Positions 1 to 64,000 of a DNA stretch of 64,000 bases are shown here, one piece after another. Below the pieces are notes generated by a model, which searched no databases, was not told the DNA's origin, and saw only the letters and a list, made by a program, of their open reading frames with translations. The translations under genes were made by a program, and so were the position numbers. Numbering within the stretch: position 1 is the first letter of the stretch; each line of letters starts with the position of its first letter. The DNA is from Branchiostoma floridae (Eukaryota > Chordata > Leptocardii > Amphioxiformes > Branchiostomatidae), in assembly GCF_000003815.2 (NCBI RefSeq), contig NC_049991.1, forward strand, positions 19,683,556-19,747,555, read 5' to 3'.

Positions 1-557
1 ACACCGGTACCGGTGTCGATGCAAATCGACGCCGGTGCCGGTGTCGATTCATTCTGACCAATCAGGGGAGCGATACCCACCTGCCTGGCCTGAATCTACG
101 TGTTACGGCGTCATAACCAACGTGGAACGGGGCCTTCTGATTGGTCCACGGCGCCTGGCTATATGATAATGTACATTTATGCCCTATTAGGCTAAGTACA
201 GGTGTGTAGATACAAGAGTTGTAATAAAGTACTTGCTGACATTGGGAGGACATGAATGGTTAAAGGACTCAATGCTGGATGAAGCAGTGTAACTCTTTCC
301 TTTAATACATGCCATGATCAGTGAACTATGCCTTGTAATTTCTGGTTCTAAGAGCTGCAATCCTAGCAAGTACTGCATCATTTAGGTGCAGTAACATTCA
401 CTCGGTTCTCTTTGCATGGTTAACCTTACAGGTGTGAGGTAAACTTGCATGTGCATTATGCAGATGAGGCAAGGCATTCATTTTTTTGTATGGTCTTGAA
501 ATTTGGAATTACTTTGTTATTTCTGCATCTGCTACACCCTCCTCCTACTTGAATAAT
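1..557. other. Left-edge flank, no gene
   Basis: Positions 1-50 hold GC-rich interleaved palindromes built from ACCGGT and TCGAT, which could be the cut end of a repeat. Near 55-65 and 138-148 two CCAAT boxes face each other (GACCAATCAG and CTGATTGGTC), which could be a promoter-like pair or a small inverted repeat. No coding exon is visible in the rest. Confidence 0.4.
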
Positions 558-559
558 GC

Positions 560-758
560 TAGTTCACCTTTATTCGCGGGGTAACCTATATCTGTTCTTT
601 TTAAAAACAAGGTATTTTGGGATATCAAGTAGGAGGGTGGTGTTTTCATAGTTTGAAAATTTTACAATTTGAAACCAGCGCCCGGCAATTTTGTATCCCT
701 AGATACCCTGTTTATCAACACAACAAATATAGGTTACCCCGCGGATAAAGGTGAACTA
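560..758. mobile_element. TAGTTCACC-family inverted-repeat element, copy 1
   Basis: About 199 bp. The ends are inverted repeats beginning TAGTTCACCTTTAT and reading CGCGGGGTAACCTATAT inward, mirrored at 724-758. It has no coding capacity. Related copies lie at 961-993 (one end only), 2747-2835 (half), 6867-7073, 55174-55376 and 62897-63479, so this is a dispersed miniature transposon family. The superfamily is not assigned because the target duplication is not clear. Confidence 0.8.
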
Positions 759-1498
759 ACGTCCCAGCTACAGTGTTAGGGTAGAAGCGTTGCCGGGTAT
801 CCAGATGTTCCTGACACACCCGGCAACCAAGGGCGGCGACCCCACTCCCGGGGTCACATAACTCATGTTCAGTCGCGGGAGGGGGGCAAAGCCTTGATTA
901 GGTAAAAACGTTTCATCATGTCGTAACCGTGATGTCATCCTGGGGTCAGCCATAGGCACAGATATAGGTTACCCCATGGATAAAGGTAAACTAGGGTTAC
1001 AGTTCTTAGTTTTCTATGGAATGAAATTGATTACATGGATACATGATTAGGGGCTAGTAGGCTAAAGCCCTTAATGTCACACATAGCCGAAACTATCATA
1101 GGCGAGCTCCCAACCTTCTCCAGACCATGGTTGGGAGTTAGCCATGAGTGAGGTTTGGTACGGACATTAAATAGTTTTCTGCACTTAAACAATGCTTGAA
1201 TATCATAGGCGACAAAGGACGGGGGTGCATGTTTGCAATTGGTTGGGTGCATTTTGTGAAAAGAAAACTTTAAGATGCTGGTTGGCCTAGGGATCCTGAA
1301 ATGGAGATGGATGCTGCTCTATGTGTCATCAGGTGCAGGAAGAACCTTTAAGTTAGGTAACTTTATCTTTTAATTAATATATTCAATGTAATATATCTTT
1401 CATACCAACCTAAATGTAGAAATAACTTAAAGCATCTAGAAGCAATCATTAATACCCAGCATGTTTGTAATGGGTAGAGGTACACCCCTCGTAAAGCT
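759..1498. other. Non-coding stretch with one orphan TAGTTCACC end
   Basis: A GC-rich segment (about 780-945) is followed at 961-993 by a lone right end of the TAGTTCACC family, so the element may be composite or partly duplicated. From 1000 to 1498 I see only AT-rich unique sequence. Confidence 0.4.
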
Positions 1499-1930
1499 CA
1501 GTTCAATAGTCAAAACTCAGGGAAAACGCTCACAGGAGAAACACACCCAGCAGAAGAGGAGATATCCCATGTGTGTATCTTCCCTTTTTCCCTAGTCAGA
1601 GAGTTCTTTTTGTTTGCTTTGGAGGATACATTACTGTAATTCCTGATTTTTTCAATGTACTGTTATGTTCACGGTTTTCACTGTGAAGACTATAACGTGA
1701 ACTTATCATTACTGATAACAAATAAATCACTGCCTTTGTTAATGCGCACTTGTCACTACAGTGAACATTAAGTTCGGAGAACGAGTTAAATTTTCTCAGA
1801 CCGTGAAAATTTGGTACCGTGAAGACAAAGTGAATTACAGTATACAAAAGGTTTCCTTTAATATTGCCAATTATATAGAGACTGTGATTCCATTGTGTTT
1901 CATGATAATCAATCAATCACTCCTAGGAGG
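1499..1930. repeat. Dispersed repeat, copy 1, interrupted by a MITE
   Basis: The sequence from about 1500 to 1633 and 1841 to 1905 matches 55385-55590 nearly collinearly, including a shared CCCTAGTCAGA and the block AAAGGTTTCCTTTAATAT. In this copy a 207-bp inverted-repeat element (1634-1840) sits where the other copy is uninterrupted. Confidence 0.7.
1634..1840. mobile_element. 207-bp MITE with TA target, copy 1
   Basis: The ends are CTGTAATTC and GAATTACAG, each flanked by TA. The interior is rich in palindromic TTCACGG/CCGTGAA motifs. A second copy of the same length lies at 38937-39143. The TA target suggests a Tc1/mariner-type origin. No transposase is present. Confidence 0.75.
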
Positions 1931-2257
1931 ACAGCATAACAGACAGTAGGTTTGCAGGTCCTTGTGTTTCTGTTGGTGGAGCAATTGGTCATGGATATTA
2001 ACAGTACTATGTTTTCCATTGGGTTTCATATGTGTATCCTTCAGTCATACATTGGAATCACATTAGATAAGTGTCCCAGTATGTGTCTGCTGTAAGACTG
2101 AGCTTTGCGAGGGATAGTCTCTGGTCAGTTTCCCCTCTCTGTAGGGGCCAACAACCGCTAAGCCGCGCTAAACAACATTGCTTTAGGCAGACCCATAAAT
2201 TGTGAAGGCAAATTCCTGCGCAGGGACCATTCCGGGTAAAACATTCATGAAAAGCGG

Positions 2258-2735
2258 AGTAACAGCTCCTTACGGGCAGCTGTGTGGAGGTCTCCGCGGG
2301 CATGTTCCCTGTGAATTATTTAGCCCAACACTTGAGGAGAACACTCTTCTTCATCAATGCTGTATCAGATCATAGAGAGAAACCACAATGGGAAATGTAT
2401 CATTTTTTTAAAATTATAATTTCAGAAATGCTGCATACTAAATTATGATAATCCCAGTGTTCTCACAAGGATTTTTCCACAGCATACTTGGAACATCCTA
2501 ATGCAGCACAGCCACAAGTCAACGAAGTCAAGTCAAACATTGTAGGTGGTCTGGGAGAATCCTCCCCTTGAATGTTTTAAGAATCATAAGCCACAAAAAC
2601 ACTTTTTTCTGCATTTGAGGTCAGCTGTGTGGAGGGCTCCCCGGGCATGTTGACTGTGAATTATGTAGCCCTGAACACCTGGAACAACTGAGGAGAACAC
2701 TCAATTATACAACCTTCATCAATGCTGTATCAGAT
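2258..2735. repeat. Local direct duplication of ~85-110 bp
   Basis: A block starting AGCTGTGTGGAGG at about 2278 and ending ATGCTGTATCAGAT at about 2368 recurs at about 2622-2731 with small indels. The interval between (2370-2620) is AT-rich and shows no gene. Confidence 0.65.
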
Positions 2736-2746
2736 AAATCTGATGT

Positions 2747-2835
2747 CAGTTCACCTTTATCTGCGGGGTTACCTATATCCGTTGTTTAAACTTCAATGTT
2801 TTGAAAATGTTGCAGATTGATATAACAACGGATGT
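2747..2835. mobile_element. TAGTTCACC-family element, truncated
   Basis: It carries one terminal repeat (AGTTCACCTTTATCTGCGGG) and the typical interior ending near an AACGGATGT motif at 2827-2836, but no complete partner end. I read it as a deleted copy of the family at 560-758. Confidence 0.55.
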
Positions 2836-3059
2836 ATGTGGAAATCATTTCTTGAAGCAGAGAAATAAGACCATAGACCATTTTGTTGGCTTCACTGTAC
2901 ATGTAGTTTGTGAATTACTGCCCCCAACAAGTGAGTTTACTAGTCTGCCATTTTACTCTTGAATATTTTAACTTACAGTCTGAATTCAGCAGTGTGTGTG
3001 TCAAGCATAGTGAGATCCATATTCAAACCCTTGCCTCTTCTCCTTTGTTATTTTGTGGT

Positions 3060-3500
3060 GCAGCCTTTTGTAAGCACTTACGGCCGACCATAAAGAGTTA
3101 TCAAGCCTTTTACGGCGCTGACCCCCTGCATGGTAAGTGGCCAGAGATAATGGCGACTGTGAAATTGAAATCAGGGGAAACCCAGCGGCCCCAGCCTCCC
3201 CGCTAGAACCGCCGCTTCGATGATGTAAGGCTGCCGCGATCGCGTTTTATATCTGTGTTAGCCGTAAACTCGAAATTTTTATGGCACCCAGGAACGGTTC
3301 ATTCCAGGCGGGCCATAAAGTTGATGTGCCTCAGAGGTTTCCGAGCAAGAAATTACTTTCTTACTGCGATTGGGGAGTGAATTAGGGACATAACGTTGGG
3401 TGTAATATCCGCATGTAAAGAGAGGTTACAATAAACCCGCGTTCCGCACACATCCTGGTTTGACAAACCTTCCGTCGCATTTTCCAGGAATGAGAAATGA
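3060..3500. promoter_or_regulatory. GC-rich unique island, possible cis-regulatory element
   Basis: A high-complexity block in an otherwise AT-rich flank. It contains several CCATAAA/TTTATGG motifs (3089, 3280, 3313), which resemble Hox/Cdx-type sites. It has no long ORF of convincing composition and no repeat copy elsewhere in the window. It lies about 6 kb upstream of the LRR-Ig gene. A regulatory role is inference only. Confidence 0.3.
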
Positions 3501-4075
3501 GCTAAGAAGACAAAATGTTTGCGCACAACTAGATATGAAGGGGAGTTTTGCAGTACAGCAGGAACTGAAACATTTATGAGATTGTGAAGTCTGATTTAAC
3601 ACATCTGCTCAAAGCTGCAGGCACTTCTGACAGATGCTTAGTGTGGTTAGGTAGTGCGTTATGTCGTTAAAACTAACTTAAAGGTATTTTTGCAACAAAC
3701 ATGCAGTGACCACTTTAAAAGTTGTTGTTTTTTACATGGTAAAACTCATGAAGAGAAATGAACACCTTGTCTTATGATGATACTACATGGCTTGTCAAAA
3801 AGAGCATTTTTTGCTTCATGCAAACTTCAGGGCATTAACTTAAAGGAAAATGGAAAGAGGATGCTAGAGTTATTACCTGTACTCCATTTTCAGATCCACA
3901 AACATTTTGCATGTAATTTTATGCAATACCATTACTAATGCTGTAATTCAATGCTTGTAAAGTTGAAATATTATAAAATTTTTACAAAGTGTCATCAAAT
4001 GTCAGTAATGCTAAACTTCAAATCCAATACAGAACTGAGCTTCCATGCCAGTAATTAATGAGAGAAGATGGTGAC
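3501..4075. other. AT-rich intergenic, nothing recognised
   Basis: No ORF, tandem repeat or inverted repeat of note was seen. Confidence 0.4.
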
Positions 4076-4572
4076 TAGGGGTGGGTAACGGTACCGAAAA
4101 TACAGGAACAGGTACAGTTCAGGTACAGAGAACTAGGTCCAGGTACGGACCTGAACCTGGACTTAATCATCTGTAAACATATCATACTCAAAGCAATGGT
4201 CCGTTTCACTAACGAGGGATTGTTTAGTGGAGAATCCAACGTCCATTGGCATGTCAAAATCCTATCTTCATGTAAACAACACTAATTGCCCGAGTCTGTT
4301 TTAGACCCAGTTTGACCAAGGAGCTTTTATCAGATATTAGCTCCTTGGTTTGACTGTGGATACTTAGTTAAAATGACTTTCAACTCTCCTCTACTTTGCT
4401 CTTGTTGTTTGCTTGGACATTGTTAGCCCCAAAATATGTGAATGCCTGCCGGTACAAGTTTGTTCATTTTCAAATCGGTCAAACATCCGTTCCACTGATT
4501 TTTTTCAGGTTCTTTTTTTTCCAGACCAGTCCAACAAGACAAAAAGGTATACCTTTCCGGTACCCACCCCTA
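4076..4572. mobile_element. hAT-like non-autonomous element, TAGGGGTGGG family, copy 1
   Basis: About 497 bp with ends TAGGGGTGGGTA and TACCCACCCCTA and subterminal AGGTCCAGGT-type motifs. The flanking 8-mers ATGGTGAC (4068-4075) and TTGGTCAC (4573-4580) agree at 6 of 8 bases, consistent with an aged 8-bp hAT target duplication. Related full or partial copies are at 12286-12709, 23594-23870, 38320-38426, 46690-46828 and (a sister family) 56755-57184. No transposase ORF is visible. Confidence 0.75.
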
Positions 4573-5990
4573 TTGGTCACAGACCAAAGCAGTAATCAGC
4601 TAAGAAAACTGCCCAGCTGCCTGCTGTTTATTTGCCTGTTAGAGTCTTTAGCACCTTCAGCAAAAATGAGGACAGTGTATACTGCTGACTGGGAGTCAGG
4701 ATGTTGCTTCTTTCTGTGTGTACTTGCCTCTTGTTTTACTGTGACCAGAAGCAGCACAGCTAAGAAACCTGCCCAGCTGTCTGCCGTTTTTTGCTTGTTA
4801 GAGTCTTTAGCACCTTCAGCAGGAATGAGTACAGTCTGTATACTGTACGTGCTGGCTGGGATTCAGGATGTTGCTTCTTTCTGTTTCTACTCGCCTTTTG
4901 TTTCACTGTGACCAGAAGCAGTACAGCTATAAGAAACCTGCCCAGCTGCCTGCCTGCCGTTTATTTGCCTGTTAGTCTTTAGCAGTCCTTCAGCAGAAAT
5001 GAGGACAGTCTGTATTGCTGACTGGGAGTCAGGATGTTTCTTCTTTCTGTTTCTACTCACCTCTTGTTTTACTGTGATCAGAAGAAGTACAGTTAAGAGA
5101 AACCTGCCCAGCTGCCTGCCTGCCGTTTATTGCTTGTTAGAGTCTTTAGCACCTTCAGCAGGAATGAGGACAGTCTGTAGTGATGACTGGGAGTCAGGAT
5201 GTTTCTTCTTTCTGTGTCCACTTGCCTCTTGTTTTACTGTGATCAGAAGCAGCACAGCTAAAGGTGCACTCTCACTGCACTTGTGTCAAGCTTGCGTCAC
5301 TGCGGGGTTTGACAGATACTCAACAAATTTCAGTGATGAAGAACAAATTTTCTTAATTTTTGTGTATTTTATTTTCCTCTAAAAAGTCATACTTTAAAGT
5401 ATCACGCAATATCTAAATCATAAAAAATTGTAGAACAAAACAGTGACACAGTAAACAAACCCCGCATTGACACAAGCTTGACACAAGTGCAGTGAGGTAC
5501 CACTTTAAGAAACCTGCACAGCTGCCTGCCTGCCATTTATTTGCCAGTTAGAGTCTTTAGCACCTTCATACAGCGGGAATGAGAACAGTGTGTAGCTCTG
5601 ACTGGGAGTCAGGATGCTGCTTCTTTCTGTGTCTACTTGCCTTTTGAATGAACGCCGCAGTGACACAAGCTTGACGCAAGTGCAGTGAGGTACCACTTTA
5701 AGAAACCTGCACAGCTGCCTGCCTGCCGTTTATTTGCCTGTTAGAGTCTTTAGCACCTTCATACAGCGGGAATGAGGACAGTGTGTAGCTCTGACTGGGA
5801 GTCAGGATGCTGCTTCTTTCTGTGTCTACTTGCCTTTTGAATGAACGCCGCAGTGACGCAAGCTTGACGCAAGTGCAGTGAGGTACCACTTTAAGAAACC
5901 TGCACAGCTGCCTGCCTGCCATTTATTTGCCAGTTAGAGTCTTTAGCACCTTCATGCAGCGGGAATGAGGACAGTGTGTAGCGCTGACTG
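4573..5990. repeat. Tandem array, unit ~165-190 bp, seven units
   Basis: Units begin near AAGAAACCTGCCCAGCTGCC at about 4603, 4768, 4935, 5098, 5508, 5700 and 5894. Each carries GTTAGAGTCTTTAGCACCTT and CTGACTGGGAGTCAGGATG. Spacing is about 165 bp in the first four and about 190 bp in the last three, because a MITE inserted at 5261-5505 and part of it was then copied along with the unit. ORFs here, including one of 171 codons from 4396, are products of the repeat and are not called as genes. Confidence 0.85.
5261..5505. mobile_element. MITE with long inverted ends and TA target inside the array
   Basis: About 245 bp. The ends AAGGTGCACTCTCACTGCAC and GTGCAGTGAGGTACCACTT are flanked by TA, with inverted repeats reaching about 50 bp inward to AAACCCCGCA. 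The right end (about 45 bp) recurs in the next two array units at 5655-5700 and 5848-5893. Confidence 0.8.
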
Positions 5991-6175
5991 GAAGGAGTAA
6001 TTACCAGTAGGATTCATGGCTGGGTGGTGGAGACCCTTCAGCCGGGGGGCTTTACACTAGATCCGTCACAGGTTTAATTATCCAAATGACTCCGTACGGG
6101 ACACTGCCTGAATGCAGATGAGGGCAGAGAATCGAGAAATGTCCAGGCATTTCGTTTTAGTGGAGCAGAGTTGGT
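5991..6175. promoter_or_regulatory. Unique island after the array
   Basis: A high-complexity segment containing GGAGTAATTACC and GGTTTAATTATCC homeodomain-type cores. It is not repeated in the window. A possible enhancer fragment, weakly supported. Confidence 0.2.
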
Positions 6176-6299
6176 AAGATGTGTAACTCAGCTGATCAGC
6201 CTTTTCTAGCACAGTGCTTTTGCTGCTGGGTTGTAATCTGCCGACCAAGGTGTCGGCATGTTTGTTTCTTTTTATTCTTGCTCGCCCCTCTTATTTCTA

Positions 6300-6630
6300 C
6301 AGATGGGCTGAAATTTGTTTTTTACAATTCTCTATTCAAATTCAGAATAACTTTTATGGTGGATTAAAGAAGAGTTTTAGGAAATGCCACAGCTTTTTGT
6401 TTTAGTGGTGCAGAGTTGATGAGATGGGCTGAAATTTGTTTTTTTGTAAGATGGGCTGAAATTTGTTTTTTACAATTCTCTATTCAAATTCAGAATAACT
6501 TTTATGGTGGATTAAAGAAGAGTTTTAGGAAATGCCACAGCTTTTTGTTTTAGTGGTGCAGAGTTGATGAGATGGGCTGAAATTTGTTTTTTTGTAAGAT
6601 GGGCTGAAATTTGTTTTTTTGTACATTGCT
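6300..6630. repeat. Tandem duplication, unit ~145 bp
   Basis: A block beginning GATGGGCTGAAATTTGTTTT and running through TATGGTGGATTAAAGAAGAG is present twice in near-identical form, followed by partial third copies of the first 25 bases. Recent local duplication; non-coding. Confidence 0.85.
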
Positions 6631-6866
6631 CTGTTGGAGTTCAGAATATCTATAATAATAGTTTGTTTCCTTTCTTTTTAAAGTTTTGACTACCTCATGC
6701 ACACTTTAAATCATGATTCTATGTTACTGGCCAGGGCTTATGTGTTGTACTTTTAATTAGCATAGAGCTTGTAAATGTCAGTTCCAATATACAGTGTAAC
6801 ATTTACTTAACCTTGCATTACCTTAAATGATGAATTGGTGCTAGACTATGTAAGTGCACTTAATGT

Positions 6867-7073
6867 TAGTTCACCTTTATCCGTTGGGTAACCTATATCC
6901 GTTGTATATAAACATAAGGTATTTCGGGATCGTTAAGTCGATGGAAGGTAGTTTCTTATTGCAATATCTTGAAAATGTTGACATTTGAAACCCACATCAT
7001 TCACCTGAAATGTCTAAATACCCAGCTTTGTAAAACAATGAATCTAGGTTACCCAACGGAAAAAGGTGAACTA
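6867..7073. mobile_element. TAGTTCACC-family inverted-repeat element, copy
   Basis: About 207 bp with both ends intact (TAGTTCACCTTTATCCGTTG and its complement ending GGTGAACTA). Same family as 560-758. Confidence 0.8.
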
Positions 7074-7129
7074 GCATTACACACAGGCAGTGTGTTGGAT
7101 ATTGATTAAAGATGTAGAGTTTGTTAACG

Positions 7130-7760
7130 TGGGTTGAAAAGATGAATGCTGAGGTACCTCACTGCACTTGTGTTTCTTCACTTTTTATTAGCCCCGTGAT
7201 GAAACCTGGTGCCATATCTCCTTAAAACGCATAAAGAAAAAGATGGATTTTGGATGCCTCTTTCTTCCAAAATCTTCCCACCGAGACAAGACAGCAGGCC
7301 AATTACCCAATAAAATTTTGCAATGTCTCCCATGATGGAAACCATTACAATGTGCTTTTCAGCCCTAAAGCATTTGTAACCTGCCTTTGCAGCTACCAAA
7401 AGTTGCTAAATCATCACTAATAGAGTGAGGGTGCTAAAATAGGGTGTTAGAGAATAGATCAGAGATGCAAAGTTTGTTGGTGTGTGTTGAAATGTGAATG
7501 GATTACTGCAGAAATGTGGTTTTGTTTGAAAATTTAATTAGTCTCATGATGAGGAATGCTACCTAAAAGTGCATAATTGTAAAGATGGATTTCGGATGCC
7601 TCTTTCTTTATGATCTCCCCACAGAGACAAGATGGCCCGCCAGGTGTCCGATAAAATTGTTCAATGTCTCCCATGCAGGACACCATAACTTGTGTACATG
7701 TACTTCATATTCTGCTACAACTGATTATAGGTCTAAAGGCCTTAGAAAAGAAATCAATCA
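7130..7760. repeat. Diverged direct duplication, ~330 bp offset
   Basis: The blocks at 7160-7385 and 7520-7700 share, in order, a GATGAAAC-like start, AAGATGGATTTTGGATGCCT, GAGACAAGA and CAATGTCTCCCATG. They have diverged by substitutions and indels, so the duplication is older than its neighbours. No ORF is kept across both. Confidence 0.6.
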
Positions 7761-8514
7761 TTAGTAACAAATGCTGTTAAAGTTTTGCCTGTATGCATCA
7801 TTCTAAAGCTTTTCAGAAAGGGACATGCACATGTGTATATGACAATTTTCACTTGAAGTGCTACTTGATCATGCCCCTGATATCATGTAATATAATATGT
7901 GACTTCTATATCAGTAGTTTTAGATTTGTCATTTCACAAGCAAACTTTAGAATTCCCAGCATTGGTTACTTTCTGAATTATTCATTTTTTCTCAGTCCTT
8001 TATACCCGGCTATGCTGTAGCAGAATATGAAACCACTGGATTAGATAAATGGAATGCCTGAATAGTAGCTTTGATACAATTTTGACATACCTTAGATAAA
8101 TGAAGATCTTGGCATTTCACAATGTTAATATTTTCGGGTACTTTGTTGTAATGTCGCCAAGTTAATGAGAATGAGGTTATAGACAGTGGGTTCATCATAT
8201 GAAACTAGATCATAGGAACATCTGAAGTTGCGCTATATGTCATATGAAACTAGATTTTTTTTTAAATCTGACGATGCTTCCAGCCACTTTGGTGCTGACA
8301 TTGTGTCTGACCCAGTGTAACAGGTCATGATGTACCCCTTAATTATCCTAGGGTACATAATGGTCAGGGTGTGTTCTGGGCCATTACACTGGCTTACTAC
8401 TGCACACAGTACAATATGCGTTTCACTGTCACAGGTCTTCATATATGGTGTCACCTGACTCTAACACTGCCAGTATGAGAAGCATCTAATACCAGCTCAA
8501 AAAAGGACAAGAAA
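7761..8514. other. AT-rich intergenic, nothing recognised
   Basis: No gene, clear repeat or inverted repeat was seen. Confidence 0.4.
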
Positions 8515-8850
8515 CAGTCATGTCTTCATGTACCAGAGTTACCAACCTAGGATAATTTGATGTGTTAAAAACTTATATTTTCCCAGAACTATCATAGAGT
8601 GAAATTTGTACCAAGCACAGAAGGGACATCTTTGTTTGATAGTTTTAAAGAGAATTTGCAGATACTGAACGACCTGTCAAACTAGGTGTGACAGGTCGTT
8701 CAGTATAATAAAACCAGCTGCTGCTGCGCCGCGTGCCTGCAAAGCTGGTGTGTTATACCGACTATATAGATACAGATACAGAAGCTGGTGTGTTACACTG
8801 AAGGGTGGTTATACCAGCTATACAGATACAGATACAGTAGGGTTTGCTTG
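8515..8850 (+). mobile_element. SINE-like dispersed repeat
   Basis: Positions 8690-8840 match the reverse complement of 35590-35700 (CGTGCCTGCRAAGCTGGTGTG, GATACAGATACAG), and 8530-8640 matches 14895-15010 and 42925-43020 in inverted orientation. A 37-bp hairpin (8667-8704) is formed by TGAACGACCTGTC and its complement. The inserted copy at 35495-35743 has a clean target duplication, which supports retroposition for the family. Confidence 0.6.
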
Positions 8851-8859
8851 CTGCATTCT

Positions 8860-9178
8860 GCCATGAATGGAAACGAAATTACAGACTGAATCGCTGGGAA
8901 CATTCCACCCCATTGAGTCATCTCCCCCCTTTTACTGATAAGGGATCAGCCTTCAAAAAATGCGTCTCGGTACGGGGAGATTGACGTATTGTGGAGGGAA
9001 AAGGGAGCTTAGATGGGCAGATGAAGAAGTAAGTGATGTGTGGCGGCGATGGGAAAGGGCTTTAAGTGAATCCTTTGTTCCGACGGCGGGAAATGACCAC
9101 GACCAAACGGAAATCGATAGCTTATTTGGCCGGCGTGTAAGAATAAATAGTGATAAATGGTGGGACAATGGAGATCAG
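8860..9178 (+). promoter_or_regulatory. Probable promoter-proximal region and non-coding first exon of the LRR-Ig gene
   Basis: A unique, higher-GC segment immediately upstream of the LRR-Ig gene. It ends in a good donor, CAG|GTAAAT, at 9178/9179. A matching acceptor TTCCTGCAG ends at 9412, giving a small intron (9179-9412) in the 5' untranslated region. An 81-codon ORF (8960-9205) runs through it, but it crosses the donor and has no recognisable domain, so I do not call it a gene. No TATA box is obvious. Confidence 0.4.
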
Positions 9179-9412
9179 GTAAATCAATACATTAAGAAGA
9201 CATAAAATTAACAAAAAGTGAGTAATGCAGAATCAATGGCCGGAGTGTGGGGGCAGAGGCAATGAGGGGCTGAGCTGGCTTATCTTAATGACCATGGCGG
9301 CAATGCCGGTAAACCCGCAAACCTATGATACCTGCAAGGTGTTTCACATACATGTGGCCCCTGAGTTTTGTCCTGTCCTAATTCCGTGTTCGTATTCATT
9401 GTGTTCCTGCAG

Positions 9413-9532
9413 GTATTATCCAGTCTGTGATCTGAGAGGGGCCGTCTAGGGCTGCGGAAATCGGCCGTCCATATCAGCCGTCGTCAACGTCTCACCAGTG
9501 CTTGGCTATCGCGTGACCCAGACAGGGCTAAG
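9413..9532 (+). other. 5' untranslated leader of the LRR-Ig gene (predicted)
   Basis: It lies between the predicted acceptor (AG at 9411-9412) and the start codon at 9533. The start context CTAAGATGG has A at -3 and G at +4, a strong initiation context. Confidence 0.4.
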
Positions 9533-11341
9533 ATGGAATTAACGGGAGTGTTCCTGGCCGTGTTGGCTCTGGACAGCGTTCTTGCTGTTGTGGGTGGAGC
9601 GGACGTGTGCCCCGAAATGTGCGTCTGCAACGACCAGAACAAGGTGGATTGCTCTAACAGGGGGCTGGACCAGATTCCCCAGGATATGCCCTACGCCTCC
9701 ACAACTCTCAGTCTGAACGACAACCAGATCAAGAGCATCCAGGAGGACCAGTTTGTGAACCTGAAGTCGCTGGAAGTGCTGCACCTCTACGCCAACAAAC
9801 TCACAGACATCCACTCCAAGGCTTTCAATGGCCTCACGCTGCTCAAGCGGCTGATTCTGTCTCAAAATCAGCTGAAGGAGCTACCGTTGGGGCTGTTCGT
9901 GGGCTTGGAGAATCTAGTCTGGTTGGATATAAGCAACAATCGGCTGCAAACTCTGCCACCGATGATCTTCAAGGACCTGTTCTACCTGGAATACCTGGAG
10001 ATATGGGGCAACCAGTTGAACTACTTACCTGAGGAAACCTTCAAAGGTCTTGAGAACCTGAGTTTGCTCATGATGGGGCAGAACAACTTCACGCGGGTGC
10101 CGAGCCTGGCTTTTCGATACCTCCCGAGTCTGTCCACGCTGAAAATGGATGGGCTTCTGCTCGGCAGGTTAGACAACGAGGCTTTCCAGTACGTCACCAT
10201 CCTGAGGGAACTGTACCTCGGAGGGAACCAAATCGCGTCGATCGGGAACGACACTTTCCGCAACCTCCTCAAACTGGAGTCCCTCGACTTGTCCAACAAC
10301 CAGCTGCAGACGCTCACCTTGAGCGAGAGCGCGCTCCCGAAGCTCCGGATTTTCGACTTGCACGACAACCCCTGGATGTGCGATTGTAGGCTGCTCTGGC
10401 TGCCTGGGTGGCTGAAGGGGCGCAGCTTGGCCGACACGGTCGTGACGTGCGGTCAGCCCAAGCCGCTGCAGGGTAGGAGGTTAAACAACGTTGCTCTGGA
10501 GGATTTAACCTGCCCGCCTCCTGTCATCAGAGTACCTCCAAATAGGAAAAGCGTCAAGGAAGGGGCGTCCATCGCTCTGCCGTGCGAAGCTAAGGGAGAC
10601 CCGCCGCCTACGGTGAGGTGGATTACGCCGAACGGAAAGAAAGTCACTTCCTCTAACAATGACCGCATGGTGGTCCTGGATAACGGCACCTTGTTTATTT
10701 CCAAGGCTACCCTGGATGATAGGGGGGACTTCACGTGCATCGCCGAGAATGTAAATGGTCAACATGACAAAGCTACGACTAAACTATGGGTAAAACCGAA
10801 GGGTGGCTTCATGTGGTCGCCCACGGGCGGGAAGACGGCCCCAAAGAAGGGAGAAACCACGTCCTCGCGGTTCCTATGGACAAACGTGGGGATCGGGATC
10901 GGCTCCATCGTGTTGTGCGTGGTGTTGCTGGTGGTGTGGAAGGTGATGAAGAAGAGGAAAACGCACAGAGACCGGAACGTCGACGCCAAGCCCATGACCA
11001 TGCGGAACGTTACCACGGTGTCCGGGGTGAGCGAGGTGGGTTCGCAGTACGTGAACCTTCCCGTCGGCTCCGGGATGGTCACCATCGACAGGGCGGGCAC
11101 CATCGACAGGAACCACCACCGCAACATCATCGACGGCACCATCGACATCACCCAGGACGAGAAGCCCCCCTACACCATCACGAACGCCGACGGACTGGGA
11201 CTCAACCACACCACAATGAACACGTTCTCCATGCCGGACATACACCAGCACAATAACGAAAGAATAAACTCCAGTCGAAGTTTAACGACCTTTTCCACCT
11301 TTGATAACGCAGAGTCAGGAAGTATGGTGGCGACAGTATGA
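9533..11341 (+). CDS. LRR-Ig single-pass membrane protein (LRRC4/LINGO/AMIGO-like architecture)
   Basis: An intact 602-residue single-exon ORF. Residues 1-23 form a signal peptide. An LRRNT cap has cysteines at 26, 30, 32 and 40. About nine leucine-rich repeats follow (about 57-275, e.g. LDISNNRLQTL at 131). The LRRCT cap has NPWMCDC at 279-285 and cysteines 306 and 327. A C2-type Ig domain spans about 331-420 (Cys351, Trp363, Cys402 with DRGDFTC). The membrane span is about 451-469, followed by a basic stop-transfer KVMKKRK and a ~130-residue cytoplasmic tail. Asn-glycosylation sequons are present (175, 185, 239, 384). The tail carries Tyr506 in YVNL, a Grb2-SH2-type pYxN motif. Proteins of this layout act as neuronal or epithelial adhesion and receptor-modulating molecules at the cell surface, and their coding region is often a single exon. 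I cannot assign orthology to one vertebrate family. The CDS is clearly more GC-rich than its flanks, which explains the long ORFs in its other frames. Confidence 0.95.
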   Translation: MELTGVFLAVLALDSVLAVVGGADVCPEMCVCNDQNKVDCSNRGLDQIPQDMPYASTTLSLNDNQIKSIQEDQFVNLKSLEVLHLYANKLTDIHSKAFNGLTLLKRLILSQNQLKELPLGLFVGLENLVWLDISNNRLQTLPPMIFKDLFYLEYLEIWGNQLNYLPEETFKGLENLSLLMMGQNNFTRVPSLAFRYLPSLSTLKMDGLLLGRLDNEAFQYVTILRELYLGGNQIASIGNDTFRNLLKLESLDLSNNQLQTLTLSESALPKLRIFDLHDNPWMCDCRLLWLPGWLKGRSLADTVVTCGQPKPLQGRRLNNVALEDLTCPPPVIRVPPNRKSVKEGASIALPCEAKGDPPPTVRWITPNGKKVTSSNNDRMVVLDNGTLFISKATLDDRGDFTCIAENVNGQHDKATTKLWVKPKGGFMWSPTGGKTAPKKGETTSSRFLWTNVGIGIGSIVLCVVLLVVWKVMKKRKTHRDRNVDAKPMTMRNVTTVSGVSEVGSQYVNLPVGSGMVTIDRAGTIDRNHHRNIIDGTIDITQDEKPPYTITNADGLGLNHTTMNTFSMPDIHQHNNERINSSRSLTTFSTFDNAESGSMVATV

Positions 11342-11502
11342 TATACCCTTTGTAACAAAACAGATGAAGAAAAAATGGCTATTTTGTTTTACCGACGTTT
11401 CGTGTGCATGTGTGAAATAAGAGCTGTAGATATGTGCTTTCCGATTGGAATGATATTGTTAATTATACCAACTTTTATACACTATAGTGAAGACCTTACC
11501 CT

Positions 11503-11508
11503 AATAAA
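11503..11508 (+). terminator. Candidate polyadenylation signal AATAAA
   Basis: Canonical hexamer about 160 nt downstream of the LRR-Ig stop codon. Usage is not demonstrated. Confidence 0.4.
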
Positions 11509-12285
11509 GATGAGGGGAAATATGTACAGTGGACAATTCCACTGTCAGGGTTTGTTTTGCCCTCATCCATCGACTCTTTTTACAAAAGAATACTCTCTAC
11601 ATGTGGCAAACAAAAGGCCACAAAGTTGTTACAATTTGGCTCTGAGAGACCTCAAGTGTTGCAAATATGTCAAAGTAGCAAGTATCACGACATTGCGCAT
11701 TTTCCTGAAAAAAAAAGGGCAGAAAAGGAAAACTTGTGACTTTTTGTACGATTAGTAGCAGGGTATGTACACGTGTACAACACTGTCACAATTTCTTTGT
11801 ATAAAGAATGGTAAAATTATTACATTGTTTACTTGTTACAATTGGAAGTCAAATGTACCAATTTAGAGTGAAATGGGGCATTAACACAAACCTTAAGGTT
11901 AACTGTTACAAAGTGACCAGTTAAACTTGAGTATACCTCCTAAGGCTTAGGTCACATTTCCAAACCAGGGCCCGGCCGGGATGTTTTAAGAAACGAAAAA
12001 ATCAAATCATATATCTAGAAAAATACACAAATTATGCCCTTGAATCTTATTTTGACATTTTGTGTATTTTGATGTCATTGTTATGTCATTCTTTTCACTC
12101 CCGAAAGCTGCCCAGTCAGGCCCTTTTTTTTAAAACATGACCTAAGCCTGAAGTGGATATCTCACTAGGCCGAGCACTGATTTGAACCCACTTAACGAAT
12201 GTACATGTAGGGTGCAATTTGGTGCAGTCCTTTGAGATATCCAGTTGACTGTTCAGGCTTTTAACTTAACTTTTGTTATTGCAAC

Positions 12286-12709
12286 TAGGGGTGGGTACCT
12301 GTACAAAAAATTCAGGCACAGGTACAGTTCAGGTCCAGAGGATCAGGTCCGGACCTGAGCCTGACCTAATCGTTGGTGAAAACTTGTGAGTGGGCAATAG
12401 TCAAAACAATGGCCCATTTTGCTACAAAATCTATTTGGTGGAGAATTCAAATCGCACTGATGTTTTAGAAGAATGAAACTGTCTTCATCTCTGTAAGTTA
12501 AACTGTAAAAAGTCTACAAACTCAGCTCGATATTCTCCACTGCCTGTGGTTATTTTCTGGACCCAGTAAGTACCAAAAATGTGTAAACCTCTGCCGGTAT
12601 AAACTGGTTACTTTCTACTCAGTCCAAAATCCTGTCAACTTATTCTTTTCAGGTCCGTTTTTTTTCAGACCAGTCCAACAAGAAAATATGGCTTTGTAAC
12701 CCACCCCTA
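12286..12709. mobile_element. hAT-like element, TAGGGGTGGG family, copy 2
   Basis: About 424 bp with ends TAGGGGTGGGTACC and AACCCACCCCTA. The flanking 8-mers ATTGCAAC and GTTTCAAC match at 6 of 8, as in the copy at 4076. The interior includes the TGTGAATGCCTGCCGG-type segment (here TGTAAACCTCTGCCGG) shared with the tandem array at 37.3-38.3 kb. Confidence 0.75.
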
Positions 12710-13170
12710 GTTTCAACAGTTTACCACAGTGGTATGTGTTGCCCTGAAACTGAGTTTCACTGCCAAAAATAACAAATGCATAAAAAGGCACCAACACAAA
12801 GTACAAAGGTCTGCTTGTGTTCAGAGAAGGCTGTAATTTTTTTCTGGTTGTCAAGACGAATGTTATCTCAAAATTTTTGTGAAAGTACAATGGGTATGGA
12901 TTTCGAAGTACATGTAGACTCGATAAGTGCTAATGTCCACTAAAATCTTTGCATTGTTGGGAAAAAGAATTTGGAAATATAAGGGTTATCTCCTTACTTT
13001 TGTTTGTGAAATGATACACGTACACAAAGGGACAATCACATGTTGAGTATAGACGATGTATGTAAAAAAAACTGTTCACAGAAACTTTTTTATGGTCTTT
13101 GATGCGTCCATTTTGTAGAACATGTCCTTGAATGTGTGACCTTGCCAACCAAGATGGAGGAATAAACTGT

Positions 13171-13625
13171 GCCAGAAGAGGTCAGCAATTTTACACCATC
13201 AGCATTTTGTAATATGTAAATGTCATCAGGAAAATCTTCCTTGGGTTATTCTTGGGAAAAGTTTCAAGGCCTCTTATTTAGTCCGAACAAGAGAGGAGGA
13301 GAAATAATCCTTCCGGTCTTGGTGTCGAGCGGAGAATTTTGATAAGAAATGGCTTTAAATGGTGGCCCTGTATGTATCGTGGTCTAACTCCTTAAAAGAA
13401 AAGAAAAAAACACACTCGTGATATAAGAAGGCCCTGGAGAAGACAAATTAATGGACAATGTACATGTACTCTGCATTCCTTCTTTCCAAAGTGTGTGAAA
13501 TATAGTTGAGAATTATATATTTTCATTTGCGCTCCGTGTCACGACTCGTTTGTTCTTGTCTGTTGATGTTTATCTACTTAGCTGTTTAATGACTGCTCTT
13601 CTTAAGCTAAGGGCAAAACCAGCCG
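13171..13625. other. Intergenic, nothing recognised
   Basis: Unique AT-rich sequence without gene or repeat signal. Confidence 0.35.
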
Positions 13626-14502
13626 AACGTGCAATTTGTCCGTACGTTTTTATGGGAGGCCACGTCCGCCACGTATTTCTGAAAACGTTCATGCTGTACA
13701 GGGCAGGCGCGTCACCCGTACTGGCACATACGGGAGGCGAATCCGCAGCCCGTTGGCACACAAAGTTTTGCCTGCACGTAAAGTTCTACGGCGTGTCTGC
13801 GTGCTCCAAAATGCGTCGGATTCCGTACGTGACTAGAACAAAACATGGCCCCAAGATGATATTTAAAACTTAAGATCACGTTTAGAATAGGAAAGAACGA
13901 GACTTAATCCGAAGGCGCAGTGTGTTTCAAAAGTTTAGCCTATAGTGAGCCTTTTAGATAATAGAATTTGCTTCCAAGAAAAAACATTGTCTTCACAAAG
14001 AGTTCACGAGATAAGTGAGATGTTTATGAGAACCTTGTGTGAAACTGTCAACTTCGCTGAGATGATTTTTACATAGCGTCGTTTGGAAGAAAAATATTTC
14101 AATATGTAACGTGCAATTTGTCCGTAAGTTTTTATGGGAGGCCACGTCCGCCACGTATTTCTGAAAACGTTCAGGCTGTACAGGGCAGGCGCGTCACCCG
14201 TACTGGCACATACGGGAGGCGAATCCGCAGCCCGTTGGCACACAAAGTTTTGTCTGCACGTAAAGTTCTACGGCGTGTCTGCGTGCTCCAAAATGCGTCG
14301 GATTCCGTACGTGACTAGAACAAAACATGGCCCCAAGATGATATTGAAAACTTAAGATCACGTTTAGAATAAGAAAGAACGAGACTTAATCCGAAGGCGC
14401 AGTGTGTTTCAAACGTTTAGCCCATAGTGAGCCTTTTAGATAATAGAATTTGCTTCCAAGAAACAAAATTGTCTTCACAAAGAGTTCACGATATAAGTGG
14501 GA
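13626..14502. repeat. Near-identical ~395-bp direct duplication, 482-bp offset
   Basis: 13626-14020 recurs at 14108-14502 with only scattered differences. The first ~240 bp is GC-rich and gives ORFs in several frames in both copies; none has a recognised domain. Between the copies, 14027-14107 is a segment found again at 20981-21067. Confidence 0.85.
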
Positions 14503-14719
14503 TGTTAACAAGAACCTCAACTACCGTATGACAGACTGAGACGTGTTCTTAGGATATGCTGTAAATCTTTACATCACATTCAGCAACAAAAAAGAACGAT
14601 GGTAAGATCCGAACGCCCAGTATGTTTCAAAATGTCGGCGTAGTGAACCGTTCAGATGACACGCTTTGCATCCCAGAGAAAACAGTACGTTCGCAGTTGG
14701 TCGCGGTGACTGTTCTTAA
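14503..14719. repeat. Degenerate third member of the 13.6-14.5 kb repeat
   Basis: It contains a diverged match to the AGTGTGTTTCAAA part of the upstream units, then unique sequence up to the inverted-repeat element at 14720. Confidence 0.4.
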
Positions 14720-14878
14720 TACCCCCATCACATTAGGCGCGATTCGATCGGACGACGAGTCTGCGAGCTCTAATTTACGAGGAGGCATGACCCTGATGCC
14801 GACGAAGAAATGCCTCCTCGTAATTTAGAGCTCGCGGACTCGTCGTCCGATCGATTTTCGCTAAATGTGAGGGGGGTA
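14720..14878. mobile_element. 159-bp foldback MITE with TTAA target duplication
   Basis: The arms (about 72 bp each) pair almost completely. The ends TACCCCC and GGGGGTA are flanked by TTAA on both sides (14716-14719 and 14879-14882). A TTAA target is the signature of piggyBac and Kolobok superfamilies. A diverged relative sharing GACTCGTCGTCCGATCGATT lies at 19400-19622. Confidence 0.85.
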
Positions 14879-14889
14879 TTAAAACTATC

Positions 14890-15015
14890 CAGAGAATATG
14901 CCCCTACTGTGCTTGGTGATAACAAGTTCCACTCTACGATAGTTCTGGGAAAATACGAATTGTTGAACACATCAACCCTAGGTCGGCAACTCTGATACTT
15001 GCAGGTATGGCAGTT
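14890..15015 (+). mobile_element. SINE-like fragment
   Basis: It shares CTGTGCTTGGTGATAACAAG, CCACTCTACGATAGTT and GGTCGGCAACTCT with 42925-43020 (+) and, inverted, with 8530-8640. No ends are visible here. Confidence 0.5.
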
Positions 15016-15465
15016 CACAAGAAGTTCAGAAGAAAAGCGCACAAGAATCATTCAACAACCGTAGGTAATACACCGGCTCGACAAGCAATGAGCTCCGTGA
15101 CAAGTAAGGCATCTTTTCGTCTTCACTTCCGTAATGTCCTCCGATGTTCAGCACAGTGTGTTTCAAAATGATAGCGTAATGAGCCGTTTCGATGTTCATA
15201 AGATGTTCAAAGTACGTTTGCAAGAAGTTCACAAGAAAAGTGGGACGTGTACAAGAATGTCAACGACCGTACGTAATACACCGGCTGGACAAGCAATGAG
15301 CTCAATAACAAGTGGAGCATGTATCTGTCTTTCCTTCCGTAATTTCCTCCGATGTCCAGCCCAGTGTGTTTCAAAATGCTAGCGTACTGAGCCGTTACGA
15401 TGGATGTTCACAAGATGTTCACAGTACGTTTCAAAAGTTCACAAGAAAAGAGGGGCAAGAATGTA

Positions 15466-15565
15466 NNNNNNNNNNNNNNNNNNNNNNNNNNNNNNNNNNN
15501 NNNNNNNNNNNNNNNNNNNNNNNNNNNNNNNNNNNNNNNNNNNNNNNNNNNNNNNNNNNNNNNNN
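15466..15565. other. Assembly gap (100 N)
   Basis: Exactly 100 unknown bases within a tandem repeat, so the true length is probably unknown. Confidence 0.99.
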
Positions 15566-15592
15566 CAAGAAATGTTAACTACCGCAATACAC

Positions 15593-16724
15593 GGGTCTCA
15601 CTAAATACCGAAAACAACTTTCACTAAATACCGAAAACAACCGAAAACAACTTTCACTAAATACCGAAAACAACCGAAAACAACCGAAAACAACTTTTAA
15701 CTACCGAAAACAACTTTTAACTACCGAAAACAACTCGACACAACCATAAACAACAATCTTTTCAATGGGTTATTATTTGATAATTTTGATTTTATTTTGG
15801 ACAGAAGTTAGGCTAGGACGACCCATGTTATTAATACAATATTAGTAATAATAGAGTCAACGATCTCCTTTGCCTTTTGGAATATATTAATGTTCGAATT
15901 CAGATTCACGGATCCTGTAAGTATCCTGTATGTTATAAACGGGAACTGCTTGGTTAACTCGCAAACTCATCGATGGATATCTATAAAACTTGGCATCTAT
16001 TGTGTAACTCCAAGCAGAGGTTACGGTGGAGCGGGGGTGTAGTAGTGGCCCCAACATGAAATCGCAGTCACTACTATCCCCCGACAAAACTGCTTCGAAA
16101 ATGGGTTTGCTTATCAATTATTGTTGAATCTGCCTGCTGCGCATTTACCTCATGTGTACTACATTTTCTTCTAGCAACCAAAACAATCTAGTACATTTCT
16201 TGCTCAATTTTAACGCATTTCGCTATCACAACAAATCGGTTTAAATGGACAAACCGCAAACGTGTATTACCACAGAGGCCCCTTATTCTGGATTAAACTA
16301 AATAATCAAAATTAAACAGTGTGTGATAGAAAGGTGTTTCCACAGTCTACTTCCCCTTTGCTGCAAATATCCTCCAGAATCACCCCATTCTCTCCCTCGG
16401 CCAAGGAGAAAATAATGCAAGGGATAGTAACGAGTAGATGAAAATAAAATAGCAATAAGTAGTTGTTTAAGAGTCATTTTCCGGCTGTTTTGGAGTTCTG
16501 ATCGGTTGATCATGCGTGTTTTAGGAGGTTTCGAGTTGTTTTCGGTATTTATTGAGTTGCTTTCGGTATTTATGGAGGTGTTTTCGGTATTTATGGAGTT
16601 GTTTTCGGTAGATATCAAATTGTTTTCATTGTTTTCCGTATTTTACGGGTTGTTTTCGGTTGTTTTCGGTAGATGTCAAGTTGTTTTCGGTTGTTTTCGG
16701 TTGTTTTCGGTATTTAGTGAGACC
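15593..16724. mobile_element. 1.13-kb terminal-inverted-repeat element with 9-bp target duplication
   Basis: It begins GGGTCTCACTAAATACC and ends with the complement GGTATTTAGTGAGACC. GCAATACAC flanks it on both sides (15584-15592 and 16725-16733). The subterminal regions consist of repeated ACCGAAAACAAC on the left (about eight copies, 15603-15735) and its complement on the right (about 16525-16710). The interior (15760-16500) encodes no transposase; ORFs at the ends are the repeat read as protein. A 9-bp duplication fits a Mutator-like element (inference). Confidence 0.85.
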
Positions 16725-16815
16725 GCAATACACCAGCTCCACAAATAATGAGCTCAATAACAAGTGGGGCATGTTTCCGTCTTTCCTTCCGTAATTTCCT
16801 CGGATGTCCAGCCCA

Positions 16816-17060
16816 GTTATCAGCGGGCTCCAGCCGCCCTGAGAGTCCCATCCCTCACACCTGGACATTAACCCCCCGCCTGACCCCACCCGGACCAATA
16901 CTCCGGTACCCCCGCTGACAAATGGCCGAAGGAAGAGGTCTCTGTGTCGGGTCAAGTTTCATAAATCACCTAATAATATAGGTTGTTGAAGCATGTCTTT
17001 GGAATAGAAAACTTCTGACCGAGTTAGTTTATGATACAGATCGGTTATGGTTTTGAACGC
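16816..17060. other. Unique GC-rich spacer
   Basis: About 16820-16950 is proline-codon-like GC-rich sequence with no supported exon. I see nothing else. Confidence 0.3.
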
Positions 17061-17064
17061 ATGA

Positions 17065-17259
17065 CGTTTTCATCATCGTCATCATCATCATCATGTAACC
17101 AGGAAACGCATCGGAACCTTGTCCTGTTTTCATCATCATCATCATCATGTAAGCCCGATGTAGAACAGGGAAAGGCATGTCTTTTCATCATCATCAACAT
17201 CATCATCATCATGTAGCCCGGATGTAGAACCAGGAAATACATTTGGAGCTTGTCCTGTT

Positions 17260-17301
<42 letters not shown>

Positions 17302-17637
17302 TAGCCCGGACGTAGAACCAGGAAACGCATTGGGAGCTTGTCCTGTTTTCATCATCATCAACATGTAGCCTGATGTAGATCATCATCATCATCATCATCA
17401 TGTAGCCCGATGTAGATCATCATCATCATCATCATCATGTAGCCCGATGTAGATCATCATCATCATCATCAACATGTAGCCTGATGTAGATCATCATCAT
17501 CATCATCATCATCATGTAGCCCGATGTAGATCATCATCATCATCATCATGTAGCCCGATGTAGATCATCATCATCATCATCATCATGTAGCCCGATGTAG
17601 ATCATCATCATCATCATCAACATGTAGCCTGATGTAG

Positions 17638-17678
<41 letters not shown>

Positions 17679-17705
17679 GTAGCCCGATGGAGATCATCAT
17701 TATCA
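17065..17705. repeat. TCA-trinucleotide minisatellite with higher-order units
   Basis: Runs of (TCA)n are separated by a recurring TGTAGCCCGATGTAGA spacer; about ten such composite units lie from 17378 to 17700. The left part has longer spacers (CCAGGAAACGCATTGGGAGC type). Low-complexity ORFs here are not genes. Confidence 0.9.
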
Positions 17706-19248
17706 TAAAAAATTCATAGGGCCCAGATTTAGCGTTATCTCTAATTACATTTTTAAAGTTTTTTTTCTCTTATTGGGTGGTATACAGAACAATAGATTCA
17801 TTATTTTCGTTCTTTGGCCATGGAATTGCGCTGGAATTGTATGACATTAGTGTATGTTTTCCTGTATACTTTTTTTATACTTGGGGAATATATTTTCACA
17901 TTTCACAGCTTTGTAAGATTTACGGTATGTTTGAAAACCTTTTTTTTTTTTTGGAAACGGTCGAAAATTTAAGTCATCCAAATAATCAGATCAACATGGA
18001 CTTACCAACAGCTCTAGTGCCCAACCTACACTGCAAAACACATAGTTACACAGTTCCCGGACGTGATAACAGAATAGTGCTCATCAGAGGTCTGTAAAAG
18101 CCCTGATCATGGCAGCAAGGGGCAAGAAAAGTAGTCTCCAAGCAGATGTGTTTTAATGATATTTTGAATGACATGTTAACGTTACATGTTGTGTGAGTTT
18201 TGTGTCCAAGTGTTGTGTGTAATTATTACTCCTGGAAGAGTAGATGTTGCAGACTGTGATAAGCTGTCAACAACTAAAGAAGTTAATGAGCAATAAACAA
18301 TGTGTCGGCTGGACGAAAATTTAGCCAAATAGGGACAGACAAGTTGTCATGGGATAGTCTTTTGCAATCTATCCAGGTATCCGCCGGCCAGTCAGTTCAC
18401 TCCTATGCCAAATGCCAATTAAATCATACTAGGCTTTTGTTCCTAATTCGGGCAAAGTCCGGATCCCCATTTACTATTCGTCCCGACGGGAGTCTGGTAG
18501 AGACTACAAGAGAAGAACAATGAGAACAAATTCAGGAATCTGCCACAGGCCAGCCGTCTTATCTTATAACTCTATTATAAAGCCATTTATGTTTTTAAAA
18601 ATGTGGGACTCGTAATCAGCCAGTGCTTCCAAAGACGAAGCCCAGTCCACAAGTAATCTACATAGAAACACCAGATAGATCTATTATATTAAAGTTGCGT
18701 TGTCGTGTCTGTCCGCGGATCCGGTGAGTCTGCAAAATGATAATTATTTGCGTTTGAGGAACTAACTTCGTTACCGTGACGAATTAGCAAATACTTGAGT
18801 TTCTTCAGTAACGCAGGTGTACCACAGGTGTGGGATGACGCACAGGTGTAGGGTAAGTACTACAGGAGTGGTCTGTTCATCCGACGCTTAGCACGACACA
18901 CAGGGACGAACAAGATCGTTGTTTCAGGTAATGAAATGTTTCTGTTAATGTAGTTCTTGCATTTGGCGAAAGTAATTGATGCTTGGTATTTTGTATCTAG
19001 CAGTTCCATATAACCACTTCTTAGAACTATGTTTTTTTTGTGTTTCGGAACATTCTTTCTAACCCATCCTAACAGATAACACTTGTGTTGGTGTTTCATT
19101 ATTTGTGTGAAGAGTATGAACGCATCGAGAGGGAAAACTGCGTAGGGGTGATGCGAAACAGAGATCTAGATTACTTCAATCTGTAAAAGCAAATTTTAAA
19201 TCCTAGCGTTGGAAATGTGTACACGATCACCTCACTTTGTATTGTGCT
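17706..19248. other. Intergenic, nothing recognised
   Basis: Mostly unique sequence with no exon, inverted repeat or array identified. A 106-codon ORF at 17777-18097 has no recognisable features. Confidence 0.4.
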
Positions 19249-19285
19249 TGTTTGTTTGTTTGTTTGTTTGTTTGTTTGTTTGTTT
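19249..19285. repeat. (TTTG)n microsatellite
   Basis: Nine or so consecutive TTTG units. Confidence 0.9.
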
Positions 19286-19399
19286 TGAGTAACACTTTCG
19301 TGAAGTTTGTCTAACACCACCGCCACCGGTCACTCCAGGGCAAGACCTTCACTACTCCAGGCCTTATACCCCACGATTGTTCTTGCCAAGTATTGCATA

Positions 19400-19622
19400 T
19401 ACCCCTGTCACATTATCCACGATCTTCGGGCGTATCACTGGAAGGTCGGCCAATTTTAAGATTGACAGAGGGTTGCGCGTATTTTTCACCTGAAAACCTT
19501 CACATATAAGCCATACTTTGCAACTTGTACGATTGTTGTGCAATAAAGTTATTATCATTAGCGAGGCTCGGGCGATTGTCGCAGACTCGTCGTCCGATCG
19601 ATTTTCGCCAAATGTGACAGTA
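19400..19622. mobile_element. Diverged relative of the TTAA foldback element
   Basis: It starts TACCCCTGTCACATT and ends with AATGTGACAG, preceded by GACTCGTCGTCCGATCGATT, matching the arms of 14720-14878. The interior is longer and the TTAA flanks are not intact, so this is an older or recombined copy. Confidence 0.55.
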
Positions 19623-20286
19623 GAAGTACAAACAAACCAACAAACAAAATGAGTATGTAGTCATACAACGCCTGCCGTTTCTACCAGTAAATATTGATTT
19701 TTCCATGCATACTTTTCTGATGTATGTATCCGTAGATCCACGACACTTTGCTAATGTATGTATCTTGATATCTTCAGCGCTTTGTTGACCATGGATCGAT
19801 CGACCGCAATTTACGGATGTTTCCCGCCATTGATTCTACAAACCTACCTGGCTTTTTCATAGAAGCCGTGAGGCTCTGGATATACGACTGGCGTGTGAGG
19901 TTACAGATTTTTCACTCGCACTTTGCTGATAGAAGCAGCCACAAGTGAGAAAGAATTCGAAGGACTACAAGACAACATCTTTCTCAGATCTTCCTAACTT
20001 TGCACGTTATGTATAACATTATATCAAGGTAGAGATGAAGATCTGGAAGAATTGTCGATTCTACCGGTAGAGTTCCTGATCGGAGTCTCACTCTCAGTCG
20101 ATGGAGAGTCCGATCATGATCAGGGTGCTAGGAATGTGTTAAGGTGTGCTACCATTTATAAATCCTGCACTTGATATGAATCGAAGTGGAAAAGTTATGA
20201 CTGTCTTTCAGGAGGATGTCTTATCAAGATTTGCAGACTCCGATCGGGATTTCTAACAGCAGAATTGGTGGTTGTACTACATGCAA
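19623..20286. other. Intergenic, nothing recognised
   Basis: Unique sequence without a supported feature. Confidence 0.35.
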
Positions 20287-20302
20287 TATCTATTGTATTC
20301 AT

Positions 20303-20418
20303 TCACACACACACACACGCTCACACGCGCGCGCGCACGCACACCACACGCACGCACACACACGCACGCACACAAGCACGCACACACATGCTCACATGCA
20401 CACACACACACACATACT
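20303..20418. repeat. (CA)n/(CG) microsatellite
   Basis: An alternating CA-rich tract with CGCGCG interruptions. The histidine/threonine-rich ORFs across it are artefacts. Confidence 0.95.
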
Positions 20419-20859
20419 CTTATAAATGTTATACCGCCACCATATATACATGTATATGTACATATAAATCACGCACATAGTGATTATTACATTATTATAT
20501 TTATGCAGTCAGCGGTCCGACGCATTTTGCTGATTACAAATCGCCCATACTTTATTGATCTATGCAGTCCAAAATTCTACACTTCACACTTTGCTAAGTG
20601 TGCGCACAGCCATATATCGTTTACGCTGCCCTGATATATGCAGTTGCAGATTGCCAGCTAGTCGGGAACGTTATCAGTTTCTCTCCCTGCAGAAATACGC
20701 GGTAGATTGCCCCCATGATGAATCGGTGGGTCCCCGTAAATCAATATGCTGAAATATCAGTTCTGTAATATTTGGGGGAGGCCATCCATTTCCGCGAACA
20801 CCGTTGTCAAACACGGCACGTGCGACTGATCACGAGATCGCGCCTTGGGCGAAGGTTTC

Positions 20860-21070
20860 AACTTCTAAGGAGATGATTTTTACAGAGCGGCGTTTGGAAG
20901 AAAAATATTTCAATAATTACTTTGATTTTCTGTTAGTTTTAGTTAGACATGGTCCCACAAGCACTGCATGTACGACTGATTATGAGAACCTTGTGTGAAA
21001 CTGTCAACTTCGCTGAGATGATTTTTAGATAGCGTCGTTTGGAAGAAAACTATTTCAATATGTAACGTTA
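20860..21070. repeat. Dispersed segment shared with 14027-14107
   Basis: 20981-21067 (GAGAACCTTGTGTGAAACTG through TTTCAATATGTAACG) is nearly identical to 14027-14107. A diverged piece (GGCGTTTGGAAGAAAAATAT) precedes it at 20888. Possibly the end of an unrecognised mobile element. Confidence 0.6.
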
Positions 21071-21579
21071 TTTCTAATGTATTTTATAATTCGTTTCAGT
21101 TTTAAAACCTGGGCCCCACTAACACCAATCATGTGCTCGACGGTTCCAACTCCTCGAGCGTCGTATGAACGAACAGTTTGACATAAAGTGTGTTTCGTCT
21201 TTCTCCATGTTTGACGTGCATTGTTTGCAAGTTCTTTCACAAACAGGTCTTGTCTCAAAACCCAGCCCATATTTCAAGAGCGGGAGAACTAATTCTGATT
21301 TTACTAGTTGATGATAACACGACTAGACGTAACAGTCCTTAAACGCAAGAATGCCATCAATATGTACATTCCAAGCAGACTCTGGTTAGGCTCCGGCAGT
21401 TTTTAAACGCTTTTATGGGTTTTGATCGGTCTTTCTATTTTGTACCGTTTTGCCTCGCGTCCTAACAAAACAAAAAACACGTTTCAAAACAGAAAGCCCG
21501 ATACAAACGCCTAAAATGGCAAAAACAGTCGGTGTTGCTATACAACCTCTGCTTGAGGTACTCAATATGGCTTTCCGGA
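21071..21579. other. Intergenic, nothing recognised
   Basis: No supported feature. Confidence 0.3.
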
Positions 21580-21835
21580 GTTTAGTCAGACAGCGGTGAC
21601 GAGGCTCCTGTTTTTGACATACGGCCTGCGAGAAAACAATCCATAGCGGGCCGGGAATTTATTTGTGTAATATCGGAGATGGAGAATCCATCTTGGTGAT
21701 TATTGGAGCTGTCCCATTTGTCCAGACACGATGATATTGAGCCGTTCCGAGAGGGAGTCAAACTTCCGGCGGGACCCGTGATCATCGGCAAGACGCATCA
21801 CTCCTGTTAAGACTCCGTCAGTTCTGCCATGCTGG
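21580..21835. promoter_or_regulatory. GC-rich unique island, partly copied into a transposon
   Basis: A high-complexity block with balanced composition. Its right part (21733-21826) is found again, with scattered changes, inside the hAT-like copy at 23680-23772. No coding exon is evident; function unknown. Confidence 0.3.
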
Positions 21836-22194
21836 TTCTGCGAATAAGTCCTACTATAGTATATTGCTTTTTCTGGATGAAGTAGGAACCTCTTATATGA
21901 GGGTCTCCGGGATTTTAGCTAAATAAAGCTTCAAACAAAATTGGTGCACTCTTGAACTAGTTGAACTGTAAATTCCAACACAAAGATTGGACTCACGCAA
22001 ATTTTCGACTACACAGCATCAGTCTTTGTCAAGGAATGAACAATTCACTGCTGCCGTGACGTCACGTTATGTGAACAGTGAGCAGTGGATCATAAGTTAC
22101 AGGACGTCTATGACAAATACTGGTGCTGTTCTGTCGAAAATAAGTCCAATTTATGTGTTGGATATTACAGTTTAAGTAGTTTAAGAATGGCTTC
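21836..22194. other. Intergenic, nothing recognised
   Basis: No supported feature. Confidence 0.3.
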
Positions 22195-22805
22195 AACTGA
22201 TGAACTTTCAAGTTAAAAATGGTGCACTTCCACATTGAGTGGGGATGATACTTTGCTCGTCATTTTCTTCAACCGGTAAGCCCCCAAACGTATGAATGCC
22301 TGCTTATAATCTGTTTATTTACAGTACATTGCAGTCTAACTAGTTCAAGAATGACTTTTAACAACACAGAATCTGATGAACTTTCAAGTTAAAAATGGTG
22401 CACTTCCACGTTGAGTGGCGATGAAGACTATAACACTAACATCGATGGACACACCTGACCCAATATCTGTTATATTTTACTTGACCCTTACCTCTCTCAT
22501 GACCTCAATGAAAAGCGGCCTGCAGGCTGATTTGAGCTTCTCATGAATAAATAAGGATTCAAACAAACAAAAAAATGGTCCACTTCCACCTTGAGTGGGG
22601 ATGAAGACTATAACACTAACATCGATGGACACACCTGACCCAATCTCTGTTATATTTCACCTGACCCTTACCTCTCTCATGACCTCAATGAAACGAAGAA
22701 AAAAAATGATGAGCTTCTCATGAATACATAAACTAAGGTTCAAACAAACAAAAATGGTGCACTTCCACCTTGAGTGGGGATGAAGACTATAACACTATAA
22801 CATCG
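22195..22805. repeat. Tandem array, unit ~176 bp, about three units
   Basis: Each unit holds AATGGTGCACTTCCAC, GAGTGGGGATGAAGACTATA and, in two, CTGACCCTTACCTCTCTCAT followed by GAGCTTCTCATGAATA. The last block also occurs at 45465-45545, where it looks like a retroelement 3' end, so the array probably grew from a retroelement fragment. Confidence 0.8.
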
Positions 22806-22819
22806 ATTGACACATCTGA

Positions 22820-23130
22820 CCCACTTGTCCTGCCAAGCGTTGCCGTGCAGACGGAACACTCTGGCCTTAATTCTTCACGCTTATTTCTGTAGTCATCAGA
22901 CAGCTGGTGTAACGTTACATTGCTTCTATAAGAGTCATCATCATCATCTGGGCGTGCTGGTTGCACAGATGAACATGACTCTCTTCCTCCCTCCATCGTT
23001 TCTTTTCCTCCATTGCCTTGGGCAGATCTTCAGCCGAGCGTCCTGCCAAGCGTTGTCGTACAGACGGACCACTCTGGCCTTAATCCCTCACGCTTATTCC
23101 TGTAGTCATCAGACAGCTGGTGTGCTTCTA
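22820..23130. repeat. Direct duplication, ~215-bp offset
   Basis: GTCCTGCCAAGCGTTG through GTAGTCATCAGACAGCTGGT (about 22827-22910) recurs at 23039-23121 with few changes. Confidence 0.8.
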
Positions 23131-23219
23131 AAAGAGCCCGAATCTCCAACTGTAGCTACAAGTAGTGACATTAAACAATTTCAAACTTAGAATAATTCAT
23201 GGAAGTCCTCCCATAATCT

Positions 23220-23355
23220 TCCTCATTAGTGCCGAGTGCTAAGCAGAGAAAGCAGCATGTACAATTTTTAAAGTCTTTGGTATGACTCGGACGCGGATTG
23301 AACTCTGTGACAACCTATCGAAGGCAAACACTGTACCCACTTGGGCATTGCACTG
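23220..23355 (-). mobile_element. tRNA-derived SINE, fragment
   Basis: It shares GAGTGCTAAGCAGAGAAAGC and a degenerate RNA polymerase III B-box region (near GGATTGAACTCTG) with 53725-53835 (same orientation) and 54065-54215 (opposite). Read on the minus strand the tRNA-like head comes first. Confidence 0.6.
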
Positions 23356-23593
23356 GTCAAGTAACCCTATGTGTAGTAGCAAAACTCCCCTGTCAAATTA
23401 TTCTCCCTGTAACAGCCAGTATAGTCAGTCTGGTAGAGTAGAGACTAGGCTGTAGGAACCAGCTGATGGTGACAGCTTCCCAATCTCGCTGAGTGCTGGC
23501 GAAATTGCCCTGCTTCATGTAGGTGGCACTTGAGGGTATACCTGTTTAGTACAGCTGCCCTACATGTTATGTACATCAATTTGCACCCTAGAG

Positions 23594-23870
23594 TAGGGGT
23601 GGGTACTGGTACAGAAAATTCAGGCCCATGTCCGGTTCAGGTCCAGACGATCAGGTCCAGGTCCAAATTAAACCTGGACATATTGAGCCGTTCCAAGAGA
23701 GAATGAAACTTCCGGCGGGTCCCGGTGATCATCAACAGGACGCGCACTCCTGTTAGGACTATGTCAGTTCTGATACTGAATGATTCAGTATGTGAAAATT
23801 TGTGAATGGACGATATTGAAAACAAACTTCAGAAAGGCAATCCAGCATTTTTTCTCAAGTTAAGTTAGTA
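23594..23870. mobile_element. hAT-like element fragment carrying a captured local segment
   Basis: It starts TAGGGGTGGGTACTGGTAC and continues with the usual AGGTCCAGG subterminal motifs. At 23680-23772 these give way to a 93-bp segment matching 21733-21826. Typical element interior (GTGAATGGACGATATTGAAA) resumes after it. The right terminal repeat is missing. Confidence 0.6.
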
Positions 23871-24701
23871 TGGGTATCTTTTTTTAAAATCTGGACATTC
23901 TGTGTCATGGTTGTGTATGCTTTAATTTTTTTTTTTGAGCTGCAATATGTAATACATATACATGTAAATGTCTGCATGTGTTAATAACGTTATGTACATT
24001 TGTATGTTTTTATTGTTGAAACTTCGAACCCTGGGAGACTAGCCGTAAGTAGGGATAATGGGCATCACAATAAAGAAATAAAGGAACAAGTGGCCTCGGG
24101 ACACTTCAGCCGCCTGAAACAAACACCCATAACCACCCTAACCCCAGCCTTACATACCCATTAGCTCTTTCAATGACCACAAAATCATCACGCTCGTAAA
24201 ACGTGTGGCGGCGACCCGACCGTCCGGAACACTTTTACGACGGCACTAAAGTGTCTAATGCGCTGTCTCACTGTAATGGCCGGGGAGAACGGAGATAACT
24301 TTGGGCTCGACCTACATGCTGGAAGTACCTCCATTCATCAACAGCATGGCCTGGAAGTGGGGCATGGCTTAGTTTCCTTGTTTTTTTTTTCATGTAGGCA
24401 GCATGCGTGCGGCCTTGCCACTGGAACTAGAAGCTGGTTGCGTCGCTCACCTGACATGCACGCTACAGTACTACAGTGTCAAAGTCAGGGTATAAAACCT
24501 TTGTGTGACTCAAATCTTGAACATTTGAATCCAACTTAAGAACTCACAACTCACCACGTGAATTTTTAACGACCCTTCTTCTTTAATTGAGCTTTGTACA
24601 TTGTGTAACATGACAACATTAGAAGTCAAGACTGATGTAAACTGCGACAAAAGGGTGGATACATTGATAAAAAATAGACATCCAGGTAATAACATACTTT
24701 A
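23871..24701. other. Intergenic, nothing recognised
   Basis: 24180-24480 is somewhat GC-rich and unique. No exon is supported. Confidence 0.3.
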
Positions 24702-24855
24702 GCCAAATAGCAGTTACTCAAGCAACTGGATATGATTTTGGAAACGGTCAGACATTCCAGTGTCACTGACATAAGATAACGGATGTTATCTAAAACGTCT
24801 GACCGTTTCCAAAATCATATCTAGTTGCTTGAGTAATAATCGCTACATTATTTGG
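24702..24855. mobile_element. Foldback (snapback) element, 154 bp
   Basis: Arms of about 60 bp pair across the whole element (GCCAAATAG at the left, its complement at the right; GATTTTGGAAACGGTCAGAC in the stem), with a central small hairpin AGATAACGGATGTTATCT. A non-autonomous transposon, superfamily unknown. Confidence 0.75.
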
Positions 24856-24889
24856 CTATCATAAGGGTTGATGCTATATCATGTGTTTT

Positions 24890-24895
24890 TTTATT
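24890..24895 (-). terminator. Candidate polyadenylation signal for NOL11
   Basis: AATAAA on the minus strand about 880 nt beyond the NOL11 stop codon, past the tandem copies of the coding tail. It is the nearest canonical hexamer I noticed; a variant closer to the stop is possible. Confidence 0.25.
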
Positions 24896-25129
24896 GATAC
24901 ACTTCAAGTTTTATGAAAAATGCGATCTTTAATAAAACAAGGAATTTGACTTGTTTGTCTCTGCTAAATGATAACAAATTTGGTCCATCTGTGAATAGTT
25001 TCATCAGGATGGAGAAGTAAGCAAGATTCGTCATTGAAAACCAAAACATAAAATCATGGTCGATGTTTTGATGACCATCTCAGTAAAAACTAGTGCACGT
25101 AAATGATATCCAAGCTTAATTGTGAATGG

Positions 25130-25777
25130 ACGATATTGAAAACAAACTTTAAGCCACTGGTCATACTAAACTCCTCAGAAGATGAATCTTGTAGTTCTGC
25201 CATTCTACCAGGAGATTACTGATGGTTAGCCTGACTAAAATCGTGCCCCTAGCGGCCGGCCCTACGATTGCCGCCGCCCTAGGAGGCAGGAGGGGGTCAT
25301 TAAGCCCAGCCGGCGAGAGCTTGTGTAAACACAGGCTAACTGATGGTTAAACTAAAGGCCTCAGAAGATTTGTATAGTCCTTATACTGTACAGACTTTCT
25401 TCTTCTTTCCAAGTCCTGAGAAATGTTAGAGAGTTTTGACTTAAAGTTTATACCTTACAGCAGAGATTACATCCAAGAACTGTTATAGTATAATCTTATG
25501 ATTAAACTTAACTCCTCAGAAGATTTGTATAGTCCTTACACTGTAGACTCTTGCCTTGTTTTCAATATCCGAGAAAAGTTGAGTATAGCCTGTCTACCTG
25601 GAGTTATCTGATGGTTAAACTAAATTCCTCAGAAGATCTGCATAGTCCTTATACTGTATAGACTCTCGTCTTGTTTCCAAGATCTAAGAAACGTTTAAAG
25701 TTTAGTGGCTTTCTACTTGGAGATTACATCCAAGAACCGTTGTATTAAGCTGATGGCCTCAAACAAAACTAAACTCC
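25130..25777 (-). repeat. Degenerate tandem copies of the NOL11 coding tail and 3' flank
   Basis: Blocks reading CCTCAGAAGAT followed by TATAGTCCTTA occur at 25353, 25511 and 25628, besides the real coding end at 25778, and a partial one at about 25168. On the minus strand they repeat the codons for the last ~10 residues and the stop of NOL11. Spacing is about 120-190 bp. Between blocks are repeated CTGATGGTTAAACTAAA motifs. Some copies keep the reading frame by similarity; the copy at 25511 is broken by a deletion. Confidence 0.75.
25229..25338. mobile_element. 110-bp GC-rich insertion in the tail array
   Basis: ACTGATGGTTA stands on both sides (25218-25228 and 25339-25349), while other array units have it once. 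The insert starts GCCTGACTAAAATCG and ends CACAGGCTA, so the ends are weakly inverted (GCCTG/CAGGC). A small insertion with an 11-bp duplication; superfamily unknown. Confidence 0.5.
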
Positions 25778-26014
25778 TCAGAAGATCTGTATAGTCCTTA
25801 TACTGTACAGACTTTCGTCTTGTTTCTTGGTAACCAGCGGTGCAGACTTGTCCTTGAGCTGGGCCAGGAGGGCGTCAAGGTCGTTCAGGCCCTGGTAGAA
25901 CTGCAGCCGCTGTCGGACGACCTCGTGTAACCCCAGCAGGACGTCACGTGACTCCGGTGTCAGCACCAGCTGGGTGAAGTGGGCATCCACAAGGGCACAC
26001 AGCCAGTCAACAAC
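25778..26014 (-). CDS. NOL11, last coding exon (C-terminal 78 residues and stop)
   Basis: Acceptor TTTATCCCAG then codons from 26014 down to a TGA at 25778-25780. The peptide begins VVDWLCALVDAHF, includes VLTPES and GLNDLDALL, and ends LYSIRTIQIF. From memory the human NOL11 C-terminus has MDWICLLLDANF, MMPEAK, ELNKIE and ends LYSIEVLELF, aligned at the same spacing; this is why I name it. NOL11 belongs to the t-UTP/SSU processome machinery, supporting rDNA transcription and early pre-rRNA processing in the nucleolus. The exon begins in phase 0, matching the exon at 29351-29437. The start of this exon (~20 bases) with its acceptor is repeated about a dozen times upstream, and the end of the exon is repeated downstream. 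Confirmation would be an alignment of the four-exon translation with NOL11 proteins. Confidence 0.85.
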   Translation of the reverse strand, partial: VVDWLCALVDAHFTQLVLTPESRDVLLGLHEVVRQRLQFYQGLNDLDALLAQLKDKSAPLVTKKQDESLYSIRTIQIF

Positions 26015-26650
26015 CTGGGATAAACAAATAAACAAATATACATAAACAAGGGCACACAGCCAGTCAACAACCTGGGATAAACAAATTAACATAAACAAGG
26101 GCACACAGCCAGTCAACAACCTGGGATAAACAAAAAAAAAAAAAAAAACAAGGGCACACAGCCAGTCAACAACCTGGGATAAACAAATAAACATAAACAA
26201 GGGCACACAGCCAGTCAACAACCTGGGATAAACAAATAAACAAATATACATAAACAAGGGCACACAGCCAGTCAACAACCTGGGATAAACAAATTAACAT
26301 AAACAAGGGCACACAGCCAGTCAACAACCTGGGATAAACAATCAAACAAATAAATAAACAAGGCACACAGCCAGTCAACAACCTGTGATAATCAAACAAA
26401 CAAAAATAAGGGCATACAACCAGTCAACTACCTGTGATAAACAAACAAATAAATAAACAAGGGCACACAGCCAGTCAACAGCCTGTGAAAAACAAACAAA
26501 AAAATAAACAAGGCACACAACCAGTCAACAACCTGTGATAAACAAACATAAACAAGGTCACACAACCAGTTAACAACCTGTAACAAACAAAAATAAATGA
26601 ACAAAAAGAGCACAAAGTCAGTCAACAACCTGTAACAAACAAATAAACAA
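26000..26650 (-). repeat. Minisatellite made of the NOL11 splice acceptor and first exon bases
   Basis: Thirteen units of about 45-58 bp, the first being the real exon start at 26000-26014. On the minus strand each unit reads pyrimidine-rich GTTTATTTGTTTATCCCAG then GTTGTTGACTGGCTGTGTGC. The eight units nearest the exon keep CCCAG; most of the more distant ones have ATCACAG. On the + strand the units show CAGCCAGTCAACAACCTGGG. The unit therefore spans the intron-exon boundary. Confidence 0.9.
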
Positions 26651-26661
26651 GCACACGCGCT

Positions 26662-26776
26662 GATACACACACACACACACACACACATACACATACACTC
26701 ACGCAAACACACACAGACACATACACTCACGCAAACACACACAGACACATACACACACATACACACACACAAACAT
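26662..26776. repeat. (CA)n microsatellite
   Basis: CA repeats with ACATACA and ACGCAAACA interruptions next to the minisatellite. ORFs over it are low complexity. Confidence 0.9.
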
Positions 26777-26999
26777 CACCTACATGTAATTCATAACCTT
26801 TTTGGAAAAAAGGAAATCACATCTGCAGATACAGGTAATTCCTCATGTTGAAATGAAATACTGATTGATCAAGAACCCAAAGAAGATAATGGCAAAATTT
26901 CAGCTGACTTTGGTGTTATTATATATTCACTCTAAACGATACATGGCATCAAATTCTGGATCTCCAACGGAGGCAACGCATGAAGTTATATTTCCATGG

Positions 27000-27250
27000 C
27001 CGCAGGGCGCATCCAAAAATATTAGATAGAATCATTTTTGCAGATTACGGAATCCCTCAGGCAAAGACATCGATCCAAGAATCTCGAAGAGATAAGCATA
27101 TCTGTGACGAGATGCGGCGGGGAAACCACCAGGGAAAATTGGTGTCTTTGTTACAAGTTACCGGCCCGAGGCCACGCCGAAATTGGAAAAGACGATTTGA
27201 TCAAAGTGTGTCCACAACTGCGTCAAAGCCTCCGGAGAAGCGATAGATTC
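27000..27250. promoter_or_regulatory. Unique island in NOL11 intron
   Basis: High-complexity, balanced composition. An 88-codon ORF on the + strand has no recognised motif. It lies in the 3.3-kb intron between the last two NOL11 exons. It could be a conserved non-coding element; comparison with another amphioxus would tell. Confidence 0.25.
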
Positions 27251-27369
27251 AACATCAAAGGATGCACGCAAAATCAATACTAGATCACTGTGTGTTGAAG
27301 AATATCGGGAAAGGAACAAGTACTAGTCTAAGACTTGCCTTGCAGAAAGCCAAGTTCACAGTGACGTAC

Positions 27370-27649
27370 ATATCTCACACCACAAATAACCTTCTTCTTC
27401 TTCTGATATAACAAGCAGGTTATATTTTGGACATGTTTGTCTGTGTGTCTGTGAACAGCATAATTCGAGAAGCCTTGAATGGATCCTGATGATATTTGGT
27501 AGGTAGATTAGAGTAGTTTCTTTAACATAAATACTAAGTAGTTTCTTTCAGATACAGACACACACAGATGCAGATTACTTATATTAAGTAAATGTACATT
27601 GACAAAGTTTCTTTAAGTTACGTAGATATATCTCACACCACAAATAACC
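27370..27649. mobile_element. Retroposon-like insertion between 22-bp direct repeats
   Basis: The 22-bp ATATCTCACACCACAAATAA... stands at 27370-27391 and 27628-27649 around a 236-bp insert. The insert includes TTTGTCTGTGTGTCTGTGAA and a GATGATATTTGGTAGGTAG block similar to 50040-50130, so it is probably a non-LTR retroelement fragment with a long target duplication. Confidence 0.55.
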
Positions 27650-28074
27650 ATATATGCAGTCATGCACACGAACAGGAGTTCGGAGTCCCATAATGTCCTG
27701 AAACAGCTGAACATAAATTGGATTTCCTTGCTTTAAACTAATCAAAGTAAAAGTAATCACAGCTTCTTTCCCAGTGATGAAATAAAAATGCAATTTGCTG
27801 AAATGTTATACATGTATTTACCACAAAAGTTGATGAAGTTTGGACATTTACAAATGTAGGTAAATCATTTACAACATACAAAACTAATGACAAGCAACTG
27901 GATAAATATTAATTATCAGTAATTCATTTAGGCTACACAAATCAAATTTGTCGGTTCTTAGATTTTCAGTATCATTACCAAACTTGACCTTCGTTTCCTG
28001 ACCCCTACCAACCTAACAAATATTATCTAGATCCTTCCAAAGCTTCTCGAGTTTTTCTGTTAAAAGACAGATGG
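27650..28074. other. NOL11 intron, mostly unremarkable
   Basis: From about 27950 to 28080 it resembles a dispersed retroelement end (TTCTGTTAAAAGACAGATGG, compare 29205-29230). Nothing else recognised. Confidence 0.35.
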
Positions 28075-28082
28075 GCACACAT

Positions 28083-28424
28083 CAGGGCTCTAGCCAGCTC
28101 AAATTTTTTTTCTGTCAGCCAATCCCCATTGTCGCAAAAACACTATTCCAGGACTTAGAGAGACTGAACTGAGACCTTGAAAAACAGGTTTTTAATGAGA
28201 TTATCGTATGCGAAAGGGCGGCGACACACATTGTCAGCAATCATAACTTATTAGCAAAACAAACAGTGTGTGGCTTTTATGGCCGTGGACGGCGTACCCA
28301 AGCCGCCTGTAGCTTCCACCAAGGATTTTTGTCCGTCAAGGCTGACGGATTGGTTTTAAATTTTTTCCGTCATGCAGCAAATTTCCGTCAATTGACGGAA
28401 AAACGGACGCTGGCTAGAGCCCTG
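28083..28424. mobile_element. hAT-type MITE with perfect 8-bp target duplication
   Basis: 342 bp. The ends CAGGGCTCTAGCCAGC and GCTGGCTAGAGCCCTG are inverted repeats; GCACACAT flanks both sides (28075-28082, 28425-28432). The 8-bp duplication and CAGGG ends fit hAT. It carries no ORF of note. Fragments with related ends occur at 32168 and 34372. Confidence 0.9.
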
Positions 28425-28974
28425 GCACACATACAAAACACGACAAACATATAACCTTCGTGGCGAAGGTAATAAAAAAGCTTGTTGATGTGAACTCTTC
28501 CAATCTACAAATTCGAACTGAAACTGACGTTTTGAAGATGATCCATAGTTGAACAAAGTTTCCTTGACAACATAACGAACGAGCCGTTTCGCAGACGCGG
28601 CGTCATTAAAACCCCCACAGTTGTGTGATTAACAACTGTTGAGCAATCACAGGAATAAATTCTTCTCCCGAACGTCCCCCTGTGGGAACAATGACACAGC
28701 TGAGTTCCCAGGAAAATCAGCTGCTGGGAATCAAACTGGAAATAGATTGTTGAACAAGAAGAAGATTGACCCAACGCACGGCAACGTTAGAACCACCAGC
28801 AAAAGTGCAATCCACACCAGCTTGGGCCACACCAGTGAAATTTCTTAGTTTTCGAACATTTTCATGAAAAAATTAGCAAGATGCTCTACATCTGCTTGTT
28901 TTTTTTTATGAAACCAATAATCAAAAACATACCAAAAGTTATGACGATCCGTCAACACATTCGTCAGTTATTCT
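28425..28974. other. NOL11 intron, nothing recognised
   Basis: 28560-28850 is a higher-complexity stretch without a supported exon or repeat. Confidence 0.3.
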
Positions 28975-29265
28975 TGTTCAAAGTTTGAAAGGAAATTGGA
29001 GCCTGCAGTTCCAGAAAAGCCACTAGGGGGTCCAAACTTACAGCACTTCTGTCTCTGCCCCAAGGGCTGTCTACCACTCAAAAATCATGACCACAAATGT
29101 CCAGACCACGAGATCTCAAAAATGGAATTTCTGTTGCAGTACCTTAGGAAGCCGCTAGGGGGCCTATTATCGAACTTGATCAGGATCCATCTAAGGCCTC
29201 TCAAGTTATGCTGTTAACAGACAGACACATAGTCAAACACGCCCAAAACACACCAACATAGCAAA
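28975..29265 (-). mobile_element. Non-LTR retroelement-derived repeat
   Basis: It matches, in inverted orientation, parts of 50050-50300 (GGCCTATTATCGAACTTGAT against ATCAAGTTCGATAATGGGCC-type, CTAGGGGG, TGCAGTACC). No reverse transcriptase coding is visible. Confidence 0.5.
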
Positions 29266-29350
29266 GGTTACAAGGCTCACCCTATGCCTAAAACTAAGTG
29301 GTACAATTTCAACTGATGCAATAAGAAGTAAATGATTGAAGCAAACCCAC

Positions 29351-29437
29351 CTGGTCCACAGAGAGGACACTTCCATGTTGACCTTGACTTGGAGCAGGTG
29401 CAGAGGTCAACTTGTACTGCAGGTATCTAAGAAACAC
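29351..29437 (-). CDS. NOL11, penultimate exon (29 codons)
   Basis: Acceptor TTTTCTCAG ends at 29438 and donor CAG|GTGGGT starts at 29350. The 87 nt are open in phase 0 and encode VFLRYLQYKL...SVLSVDQ, continuing directly into VVDW of the last exon. The remembered human protein reads LFLKYLYFLYL...LNQ before IMDW, with the same order and similar length. The exon is too short to appear as a stand-alone ORF. It is separated from the previous exon by a 25.5-kb intron. Confidence 0.8.
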
Positions 29438-29559
29438 CTGAGAAAACAGAAAACAGAACATCAATGTCTTAAAAGATCAAGAGTAAGAGTAAGATTAAGA
29501 ATGTTTAGTAAAAATATTTTTTTATAAAGTGAAATTTGTGCTCATACTCCAAAACTGAA

Positions 29560-29935
29560 ACACTTTGACCAACATTAAGACAACGAGGGGGTAAGTAGTC
29601 ATCTATTGTTGACAGACGTATTAAATGTTTCAAATGACAATGATCAACTGTTACAATGCATTTAAATCAGAAACTTTCGGGACACTTACACTCCATTTCA
29701 ACTAACTACAAATGTGGAGGAAGAGGGAGATAAGAGTAAAAAATTCAAATCCTAGCCAGCAGCATTGCGGAGTTGGTTCACATGACAATGATCAATAATG
29801 CTTCTAAATCTGACACTTTTAAGACACTTACAATCCATTTCCACGACAACTATCTAGAGGATGATGATGGTGAACTAGAGGGGGGATAAGTAATTCAACA
29901 ACAGCTCAAATCCGTAGCCGGCGGTGTTGCGGAGT
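29560..29935. repeat. Diverged direct duplication in NOL11 intron
   Basis: Two to three copies of a ~165-bp unit with AATCCTAGCCAGCAGCATTG / AATCCGTAGCCGGCGGTGTT, TGCGGAGTTGG and TGACAATGATCAA. Older than the arrays further right. Confidence 0.6.
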
Positions 29936-30190
29936 TGGCTGTCAACCGCCAGCCCATGACACCCCCTCATCCCACGGCTTTCTCTAATGCAATATCAGCG
30001 GACAGCAGGAATCTCGCTGAAGCTGGCATCAAATTGCTTCCTGAAGAGACGCAAGCGGCTGGCGTACAGGCGCCGCTAATTGGGGAAATGTGCGATGTAT
30101 GTGGGGCAGAGGTCGCGTGGGTTGACTGAGAGCCGGGCAGGCGTGGGACGCGGCGTTAGGCCACACAAGTCTGGCTTTGCGGACGCCAGA
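29905..30190. promoter_or_regulatory. GC-rich unique island in the large NOL11 intron
   Basis: A block of balanced GC and high complexity (e.g. around 30000-30110). A 64-codon ORF there has no recognised motif or splice signals I trust. It ends near ACCACAAGTCTGATACAAGA, which recurs at 30570. Confidence 0.25.
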
Positions 30191-30800
30191 CTCCGAGGAC
30201 CACAAGTCTGATACAAGAGTGTGAGGAATAATGATTGAAGACCTTTATTGCACATTTTTGCCACAGCGGGCTAAGTACGTCAGGTAACAGCAGGACTTGT
30301 CGAAAAGATTCAGTTAACAGATAAAAAATGAAACTTAATCGTTGGATAAATTCGCTTTTCTGTTGTATAGTTGTGGTCTAGTTGTATTAAGAATATGAAT
30401 TTTCCTACAGCACTTAAGTGTATGAAATAAGGAAATAGGTTTTGTATAGCCTTACACGGTTCATTTCTTTCTACCATATACAATCTACACTCTACTTCAA
30501 AATGACATCCATCCTCTATTCTATCAAAATTACAATATTTTGCTCAGCTTCACAGACAGGCTCTCAAGACCACAAGTCTGATGCAAGAGTGAGGTGTGAG
30601 GAATAATAAGGTTGGGCTACTTTTCTCAGGAGGATTGAGATTGTTTTGACAGTTTCAAAAGGAGACTATCAATCAAGATATCCTCTCTCACAGAGGATTT
30701 AGGTCCCCTTTCCACTTGACGGCAATCGCGCTGTGCTCTCAATGAGACCTAAATAGGATATGTGTATCCTTTGCTTTCATTTTTTTCGTACTCTCCTTTT
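30191..30800. other. NOL11 intron with retroelement 3'-end fragments
   Basis: 30236-30290 carries GAAGACCTTTATTGCACATT, the complement of an AATAAAGGTCTTC retroelement 3' end that also starts the insertion at 35495. ACCACAAGTCTGAT occurs twice (30199, 30570). Otherwise nothing recognised. Confidence 0.5.
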
Positions 30801-31060
30801 TTTCGACAGATGAGCAGGCAAACAGGCATTTGCCGTTGGGTTCGGCAACCTGTTTGCCTGACCGGCACAGGACATTTTATGGTGAAGAAAGGGTGTGCAA
30901 TTCCTTCTCCACCCTCTCGTCTACTGGCGCACTAAGTCTCACAGGGACAAGAATTGCATGCCATGTGTACGTGAGGCGGCCCCAGCAGATACAGCTTTGT
31001 TGTTCAGAGTATCTCGTAGGAGGACTTTCGCACTTACGAATTTTGAATTCTTTTAAATGA
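30800..31060 (+). mobile_element. Dispersed SINE/retroelement body
   Basis: It matches 53330-53545 in the same orientation: TTCTCCACCCTCTCGTCTAC, CCAGCAGATACAGCTTTGTT against CTGCAGATGCAGCTTTGTTA, and TAGGAGGACTT. In the second locus it lies next to a tRNA-derived SINE. Confidence 0.6.
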
Positions 31061-32164
31061 ATCAGTGGTAAAAAGGCTTTATTTTTACAACCTTTTGTTT
31101 CCAACAGTCCTTCCTGAAAAGTCAGCTACATGTACATGACGTATATGCCCTGGGCATTTTTATGTGCATTTCCACTTCTCATAAATAACCTTTTCTTATT
31201 TTTCTGTCTTCAATTTTATCCTAACCATAACAAGACCCATCAAACAACTTACTGGACTTGGAAGGCCTAAAACAGATGCAGTTTTGCATGACGAAATCGC
31301 TTAACACTACATTCAACAGGTCTAATGGAATAAGGCGTTATACAGCTGCAAAGTGGCCTCATTATACAACTCACAACCTCTTCTCCCGCCCAATCTCACA
31401 CAAGGGGATGGAACAAGGTCACAACATCCGACCTTGCTATTCCAAGGTCACAGTCATGCAGGCAGAAAGATGATGAGGTGCGATGAGCGTGAGAGATGGT
31501 TGGACTGATGTGGGAATCGTCAAGTTTTCCACCCACTGACTTTGACCTTCAAGAAGTTTGAAAGGGTTCATAATGCTATACTTCACATCTATGATTTCTA
31601 TCATAACAAAATTATACTAGAGTATTGCTTTATCAAAGGAATTGAAACCAAACAGCGATAAAATGAAATATTCTATTTTTGCTTTTTCTTCAGTTGTTTT
31701 GATGCAGGAATTATCAACTTTTCTACCCACTGACTTTGATCTTGGAAGTTTGAAGGGATTCGTGAAATCATGCTATACTTTTATTATGTATTAGAGCATT
31801 GATTTTCAAGAAATTTAATGTATCAAATGTAGTGAAATGAAACCAACTAAGTATACATCCAACACCTCTGGGAAGACTATAATGGCCAGCTTACTCCAAA
31901 ACAGATCAGCCTGAGCTTGCTGGCAACAAAATGGACTCGTCTCAGTATGCGTGGAAGCTCACAGTCACCTGCCAAATGATGATAATGAAGCATTGATGAT
32001 GATGATGATGATGATGCTAGCTTGAAACTGTGACCTTTATGTGTGCAGTACTATGTTATATTTCCCAGATGAGTGACTGTGTACTACAGACCTGGCTGAC
32101 AGAGAAACCAGTCTGGAGACTAAGTCCCATTCCAATCATGCTCCTTGGAAATGTTGATGTTTGC
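31061..32164. other. NOL11 intron; small duplication and GAT microsatellite
   Basis: CCACCCACTGACTTTGACCT and CTACCCACTGACTTTGATCT with following bases (31530 and 31720) are a ~190-bp-offset duplication. 31978-32018 is a short (GAT)n tract. Nothing else seen. Confidence 0.5.
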
Positions 32165-33005
32165 ATCAGTGTTCTAGCCAGTCTGAATTTTTTTCTGTCC
32201 CTTGGACTTTGTCAGTGATTGCAATGGAAATTCTGTTGAAAGTGTAACAATCCTAGGGGGGTCAGGGACATGCTCTCCCAGGAAAATTTTGAAACCGAGA
32301 CCCTCTGATACGCAATTTCTTCTATTTTGAGGGGCAAGTTTTGTGGTCGCCATCAGCTTGGCTCAATTAATGTCTTTGAACGGGAAAACTTTTTCTCTGT
32401 CCCCAGCTGCAAAATTCTGTCAAAGGAAAGATGCTTGCTAGAAACCTGGCTTGCATCCCTCCCATGTTTAGTGCATGTTTGGAACTCCTGAAGACAAAGG
32501 GGTCTGGTATTGACCAAATGGTCCCTTAATATCGGAAGGGCAATAAACAGACAACATGATCGGTTTGTTCAATAATGTCTTTACATGCCGACTTTTGTCC
32601 TTGAACGGGCAACATTTTTGTCCATCCCCAGCTGCAAAAGAACCCTTGCTAGAATTCGAACCCTGGCTTGCATCCCTCTTATGTTTAGTGCATCACAGTT
32701 TGGAACTCCTGAAAACAAAGGGGGTCTGGTATTGACCAACACCCGCCATCCCCGAATATCGGAAGGGCAATAAACAGACAACACGATTGGTTGGTTCAAT
32801 TAATGCCTTTACATGCCGTTTGGCCTTGAACGGGCAACATTTTTGTCCGTCCCCAGCTGCAAAAGAACCCTGGCTAGAACCCTGGCTTGCATCCCTCTCG
32901 GCTGTGTTCATGTTTTGGAACTTCTGAAAACAAGGGGGTCTGGTATTGACCAAAACCCGCCGTCCCTGAATATCGGAAGAGCAATAAACTGACGACACGA
33001 TCGCG
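32165..33005. repeat. hAT-related fragment expanded into ~220-bp tandem units
   Basis: It opens with AGTGTTCTAGCCAGTCTGAA, like the hAT-type ends at 28083 and 34372. Then three units with GAACGGGCAACATTTTTGTC, CAGCTGCAAAAGAACCC, TGGCTTGCATCCCTC and ATATCGGAAGGGCAATAAAC (last motif at about 32531, 32757, 32971). Confidence 0.75.
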
Positions 33006-34371
33006 GACAAGAACAATCATGGCCCCCGAGAGGCTAAAGGGTATCGGTTACACCAACACGCAACATTGATATTACAATAAAAATTGCACATGCTTTCAGG
33101 TGCGACTTGGGGTCAAACCGAGGTCATTGATTTTTTCTTATCCTGACGAGTTTCAGCGGCGAAACTTACGGCGAGAAGGAAATTGGACGGTGAAGTTTCC
33201 CACTTGGCTGATTCAAATTAGCTCCTTGTTTCTCCAAATTAGTCAGTCTGATGTTAAACTTTGAAGAAAAAGCTAATAGCTGAAGGATACTTTCAAATTA
33301 TTAGCTATCATACAAATGCTAACGTTACATTTTATATAATACAATGCAAGTTAATGAGCTAGTTTTCTACACATGTACATTGCACACAATTATCACTACA
33401 TACTACATAAAGCTGTTACATTATTTCAATTGAATTGCAAGGCCTGGAGCTCTTAGTTTCTGGGCTTGAATTGCATTAGAGTCTGGACCACCAGCCAAAA
33501 TCACAATTATTTCTTATCATTATCAGACTAGTATCATAGTACATTAGATGTACAGTGTGTAGAGTCATTACAATGTACAAAGACTATCTAGTACTACACT
33601 CAAATGTCAAACCAAGGATCCTTAAGAATGTTTGAGATGATCTTAAAGAAAATTGTTGAACTTCAAGATGTTTAGAAATCCTGCACAAGTACAGTGCAAC
33701 TTCAAGATATCACAAGATGAAGTCAAGATCTGAAAAAAAATATGATTCATTTCCCGCATCCAGAAACCTGAAGAGCTCATTGTAGAAAATGGCAGAGTGG
33801 GTCGTTTACACTCCGGTGGATTTACAAGTCATTCCTCCTGATTTGAAGTTGACTGAAGATCCTGCACTTTTCCTACGGGGAAGTGCGTAAAATTTCTGTC
33901 AATACATTTTACGGCGCGGTAAAGAGCGGGCCAGAAACGTACTCTGGCAAAAGAAGATAAGATTTTTATTTCCATCCTGCTAGCTTGGATCATAAAAACC
34001 AAGCGAAGGCTGTGGCCTTGAAAACCCAATCTCTGGACAAGACATCAATTCTACACTTTAGTTCTCGTTTGTCAAGAGCAGGGCAACCTCATTTCTCCAC
34101 TATTAGATTCTCTTTTTTGGCTATTAGATTTTTCTTATTGGATCTGCGAGGAGGAGAGGTTGTTGGTCCGACAGGATGAAAAACGCTTTGTTCCCAAACT
34201 CCTGATTAAACCTACACTCCAGGAAGTTTCAATAAGAATGCAGCAAAGCCGTGACAGGAGAGATACACAATGTAAAAATCAAAGAGAGCAAAACATACAT
34301 GTAGAGAGACTGAAATGCACATTCCCAGTCAAACCATTTTGAATAAGACCATGAGATTGTATAAATGCAGT
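33006..34371. other. NOL11 intron, nothing firm
   Basis: 33830-33970 and 34130-34180 are higher-complexity patches that could be conserved non-coding sequence. No exon, array or inverted repeat recognised. Confidence 0.3.
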
Positions 34372-34690
34372 GTTCTAGGTAGCCTGAAATTTTTTTTCTG
34401 TCCCCTGGATTTTGAATGGAATTATCCTGTCAAAGGCGCAAAGAACCGAGGCAAGGGGGTTCTGGGGTATGCTCCTCGAGAAAATTTTGAAATCTAGACC
34501 CTCTGAAATGCTGTTTCCTTTATTTAGTGGGGCAAATTTTGCTGGTAGACTCAGCTTGGTTCAATCAATATCTTAACATGCCAATTTTTGTCTGTCACAG
34601 AGGATGAAATGAGCTTAATTTTTGTCTGTCTCCAGTATCAAAATTCCATCAAAGGACAGACGGACACAACCCCGTGCACAACCCATTTTG
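34372..34690. mobile_element. hAT-related fragment
   Basis: It begins GTGTTCTAGGTAGCCTGAAA and shares GAAAATTTTGAAATCTAGAC and TCAGCTTGGTTCAAT with 32280-32380. Ends are incomplete. Confidence 0.5.
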
Positions 34691-34850
34691 AATAAGACAT
34701 TGAAGTTTGTATGAATGCAATGGCGAGTGCCTCCTCTGATGTGCCCTGTGTTTTCAGGCATGCCAGCAGAGCATCAGGATCGTGATTACACACCGGCATG
34801 CACATGTAAGGTCGGATCAGCACAATGGACTCAGGTTAATACATGCAGGG

Positions 34851-35830
34851 GAGGGGCTCAAATAAGATTCGCACCATCGGAGAGACTAAAAGCTTCTCAA
34901 TCTTTTTAAGCACAGAGCTGCTTGAGCGTTCATAACATTTTACAACACAAGATATTAATGACAGGGTGTAAGGTGATTTTCAGGTTGTAACAATGGAGCA
35001 CAACTAGCTACAACACCTAATCAAGAGAGGGGCTCAAATAAGCTTTGCACCATCGGAGAGACAAAAAGGTTCTCAATTTTTTCATGCACAGAGCTGCTTG
35101 AGCGTTCATAACAATTCTTACAACACAAGATATTAATGACAGGGTGTAAGGTGATGTTTAGGTTGTTCCAATGCAGCACAACTAGCTACAACGCCTAATC
35201 AAAAGAGGGGCTCAAATAAGATTCGCACCATCGGAGAGACAAAAAGGATCTCAATCTTTTTAAGCACAGAGCTGCTTGAGCATTCATAACATTTTACAAC
35301 ACAAGATGTTAATGACGGGGTGTAAGGTGATTTTCAGGTTGTAACAATGCAGCACAACTAGCTACAACGCCTGATCAAAAGAGGGGCTCAAATAAGATTC
35401 ACACCATTGGAGAGACAAAAAGGATCTCAATCTTTTTTAGCACAGAGCTGTTCAAGCGTTCCAAACATCTTAGAACACATTTAGATATTAATGAATGAAG
35501 ACCTTTATTGTACATTTTTGCCCAAGCAAGCTAAGTACACTTGTGTCACAACAAAGACAAAACATGCATATAAAAGTATAATCTGTATCTGTACCTATAT
35601 AGCCGGTATATCCGCCCTTCGGCGTAACACACCAGCTTCGCAGGCACGTGGTGCGGCAGCAGCTGGTTATATTACACTGAACGATCCGTCACACCTAACT
35701 TGTATCACATATCTTAAGTCCAACACAGAAGTTTGGCTTCTTGATTAATGACAGGACATACATATGGTGATGTTCTGGGTGTAACAACATTGCAGCCCAA
35801 CCAGCTATAACAACTATATTCCATAGGCCA
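34851..35830. repeat. Tandem array, unit ~177 bp, four units
   Basis: Units start GAGGGGCTCAAATAAG at 34851, 35027, 35205 and 35381 (spacing 176, 178, 176). The fourth is interrupted at 35494 by a SINE-like insertion and resumes at 35752 with GGTGATGTTCTGGGTGTAAC. Confidence 0.9.
35495..35743 (-). mobile_element. SINE-like retroposon with 8-bp target duplication
   Basis: 249 bp inserted in the fourth array unit; ATTAATGA flanks both sides (35487-35494, 35744-35751). On the minus strand it ends in AATAAAGGTCTTCAT. The body holds CGTGCCTGCGAAGCTGGTGT and GATACAGATACAG, shared with 8690-8840. This copy defines the family boundaries best. Confidence 0.85.
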
Positions 35831-36325
35831 AGAAACAATCATAACAAATTCTCTCATTTCAAAAACAGCACCTTACCCTTTTGTATGTGTCATAATATTG
35901 TCACTCATGAATCAAGATTTTTTCTTGTCCCCCAAACGCTTTTAATATCATCTGAACTGAGAGAATTTGGTTAATTTTTTTTGGGTTAATTTTCTTTTTG
36001 GTTAATTTTCTTTTTATTCTTTGCCATTTTTAGACTAGAAGAGTACTGCTAGACTACTGGTATAACTTTTCCTCCCAGCATAAAGACCTGACTCTAATGA
36101 ACATGGATCTGCAGATGACCGGAATCTGCTGCTCACCAAACACCTCCACTGAACCAGGAAATTGAACCAGCGGCTCCAACCGGCAAATAACCCGTCTCCA
36201 TCGCGGAGAAATTGTGAAAGATGACGGGACGAGGCAATAGGAGGAGGGCACCACCGTATCCAATATTGTATTCCGTCTATAAAGAATACTGCCACCTCGG
36301 GCAGAGGTGCTAACCTTGAATTTCA
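35831..36325. promoter_or_regulatory. Unique island in NOL11 intron (36030-36310)
   Basis: AT-rich up to 36020, then a balanced, high-complexity block of about 270 bp. Two overlapping minus-strand ORFs of 86 and 90 codons lie in it without known motifs or clear splice sites. Possible conserved non-coding element. Confidence 0.25.
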
Positions 36326-36800
36326 TGCTATATTGTAAATAGGTCCGAACAGAGACCCAACTTCACTGTTGGCTGGAGGTGTAAGAAAAAAGAACAGTTG
36401 GATGTCTCTCTTAGAAGTTGTTTGTATTTAAGGTAACACTACTAAATTTCTTTGGTTCTCACACATACAAATTTGAAGTACAGATCAAGTAGGTTATAAT
36501 TGTAAACATGCTATATTGTAAATAGGTCTGAACAGAGACCCAACTTCACTGTTGGCTGGAGGTACAAGAAAAAAAAAAAACAGTCGGATGTCTCTCTTAG
36601 AAGTAGTTTGTATCTAAGGTATGAGGTTGATAATTTCATGCTATATTGTACTAAATAGGCCCGAATGGAGAACCAACTTCACTGTTGGCTGGAAATGTAC
36701 AGAAAAAAAAGAGAAGGGTGTCTATCTCTTAGAAGTTGTTTGTATTTAAGGTAACACTACTAAATTTCTTTGGTTTTCACACAATAGTACAGATCAAGCA
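36326..36800. repeat. Tandem array, three units of ~130-180 bp
   Basis: CATGCTATATTGTAAATAGG, CAACTTCACTGTTGGCTGGA and GATGTCTCTCTTAGAAGT recur from 36326, 36507 and 36638. The middle unit has a poly-A insertion. Confidence 0.85.
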
Positions 36801-37110
36801 GGGTTTAACAAGATTCTTAAAATTCGCTTGTCCTATTGGGCAAGACAAAAAAATCTACTTGCCCGAACTGACTTTTCACACCTGAAATTCAAAATTTTTC
36901 TACGTAGTACTACGTATCTTCACTTCCAGCAAAGGAATTCTTTTATCATTGGCGATATTTTTCTGTGTTGAACAATGCTTGATACCATGACTGTGAGATC
37001 CAAATTTGCAAGTCTGCAAGAGTGAAGACCAAGATTCCACAGGCCTGAAGCTACCAGGACCTTAGCTGCTTTCCTGAAAATGGTATTCAGGTAATACTAT
37101 ACATGTCTGT
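36801..37110. other. NOL11 intron, short foldback-related fragment
   Basis: 36815-36870 (GCTTGTCCTATTGGGCAAG) resembles the interior of the element at 44137-44293. Nothing else seen. Confidence 0.35.
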
Positions 37111-37111
37111 T

Positions 37112-38510
37112 ACCAAAGCTTGAGTGTGACACTCAACAAAAGATTGATTCAGATTGAAGCTAATGAAACTTTTAACGAGCGTATAACATTGACAGAATGA
37201 GACAGAATGAGAAGTGCATAACGAGACACTGCAAGAGTGAGGACAAGGATTCTTCTAGGCCTGGAGCTGCCCCCACGAAAATAGTATTCATGTATGTGAG
37301 CAAAGCTTGCGGGATGATGCTCAAGACAAGATTGATGAGTCTCTGTCTGACTATCAACTCTCCTCTACTTCGCTCTTGTTCTTTTCTTGGAGCTGCAAGC
37401 CCCCAAAACATGTGAATGCCTGCCGATATAATCTGTTAATTTTTTAATCGATCATGTATATGTAACAGCAAAGATCGTGAGATGACGCTCAAGACAAGAT
37501 TGATGAGTCACCGTCTAGCTATCAACTCTCCTCTACTTCGCTCTTGTTCTCTTTCTGGACTTGCAAGCCCCCAAAACACGTGAATGCCTACCGATATAAT
37601 CTCACTGTTAATTTTTTAATCAATCATGTATATGCTAAGCAAAGATCGTGAGATGACGCTCAAGACAAGATTGATGAGTCTCTGTCTGACTATCAACTTT
37701 CCTCTACTTCGCTCTTGTTCTTTTCCTGGACCTGCAAGCCCCCAAAACACGTGAACGCCTAGTACCGATATACTAGTATTCTGTTAATTTTCTAATCGAT
37801 CATGTACCCGGTATATGTAACAGCAAAGATCGTGAGATGACGCTCGAGACAAGATTGATGAGTCTCTGTCTGACTATCAACTTTCCTCTACTTCGCTCGT
37901 GTTCTTTTCTTGGACCTGCAAGCCCTCAAAACATCTGTCAGTGAATGCCTGCCGATTATCTGTTAATTTTTTAATCGATCATGTATATGCTAAGCAAAGA
38001 TCGTGAGATGACGCTCAAGACAAGATTGATGAGTCTCTGTCTGACTATCAACTCTCCTCTACTTCGCTCTTGTTCTTTTCTTGGACCTGCAAGCCCCCAA
38101 AACACGTGAACGCCTGCCCATATAATCTGTTAATTTTTTTACAAAAAAATGCAATCGATCATGTATTATATGTAATAGCAAAGATTGTGGGATGACGCTC
38201 AAGACAAGATTGATGAGTCTCTATCTGACGATCAACTTTCCTCTACTTCGCTCTTGTTCTTTTCTTGGACCTGCAAGCCCCGAAACACGTGAACGCCTCC
38301 GATATAATCTGTTAATTTTTTAATTGATCCAACTGACTTTTTTCAGGTCCCGGTTTTTCTGGATTTGTCCAACACGAAAAAAACGGTTTAGTACCGGTAC
38401 ACATGCAGTAATGGTACCCACCACTAGTACAAATGTATTCAGGTATATGTGAGCAAAGCTTGCAGGATGACACCCAAGACTAGATTGATGAGTCTTCGCC
38501 TGTCTGAGTT
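37112..38510. repeat. Tandem array of chimeric non-element/hAT-like units (~170-184 bp)
   Basis: AGCAAAG unit starts lie at 37300, 37468, 37639, 37823, 37994 and 38178. Each unit joins ~55 bp of CTCAAGACAAGATTGATGAG sequence, also present at 38454-38505 outside the element, to ~120 bp (CTCTACTTCGCTCTTGTTCT ... GTGAATGCCTGCCGATATAA) that matches the interior of the hAT-like element at 4384-4480. The last unit runs into that family's right end, TACCCACCACTA, at 38426. No left end is visible. Confidence 0.85.
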
Positions 38511-38930
38511 TCTCTCCGCTGTCGGCTGGCGAATGAGCAACCATCAATCTTCAGAAATGTTGCCAAGAGCTGTTACCTGCTCTTCTGACGGGGGATAATG
38601 ATACAAAATTGTCACACCCCGAGGTATGTTTCTCTAAGTCCTGGTATTTAGGGAGCTTCCTGTCAAGTCTCGTGAGGTACATCGGACTTTAAGTATGGTA
38701 TTTAAGATGCCTCACGTCTTGAAGTCGCTGGGGAGATGGTCTTTATGATAAGTCATTTCCTTAAGACTTTGCCATTTCTTACACCTATCCATCACTTTGC
38801 TTAGGCAGCATCAACAAAGTTAACTGTTTCTTGGACTTTGGGAGTAAAGAAACTACTTGAACATAAAAAATCTTAAAACTTTGTATGCTAAAAAAACACT
38901 GTATTTAGGTTCATTTTCACTCTTTAATTA
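38511..38930. other. NOL11 intron, nothing recognised
   Basis: No supported feature. Confidence 0.35.
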
Positions 38931-38936
38931 TAATTA

Positions 38937-39143
38937 CTGTAATTCACTTTGTCTTCTCGGTACCAAACTTTCACGGTCTGAAAAAATCTAACTTGTTCTC
39001 GGAACTAAATGTTCACTGTCGCGGCAAGTGCACATAAAAAAAGTCTGTGAATCATTTGTTATCAGTAATGATAAGTTCACGTTTCAGTCGTCACCGTGAA
39101 AACCGTGAACATAACATTACATTGAAAAAATCAGGAATTAAAG
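38937..39143. mobile_element. 207-bp MITE with TA target, copy 2
   Basis: Same length as, and inverted relative to, 1634-1840. The left end is CTGTAATTCACTTTGTCTTC; the right end is GGAATTAAAG with one decayed position. Flanked by TA. Confidence 0.75.
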
Positions 39144-40018
39144 TAATCACATTTTGCAGTTAACAGAGAAAAGATATCAAAGGTGCAGGGAATGCTAAAC
39201 TTTGCAACTAGCAAGCAAACACCTTGCCAAACTACTATACACACAAACTAATGTACACCACCCTTCAAATGGGACATAAAGCCGTAGAACCCAAATTTGA
39301 GGACAGCCACACCTCAAGCATGTCAAACATCATACATGTACCACACAAAAACGTGCTTCCTGCTGTGAGTGGACAATACCTTACAGTCTGATCTTATGCA
39401 GCTTGCAGTTACCTAACATGTAAGTCATCCTTAATACACCCAAAGGTGGTTTATTACTTAGTACATGTATCTGAAAGAAACAAAACAAGTACCTTACATG
39501 GCCTTGTCAAATATGTATGCCACAGGGAGGGGGGAACACTCATAATGGACTCTAATCCTTGCACTGTCATAAAACTGACAAGCAGACAGCCAGCATCCTC
39601 CATCACACCACCTCGGCACAAAAGGCCATCCATAGATGGGCCTTACATGCCGGGGAATGCCAAGGACTTGCTGTGATGGAAGTGTCTCGGGGAATCCTTT
39701 CTTTAGGTGAAGGAATTGTTCCGAAGGTGTTTATGATACTTCAGGGGTGCCAGGTGACCTTCTAGTGTAGGGACAATTCACAAGAGTTTTGTACAAAGAC
39801 TTGCCATGTAGGGATTGGTGTGAACGTCATGTCTGAAATTTGTTACTAGTCTTGCTTCAGGGGCTTTTAAGTTTTATGATCATGACTTTGCGTTATTTGA
39901 GACAAAGCAAGAAAACTTGTAATGTAGTGCTCTGGCAGACAGCTACTCAATATTGAACTTTGGGATTGGTGTGAGAGTCTTGTTCAAGTCATATCTTACT
40001 TCTGAGTTGTTCTAGTTT

Positions 40019-40022
<4 letters not shown>
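39144..40022. other. NOL11 intron, nothing recognised
   Basis: No supported feature; 39540-39680 is slightly GC-richer. Confidence 0.35.

Positions 40023-40102
<80 letters not shown>
40023..40102. repeat. (TA)n microsatellite, ~80 bp
   Basis: Uninterrupted TA dinucleotides. Confidence 0.99.
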
Positions 40103-40106
<4 letters not shown>

Positions 40107-40429
40107 AAAACAGATACAAAATAAAACTATTGTAATATGGTTAGATAAAAAACTAGCCGTGTAGGGATTGATGCGAACATCTTGTCTTGCTTCAGGTAAA
40201 GAGGTGCTTTAGTTTATGAGTTGGCAAAGTAAGAAGACTTGAACACATACAGAAATGTTCCAGAAACAAACACAATTGAGAGCTAATCAGAACTGGAACT
40301 GGACTGCCTAACATATCAAAGGTGCTTGAGTGTTGTAGGTGACAATTTGTACAAATGCAACTCCAGCACACAACAACAGCACATCTGATTCTGTTATAAT
40401 CTGTCACAGGCTCAGCCCCCTACTAGCCC

Positions 40430-40740
40430 CCGAGCAATCTCACAGTTACACGGGCCATTTTCCAGGGCCGGCACGAGACGACTAATACATTCAGCAAGCG
40501 ACTTATTGGCACCGCCATGCATCAAGACAGGCGGGGCCATAAAGCGAGTCCTAATTCATAGACTCCCTAACTCCAGATGTCACGCCAGTACATTCACATC
40601 GTGACCTCTCTGACCTCCAGCCACGGAACCCTCCACACAATGGCGGCTGTGCTGCAGTGGACAATGTAACCATCACTTAAACGTGGGCTGCAGTGCCTCG
40701 ATCGATAACTGGCCCGACGCTGCACTCCAGACCATGGTCA
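40430..40740. promoter_or_regulatory. GC-rich unique island in NOL11 intron
   Basis: A balanced, non-repetitive block containing GGGGCCATAAAGCG and CCATGCATCAAGAC, with no splice-flanked ORF. One of the stronger candidates for a conserved non-coding element; inference only. Confidence 0.3.
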
Positions 40741-40755
40741 TACCAACATCATATA

Positions 40756-40934
40756 CTGTAAATGCAGAAATTCTTGCGGTGTTATAATGTTTGCAGTTTT
40801 CCCAGTGGCCGCTTCACCGCAATCATTTTTCCATGGCAGTAGGAGACGAGACTAGAGTATGTGCATGGTGCTACCGCTAACTTAAAACCACCGCAAAAAA
40901 TCCCTTTTCCTAGCGAACTTTAATACATTTACAG
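40756..40934. mobile_element. MITE with TA target, CTGTAAATG ends
   Basis: 179 bp. The ends CTGTAAATGCAG and CATTTACAG are flanked by TA; inner inverted blocks include TTGCGGTG and CACCGCAA. Tc1/mariner-like by target. Confidence 0.75.
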
Positions 40935-42200
40935 TACATGTACACTGTATGAAGTCTCTCTCTATAAATAGATCTAAAAAAGAAAACGTCACGTGACCCG
41001 GCTGCCAAAGTTTAACAGCGGAGTGAATCAATTGCGCAGTTGCATCTGTGCCGAACCAGGGGTCGACCTGGAAATTGCAGTCGCCATTACAGTCCCTATT
41101 TTATTCATCCAATTGTAGAACAAGCCGTTAAGATGCCAGGCCAGATCCTTGGGCACCCCTTAAAAAGCCATGAATAGTTTTCCGGCGAAATAACCGCAGC
41201 TACTTCTGAAACTCTCCAGCCTTTGAGTGGGACGATAAAACATTGTTTTTAACTCGTCTGACAAATGTAGGTCCTGATTAATGATTAAGGATGGGAGTAT
41301 AACTATAAGTTCTGGCAGTCATGAAAAACTGTGCAGAAGACTACAAAGAACAGTTGTAAACATCAGTGTGCTGGGAGACAGGGGGCAAATGCCGGTGTAC
41401 TATATAAAGACTGGGAATAAATCTATGAAAAAACAAGTGTGAATGCTGGTAGCTTGTTAGAAGATTGGGTCTAAATGCTGTCATGAAAACTGGGTGTAAG
41501 GTTTGTTGAGAGAGTTGCTGAATAGAATGGCATGCTAATTCATCATACTTACTGTATATTACTCTGTAAAACTCTACAAAGACCAGTACTACAATGTAGT
41601 TTGAATAATGTTTTACAATCTTGTTAACGAATCAAAAGATTTGTTGTGATTGCTGTTAAATATCATCGGTCTCAATCTACATTGTCTGCTTAATATGAGA
41701 TAGTAACTGGGCGCAAAATTGGTTTATCTTATTTTACATTGACTTATGTCACTATGATTTTGAGTTTACACTAATATGTTATTTTAAAGTCATAATTTGT
41801 TGACATATATTACCAATTGTAAAACTCTGCAAACAAAAGCACTGGTTTAAGTTATATGATCGTGGGCTGCCTACCCTTGTCACTTGCCTGGGAACTCAGC
41901 AGCAGTTACAGTAATTATTAATTAATAACTAAAAATAAAAGACAGCCACTTTTCACACAACACAAAGCTTAAAGTGCCGCTCTCGTCTGCGTGACCTGGC
42001 GGTATTGACGAGCCTCCATCAGTGTAAGATCATGCATCATTTGCCGGTGGCGGGAGTGCCCGAACGAGAGAGACCGGCTGCAAGCAAACAGTGCTCTCGC
42101 CAGGCTTTTTTTATCAGTTTAGGTGCCTCCTTCGCTGTGATTTGGATCCCCTACGCTGTGATTTGGATCCCCTACCCTGTGATTTGTGCCCCTATGCTGT
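40935..42200. other. NOL11 intron with two unique patches
   Basis: 40980-41190 and 41990-42190 are higher-complexity non-repetitive patches; the second has a small TGTGATTTGGATCCCCTA tandem. The rest is AT-rich with nothing recognised. Confidence 0.3.
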
Positions 42201-42814
42201 GGTTCAACCAGCTGTTGTTTTATAACAATGGTAAAAAAATGTTGGCTTTATTTCACTAAATTTGGCCTGGAAATTAATATAAGTGTCTTTGAGGGTAACA
42301 AATTCTAAAAATTTCAGGGGAAGTATTGCCCTGGACCTCCTAGAAATGTCACTCCAACATTGCTTACCATATGGCTTTGCTGGATTTTAAAGGATGACCC
42401 TATTCTGTGAAAAAATTCTGGTGAGAACATTGGGAACAGATTGCCGTGAGGCAGGAACATGCCGCTGCATTGATGCACCAGAAATGACAATCACCCCAGG
42501 TAACACATGGCTGTTCTGTCTGATGGACAGCCTCCCTGAAAAATGAGTTGTCTAGGCTGTTCTATGTAATAACATGTCCCACAGCAAAAGACCAAAATAA
42601 ATGTTTATATAGTAACCACTATCTTTTATAACTGAAGAGATCTGGTAGAAACTGGTTTTCTCCAGTTGCTTGTCTAATGAGTATTACTAATTAACTGCTT
42701 GTTGGAATATCTTATTCCCTGGATGTCTAACCTTCATCGACATACCAATAATTGTAGCACAGTGTCTACTGCATAAGAAATTCAGCAATTATTAAATGAC
42801 ACATCACTGAGCGT
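42201..42814. other. NOL11 intron, nothing recognised
   Basis: No supported feature. Confidence 0.35.
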
Positions 42815-43030
42815 TAGGCACGTTGTGTGGCAGCAGCTGGTTACATCACACTGAACGACCTGTTACACCTAACTTTTGCACATCTATCTGCAAATTTTCT
42901 TTCAATCTATCTATGAAAATGGCCCTTCTGTGCTTGGCAATAACAAATTCCACTCTACGATAGTTTTGGGAATTTACAAATTTTTTACGCAGTCATCAAT
43001 CATAGGTTGGCAACTCTAGTACTTGAAGGC
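42815..43030 (+). mobile_element. SINE-like repeat copy
   Basis: It contains GTGGCAGCAGCTGGTTACAT and CACTGAACGACCTGTTACAC (as in 35640-35690), then the CCACTCTACGATAGTT block of 14890-15015. This copy shows that those two blocks belong to one element. Confidence 0.6.
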
Positions 43031-43200
43031 AACAGAGTGAATAACATAATGAAATTTTGTACTTTAAAAATTTGTTCAACGCAATGCAAAATCAATGACA
43101 CAAGCAAAAGCAAAAGAATACCATGAAGGTCAGAAAACTATTAAGAACAGTAGGAATGAAGGAGAATTCTTATTACACAACCAGTGGGGTACTTTACATT

Positions 43201-43240
43201 GCTTACGTTTCGATGTCTCTCAGACACCTTCGTCAGAGCT
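43201..43240 (-). ncRNA. Hammerhead-ribozyme-like core, consensus-like copy
   Basis: On the minus strand: CTGACGA, one A, a 7-bp helix II (GGTGTCT with AGACATC, one G-T pair) closed by GAG, then GAAACGTA. CTGANGA and GAAA are the catalytic boxes of the hammerhead, and helix III would be the minimal AC/GT. Deviations are the extra A before helix II and a helix I of only about 3 bp (GCT/AGC) next to the cleavage site. Activity is not proven. Confidence 0.5.
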
Positions 43241-43412
43241 TCTAACTGGAGTTCTGCTTCTCACCGCTATATGTAGCCGATGTAGGTGGCCCCAGTGATG
43301 AACAGGGACGAGGGGGGATACAAGCTAAGCCACATTTGGGACTGTTTTCTCACCGCAAAAGCGCCACCTACATCGGCTACATATAGCGGTGAGAAGCAGA
43401 ACTCCAGTTAGA

Positions 43413-43452
43413 AGCTCTGACGAAGGTGTCTGAGAGACATCAAAACGTAAGC
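43413..43452 (+). ncRNA. Hammerhead-like core, second arm, probably inactive
   Basis: Inverted copy of the core at 43201-43240. CTGACGA is intact, but the GAAA box reads AAAA because position 43442 is A. That position corresponds to G12, the general base of the hammerhead, so this copy should be inactive. Confidence 0.45.
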
Positions 43453-43499
43453 AATGTAAGTACCCACTGGTTGTGTAATAAGAATTCTCCTTCATCCTA

Positions 43500-43964
43500 T
43501 ATTCTACCAACCTGATGAAACTATTTTCGGTATTAAGAACAATAATCGAAGGCTTAAAGAAGTAGCTTTATCCTAGCTAACACAGCCAAACAGTTAAGGC
43601 TTACAGCGACGCCAAGCCCAAATCTATCTCTGTGCACGTATGGATTTAGTCAATAAAGTAAACTTTGGGTCCCTTAAGTCCCTTCAATGCTGCAAACTGC
43701 AATTATGGCAAAAACAACAAAACTTCTGAAAGAAAACTTTTTAGGCAATGAAATATATACAGTGTGGTGAAAAACCGCCCAGTTTATATGTACCAGATCG
43801 TAAAGCTGACTGAAGAAGGTAAATAATTAACGTAAAATCATTAACGGTCGGTAGAAAACTAGCTTCTCGTAACCTGTGGGCTGTAACGATCATGAGCATA
43901 AAACGACTCTGAGCATTTTCATTGATCAGATGAACAACACGCTAAGATAAAACAACGTGATTAT
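43500..43964. other. NOL11 intron, nothing recognised
   Basis: No supported feature. Confidence 0.35.
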
Positions 43965-44460
43965 AGTAGTGTGGGTGGTGTCGTGTCTAGTGAACTTGCT
44001 CATAGGCCAGGGGGTCTACAGTCTTAATTCTGTCTTCTGGCACATCCTTGGATTGCAATTGATACAACTGAATACAACTGTTACTGTGTAACAGCAGTTT
44101 TAAGTAGTGAGTGCTGTTCATTGTACTAGTTGAAAACAGGGTTGGACAAGTTTTCTAACATCATTCTATTGTGTAGGTTTTCTAGAAAAATCTTATATGC
44201 CCAATCGGGCAAGTGAGATTGGACATGCGCTTGTCTGATCGGCATTTTCACTTGCCCTCTGGACAATAGGGCTGGTGGACTTGTCCAACCCTGATTATAA
44301 CATTAGTGTGGGTGGTGTAGTGTCTAGTAACCCTGCTCATAGGCCAGGGGGTCTACAGTCTTAATTCCATCTTCTGGCACACCCTTGTATAATTGCAATT
44401 GATACTGAATACTACAGCAGTTATAAGTAGTGAGTCCTGTTCATCGTATTAGTTGAAAAT
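43965..44460. repeat. Direct duplication (~170 bp) flanking a foldback element
   Basis: GTGTGGGTGGTGT through AGTGCTGTTCATTGTACTAG (43968-44130) recurs at 44302-44455 with few changes (CATAGGCCAGGGGGTCTACA in both). Confidence 0.8.
44137..44293. mobile_element. 157-bp foldback element, CAGGGTTGGACAAGT ends
   Basis: The ends CAGGGTTGGACAAGT and ACTTGTCCAACCCTG are perfect inverted repeats, with inner GCCCAATCGGGCAAGT palindromes. It lies at the junction of the two copies of the 170-bp duplication. CAGGG ends suggest hAT, but no 8-bp duplication is visible here. Confidence 0.7.
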
Positions 44461-44984
44461 CCGACTAAATGGGGTAGAGAATTTCTCAAGCAACCTGGAA
44501 AACCCTGCTTCGCCTATTCAGCTAGTCAGTTGAACTTGACAAAGCTCAATGTTTATGACTTGGGGAGAAGAGATGCTGCTACAGAGCGTAGTTCAGTACC
44601 CAGAAGTGGTCAATGGCCTTGCACTGAACAAACTCTTTAAAAAAAAGACCTACCTGTAGCAAAGTTTTCAGCCTGATACTATGAGCATGATTAGTATACA
44701 ATACTTTAAGCAGCTGTACTAATATTCATTCTTGTCATGACTGCTGAAAAAACAAATCTTTTCAAAAGGCCAAAATCAGATTATACCATATTTTATTTTG
44801 TAACAAGTATGTCAGATTATAATGATGATGATAATGTCTCTTTCCACAATAGGCACGCTTTCCATTAAAAAGATATTTATAGGAACTATGCCCAAGTTTT
44901 TACAAGATAGTTTTACAATAAATGTATAATCATGCCACTATAATTGTACACAAATAATATGACTTTGTGACAAGTGGTGATGGT
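44461..44984. other. NOL11 intron, nothing recognised
   Basis: No supported feature. Confidence 0.35.
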
Positions 44985-45235
44985 GCAACACAATGTTTTG
45001 AGCGTTGGACTCAGAACCAATAAGTCCCAGGTTCGACACTTGCCATGGCCCCCGACGTTGTGCCCTTGGAAAAGGTCCTTCACATCTCTTTCCTTGATGG
45101 TGGAGTGATGCCCACTGAGCCTCTCAGCTAAACTGTCAAAATTGTGCTTAGAAATATGTACAAATTTAGTGCGCCATTTGCCAACATGAGCACATTCGCC
45201 TCCAAGAGGCGTAAATTTTTTCTTTTATAGAAAAG
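44985..45235 (+). mobile_element. tRNA-derived SINE
   Basis: A tRNA-like head with an A-box-like GAGCGTTGGACTCAG and B-box-like AGGTTCGACACTT, followed by a body with GTTGTGCCCTTGGAAAAGG. It is degenerate and not a functional tRNA (no foldable acceptor stem). Confidence 0.6.
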
Positions 45236-45439
45236 TCTGTGTGCTGCTGTTGTGTCAATGATAAAAGTAATATCATTGCAACTGTATGGCTCCAATTCTG
45301 ACCTCTTTTAAGAGACTGTTGAAGTAAAAGAATTATGACCAGAATGAACAGACACAGACTATGAACCCTTAGCTTTTTTGTACCATGTACATGTAATGAT
45401 ATACTAGTATGTTCTTGATAGATTTATTAGGACTCAATG

Positions 45440-45560
45440 TAATCACTTTCTCTGTTATATTCTCTCTGACCCTTACATCCCTCATGATCTCAATGAAAAG
45501 TGGCCTGTAGGCTGATTTGAGCTTCTCATGAATAAATAGAGGATTCGAACAAAACGAATG
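45440..45560 (+). mobile_element. Retroelement 3'-end fragment
   Basis: GCTGATTTGAGCTTCTCATGAATAAATA is preceded by CTGACCCTTACATCCCTCAT; the same order occurs in the array at 22480-22560. Confidence 0.55.
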
Positions 45561-46689
45561 TCCTGTGGTCTTAGGTCCGAATCTACCAGCTATGACTCAC
45601 ACGATGCATAATTTGCCACAAAAGTCTCATCACCATGGTGAACAAAAAGTGAAACCTCGTATTCATAACGATTCAACCAGGTTCCCCTCTTTTCCCCACA
45701 TGCCTCATGACTCCGAGCCCCGCATACTCAAAGTCCTCTCTGTAACAGCGGTCAGGCTTTTAGATAGGATTTTGTTACAGGGAGACCAAATTTATTGGTG
45801 AGTCGCGGTAAGTGACTATTGTAGGGGGGGTCCAGGGGCATCCACCTTCTGTGGTGCAGAGTTGATGATTTTAAGTTAAGAAAGTGCATTCTAAGGTATC
45901 CTAAGAGGCAAAAATACTGTTACAGACTGAGGTCACAGTAGAAGACTCTGACCACAGGTGACCTGGTAGCATCCCTGGTCAATCAGAATTTCATGCTTCT
46001 CAGGGGATTTTCTCCCCAGTGTAAGGGCGTCAAGTGTCAAATTTCTTGTTATTCTAAGAAAAGTGCGTCCAGATGACGCCTTGACACATGCCTGGCTAAA
46101 AGCCTGTCGACGGTGACCACTGGGAGTCTGAAGCCTGTCGACCCCTTTCAAGGCACACTCAACTCGGATGAAGTGGAGCAAAACTTTCGACTTTGGAAGT
46201 TGACGGGGTAAATCCCTGTGAGCCAGAATCCATTTGTGAAATTTGATGCTCGGCTTCCGGCAGAGTTTGTCCAACACCAGGGGTTTACGTAAGACTATGT
46301 GGGGGATCTGCAGCACAAGTTCTACAAGTAATCAAGGATCTTGTTTCATGAAATATTGAGTTTATCTCAGGTTTTGTAAATCTCTTGCTGACTGAGGCCA
46401 GATTGATTTGGTTATATGGATGACATCATGTTGGAACTCCAAAACTGATGCCAGAGTGTGAATAGACAAAAACTGTTTGGCCAAGAAACTTTAAGAGAAC
46501 GTGCAATACAGAACTGGAGAAGAATTACTGAAGACATCAAGATTTTGTTTTTAAAGGCTTCTTTTTTGGAGAAAATAGATCTTAAATGATTCTTATCAAG
46601 ACAGCTTTTCATATGCTACTTTCTGGTCACAACTCCATAACTTTCAAATCGCAGAATGCAAAATAGGTATGATATGGGTTTTTCTTTTC
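45561..46689. other. NOL11 intron with unique patches at 45570-45800 and 45930-46320
   Basis: 45930-46316 is open for 127 codons on the minus strand with balanced composition, but I recognise no domain, and it does not fit between the NOL11 exons that already join in frame. Possible conserved non-coding sequence or an unrelated exon; unresolved. Confidence 0.3.
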
Positions 46690-46828
46690 TTCGGACTGGT
46701 CTAAAAATACGAACGAAAAAATCACAAACAATTAGGTCCAGATTCAGGTCTGAACAGAGATCTGATTCTCTACATCTGGACAAGAACCATACCTTTATTC
46801 AAATTTTCTGTACCGGTACCCACCTCTA
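46690..46828. mobile_element. hAT-like element fragment, TAGGGGTGGG family
   Basis: It ends GTACCGGTACCCACCTCTA with subterminal GGTCCAGATTCAGGTCTG motifs. The left end is missing. Confidence 0.6.
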
Positions 46829-48584
46829 GTGCACTTCTATTCTTCTTCTTCTTAAAATGTGGTGGGAGGAGGTATGATATATATATAGTGTTTATCGTAA
46901 GATACAAGCATACGTTCATAGCGCATTAAGGGCGAGATCATTTTTATCATGTCGGGTTCTGCTCTTGTGAAAAATGGATGAGAGGCGACGATCAAACTGA
47001 TTGTGACATAAATATGAATGCGCAGATGAAATACTCCCAGGTGTCAGATAGCCTTTAGGTAGCTGATCATAAAAACCAATAAAAACAGGGGATAACTTTT
47101 GAACAATAAATCAGGCGCTTCGTTCCAGTTTACGTGGCGGTTAGACGCTCAGAACTTTTGCTCACTGTAGGGTGACAACACATTTTACTTTCTGCCTTAA
47201 AGGGACCTGTAAATTGTACCACATCATGGACAGACATTTCAAAAGTATAAGTCTGTTAGTCTAACTTTTTATACATGCAACATGGAATCATTGCTTTCTT
47301 ACTGTTAATGGCAGTTCAAGTTGCAAGAGCAGGAAAGTTTGAGGCATTCTACTGGGCCTCTTTTTCTGCACAGTTTAAGCTCATGCACACTGACAACCAA
47401 AACTGTGTTAGTTGTTAATTAGCTCCTATTGTTTGAGTACAGTAATTATCTCCTGTTCTTTGAGCACAGAAGCTAATGTTGGTGGCAGTTTAAGATCACA
47501 AGTGCAGGAAAGTTGAGGTATTCCATTCCTGAACACAGATGAAGTTCATGCAGTCTGACAACCAAAACCAGCGGCGCAATTTAGGTGGCTGACCCCAATC
47601 AAGACGGCTTCACAAACACGCCGTAAAAACTGCGGAATATCACAGAACTTCTCATCACCGGGAGGTTTAACTGGGACTGGAGCCCGGGTATAACGAGTCT
47701 CGGCAGACTTGCTGGGTCTTTATTATCAATTAAAGGTTGATCGCGTTGCTCGAGGTTCATGGCCTGGTGTTACCAGGGAGAAGGGAGTTCAAAAGGTCAG
47801 TGAGGTAAGGTGCAAAGAAAAATTCACCCGGTCATGGAAGCATGTCAGTATCAAAATACATCATTTACTGTGTGTACTGTTGTCAGCGACTCCAGTGTTA
47901 GAACTTGCTGCAAACTATGAGCCATACTAGTTGTTGGTGCCCTGAAAGTTTGATGGCAATTAGGGCAGAATAAAGCTTTAAATTTTTGTCCGTACCATGC
48001 TACTTTTTCGGGGGGGGGGGTGAATAATGGGTACATTGTAAGTAACTGGTTTGAGAGACTAAGAAAATCATTTCTGTACCAGGTGACATCTTTATACAAT
48101 CAGACTCTGTAGACATTCATTCAGTGACAAGTGTCTGTTTGTTTTTTGTTTTTGTCAGGCTGTAACTATCTTGTATTGTATGTAACTCTATTTTAAGATT
48201 GTTTGCTTTTATGATGTAACTCTTAGGACGTGCGTTTCGTCCATTATGCAATTTGGTCTCAAAATTCAGTTTTGTTTTAACTGCCAAAACCAAATAAAGC
48301 TCTCATCATCTTTAAAATGTTTGAAAACTATAGAAAAAAATAAGTGTGACCTAAAGCTGGCTCCTGTGGAGTGGCTTTCCCCCTCATCATCCGTTCATCA
48401 CGAGGGAAATGAGGCTCGTAGAGACGTCCGGGACACGCCTTCTGCCTAGCTTCGGGGATAATCCTCGAAATGAAGCGCTTCATCAGCGGAGGCTGATCCA
48501 GATTTGCCGCGATTGAACCATCCATCAATTTCCAACCTCCCGGAGACGGAGACGATCATCACTCTTGCAGGGCTTGAAATAGCT
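46829..48584. other. NOL11 intron with unique patches
   Basis: 47560-47720 and 48360-48560 are balanced, high-complexity blocks without repeat copies in the window. 47330-47560 contains a diverged duplication (GTTCAAGTTGCAAGAGCAGG / GTTTAAGATCACAAGTGCAGG). No exon recognised. Confidence 0.3.
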
Positions 48585-48900
48585 GTTTCTGCATACCTGC
48601 ACTGGTGCAGGTAACATTGAAAATTACCTGCACCAGACAGATTTTTCCTGCACCACTCTGAATTCAGGAAGTATGGATCATCATAAAATTGTTCTGGAAC
48701 CATTGCTAATTTTTAATACTTTACATGGTAACAACCAATGCAGCTAAGAAAGATCCACGTGCAACCACTTTATAGGACATTTATGTATAAGACCCAGTAC
48801 AAGGACTTGTGCAGGTTAGGTGCAGGTAAACACTAGAAATACCTGCACAGCTCCATTTTTACCTGCACTAACCTGCATATGCAGGTGGTATTTTGAGCCC
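48585..48900. repeat. TACCTGCAC-rich repeat
   Basis: Repeated TACCTGCAC/GTGCAGGTA words, including AGGTTAGGTGCAGGTA and AATACCTGCACAGCTCC, the same unit as the array at 51778-52330. Confidence 0.75.
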
Positions 48901-49744
48901 TGCAATGATCACTCTAGGGCGGATGTGAGGGGAACACAATACAGATGACAACTTGTTTTCAGACTAGAAAGACTGATGGTACACTGTTTCTAATTGTTAA
49001 CGTGTAAATGATAATGTCATGACTGTCACTTTGACGGATGTTGCTGTGTGTGTATATTCTAAACACTTTCAGGCTAACATGCTTTTAGACTAGAGGACTG
49101 ATGGAGCTTTTTATTGCTATTGTATATAATGTGTAAATGATGAAGCACCAAGCACCCAATTATGCATATTTAGTCTATGGGAAAAAAACTGCACAACAAC
49201 CAAATTCTACAGCTTCAGCACCAGGGACAGGGCCAAGATAATCTAGCTACACAGCGCAGGAATGTTTGAAGTAAAAACAATGCTTGTCCTATCTACTGAA
49301 AGCTCCTTTTTGGAGCAGCTTTCCATGGAGAAATTTGACAAGGACAGCACAGTCTTACATGTAAGTACAACGAACTCTGAAACTCAATTAGTTCACACCT
49401 TACCCAAAATCCCCCCAGAAATAGGCCTTTCTGGAGAAGCTTTCCTCACAGAAATCTACTCGTAATCTCACAAATCACCGTCATCAATCACTGACAAGGG
49501 GAGAATCTTGCTCCGAAGGAAGCTATTAGGGGTAATGAAAATGTCTCCCTCCTTTGATTAGTTTTGTCGGCACTTAAAACTAGCAAACAGCTCAAGATAA
49601 CTGATCACCGGGCCTTGAAGGATCTTTTTCTTCATAATAAGATTTGCAAAGCCAGATGGCTTTTGAGAACGCTGGATATGTGGCTCAGTTTTAGTTTACA
49701 TGGCTCATTATCTTCGCCAGCGAAGATTATAAGATTGCTTACTT
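48901..49744. other. NOL11 intron, nothing recognised
   Basis: No supported feature. Confidence 0.35.
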
Positions 49745-50420
49745 GGGTCTGTATGTAGGTCAACAGCATATAAGTCGAGAAATTGTGGATGGAACTTTTT
49801 GATTTTTTGTAGGTGTGTAGCGGTTGTCGAAAGGCATGCCTAGTTTGAAAATGGCTTACCTGGCGTTTTCCTACGGTACAGCAGCGAGCTTTGTATTTTT
49901 TCGAGGTTTGTTTCGAGAAGCATAACTCAAAATGCAGCTGGGCGATTTCTACGATATTTGGCAGGTGTGTAGCGGTTGTGTAAAGGATTGTCATGTGCGA
50001 GAATGGTTTAGCTAGCTTTTACCTATGGTGCTGTAGCTGGCTTTGTATGTAATTGCGTTTGTCTGTTAACACGATAACTCGAGATGTTCTACATGGATGC
50101 TAATGATATTTTGTTGATAGGTAGGGGACACAGAAAGGAAGGTCAAGTTCGATAATGGGCCTCCTAGCGACTTGTTTTGGTACTGCAAGTGAGCATCAAA
50201 GCTTGCGCCTAAATTTTCCAGAAGTGCCATGTTCATGATTTTTAAGTGGTGGATAGCTGTTGGGACTAGGAGTGAATGGTGTAATTTTGGGCCCCCTAGC
50301 AGCTTGTTTGGAACTGCAGTGGGTCTTATAGTTTGTAACTTTTAAAAAGGATAACTGCAGAGGGGATTGATGGATATTCTTTGCTTTTGGTAGGTAGGTA
50401 CTTAGGGTGATTATCAACAT
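49745..50420 (+). mobile_element. Non-LTR retroelement-derived repeat with internal duplication
   Basis: GCAGGTGTGTAGCGGTTGT-type blocks occur at about 49805 and 49962. 50050-50300 matches 28990-29230 inverted. Non-coding remnant. Confidence 0.55.
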
Positions 50421-51777
50421 AATGAGATGCTAATTATGTAAATTGCGATCTACTTAATATAATTACTTTGGGATTCTTATCATGGAGAGAACCACATCCC
50501 TTACAAAAGTGGTGTGCAGTGCAACATGACACTGGCACCATTGTCACCCTAGTCCAGCACTAATGTGTGGACCATTAATCTTCATTTATCATTCAAGCCC
50601 TTCAGACAGAAGCAGAAGCCTGATCTCCTTTCCCTGACAAGGGCCAGTCACACCAGATTAACCCCCTGCCCTCAGTCTCCGGGTCTTAGCACAGACAAAT
50701 CAAAGGTGGAGCAGAACTAATCGTCATGCCATGGCAGGGTGTTACACGCCCGCCCGTTTGAGGCATAAGACATGGTCACGTAAAAAAAGATTAAAACATC
50801 GCGGTGGGCCAAATCAGGCTGTCAAAGGTGCCAACGTAATCCTCATGAGTTGTTCGATCGCATACAGTACGCTTAATGATTCAAATACTATTTCAGGATG
50901 AGATTTGAAGAGTCAAAGTTGGCCTTCAAACTGGCTCTTTTTGCCTGATTTTGGCCTCGATTTCACACTGCATGGGGGTTTCCGTGCAACCGATTACGAC
51001 AATATCATATACTTCCGGGTTGTACGAGTGCGGTCATAGAACGCGGGTGGTATCGTATCTTGTCTCGGTTTGTGCTAGGTTGTAGAGGAGGATCTAAGTA
51101 AGGCTTATGAATATACTAATACTTGGAGATTAGCAATTACTATGCCTGTCAATCAGCTATTTTGTCTTTGCGGGGCTATGAATGGGGGGATCTGAGTAGC
51201 CTGACGTGATAGCCAGGCCAGGTAGACTGTGTAAAATACCTCTGACTTAACTCGCGATTGCAAAACTTTACTTACTATTTTCATGAGATGGACACAAACA
51301 TTCACCAAGGCAGGGCCGTAACAATCCTTACGTATGACCCTTAGGTAGCCCTTAAATGACCTATTATCTAATATATAGGCCAGTCACTCAAAGTTTGTTT
51401 ATTATTTCTTTTTTTACGAAAAGACTGCAATGTACATTTTGTAGAGTGAAATCTTATATAAAACTAAAGACCTAGCCTAACCTAGCCTAACTAAAGACCT
51501 TACATCCAGCTTTGCTATATTAACATCTCGTATTAAGCTGTATTTGGTGCTTATCCGGCCCATTGTAGCCATAATTACATACATTAATCATTCAAAAACA
51601 ACGACCTTCGATAAAGAATGTTTATTTGGCGAAGATGTGTGTTCGAGGAACTCTAGTTTGCATATAAGTTCAGCGGCACTGAAAGATTGAAAACTTGTGC
51701 AAAGTTGTTTAAAAGTGCCAAATTTGGCACACATGTAGTTGAACATTATGTACAGACATGAAGGGATCTAAATCTAA
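50421..51777. other. NOL11 intron with unique patches
   Basis: 50640-50900 is a balanced, unique block. The rest is AT-rich with nothing recognised; CCTAGCCTAA is a small tandem at about 51475. Confidence 0.3.
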
Positions 51778-52330
51778 TTGCAGGTTAGGTGCAGGTAGAC
51801 ATCAGAAATACCTGCACAACTCCAGTTTTACCTGCATTAACCTAATACAGTCAAACCTGTATTAGGGGCCACCTCTACAGAGGGGCCACCTGTCCATAGT
51901 GGCCACTTTTTGTCGGTCCCTTGGGTATTTTATCTACAAGTTGCAACCTCTATACAGAGGCCACCTGTCTATAGTGGCCAAATTTGTCCGGTCCCTTGAG
52001 TGTCCGCTATAGACAGGTTTGACTGTACAAATGTATACCCAGTACATGGACCAGTGTAAGTTTGGTGCAGGTAGACACAAGAAATACCTGCACAGCTCCA
52101 GTTTTACCTGCATTAACCTATATACAAAATGTATACCCAGTACATGGACCAGTGCAGGTTAGGTGCAGGTAGACATCAGAAATACCTGCACAACTCCAAT
52201 TTTACCTGCACTAACCTGTATATACGAAATACATGGACTAGTGCAGGTTAGAAGCAGGTAGACACCAGAAGCACCTGCACAAGTTCTACCTACCATTAGT
52301 ACCAACTTCTACCTGCCCATTCATACAGGT
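51778..52330. repeat. Tandem array of ~95-bp GCAGGT/ACCTGC units
   Basis: Units with GGTTAGGTGCAGGTAGACAT, AGAAATACCTGCACA and TTTTACCTGCAYTAACCT begin near 51780, 52063, 52155 and 52243. The first is split by a MITE at 51848-52025. Confidence 0.85.
51848..52025. mobile_element. pogo/Tigger-like MITE with TA target
   Basis: 178 bp. The ends CAGTCAAACCTGT and ACAGGTTTGACTG are flanked by TA. CAGTC-type ends with TA target are typical of the pogo branch of Tc1/mariner. The next array unit (52118-52140) shows the uninterrupted site. Confidence 0.85.
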
Positions 52331-53079
52331 GGACCAGGTTATTTCTTGCCACATTCCTGCTTATCGTCTGTCAGTTTCGTTCTGCACGTTCTCAGCACAC
52401 ATTGGGTGTGATGGCGACATAATAGCGGTAACCCCGCCACTTTATTAATTGCTATTTGCTTTTCCGCGTGAAGAGATTTCTTTATCCTGTGATCAATTAT
52501 TCACCTGTCGGGCCGGCTGATTTCTCGCTCCGTTTATTGATTACTCCGAAGCGGGAGTAATTGCCAACCTGGAGGGAATTTACACATTTGGTGGACTCAA
52601 TAAGGAAAGGACAGTACAGTACAACAGTTTTGTTTGCCAAATGTATATTAGTCCAGCGAAAGAGCTGAAAAATTGTGCAAATTTGTCTAAAAGTACCTTA
52701 AGAAAATCACCAAAATTAGTATTCCATTTCTGGGGTCTCTAAATTCAAAGTGCAACTAAAGGGCTCCTGGGCTGAAATTGAGATGCCTCCATATCTAGAT
52801 TTGCTTAGAACATGTCTGACTATGTGTGTGCCGAATTTGGTGCTTTTAGACAAAAGTGCACAATTAGCCTGATTTTTTCAGCTATGCTGCCGGACTATAT
52901 GGAGGTAACCTAAAGATAAACTAGAAAGGACACGTTATCTAAGACAATGCAGGAAAGTTTCCGAAGGGAAAAGAAAAATCTTTGTCAAATGTGTGATGCA
53001 CTGTTTGCAAGATGAAAGCGTTGTACATGTACATGTATTTATAAGATATATGTCTTAAACGAAAAAAGAAGAATAGATA
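52331..53079. promoter_or_regulatory. Unique island at 52380-52570 (enhancer-like), then plain intron
   Basis: 52380-52570 has clustered homeodomain-type cores (TTAATTGC, GATCAATTATT, TTGATTAC, GAGTAATTGC), an E-box CACCTG, and an inverted pair GATTACTCC/GGGAGTAATT. No ORF and no copies in the window. 52571-53079 shows nothing recognised. Confidence 0.35.
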
Positions 53080-53290
53080 AAAACTTCCGAGGTGGGACTG
53101 ATACCCTGTGGCTGATACAAGATGGAGGCTTGCAAGGCCTCCATCTGGGTGATTTGTAATGATCACCATATGGTGTAAAGTGCCTTTCCCAAGTGCTCAA
53201 CATTGGGGCCCGCCAAGGATTCGAATGAAGAATCTTAAGATTCTACGATAACAACTCTAACCACAAGACTACCAGGCCTTGCGTTGTTGT
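53080..53290 (-). mobile_element. tRNA-derived SINE, minus orientation
   Basis: The B-box-like complement GGATTCGAATGAAG and the A-box-like end TCTAACCACAAGACTACCAG lie at the right; the body (CCTTTCCCAAGTGCTCAACA) is at the left. Confidence 0.5.
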
Positions 53291-53545
53291 TGGTATCCTT
53301 TAAGATTCTATCTTGAGAGGCAATGGAGTAGGCTAACAGTCATTTGCCGACGTGACTTCAGAGACCTGTACGCCTGGCCTGTACCTGATTTTTTTTATGG
53401 TAAAGGAGGGAGTGCAATTACTTCTCCACCCTCTCGTCTACTGATGCTCATAGTCCCACAGGTGCAGGAACTGCCACATATAAGACAGCTCCTGCAGATG
53501 CAGCTTTGTTATCTAGAGAATCCGTCTTAGGAGGACTTCCAACCA
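53291..53545 (+). mobile_element. Dispersed SINE/retroelement body, copy 2
   Basis: Matches 30850-31040 (TTCTCCACCCTCTCGTCTAC and neighbours). It abuts SINE copies on both sides. Confidence 0.55.
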
Positions 53546-53584
53546 AAGATGTGAGGGGTTCCTCCTATCCCAGTCAAAAAAGTC

Positions 53585-53835
53585 CTTCCCATGCCTGATG
53601 GTGCATAGGGCGGCGCCCATCTCCATTTCAGTAGCTGTGGGCCACACACATTTGTACAATAACTACAGCAGGGGCCTAGTCCATTGGATGTAGTGTGTGT
53701 TCAACTTCCATACTCTTTCCTGAATGCTGAGTGCTAAGCAGAGAAAGCAGCACGTATCATTTCTTAAGTCATCAAGCTCACGACCTACCGAATACGAGGC
53801 AAACTTTCTACCCACTCGGCCATTGCACCAGTAGA
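53585..53835 (-). mobile_element. tRNA-derived SINE, minus orientation
   Basis: Inverted counterpart of 54060-54330: GCCCATCTCCATTTCA, GAGTGCTAAGCAGAGAAAGC and CTACCCACTCGGCCATTGCA in the same order on the opposite strand. With 54060-54330 it forms an inverted SINE pair about 230 bp apart. Confidence 0.7.
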
Positions 53836-54059
53836 AGAGTGATTATGAAGATAGGTGACCACCAGAATGCCCTGCAGTGGTGTAGTCAGTGTTGACTAGG
53901 CATGTGTTTAAAACCAATGGGGTGTTCCCTACTGAAGATAGGGTGTAATAAAACGTGTGGGAACTCACTGGTGACTGCCTACACCACAGGGCAGCAATAA
54001 CCCTGGTGGTCATTCGTCTTTGATTCTCGTAATACGGAACGACGGAAACAATTCTTCAC

Positions 54060-54390
54060 ATCCACAAAACCGGTGCAATGACCGAGTGGGTAGAATGTTC
54101 GACTTGCATTCGGTAGGTCAATTTGAGTTCGATCCCCGGCCGAGTCATACCAAAGACTTTATAAATGGTACATGCTGCTTTCTCTGCTTAGCACTCAGCA
54201 CTAATGAGGAAGAGTATGGGAGTGAAACACACATCACTACCAGCGGACCAGCCCCCTGCTGTAGTGGCTTTCAGATGTGTGGCCCAAGGGCTACTTGAAA
54301 TGGAGATGGGCACCACCCCTAAATAAACCACCCCTTTATAATGGAGATCTAAATAAACCAAACCAAACCAAACCAAACCAAACCTACGCA
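54060..54390 (+). mobile_element. tRNA-derived SINE, most complete copy
   Basis: The head has GTGCAATGACCGAGTGGGTA (A-box region) and GAGTTCGATCCCCGGCC (B-box). The body includes GCTTTCTCTGCTTAGCACTC, and the tail is (AACCA)n at 54353-54385. tRNA head, unrelated body and simple tail are the standard SINE layout. Confidence 0.75.
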
Positions 54391-54934
54391 TCTGCACAGA
54401 TGTACGGGTAACTTTAACTTTAACGTACAAAAGTGGTAGCCAGGCAAGTGTGACTGTACAGCAGTTTTTCATAAGCAGTGGATGTAACTTCCTGGCACAT
54501 TTGACCAATGGCTGATGTCACGTATTCACAGGATCACATATTAATGAAATCAAGAGATTAATGAGATAAAAAAAGTTTCAAAATTCAAGTCCTGTTCTTT
54601 CCTTATCATGTTATAATATTACTTAGCTATTAATATTAAAGAAAATACATATATTAGAGCATATAAAATCCCTAATAAAGACCTTCATAATACCAAGGTG
54701 GTTATATAGGCACCTCGACTGAAGTTGTTAATTCTCACCTGAGGGGAACATCACTGAATGAAGGCCAATTGTGTCCTAACTCCTTCCCTTCATAACCTCC
54801 TTGTAAATACGTCATATATCGACAAAATCAAGGGCAAGACCTGACATTTTGTACGAAATTCTTTGTAAAATGTAGCATTCAATCATTTCGTCTAATGGAT
54901 CAATTATTAATGGTAGTAATGAAGCTCCACCTAC
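54391..54934. other. NOL11 intron, nothing recognised
   Basis: Start of the 25.5-kb intron as read on the minus strand. No supported feature. Confidence 0.35.
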
Positions 54935-55013
54935 CATGACCTGAGTGAACTGCAGCTCTGTGAGGCTGTCCTGTAAGAAGAGTCCACTATAGGAGTGGCA
55001 CAGCACCTGGTCT
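54935..55013 (-). CDS. NOL11, internal exon (79 nt)
   Basis: Acceptor ATTCCCAG ends at 55014 and donor ATG|GTAGGT starts at 54934. The first base completes a codon split in phase 2 with the upstream exon (CT|A, Leu); then 26 codons read DQVLCHSYSGLFLQDSLTEL...FTQVM. The remembered human segment is [20 protein letters not shown]..., and the count from YS to the next exon's FLRYL/FLKYL is identical. A CAG|GTCATG donor six bases earlier is possible but would lose two aligned residues. Confidence 0.8.
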
Positions 55014-55173
55014 CTGGGAATGCTTGGTCAAGGCGAAACAGTTTTATAGAAAACTATATTATTTTCAGGAAAAATGTGTTTCAGAAAACAGTCAAAACCT
55101 GTGCAAGATGACCACTGATGGGACTGATAACATCTATTGTTTTCTTTCCAGAACTCAGTTTGACCAATAACGC
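55014..55173. other. NOL11 intron start
   Basis: Immediately upstream (minus-strand sense) of the acceptor; no repeat identified. Confidence 0.4.
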
Positions 55174-55376
55174 TAGTTCACCTTTATCAGCAGGGTAACC
55201 TTTATCCGTCGCTTAAGAAAAAACATTTTTGGGATGTCAATGCGACGGGCGGTGGTTTTTAATTGGTAAACAAGCTGTATTTTAAAAATATTGTACTTTT
55301 AAACCACTGTCCATCCACTTGATATCCTGGTTTTAAAACAATGGATATAAGTTACCCCACAGATAAAGATGAACTA
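55174..55376. mobile_element. TAGTTCACC-family inverted-repeat element, copy
   Basis: 203 bp with both ends (TAGTTCACCTTTATCAGCAG and complement). Same family as 560-758. Confidence 0.8.
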
Positions 55377-55379
55377 GCA

Positions 55380-55600
55380 TAGCTGGTAGTTGAAACTCAG
55401 GGGAAACACAGGTCTGGAGAAACACACCCAGGAGAAGAGCAGATATCTCCTGTGTGTTTCTTCTCTTTTTCCCTAGTCAGAAGGTTCCCAATCTTTGCTT
55501 GGGAGGATGTGCAAGTACATGTATATCCAAAGGTTTCCTTTAATATCGCCAATTGGAGACTGTGATTCCAATGTGACTCTCTTGGGAACAGAACAAAAAA
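55380..55600. repeat. Dispersed repeat, copy 2 (uninterrupted)
   Basis: Collinear with 1500-1633 plus 1841-1905, without the 207-bp MITE, and so shows the unoccupied site. Confidence 0.7.
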
Positions 55601-55879
55601 AAAAAACACAATCAGAAATGACAGACTTCTCCCCCTTACCCTTGCTACTTTATTATGACAAAAAAAGCCATGCCGAGGATGCATTGTAAATAATTAGGAT
55701 TGACAGAAACACAAGACTTAACACACACAGGGAGACACACTGACAGACAGACAGAAAAACACTACCCCACTGCCATTGTGTCTTCTTAGTAAAACAAGCC
55801 GCAATTTTATTCCGGAAAAACAATTTAATTCCGGACTGCACGTCAATAACTCAAAAATGCTTTACCCAATCTTGTTCAT
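55601..55879. other. NOL11 intron, nothing recognised
   Basis: No supported feature. Confidence 0.3.
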
Positions 55880-55949
55880 ATTTTTATGGAGTACATAGCA
55901 GGGGGTGACTAATATGCAGAACACATTAATAAGTCCCTAGGGAGAAGTC

Positions 55950-56110
55950 CAATTATACATAATTATGCTATAATTAAACATAATTTTTTCCAGTATACAT
56001 AATTATACATAACAGTTTTTCCAGTATACATAATTATACATATCCCGTTTTACCATTATACATAATTATACATATCCTTTTTTACTACTATACATAATTA
56101 TACATATCAC
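55950..56110. repeat. Minisatellite, ~38-bp unit
   Basis: About five units with core TATACATAATTATACAT separated by short T-rich spacers. Confidence 0.85.
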
Positions 56111-56159
56111 TTTTCACTAAATAGATAAGTATAAGCACATTGCAGCAAGCAATGTTTTG

Positions 56160-59100
56160 CCACACTTCACACAAGACAAGATGACATATGACGGGAGCAT
56201 ACAGCCGTGCTCATGCACCGTTGTCGTGGGAGATGTTCTCACGTCGGCGTGGCAACGGGAAGTGACAGAACGTGATAACTGCGTCTCCGGGGTGGGACCC
56301 TTATTGCAGTCCTGTCATGATGACAAAGGGAGGCAGGATAACTATGTCGGCTCCGCTACACACAACAGTGTCAGACTCTGCACAATCTGTACCAATTTTA
56401 CCCCATCCATCCCAAAAATGACATAAAACTGTTGAAAATGTCATTTTACAAGCTTAAACTGACACTGATATACATGTAATAACCAAAAGAATCAACAACA
56501 TTTAAGATTCTGTCCCGGGACAGTCGATGTGTAAACCTGTTACGAGAGCTGATGGGAAAGTTTGCTCCCGCATAACGGTGCCCAAAAACACCCAACAACG
56601 AGCCATTTAGAGCCAAGAGAGGGGCACATTGGGGCTGTCTACAGGACCCAGCCTTCTATCCCAGGGTGGAAAACATCTTGTCGGGAGGGAAAATTATCTT
56701 ACCTCGTCCGTCAAAAAAATGTCATGAACTCATAAGCTTAGACTGACATACACACAGTGGTGCGTACCTAAACTCGTATTTAGGTTCAGGTCCGGATTCT
56801 GGTCCAGCAGTTCAGGTTCAGGTCCGGACATTAAGTCTGGACCTGAACCCATCATTGCATATCATGTGCGTTAGAAAGTTTTCTTTTTTGAGGGGGAGGG
56901 GGGATGGTGCATATAAAATTGCATGTTAGCATGAATTGATATGAAATGTGAAAAATACATGCAAATTTTATACAGTCAGTGTAAACACGAAATGTTTTTT
57001 GTCTTTTTCCAGTGAAAATTTCACTGTCTATGGAAGGTTTTAGATGGTTCAGAACAAAAAAGGGACAGATAGCTTTTTGCAAGACTAGTCCAGACTTGGC
57101 TCCGGACATTTAGGTTTTTTTTGGACTTTGACCTAAACATTTTTAGGTCCAATTCCAAGTCCGGGCTTTAGGTACGCACCACTACATACACACATGTACA
57201 ACATGTATTTGACCAGGAAAATAAACAACATGGGCTTCCAAACGATGAGTAGTGGGACGGAAACAAACTTAAAGCTGAAGACAGGGCTGGTGCAAAATTT
57301 TTCATGGAACAGGAAAATATCTTTAGACCTGGAAGTAGTACTACATGTGTATTCAAGAACAGCATCCCTTTGTTATTCTGTAGTTCTGACGGAATAATAA
57401 ATTTTTCATATAATAAGTTGGCTCCAGTACACACTACTTCGTCTGCACATACAGGGCTTGGGCAAAATTTGTCATGAAAAAGGAAAATGTCCCGGGCAAA
57501 AATAGAAACCCGACAGTGACACTCTGGTTTGGAAAGGTGTCCCTTATTAGAGTCCTATCAGAATGACAAACAGATCCAGGATAACTATGTCGGCTCCGCT
57601 ACACACAACAGTGTCAGACTCTGCACATCCTTCTGTACCAATTTTACCCCATCCATCTCGAAAATGACATAAAACTGTTGAAAATGTCATTTTACAAGCT
57701 TAAACTGACAGTGATAGTTAGCCAGGAAAATCAACAACATGAGTTCCCAAACAATGGAAAAAATTTAAGCTGGAGAAAGGGCTGAGCAAAATCTGTCATG
57801 GAATTGCCAATAGAAAAATCATTGTCCTGAGCAAAAATGGAAACCTGGAAGTGATTCAAGAACTGTGTCCCTTATTAGAGTTCTGACTTAACAAATCAAA
57901 GGATACTAAGTACTATGTTGACTCGACTCGGGTAAACACTACAGCATCTGTACATGCAGGGATCGGACAAACTTTTCCCTGAGATAGGAAAATGTCCCGA
58001 GCAAAAATAGAAAACTGGAAGTAATGCTCTGTTCAAGAACTGCGACCCTTATTAGAGTTCTGTCAGAATGACAAACCGATTTAGATAACCATGTCAGGTC
58101 CAGAAGTACTTACAGTCACATACATGATTGTGCAGGGCTGGAGCAAAACTAGGCTGGGAAAGGAATATAGAAAAGATTCTGAGCAAAAAAATAGAATGTT
58201 AAGAAATGTGTCCCTAATGGCAGTCCTGCTGTAATGAAAAATGAATCCAGTACACACATCCATGAAGATTATTTAGTTAAACCTGTTATGAAAGCTGATG
58301 GGAAAGTTAGCTTCCGCATATATAACGTTGCCCAAAAACAAACCCAACAACGAGCCATTTAGAGCCAAAAGATGTCAATTTGCCGACAACCACACATTAT
58401 AAGCCCTACAATCACACCAAGCTCACCAATGGAGTATCCTCTCTGTGAGGGCAAGTTAACCTCCAAAACAGCTTTTAGTGCCAAAAGATGTCAATTGAAC
58501 GACAACTACACAACTACTTTACATCAGCCCAATATGATCACACCCAGCCCACTGACGGAGCGTCAATGTGTAACCTGTTATGAGCTGATGGGAAAGTTAG
58601 CTTCCGCATATATAACGTTGCCCAAAAACAAACCCAACAACGAGCCATTTAGAGCCAAAAGATGTCAATTTGCCAACAACCACACAACTATTTATATAAG
58701 CCCTATAATCACACCAAGCTCACCAATGGAGTATCCTCTCTGTGAGGGCAAGTTAACCTCCAAAACCAGCTTTTAGTGCCAATTGAACGACAACCGCACA
58801 ACTATTCATATCAGCCCAATATGATCACACCCAGCTCACTGATGGAAAGTCGATGTGTAATTTGTGTAAACCTGTTACGAGAGATGATGGGAAAGTTAGC
58901 TTCCACATAACGGTGCCTGAAAACACCCAACAACAAGCAATTTTGTGCCAAAAGATGTCAATTGAACGACAACCGCACAACTACATGTACTTTACATCAG
59001 CCCAATATGATCACACCCAGCCCACTGATGGAGCATCGATGTGTAAATCTGTTATGAGAGATCATGGGAAAGTTAGCTCCCGCATAACGGTGCCTGAAAA

Positions 59101-59375
59101 CACCCAACAACAAGCAATTTTGTGCCAAAAGGATGTCAATTTGCTGACAATCACACAACTACTTTACATCAGCCCCCTAGTATTGAGCAACTTCTCTGTG
59201 AGGGCAAGTTAACCTCCAAACCAGCTTTTAGTGCCAAAAAGATGTCAATTTGTCAACAACCACACAACTATCTATATCAGCCCAAAATGATCACACCCAG
59301 CCCACTGACGGAGCGTCAATGTGTAAATCTGTTATGAGAGATCATGGGAAAGTTAGCTCGGTGCCCGAAAACAAA
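56160..59375. repeat. Block of local segmental duplications
   Basis: 56290-56460 recurs at 57540-57720 (GGATAACTATGTCGGCTCCG through CATTTTACAAGCTTAAACTG). 56520-56620 (GTTACGAGAGCTGATGGGAA, ACAACGAGCCATTTAGAGCC) recurs at 58285, 58580, 58870 and 59050. From 58270 to 59370 these form irregular tandem units of about 180-290 bp. ORFs of up to 134 codons are repeat read-through with stops in sister units. A hAT-like element splits the block at 56755-57184. Confidence 0.75.
56755..57184. mobile_element. hAT-like element, CAGTGGTGCGTACC sister family
   Basis: 430 bp. The ends CAGTGGTGCGTACCTAAA and TTTAGGTACGCACCACTA are flanked by perfect 8-bp duplications CATACACA (56747-56754 and 57185-57192). 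Subterminal AGGTCCGGA motifs link it to the TAGGGGTGGG family and support hAT for both. Confidence 0.85.
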
Positions 59376-60480
59376 CCCAGTAGCGACGAGACATCTCTGC
59401 CTGACGAATGGCCCCCCCGAAATGAGCCGAGAAAAGCAATCATCGCACACAAGCGCGGATCTGATACAAATGCCCGATTCTGCAAATATTGATCCGAGGA
59501 CTACTTACGCATTTTACAGGTGTTGGGACTAAACTCGGATCAATCGCGGGACCTATCCATGCGATCGCGCAGCAATCCATCACAAACGAAACAGAGATTA
59601 GGAGCGGGCTCGTTCGAACGGCCCGGATATGAGATATGGGCCTAGATTCCGCAGTGATATTAAATATAACAATCCATGTGTACTGACTGAGTAGCCAGCA
59701 GTTTTTCAAAACAGATTTGCGCAATGCAACTGTACTGATGCCTTTCAAAACAGAAATAGATATGTTTGTGATATCAGGACAGACACATGCAAGTTGTGAA
59801 ATACCGGTACTGGATATGAGATATGGGCCTAAATTTCACAGTGATATTAAAAATATAACAATCCTAAGAGATTATATTATAATAAATATCCAGCACTGTG
59901 CACGCTGATCAACCTACAGCTTTTCAGTACAGATACGTTAACATTGGTGATAACAGGACGGACGCATCACTGGTGGGGCCTATAATGTCGAAAAAATGTC
60001 TATCGGACAGAGAACCCTCCAAAGACATTCCAAAACGGGAGAACCCGAAGGAGACATTTTAAAAACTCAACTACATATTTTTAACCCGTGAAAGACATTT
60101 TGTTTACATCTTCTCTCCACACGTAAGGTAGGGACTCCCCTCGGAGACCATCTATTATTTAGAACAATAAGTACTCATTAAGTCGTTAGCGTATTTCTGA
60201 TAAGTAATTACTCCCCGCCCTCTGAATTGCCTGTGAAAGACAAGTACTTCTTGCTTTGTGCCTGCCCCCAAGCGCCCAGTGATGCCATAATGCCGCGGCC
60301 CGCCGGACTGCCCGTCCCCGAACTGCGACGGCTAGAGATTGCGTAACCAATGCTAATGGCGCGGTAAAACCCTTACCTGTCCAGTAACTTATGGTGAAAA
60401 AATCCTCGGCCAACTTTGATCGTCGTTGGGACAAGGTGAAGACTTACTTTGTCACTTGGTCAGGCAAGTTATGAGACATG
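59376..60480. promoter_or_regulatory. Unique islands at 59380-59640 and 60200-60460
   Basis: Two balanced, GC-richer non-repetitive blocks within the NOL11 intron, the second with TAATTACTCC and GCGTAACCAATGCTAATGG. A 59630-59680 stretch (GATATGAGATATGGGCCTA) is repeated at 59812. Possible conserved non-coding sequence; no splice-supported exon. Confidence 0.3.
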
Positions 60481-60648
60481 GATGAGATTCTAAGAGAAAA
60501 TCTGATAATACAATGTGTAAAGACAAAAATCCAGGACTGTGCGCAATGATCGACCTCACAGCTTTTCAAAAAGATTTGCTTGAGATACCAGGACGGACAC
60601 TTTCAAGTAAGAATACCTACATCTGAAGTAAGAGGACGACATTAATGG

Positions 60649-60748
60649 NNNNNNNNNNNNNNNNNNNNNNNNNNNNNNNNNNNNNNNNNNNNNNNNNNNN
60701 NNNNNNNNNNNNNNNNNNNNNNNNNNNNNNNNNNNNNNNNNNNNNNNN
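60649..60748. other. Assembly gap (100 N)
   Basis: Exactly 100 unknown bases. Confidence 0.99.
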
Positions 60749-61017
60749 GAAAGAAAATGTAGATTCCCCAAATGAGGCAACACCCATAATGATTTCATTT
60801 CTCGGTTCACAGATAGTATACTTGTATTAGACACTTCTAGTGCTAAGATATACTTCTTAGCGAAATTGCAACAAGAAGACAAGATGACATTTAAGAAGGC
60901 AACGAGGAAAACTTGCATCTGAATAGCATTCACTCTGAAATTCTAAATCTAGAATTACTCCTCAGTCTCTGTTTTGATGTTGATACTTCTACTATTCAGT
61001 ATTACTGGTGTAGAAAT
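60749..61017. other. NOL11 intron, nothing recognised
   Basis: No supported feature. Confidence 0.3.
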
Positions 61018-61450
61018 TCAGAGGGGCGAGTAAGAACAGAAAGAAACAACACCCCGACTCCCGGGATTCGAACCCGAGCCGAACCCGGGCAGCCGGATCA
61101 CAAATCCAACGTGCTAACCACAACACCAAAAGCTCAAGAGCTGTTGGCGTGGTCAGTTTGGCAGCGCTAGAACCCCACTGTTACACTACTCCCCCTTTTC
61201 TTTTCAAGATTCGTCCTCGAATCTCCGAGTTCGACATCCCTGTGTGGCACATACTAGCCTGTTACTCACAGGGCCGGCGTGGGAACCAGTGAAACAACCA
61301 GAGGGGCGAGTAGAACAGAAAGAAACAACATGCCCCCTACCCGGGATCGAACCGGGGTCGGCAGATCACAAATCACGAACGCTATCACAAAAGCAATAGT
61401 GCATTTGGGCAAGGACGATAGGCAGTACTTAAACACCACTGTTACACAGG
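61018..61450 (-). mobile_element. Two tRNA-like retroelement copies beside an LTR-like end
   Basis: Both copies (61018-61195 and 61300-61448) share GAGGGGCGAGTA, AACAGAAAGAAACAACA and a terminal CACTGTTACAC. On the minus strand the first has A-box TGGTTAGCACGTTGG and B-box GGTTCGAATCC. Between them the minus strand reads AAAAGAAAAGGGGGAGTAG then TGTAACAG, like a Ty3-type polypurine tract and LTR start. It is therefore either a SINE pair or solo LTR fragments carrying a tRNA-like insert. Not a functional tRNA gene. Confidence 0.55.
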
Positions 61451-61929
61451 CGTGGCCCTAGCATGGACCTGATGTTGTATCTGTACCCCAAAGCTGAAAA
61501 CAATAAAAAGGCTTGCAATGTGCTTGCCATACCATTCCCAAGCAGATTTAAGACACATAGAAAATACAACAGGCTTAGTGACCAAGTCCTGGCACTGAAT
61601 AATTTCTGGTAGTATCATGGCAAAGTGTGTAATATTTCTTTTCCCACTGAACAACTTTATCGTACATAGCATTTTTCACTACTGAAGGAGGCCATATAAA
61701 TATTTATGTCATACCTGTGACGGGAAAACATTCGATACGGGTGTTCCGGACCGTGTGATAACTTGTATCACACAGGCTTCCTTCAAGTAAATTGAACTAT
61801 TTCAAATAGGCCGAATACGGCACGGTTGAATTGCTGTTGTTACAATCTTTTGTTCAAGGACACAACATTTTCTCAACTTCTGGTGCGTTTTGCATCATAA
61901 CATGGGTTTTCTCAGGTGGGTATGACATA
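61451..61929. other. NOL11 intron, nothing firm
   Basis: A small hairpin TGTGTGATAACTTGTATCACACA lies at 61752. Nothing else seen. Confidence 0.35.
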
Positions 61930-62085
61930 AATGAAATACAACACGGTGTATTCCGCATCATCCTCGGTCCCAGCCCTCCCGCGGGTCGGATCACCCTCGG
62001 GCCTTCGGGCGATCCTTCCCGCGGTCGGGCTTGTACATTTTGTACCTCGGGTGATACGGAACACTGTGTTGTATTCTATATAACA
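61930..62085. mobile_element. Foldback element, AATACAACACGGTGT ends
   Basis: AATACAACACGGTGTATTCC at 61937 pairs with GGAACACTGTGTTGTATT at 62058; the inner part is GC-rich with a CCTCGGGCCTTCGGG palindrome. Non-autonomous transposon, superfamily unknown. Confidence 0.65.
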
Positions 62086-62272
62086 TAATTACATACAATA
62101 TAATTGAATGTGAGGCTGAATAGAACACTTACATGTAATACACACTGTATCATTGTGTAACTTGAAAGTGAAGTCTGCCATTTCTGACAACTGTCTATAG
62201 TTGTACTTGTGCTCAAACATTCACCTTTCCATTCACATCCACATCAACAATCAATTCACACATCAAGGATAC

Positions 62273-62380
62273 AGGAGGGTGGCTTTGGCAGCTGACAGGG
62301 GGCATGCTGGGACATCCTGTTCCGCCGTTTCCATGGGAACCTCAGCTGCTGATTCGGCTGCCAGCAGGGAGTCGTCTAAC
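62273..62380 (-). CDS. NOL11, internal exon (108 nt)
   Basis: Acceptor CCCTACAG ends at 62381; the first base closes a codon from an exon outside the window. 35 codons follow, from LDDSLLAAESAAE through VPACPLSAAKATL, then CT before a donor GTATCC (a weak site, at 62272). CT joins the A of the next exon to give Leu in frame. CPLSAAKATLL-DQVL aligns with the remembered human CPVVQKRAALL-NAIL. The acidic, low-complexity first half matches the variable linker before the C-terminal helical region. I see no further exon between here and the right edge. Confidence 0.7.
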
Positions 62381-62539
62381 CTGTAGGGTTATTGGAACAG
62401 TACAGTTGAAATTTATGTGAAGCAAACCTACATTGTACATATCTTTACCTGTTTTGGTCAGCCACAAGTCAAGTACACACTACATTTGGCTACTGAAGTT
62501 AGTTAATACTAAAACCTAATAGTTTGTCCCTGTCCAAGT

Positions 62540-62860
62540 ACACACGTCTGCTTCGTTACGCTCTGAATGTACCCTGGCAAAGTCACATCGGAAACAAAAA
62601 ACTGTACAATGGACTTCCCCCGATCACTAGAACTATCCAGAATAGAAGACTGGATCTTGCTGGCAATGTAGCCCGTCATGAGGAGATGGCCGCCAAGTTC
62701 TCTGGGAACCTGATGCGAAGAGAAAAAGGGGACGACCGAACCTGACACTTAAGAAAGTATTGGAGGAGGAGGTCGGTACAAAGGACTACAACTTGCTAGC
62801 TGCCATGCTAGATAGAGATGTATGGTCAGACATCGTTAATGGCACACTATCAGGGGGAAA
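62540..62860 (+). pseudogene. Non-LTR retrotransposon pol remnant (C-terminal end)
   Basis: The + strand peptide has LLRYALNVPW, TIQNRRLDLAGNVARHEE, then, after a frameshift near 62730, GRPNLTLKKVLEEEV and LLAAMLDRDVWSDIV. This arrangement (ARRLRLAGH..RH, RGRPxxTY, L..DR..W) is typical of the region after the reverse transcriptase domain in LINE elements. It is a dead fragment in a NOL11 intron. Confidence 0.75.
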
Positions 62861-62896
62861 GTTGCTGGTGTACCATTTGTTATATGCATGTAACGC

Positions 62897-63479
62897 TAGT
62901 TCACCTTTATCCGTAGGGTAACCTATATCCGCTCTTTTTAAGAACAATGTATTTAGGGGTATTAAGTCGACAGATGGTGTTTCAAACTGCAATATTTTGA
63001 AAATATTGTTCATTGACTTGATATCCTTGGATACCCTGTTAAGCAGCACAACGGATATGCACCTTTCTCACGCGGCGGCCATGATAGATCGAAGAAGAGG
63101 TCAATGAGGCAAACAGACAAAACTTATTCTAAAATCAGGTCCCATTTAGTTTTGCCCCAAACCACACAAATTTTCATGATATAAGATAGAATAATAAATA
63201 TTACAAGAAGTGTTATGCACCGAAAGATGTAGCAATTTAGAGTAGTGTAGACTGACCCCATAGTCCCTTAAGAGATGCAAAATAAAAACATAATAATGCA
63301 AATTTTTAACGAATTTGCAGCCATTCACTTATTGGTCGATTTCCTAATTGGCAGGCTACCATTGGTCGAACTGCTAATTATGATGGACAGCCTTTTGTTT
63401 GCCACATTGAACTCGTTTTAGATCTATCATGGCCGCCGCGTGAGAAAGGTGTATAGGGTACCCAGGTAAAGGTGAACTA
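62897..63479. mobile_element. TAGTTCACC-family element interrupted by another element
   Basis: Left part 62897-63059 and right part 63452-63479 together give a normal ~190-bp family member. The 392 bp between are a different inverted-repeat element. Confidence 0.8.
63060..63451. mobile_element. Nested element with perfect 31-bp inverted ends
   Basis: The arms at 63060-63090 and 63421-63451 are exact inverted repeats starting CACCTTTCTCACGCGGCGGC. Flanking bases suggest a 2-3 bp target duplication (AT or TAT). The interior is AT-rich with no transposase. Perfect arms point to recent insertion. Confidence 0.85.
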
Positions 63480-64000
63480 ACGTTACATGTACATCTAACA
63501 TCTACATTATTTTGTACCATTGTGTGTGGATTAATCATTGGTTGTACATATCCTGCCCCCTAGTGGAGTAAATGAAGACTGCAAGTCACATTTCCATGTT
63601 CTGTAGTACTTACCACAAAACATGTCATGCACTATTCATGACAAGTACACGCTTTTCTCTTGATCCACTTTGTGTTCCCAAGGACGTTATATGTCCTTGG
63701 TGTTCCAAAGGGATTTGCTAATCGATTCATCCCACCACAGGGTGGAACTTGGCATTAAAAGTCCCAATGTAGAGTGAGCACACTAACAGTGTATTTTATT
63801 TTTTTTATTTATTTATTCAAATTGCAACAAGGGCAATACAATGTGGACACATAGGCAGCATGCTGATATCGTGACCACATACATACATACACAATACAAA
63901 TCATAACGCTACACAACAATGGCATAATCAAGAATTAAAAACATATCTAACATGTTAATCTAAAATCAGTCTACAATCTTATTTACAATATACAATTCAA
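63480..64000 (-). other. Right edge; probable retroelement 3' end from ~63795
   Basis: 63480-63790 shows nothing firm. From about 63795, ATTTTTTTTATTTATTTATT followed by CAAATTGCAACAAGGGCAAT looks like the complement of an A-rich retroelement tail and 3' end running off the window. Confidence 0.35.

Follow-up and report, generated by a model that had tools for sequence, protein, structure and literature searches.

In amphioxus, minisatellites that duplicate exon-intron boundaries are known as 'mirages' (Ebner et al., 2010, PMC3087553), and they have been described in Adh3 (Canestro et al., 2002, as cited), in the globin genes BflGb6 and BflGb9 (PMC3087553), in PGBD5 and, as cited with the latter, in TnC (PMC3902484). 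They come in 3' and 5' forms, retain an AG or a GT in many of their units and are unstable in copy number; the units measure 10-72 bp in Adh3 and about 150-160 bp in BflGb6, where two haplotypes hold 6 and 3 of them, and it has been proposed that mirages seed new introns (PMC3087553). RT-PCR suggests that the genes concerned are spliced regularly (PMC3087553; PMC3902484). The array described here, before the last exon of NOL11 in Branchiostoma floridae, resembles these cases in that its repeat unit spans the exon-intron boundary (26 exon nucleotides, a T-rich tract and CAG), in that it lies on the intron side and in that the AG is retained in 12/12 decoys, and the same genome contains further mirages in globin, CCT-family, UMPS-like and proteasome genes. 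It differs from the BflGb6 haplotypes in the number of its units (12 decoys versus 6 and 3), and whereas the boundaries of globin mirage clusters are described as excluded from homogenisation (PMC3087553), the true NOL11 boundary lies within an exact 145-bp repeat.

NOL11 is thus a new gene for a known lancelet phenomenon, which had been named and documented in several genes before, a point on which the preliminary description of this locus was silent; the altered splicing of NOL11 suggested there is conjectural, and the reports on other mirages point to normal splicing. Among the matches listed for amphioxus or lancelet minisatellites and splice boundaries, titles and abstract beginnings contained neither a genome-wide survey of mirages nor a case in NOL11. 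Two other systems bear comparison. Tandem acceptors of the NAGNAG type and similar ones offer several acceptors per exon a few bases apart; NOL11 likewise has several acceptors, in units of about 50 nt that copy tract and exon together. A human interferon-induced gene, presumably IFI6/6-16, is said to carry a minisatellite that gives multiple splice donor sites (the report of Turri et al. from 1995); judging by that title, a minisatellite supplies multiple splice sites in both genes, donors in one and acceptors in the other.

The array lies in a 64,000-nucleotide stretch of genomic DNA (the window). When the two exons flanking its intron are joined, they align with human NOL11 (structure 7mq8; E 1.5e-11) and exceed the cut-off of the Pfam family Nol11_C (31.9 versus 25 bits), and the junction VDQ/VVDWLCALVDAHF meets the human ...LNQIMDWICLLLDANF / NQIMDWICLLLDANF with 0 residues inserted. 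Protein homology thereby supports 26014 as the exon start, where the preliminary description had placed it. The penultimate exon is bounded by CTCAG/GTG at its acceptor and CAG/GTGGGT at its donor, and its first residues align weakly with human NOL11. The 513-Mb genome contains one Nol11_C match and, among the scored candidates of the DNA search, one full-length match to the NOL11 locus; of the eight loci found by searching with the array DNA, six (L003-L008) were dropped, since they matched only query positions 3-67, the (GT)n end. Frame scans of 29400-44399 returned no upstream NOL11 exon via PDB sequences (three frames) or via Pfam (two of the same three), each with a query of about 5000 residues, long and noisy and hence insensitive, and a guessed exon at about 34.8 kb gave no alignment when joined to the last two. 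In the window, Rfam gave 0 matches at gathering score and ARAGORN 0 genes. The plus strand holds a 636-residue open frame at 9431-11341 in which leucine-rich repeats, a stretch resembling an Ig domain and a putative transmembrane segment were noted by eye, and at 40022-40102 AT is repeated about 40 times without interruption.

TRF called the array twice, at 26028-26649 (period 49, 12.3 copies, 81% matches) and at 25989-26555 (period 106), and a scan of the minus strand for an AG followed by an exon-like start gave 13 CAG/G sites, namely 12 decoys and the true site (Table 1). The minisatellite of decoy acceptors is therefore real, and the gene, exon and acceptor named for it, as well as the estimate of about twelve near-copies, were right. 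The unit indeed combines pyrimidine tract, AG and coding bases, though the coding part is 26 nt long rather than the 20-24 first given; CCCAG, ascribed earlier to the eight closest decoys, is found in six decoys and the real site (7 of the 13 sites, from 26328 to 26014), the others reading CACAG (four) or TACAG (two). The exon block carries 1-4 edits in each of the six distal decoys. T makes up 51% of the array versus 22% of the exon body.

Table 1. Features of the NOL11 boundary array, and mirages at other exons of the same genome.
Feature	Position	Strand	Remarks
Last NOL11 coding exon (VVDWLCALVDAHF...RTIQIF, stop)	25778..26014	-	Alignment to human NOL11 7mq8_LI; Nol11_C
True acceptor AG of last NOL11 exon	26016-26015	-	Exon start 26014
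Penultimate NOL11 exon, 87 nt, phase 0, donor CAG/GTGGGT	29351..29437	-	
Mirage array: 12 decoys, unit length 45-57 nt, exon block with T-rich tract and CAG in each	26015..26649	-	
Decoy exon starts, distal six	26629, 26577, 26532, 26482, 26431, 26382	-	
Decoy exon starts, proximal six	26328, 26279, 26222, 26173, 26120, 26071	-	
26-nt exon block recurring in decoys	25989..26014	-	Six nearest decoys 26/26
145-bp segment including true splice site, identical to 26197-26341	25989..26133	-	Exact repeat, shift 208
Exact copy of 25989-26133, containing decoy 26222	26197..26341	-	
Nearest decoy junction	26071..26073	-	AG 26073-26072, exon-like start 26071
Second frame-keeping decoy	26173..26175	-	AG 26175-26174
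(GT)n-rich microsatellite adjoining array upstream	26665..26775	-	TRF
UMPS-like exon (MSAHHDVPMLIRRKEAKDYGTKK...), 18 acceptor and 21 donor decoys	L002, G000:C4:3605083-3608380	-	
CCT-family exon (PF00118), 13 donor decoys, 67-bp spacing, exon end and AAG/GTAGG	L043:4024-5015, G000:C19		
Proteasome exon (PF00227), at least 3 full acceptor decoys, 136-142-bp spacing	L065/L067, G000:C156, to contig end 913760		

We consider it very probable that this is an amphioxus mirage at the last intron-exon boundary of NOL11, in which 26014 is nearly always used and the decoys are mostly ignored. Use of 26014 is most likely in view of the protein homology and of the published RT-PCR on other mirage genes, and the site would be preferred because it is the sole acceptor joined to the real exon body. 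Against this reading stands decoy 26222, which matches the true site in the 119 nt before and the 26 nt after the junction and is locally indistinguishable from it. On the view that the first AG met in scanning is taken, a decoy would be favoured over the true site. Since the identity extends over 145 bp, short-range signals cannot tell the two apart; if splicing is regular, the choice would have to be set beyond them, by the exon body and the way it is connected to the 3' end. The branch point of the true site may now sit in the copied exon of a decoy, since YTNAY motifs occur in the exon block, which in each decoy contains TTGAC or TTAAC 38-50 nt from the next AG. A role of the decoys as recursive (ratchet) splice sites was considered and rejected on account of their weak regenerated donors: AG/GT is present at 11/12 decoys, 26482 lacking the GT, and CAG/GTTGTT (10/12 decoys) scores -1.5 bits and the donor at 26431 2.7 bits versus 5.7 for the gene's own donor.

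It is unlikely, in our view, that the decoys are used to the extent that array length would govern alternative splicing of NOL11, giving truncating and in-frame (+19, +53) isoforms in proportions that depend on repeat number. The array does look equipped for such use: CAG/G is retained in 12/12 decoys, YTNAY branch-point-like motifs are present in every unit, and 26660-26015 is free of AG between the acceptors save for one that adjoins decoy 26431. Two decoys, moreover, are open to the native stop: 26071, which lies 57 nt upstream and would add 19 residues (VVDWLCALVYVYLFICLSQ), as had been noticed before, and 26173, absent from the preliminary description, which lies 159 nt upstream and would add 53. 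The remaining 10/12 run into a stop upstream of the true exon, so that 3-49 residues would replace the last 78 and the conserved C-terminal domain would be truncated; the distance to 26014 is a multiple of three in 5/12 decoys, with no excess of frame 0, and published mirages are reported to splice regularly. If, as we favour, the spliceosome nearly always picks 26014, the decoys would be ignored or used at a low level, yielding small amounts of C-terminally truncated protein from ten of them and of protein with an in-frame insert of 19 or 53 residues from the other two.

The same architecture recurs in other genes of this genome. An exon that we take to belong to UMPS surfaced through T-rich similarity in the search with the NOL11-array DNA, its minisatellite being unrelated to that of NOL11. 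Upstream of this exon, CACA/GTAAGTACC units form one more array, which may be a donor mirage belonging to the exon before it. One globin exon is preceded by three acceptor decoys spaced 154-158 bp apart, in keeping with BflGb6 (150-160 bp), and another has a duplicated donor, in keeping with BflGb9 (PMC3087553). Directly behind this duplicated donor stand 100 N (L057:1922-2021, G000:C7), where a mirage is possibly incompletely assembled or masked. The proteasome array, at an exon presumably PSMA5-like, reaches the contig end, and a related copy 110 kb away (L066) has one decoy at 82 bp; the two copies, which may be paralogues or haplotypes, are 76-95% identical in their matched pieces, the longest piece of at least 90% measuring 277 bp at 91%. 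Among the 82 of 86 CCT matches covered by a scan (the other four lie in two genes with long open frames), with match edges standing in for exon edges, 0/82 had acceptor copies and 2/82 donor copies, namely the 13-decoy array and one single extra copy. This is a rough lower bound, because the detector undercounts: on the positive controls it recovered 4/12 NOL11 decoys and one copy at each of the UMPS-like sites. Boundary copies were present at 2/12 globin matches; the proteasome mirage was noticed in a match table, outside any survey of proteasome exons.

The AG or GT is retained in 67/67 decoys of five arrays (12 decoys in NOL11, 18 at the UMPS-like acceptor and 21 at its donor, 13 in CCT and 3 in globin), which is not what neglect and free drift would most readily give. 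The share of adjacent column pairs that are just as invariant across the decoys is 0.31 for NOL11, 0.46 and 0.17 for the UMPS-like acceptor and donor, and 0.70 for both CCT and globin; the product of the five, 0.012, is descriptive, the arrays being few and non-independent. Since the arrays were chosen post hoc, the copies picked by similarity and the units within an array are non-independent, we read this retention solely as no sign of selection removing decoys. The retention may stem from homogenisation combined with constraint on the true site. A very unlikely alternative is that the decoys are kept by selection, the array being a working part of the acceptor, so that the number of repeats would adjust how housekeeping genes such as NOL11 are spliced; its role would then be that of an extra tract and branch-point platform, or of a buffer of spare acceptors.

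That misassembly inflated the repeat number seems highly improbable to us. The exact 145-bp repeat could stem from a block duplicated during assembly, and a mirage is described as aberrantly assembled in an earlier genome draft (PMC3087553); the units, however, vary in length and in letters, the distal ones most, the locus has one full-length match among the scored candidates and Nol11_C one match in the assembly, and the architecture is shared with other genes. Tandem arrays as such are common in the window, 11.3% of which lies in TRF arrays, but an unrelated intronic minisatellite landing beside the exon can be dismissed, as the unit includes 26 nt of conserved exon in register with CAG, and chance does not account for a conserved coding block copied twelve times in register.

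As for how the mirage arose, we infer that an early single tandem duplication, by slippage or unequal exchange, placed the intron end and 26 exon nucleotides on the intron side, and that unit-by-unit and block duplications, the latter with the 208-bp shift, then led to 12 decoys, the block step taking in the true boundary. The array would persist solely on the intron side because the protein would suffer if units spread into the body of the exon. An origin by microhomology between GTGTG--CTTGT upstream of the array and GTGTGCCCTTGT at the end of the exon block was rejected, 112/500 shuffles reaching its score. Heterozygosity in sequenced amphioxus species is given as 3.2-4.2% (PMC12500494; PMC12862219), from which 4.6-6.1 differences per 145 bp would be expected at allele-level age; as 0 are observed between the block copies, the block duplication probably postdates typical allele divergence, or its copies have been homogenised, in so far as one sequence can tell. 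The suggestion that repeat number may vary between individuals receives indirect support from this exact duplication, from the unequal proteasome copies and from the published globin haplotypes.

The identity of decoy 26222 and the true site over 145 bp makes NOL11 a natural experiment in how a 3' splice site is chosen: if splicing is regular, it is the real exon body nearby that decides, and the local motif does not. With the UMPS-like, CCT and proteasome cases, mirages look more widespread here than the few published examples considered would suggest. Such a spread would make gene prediction error-prone in this genome and would offer a test of the proposal that mirages seed introns (PMC3087553).
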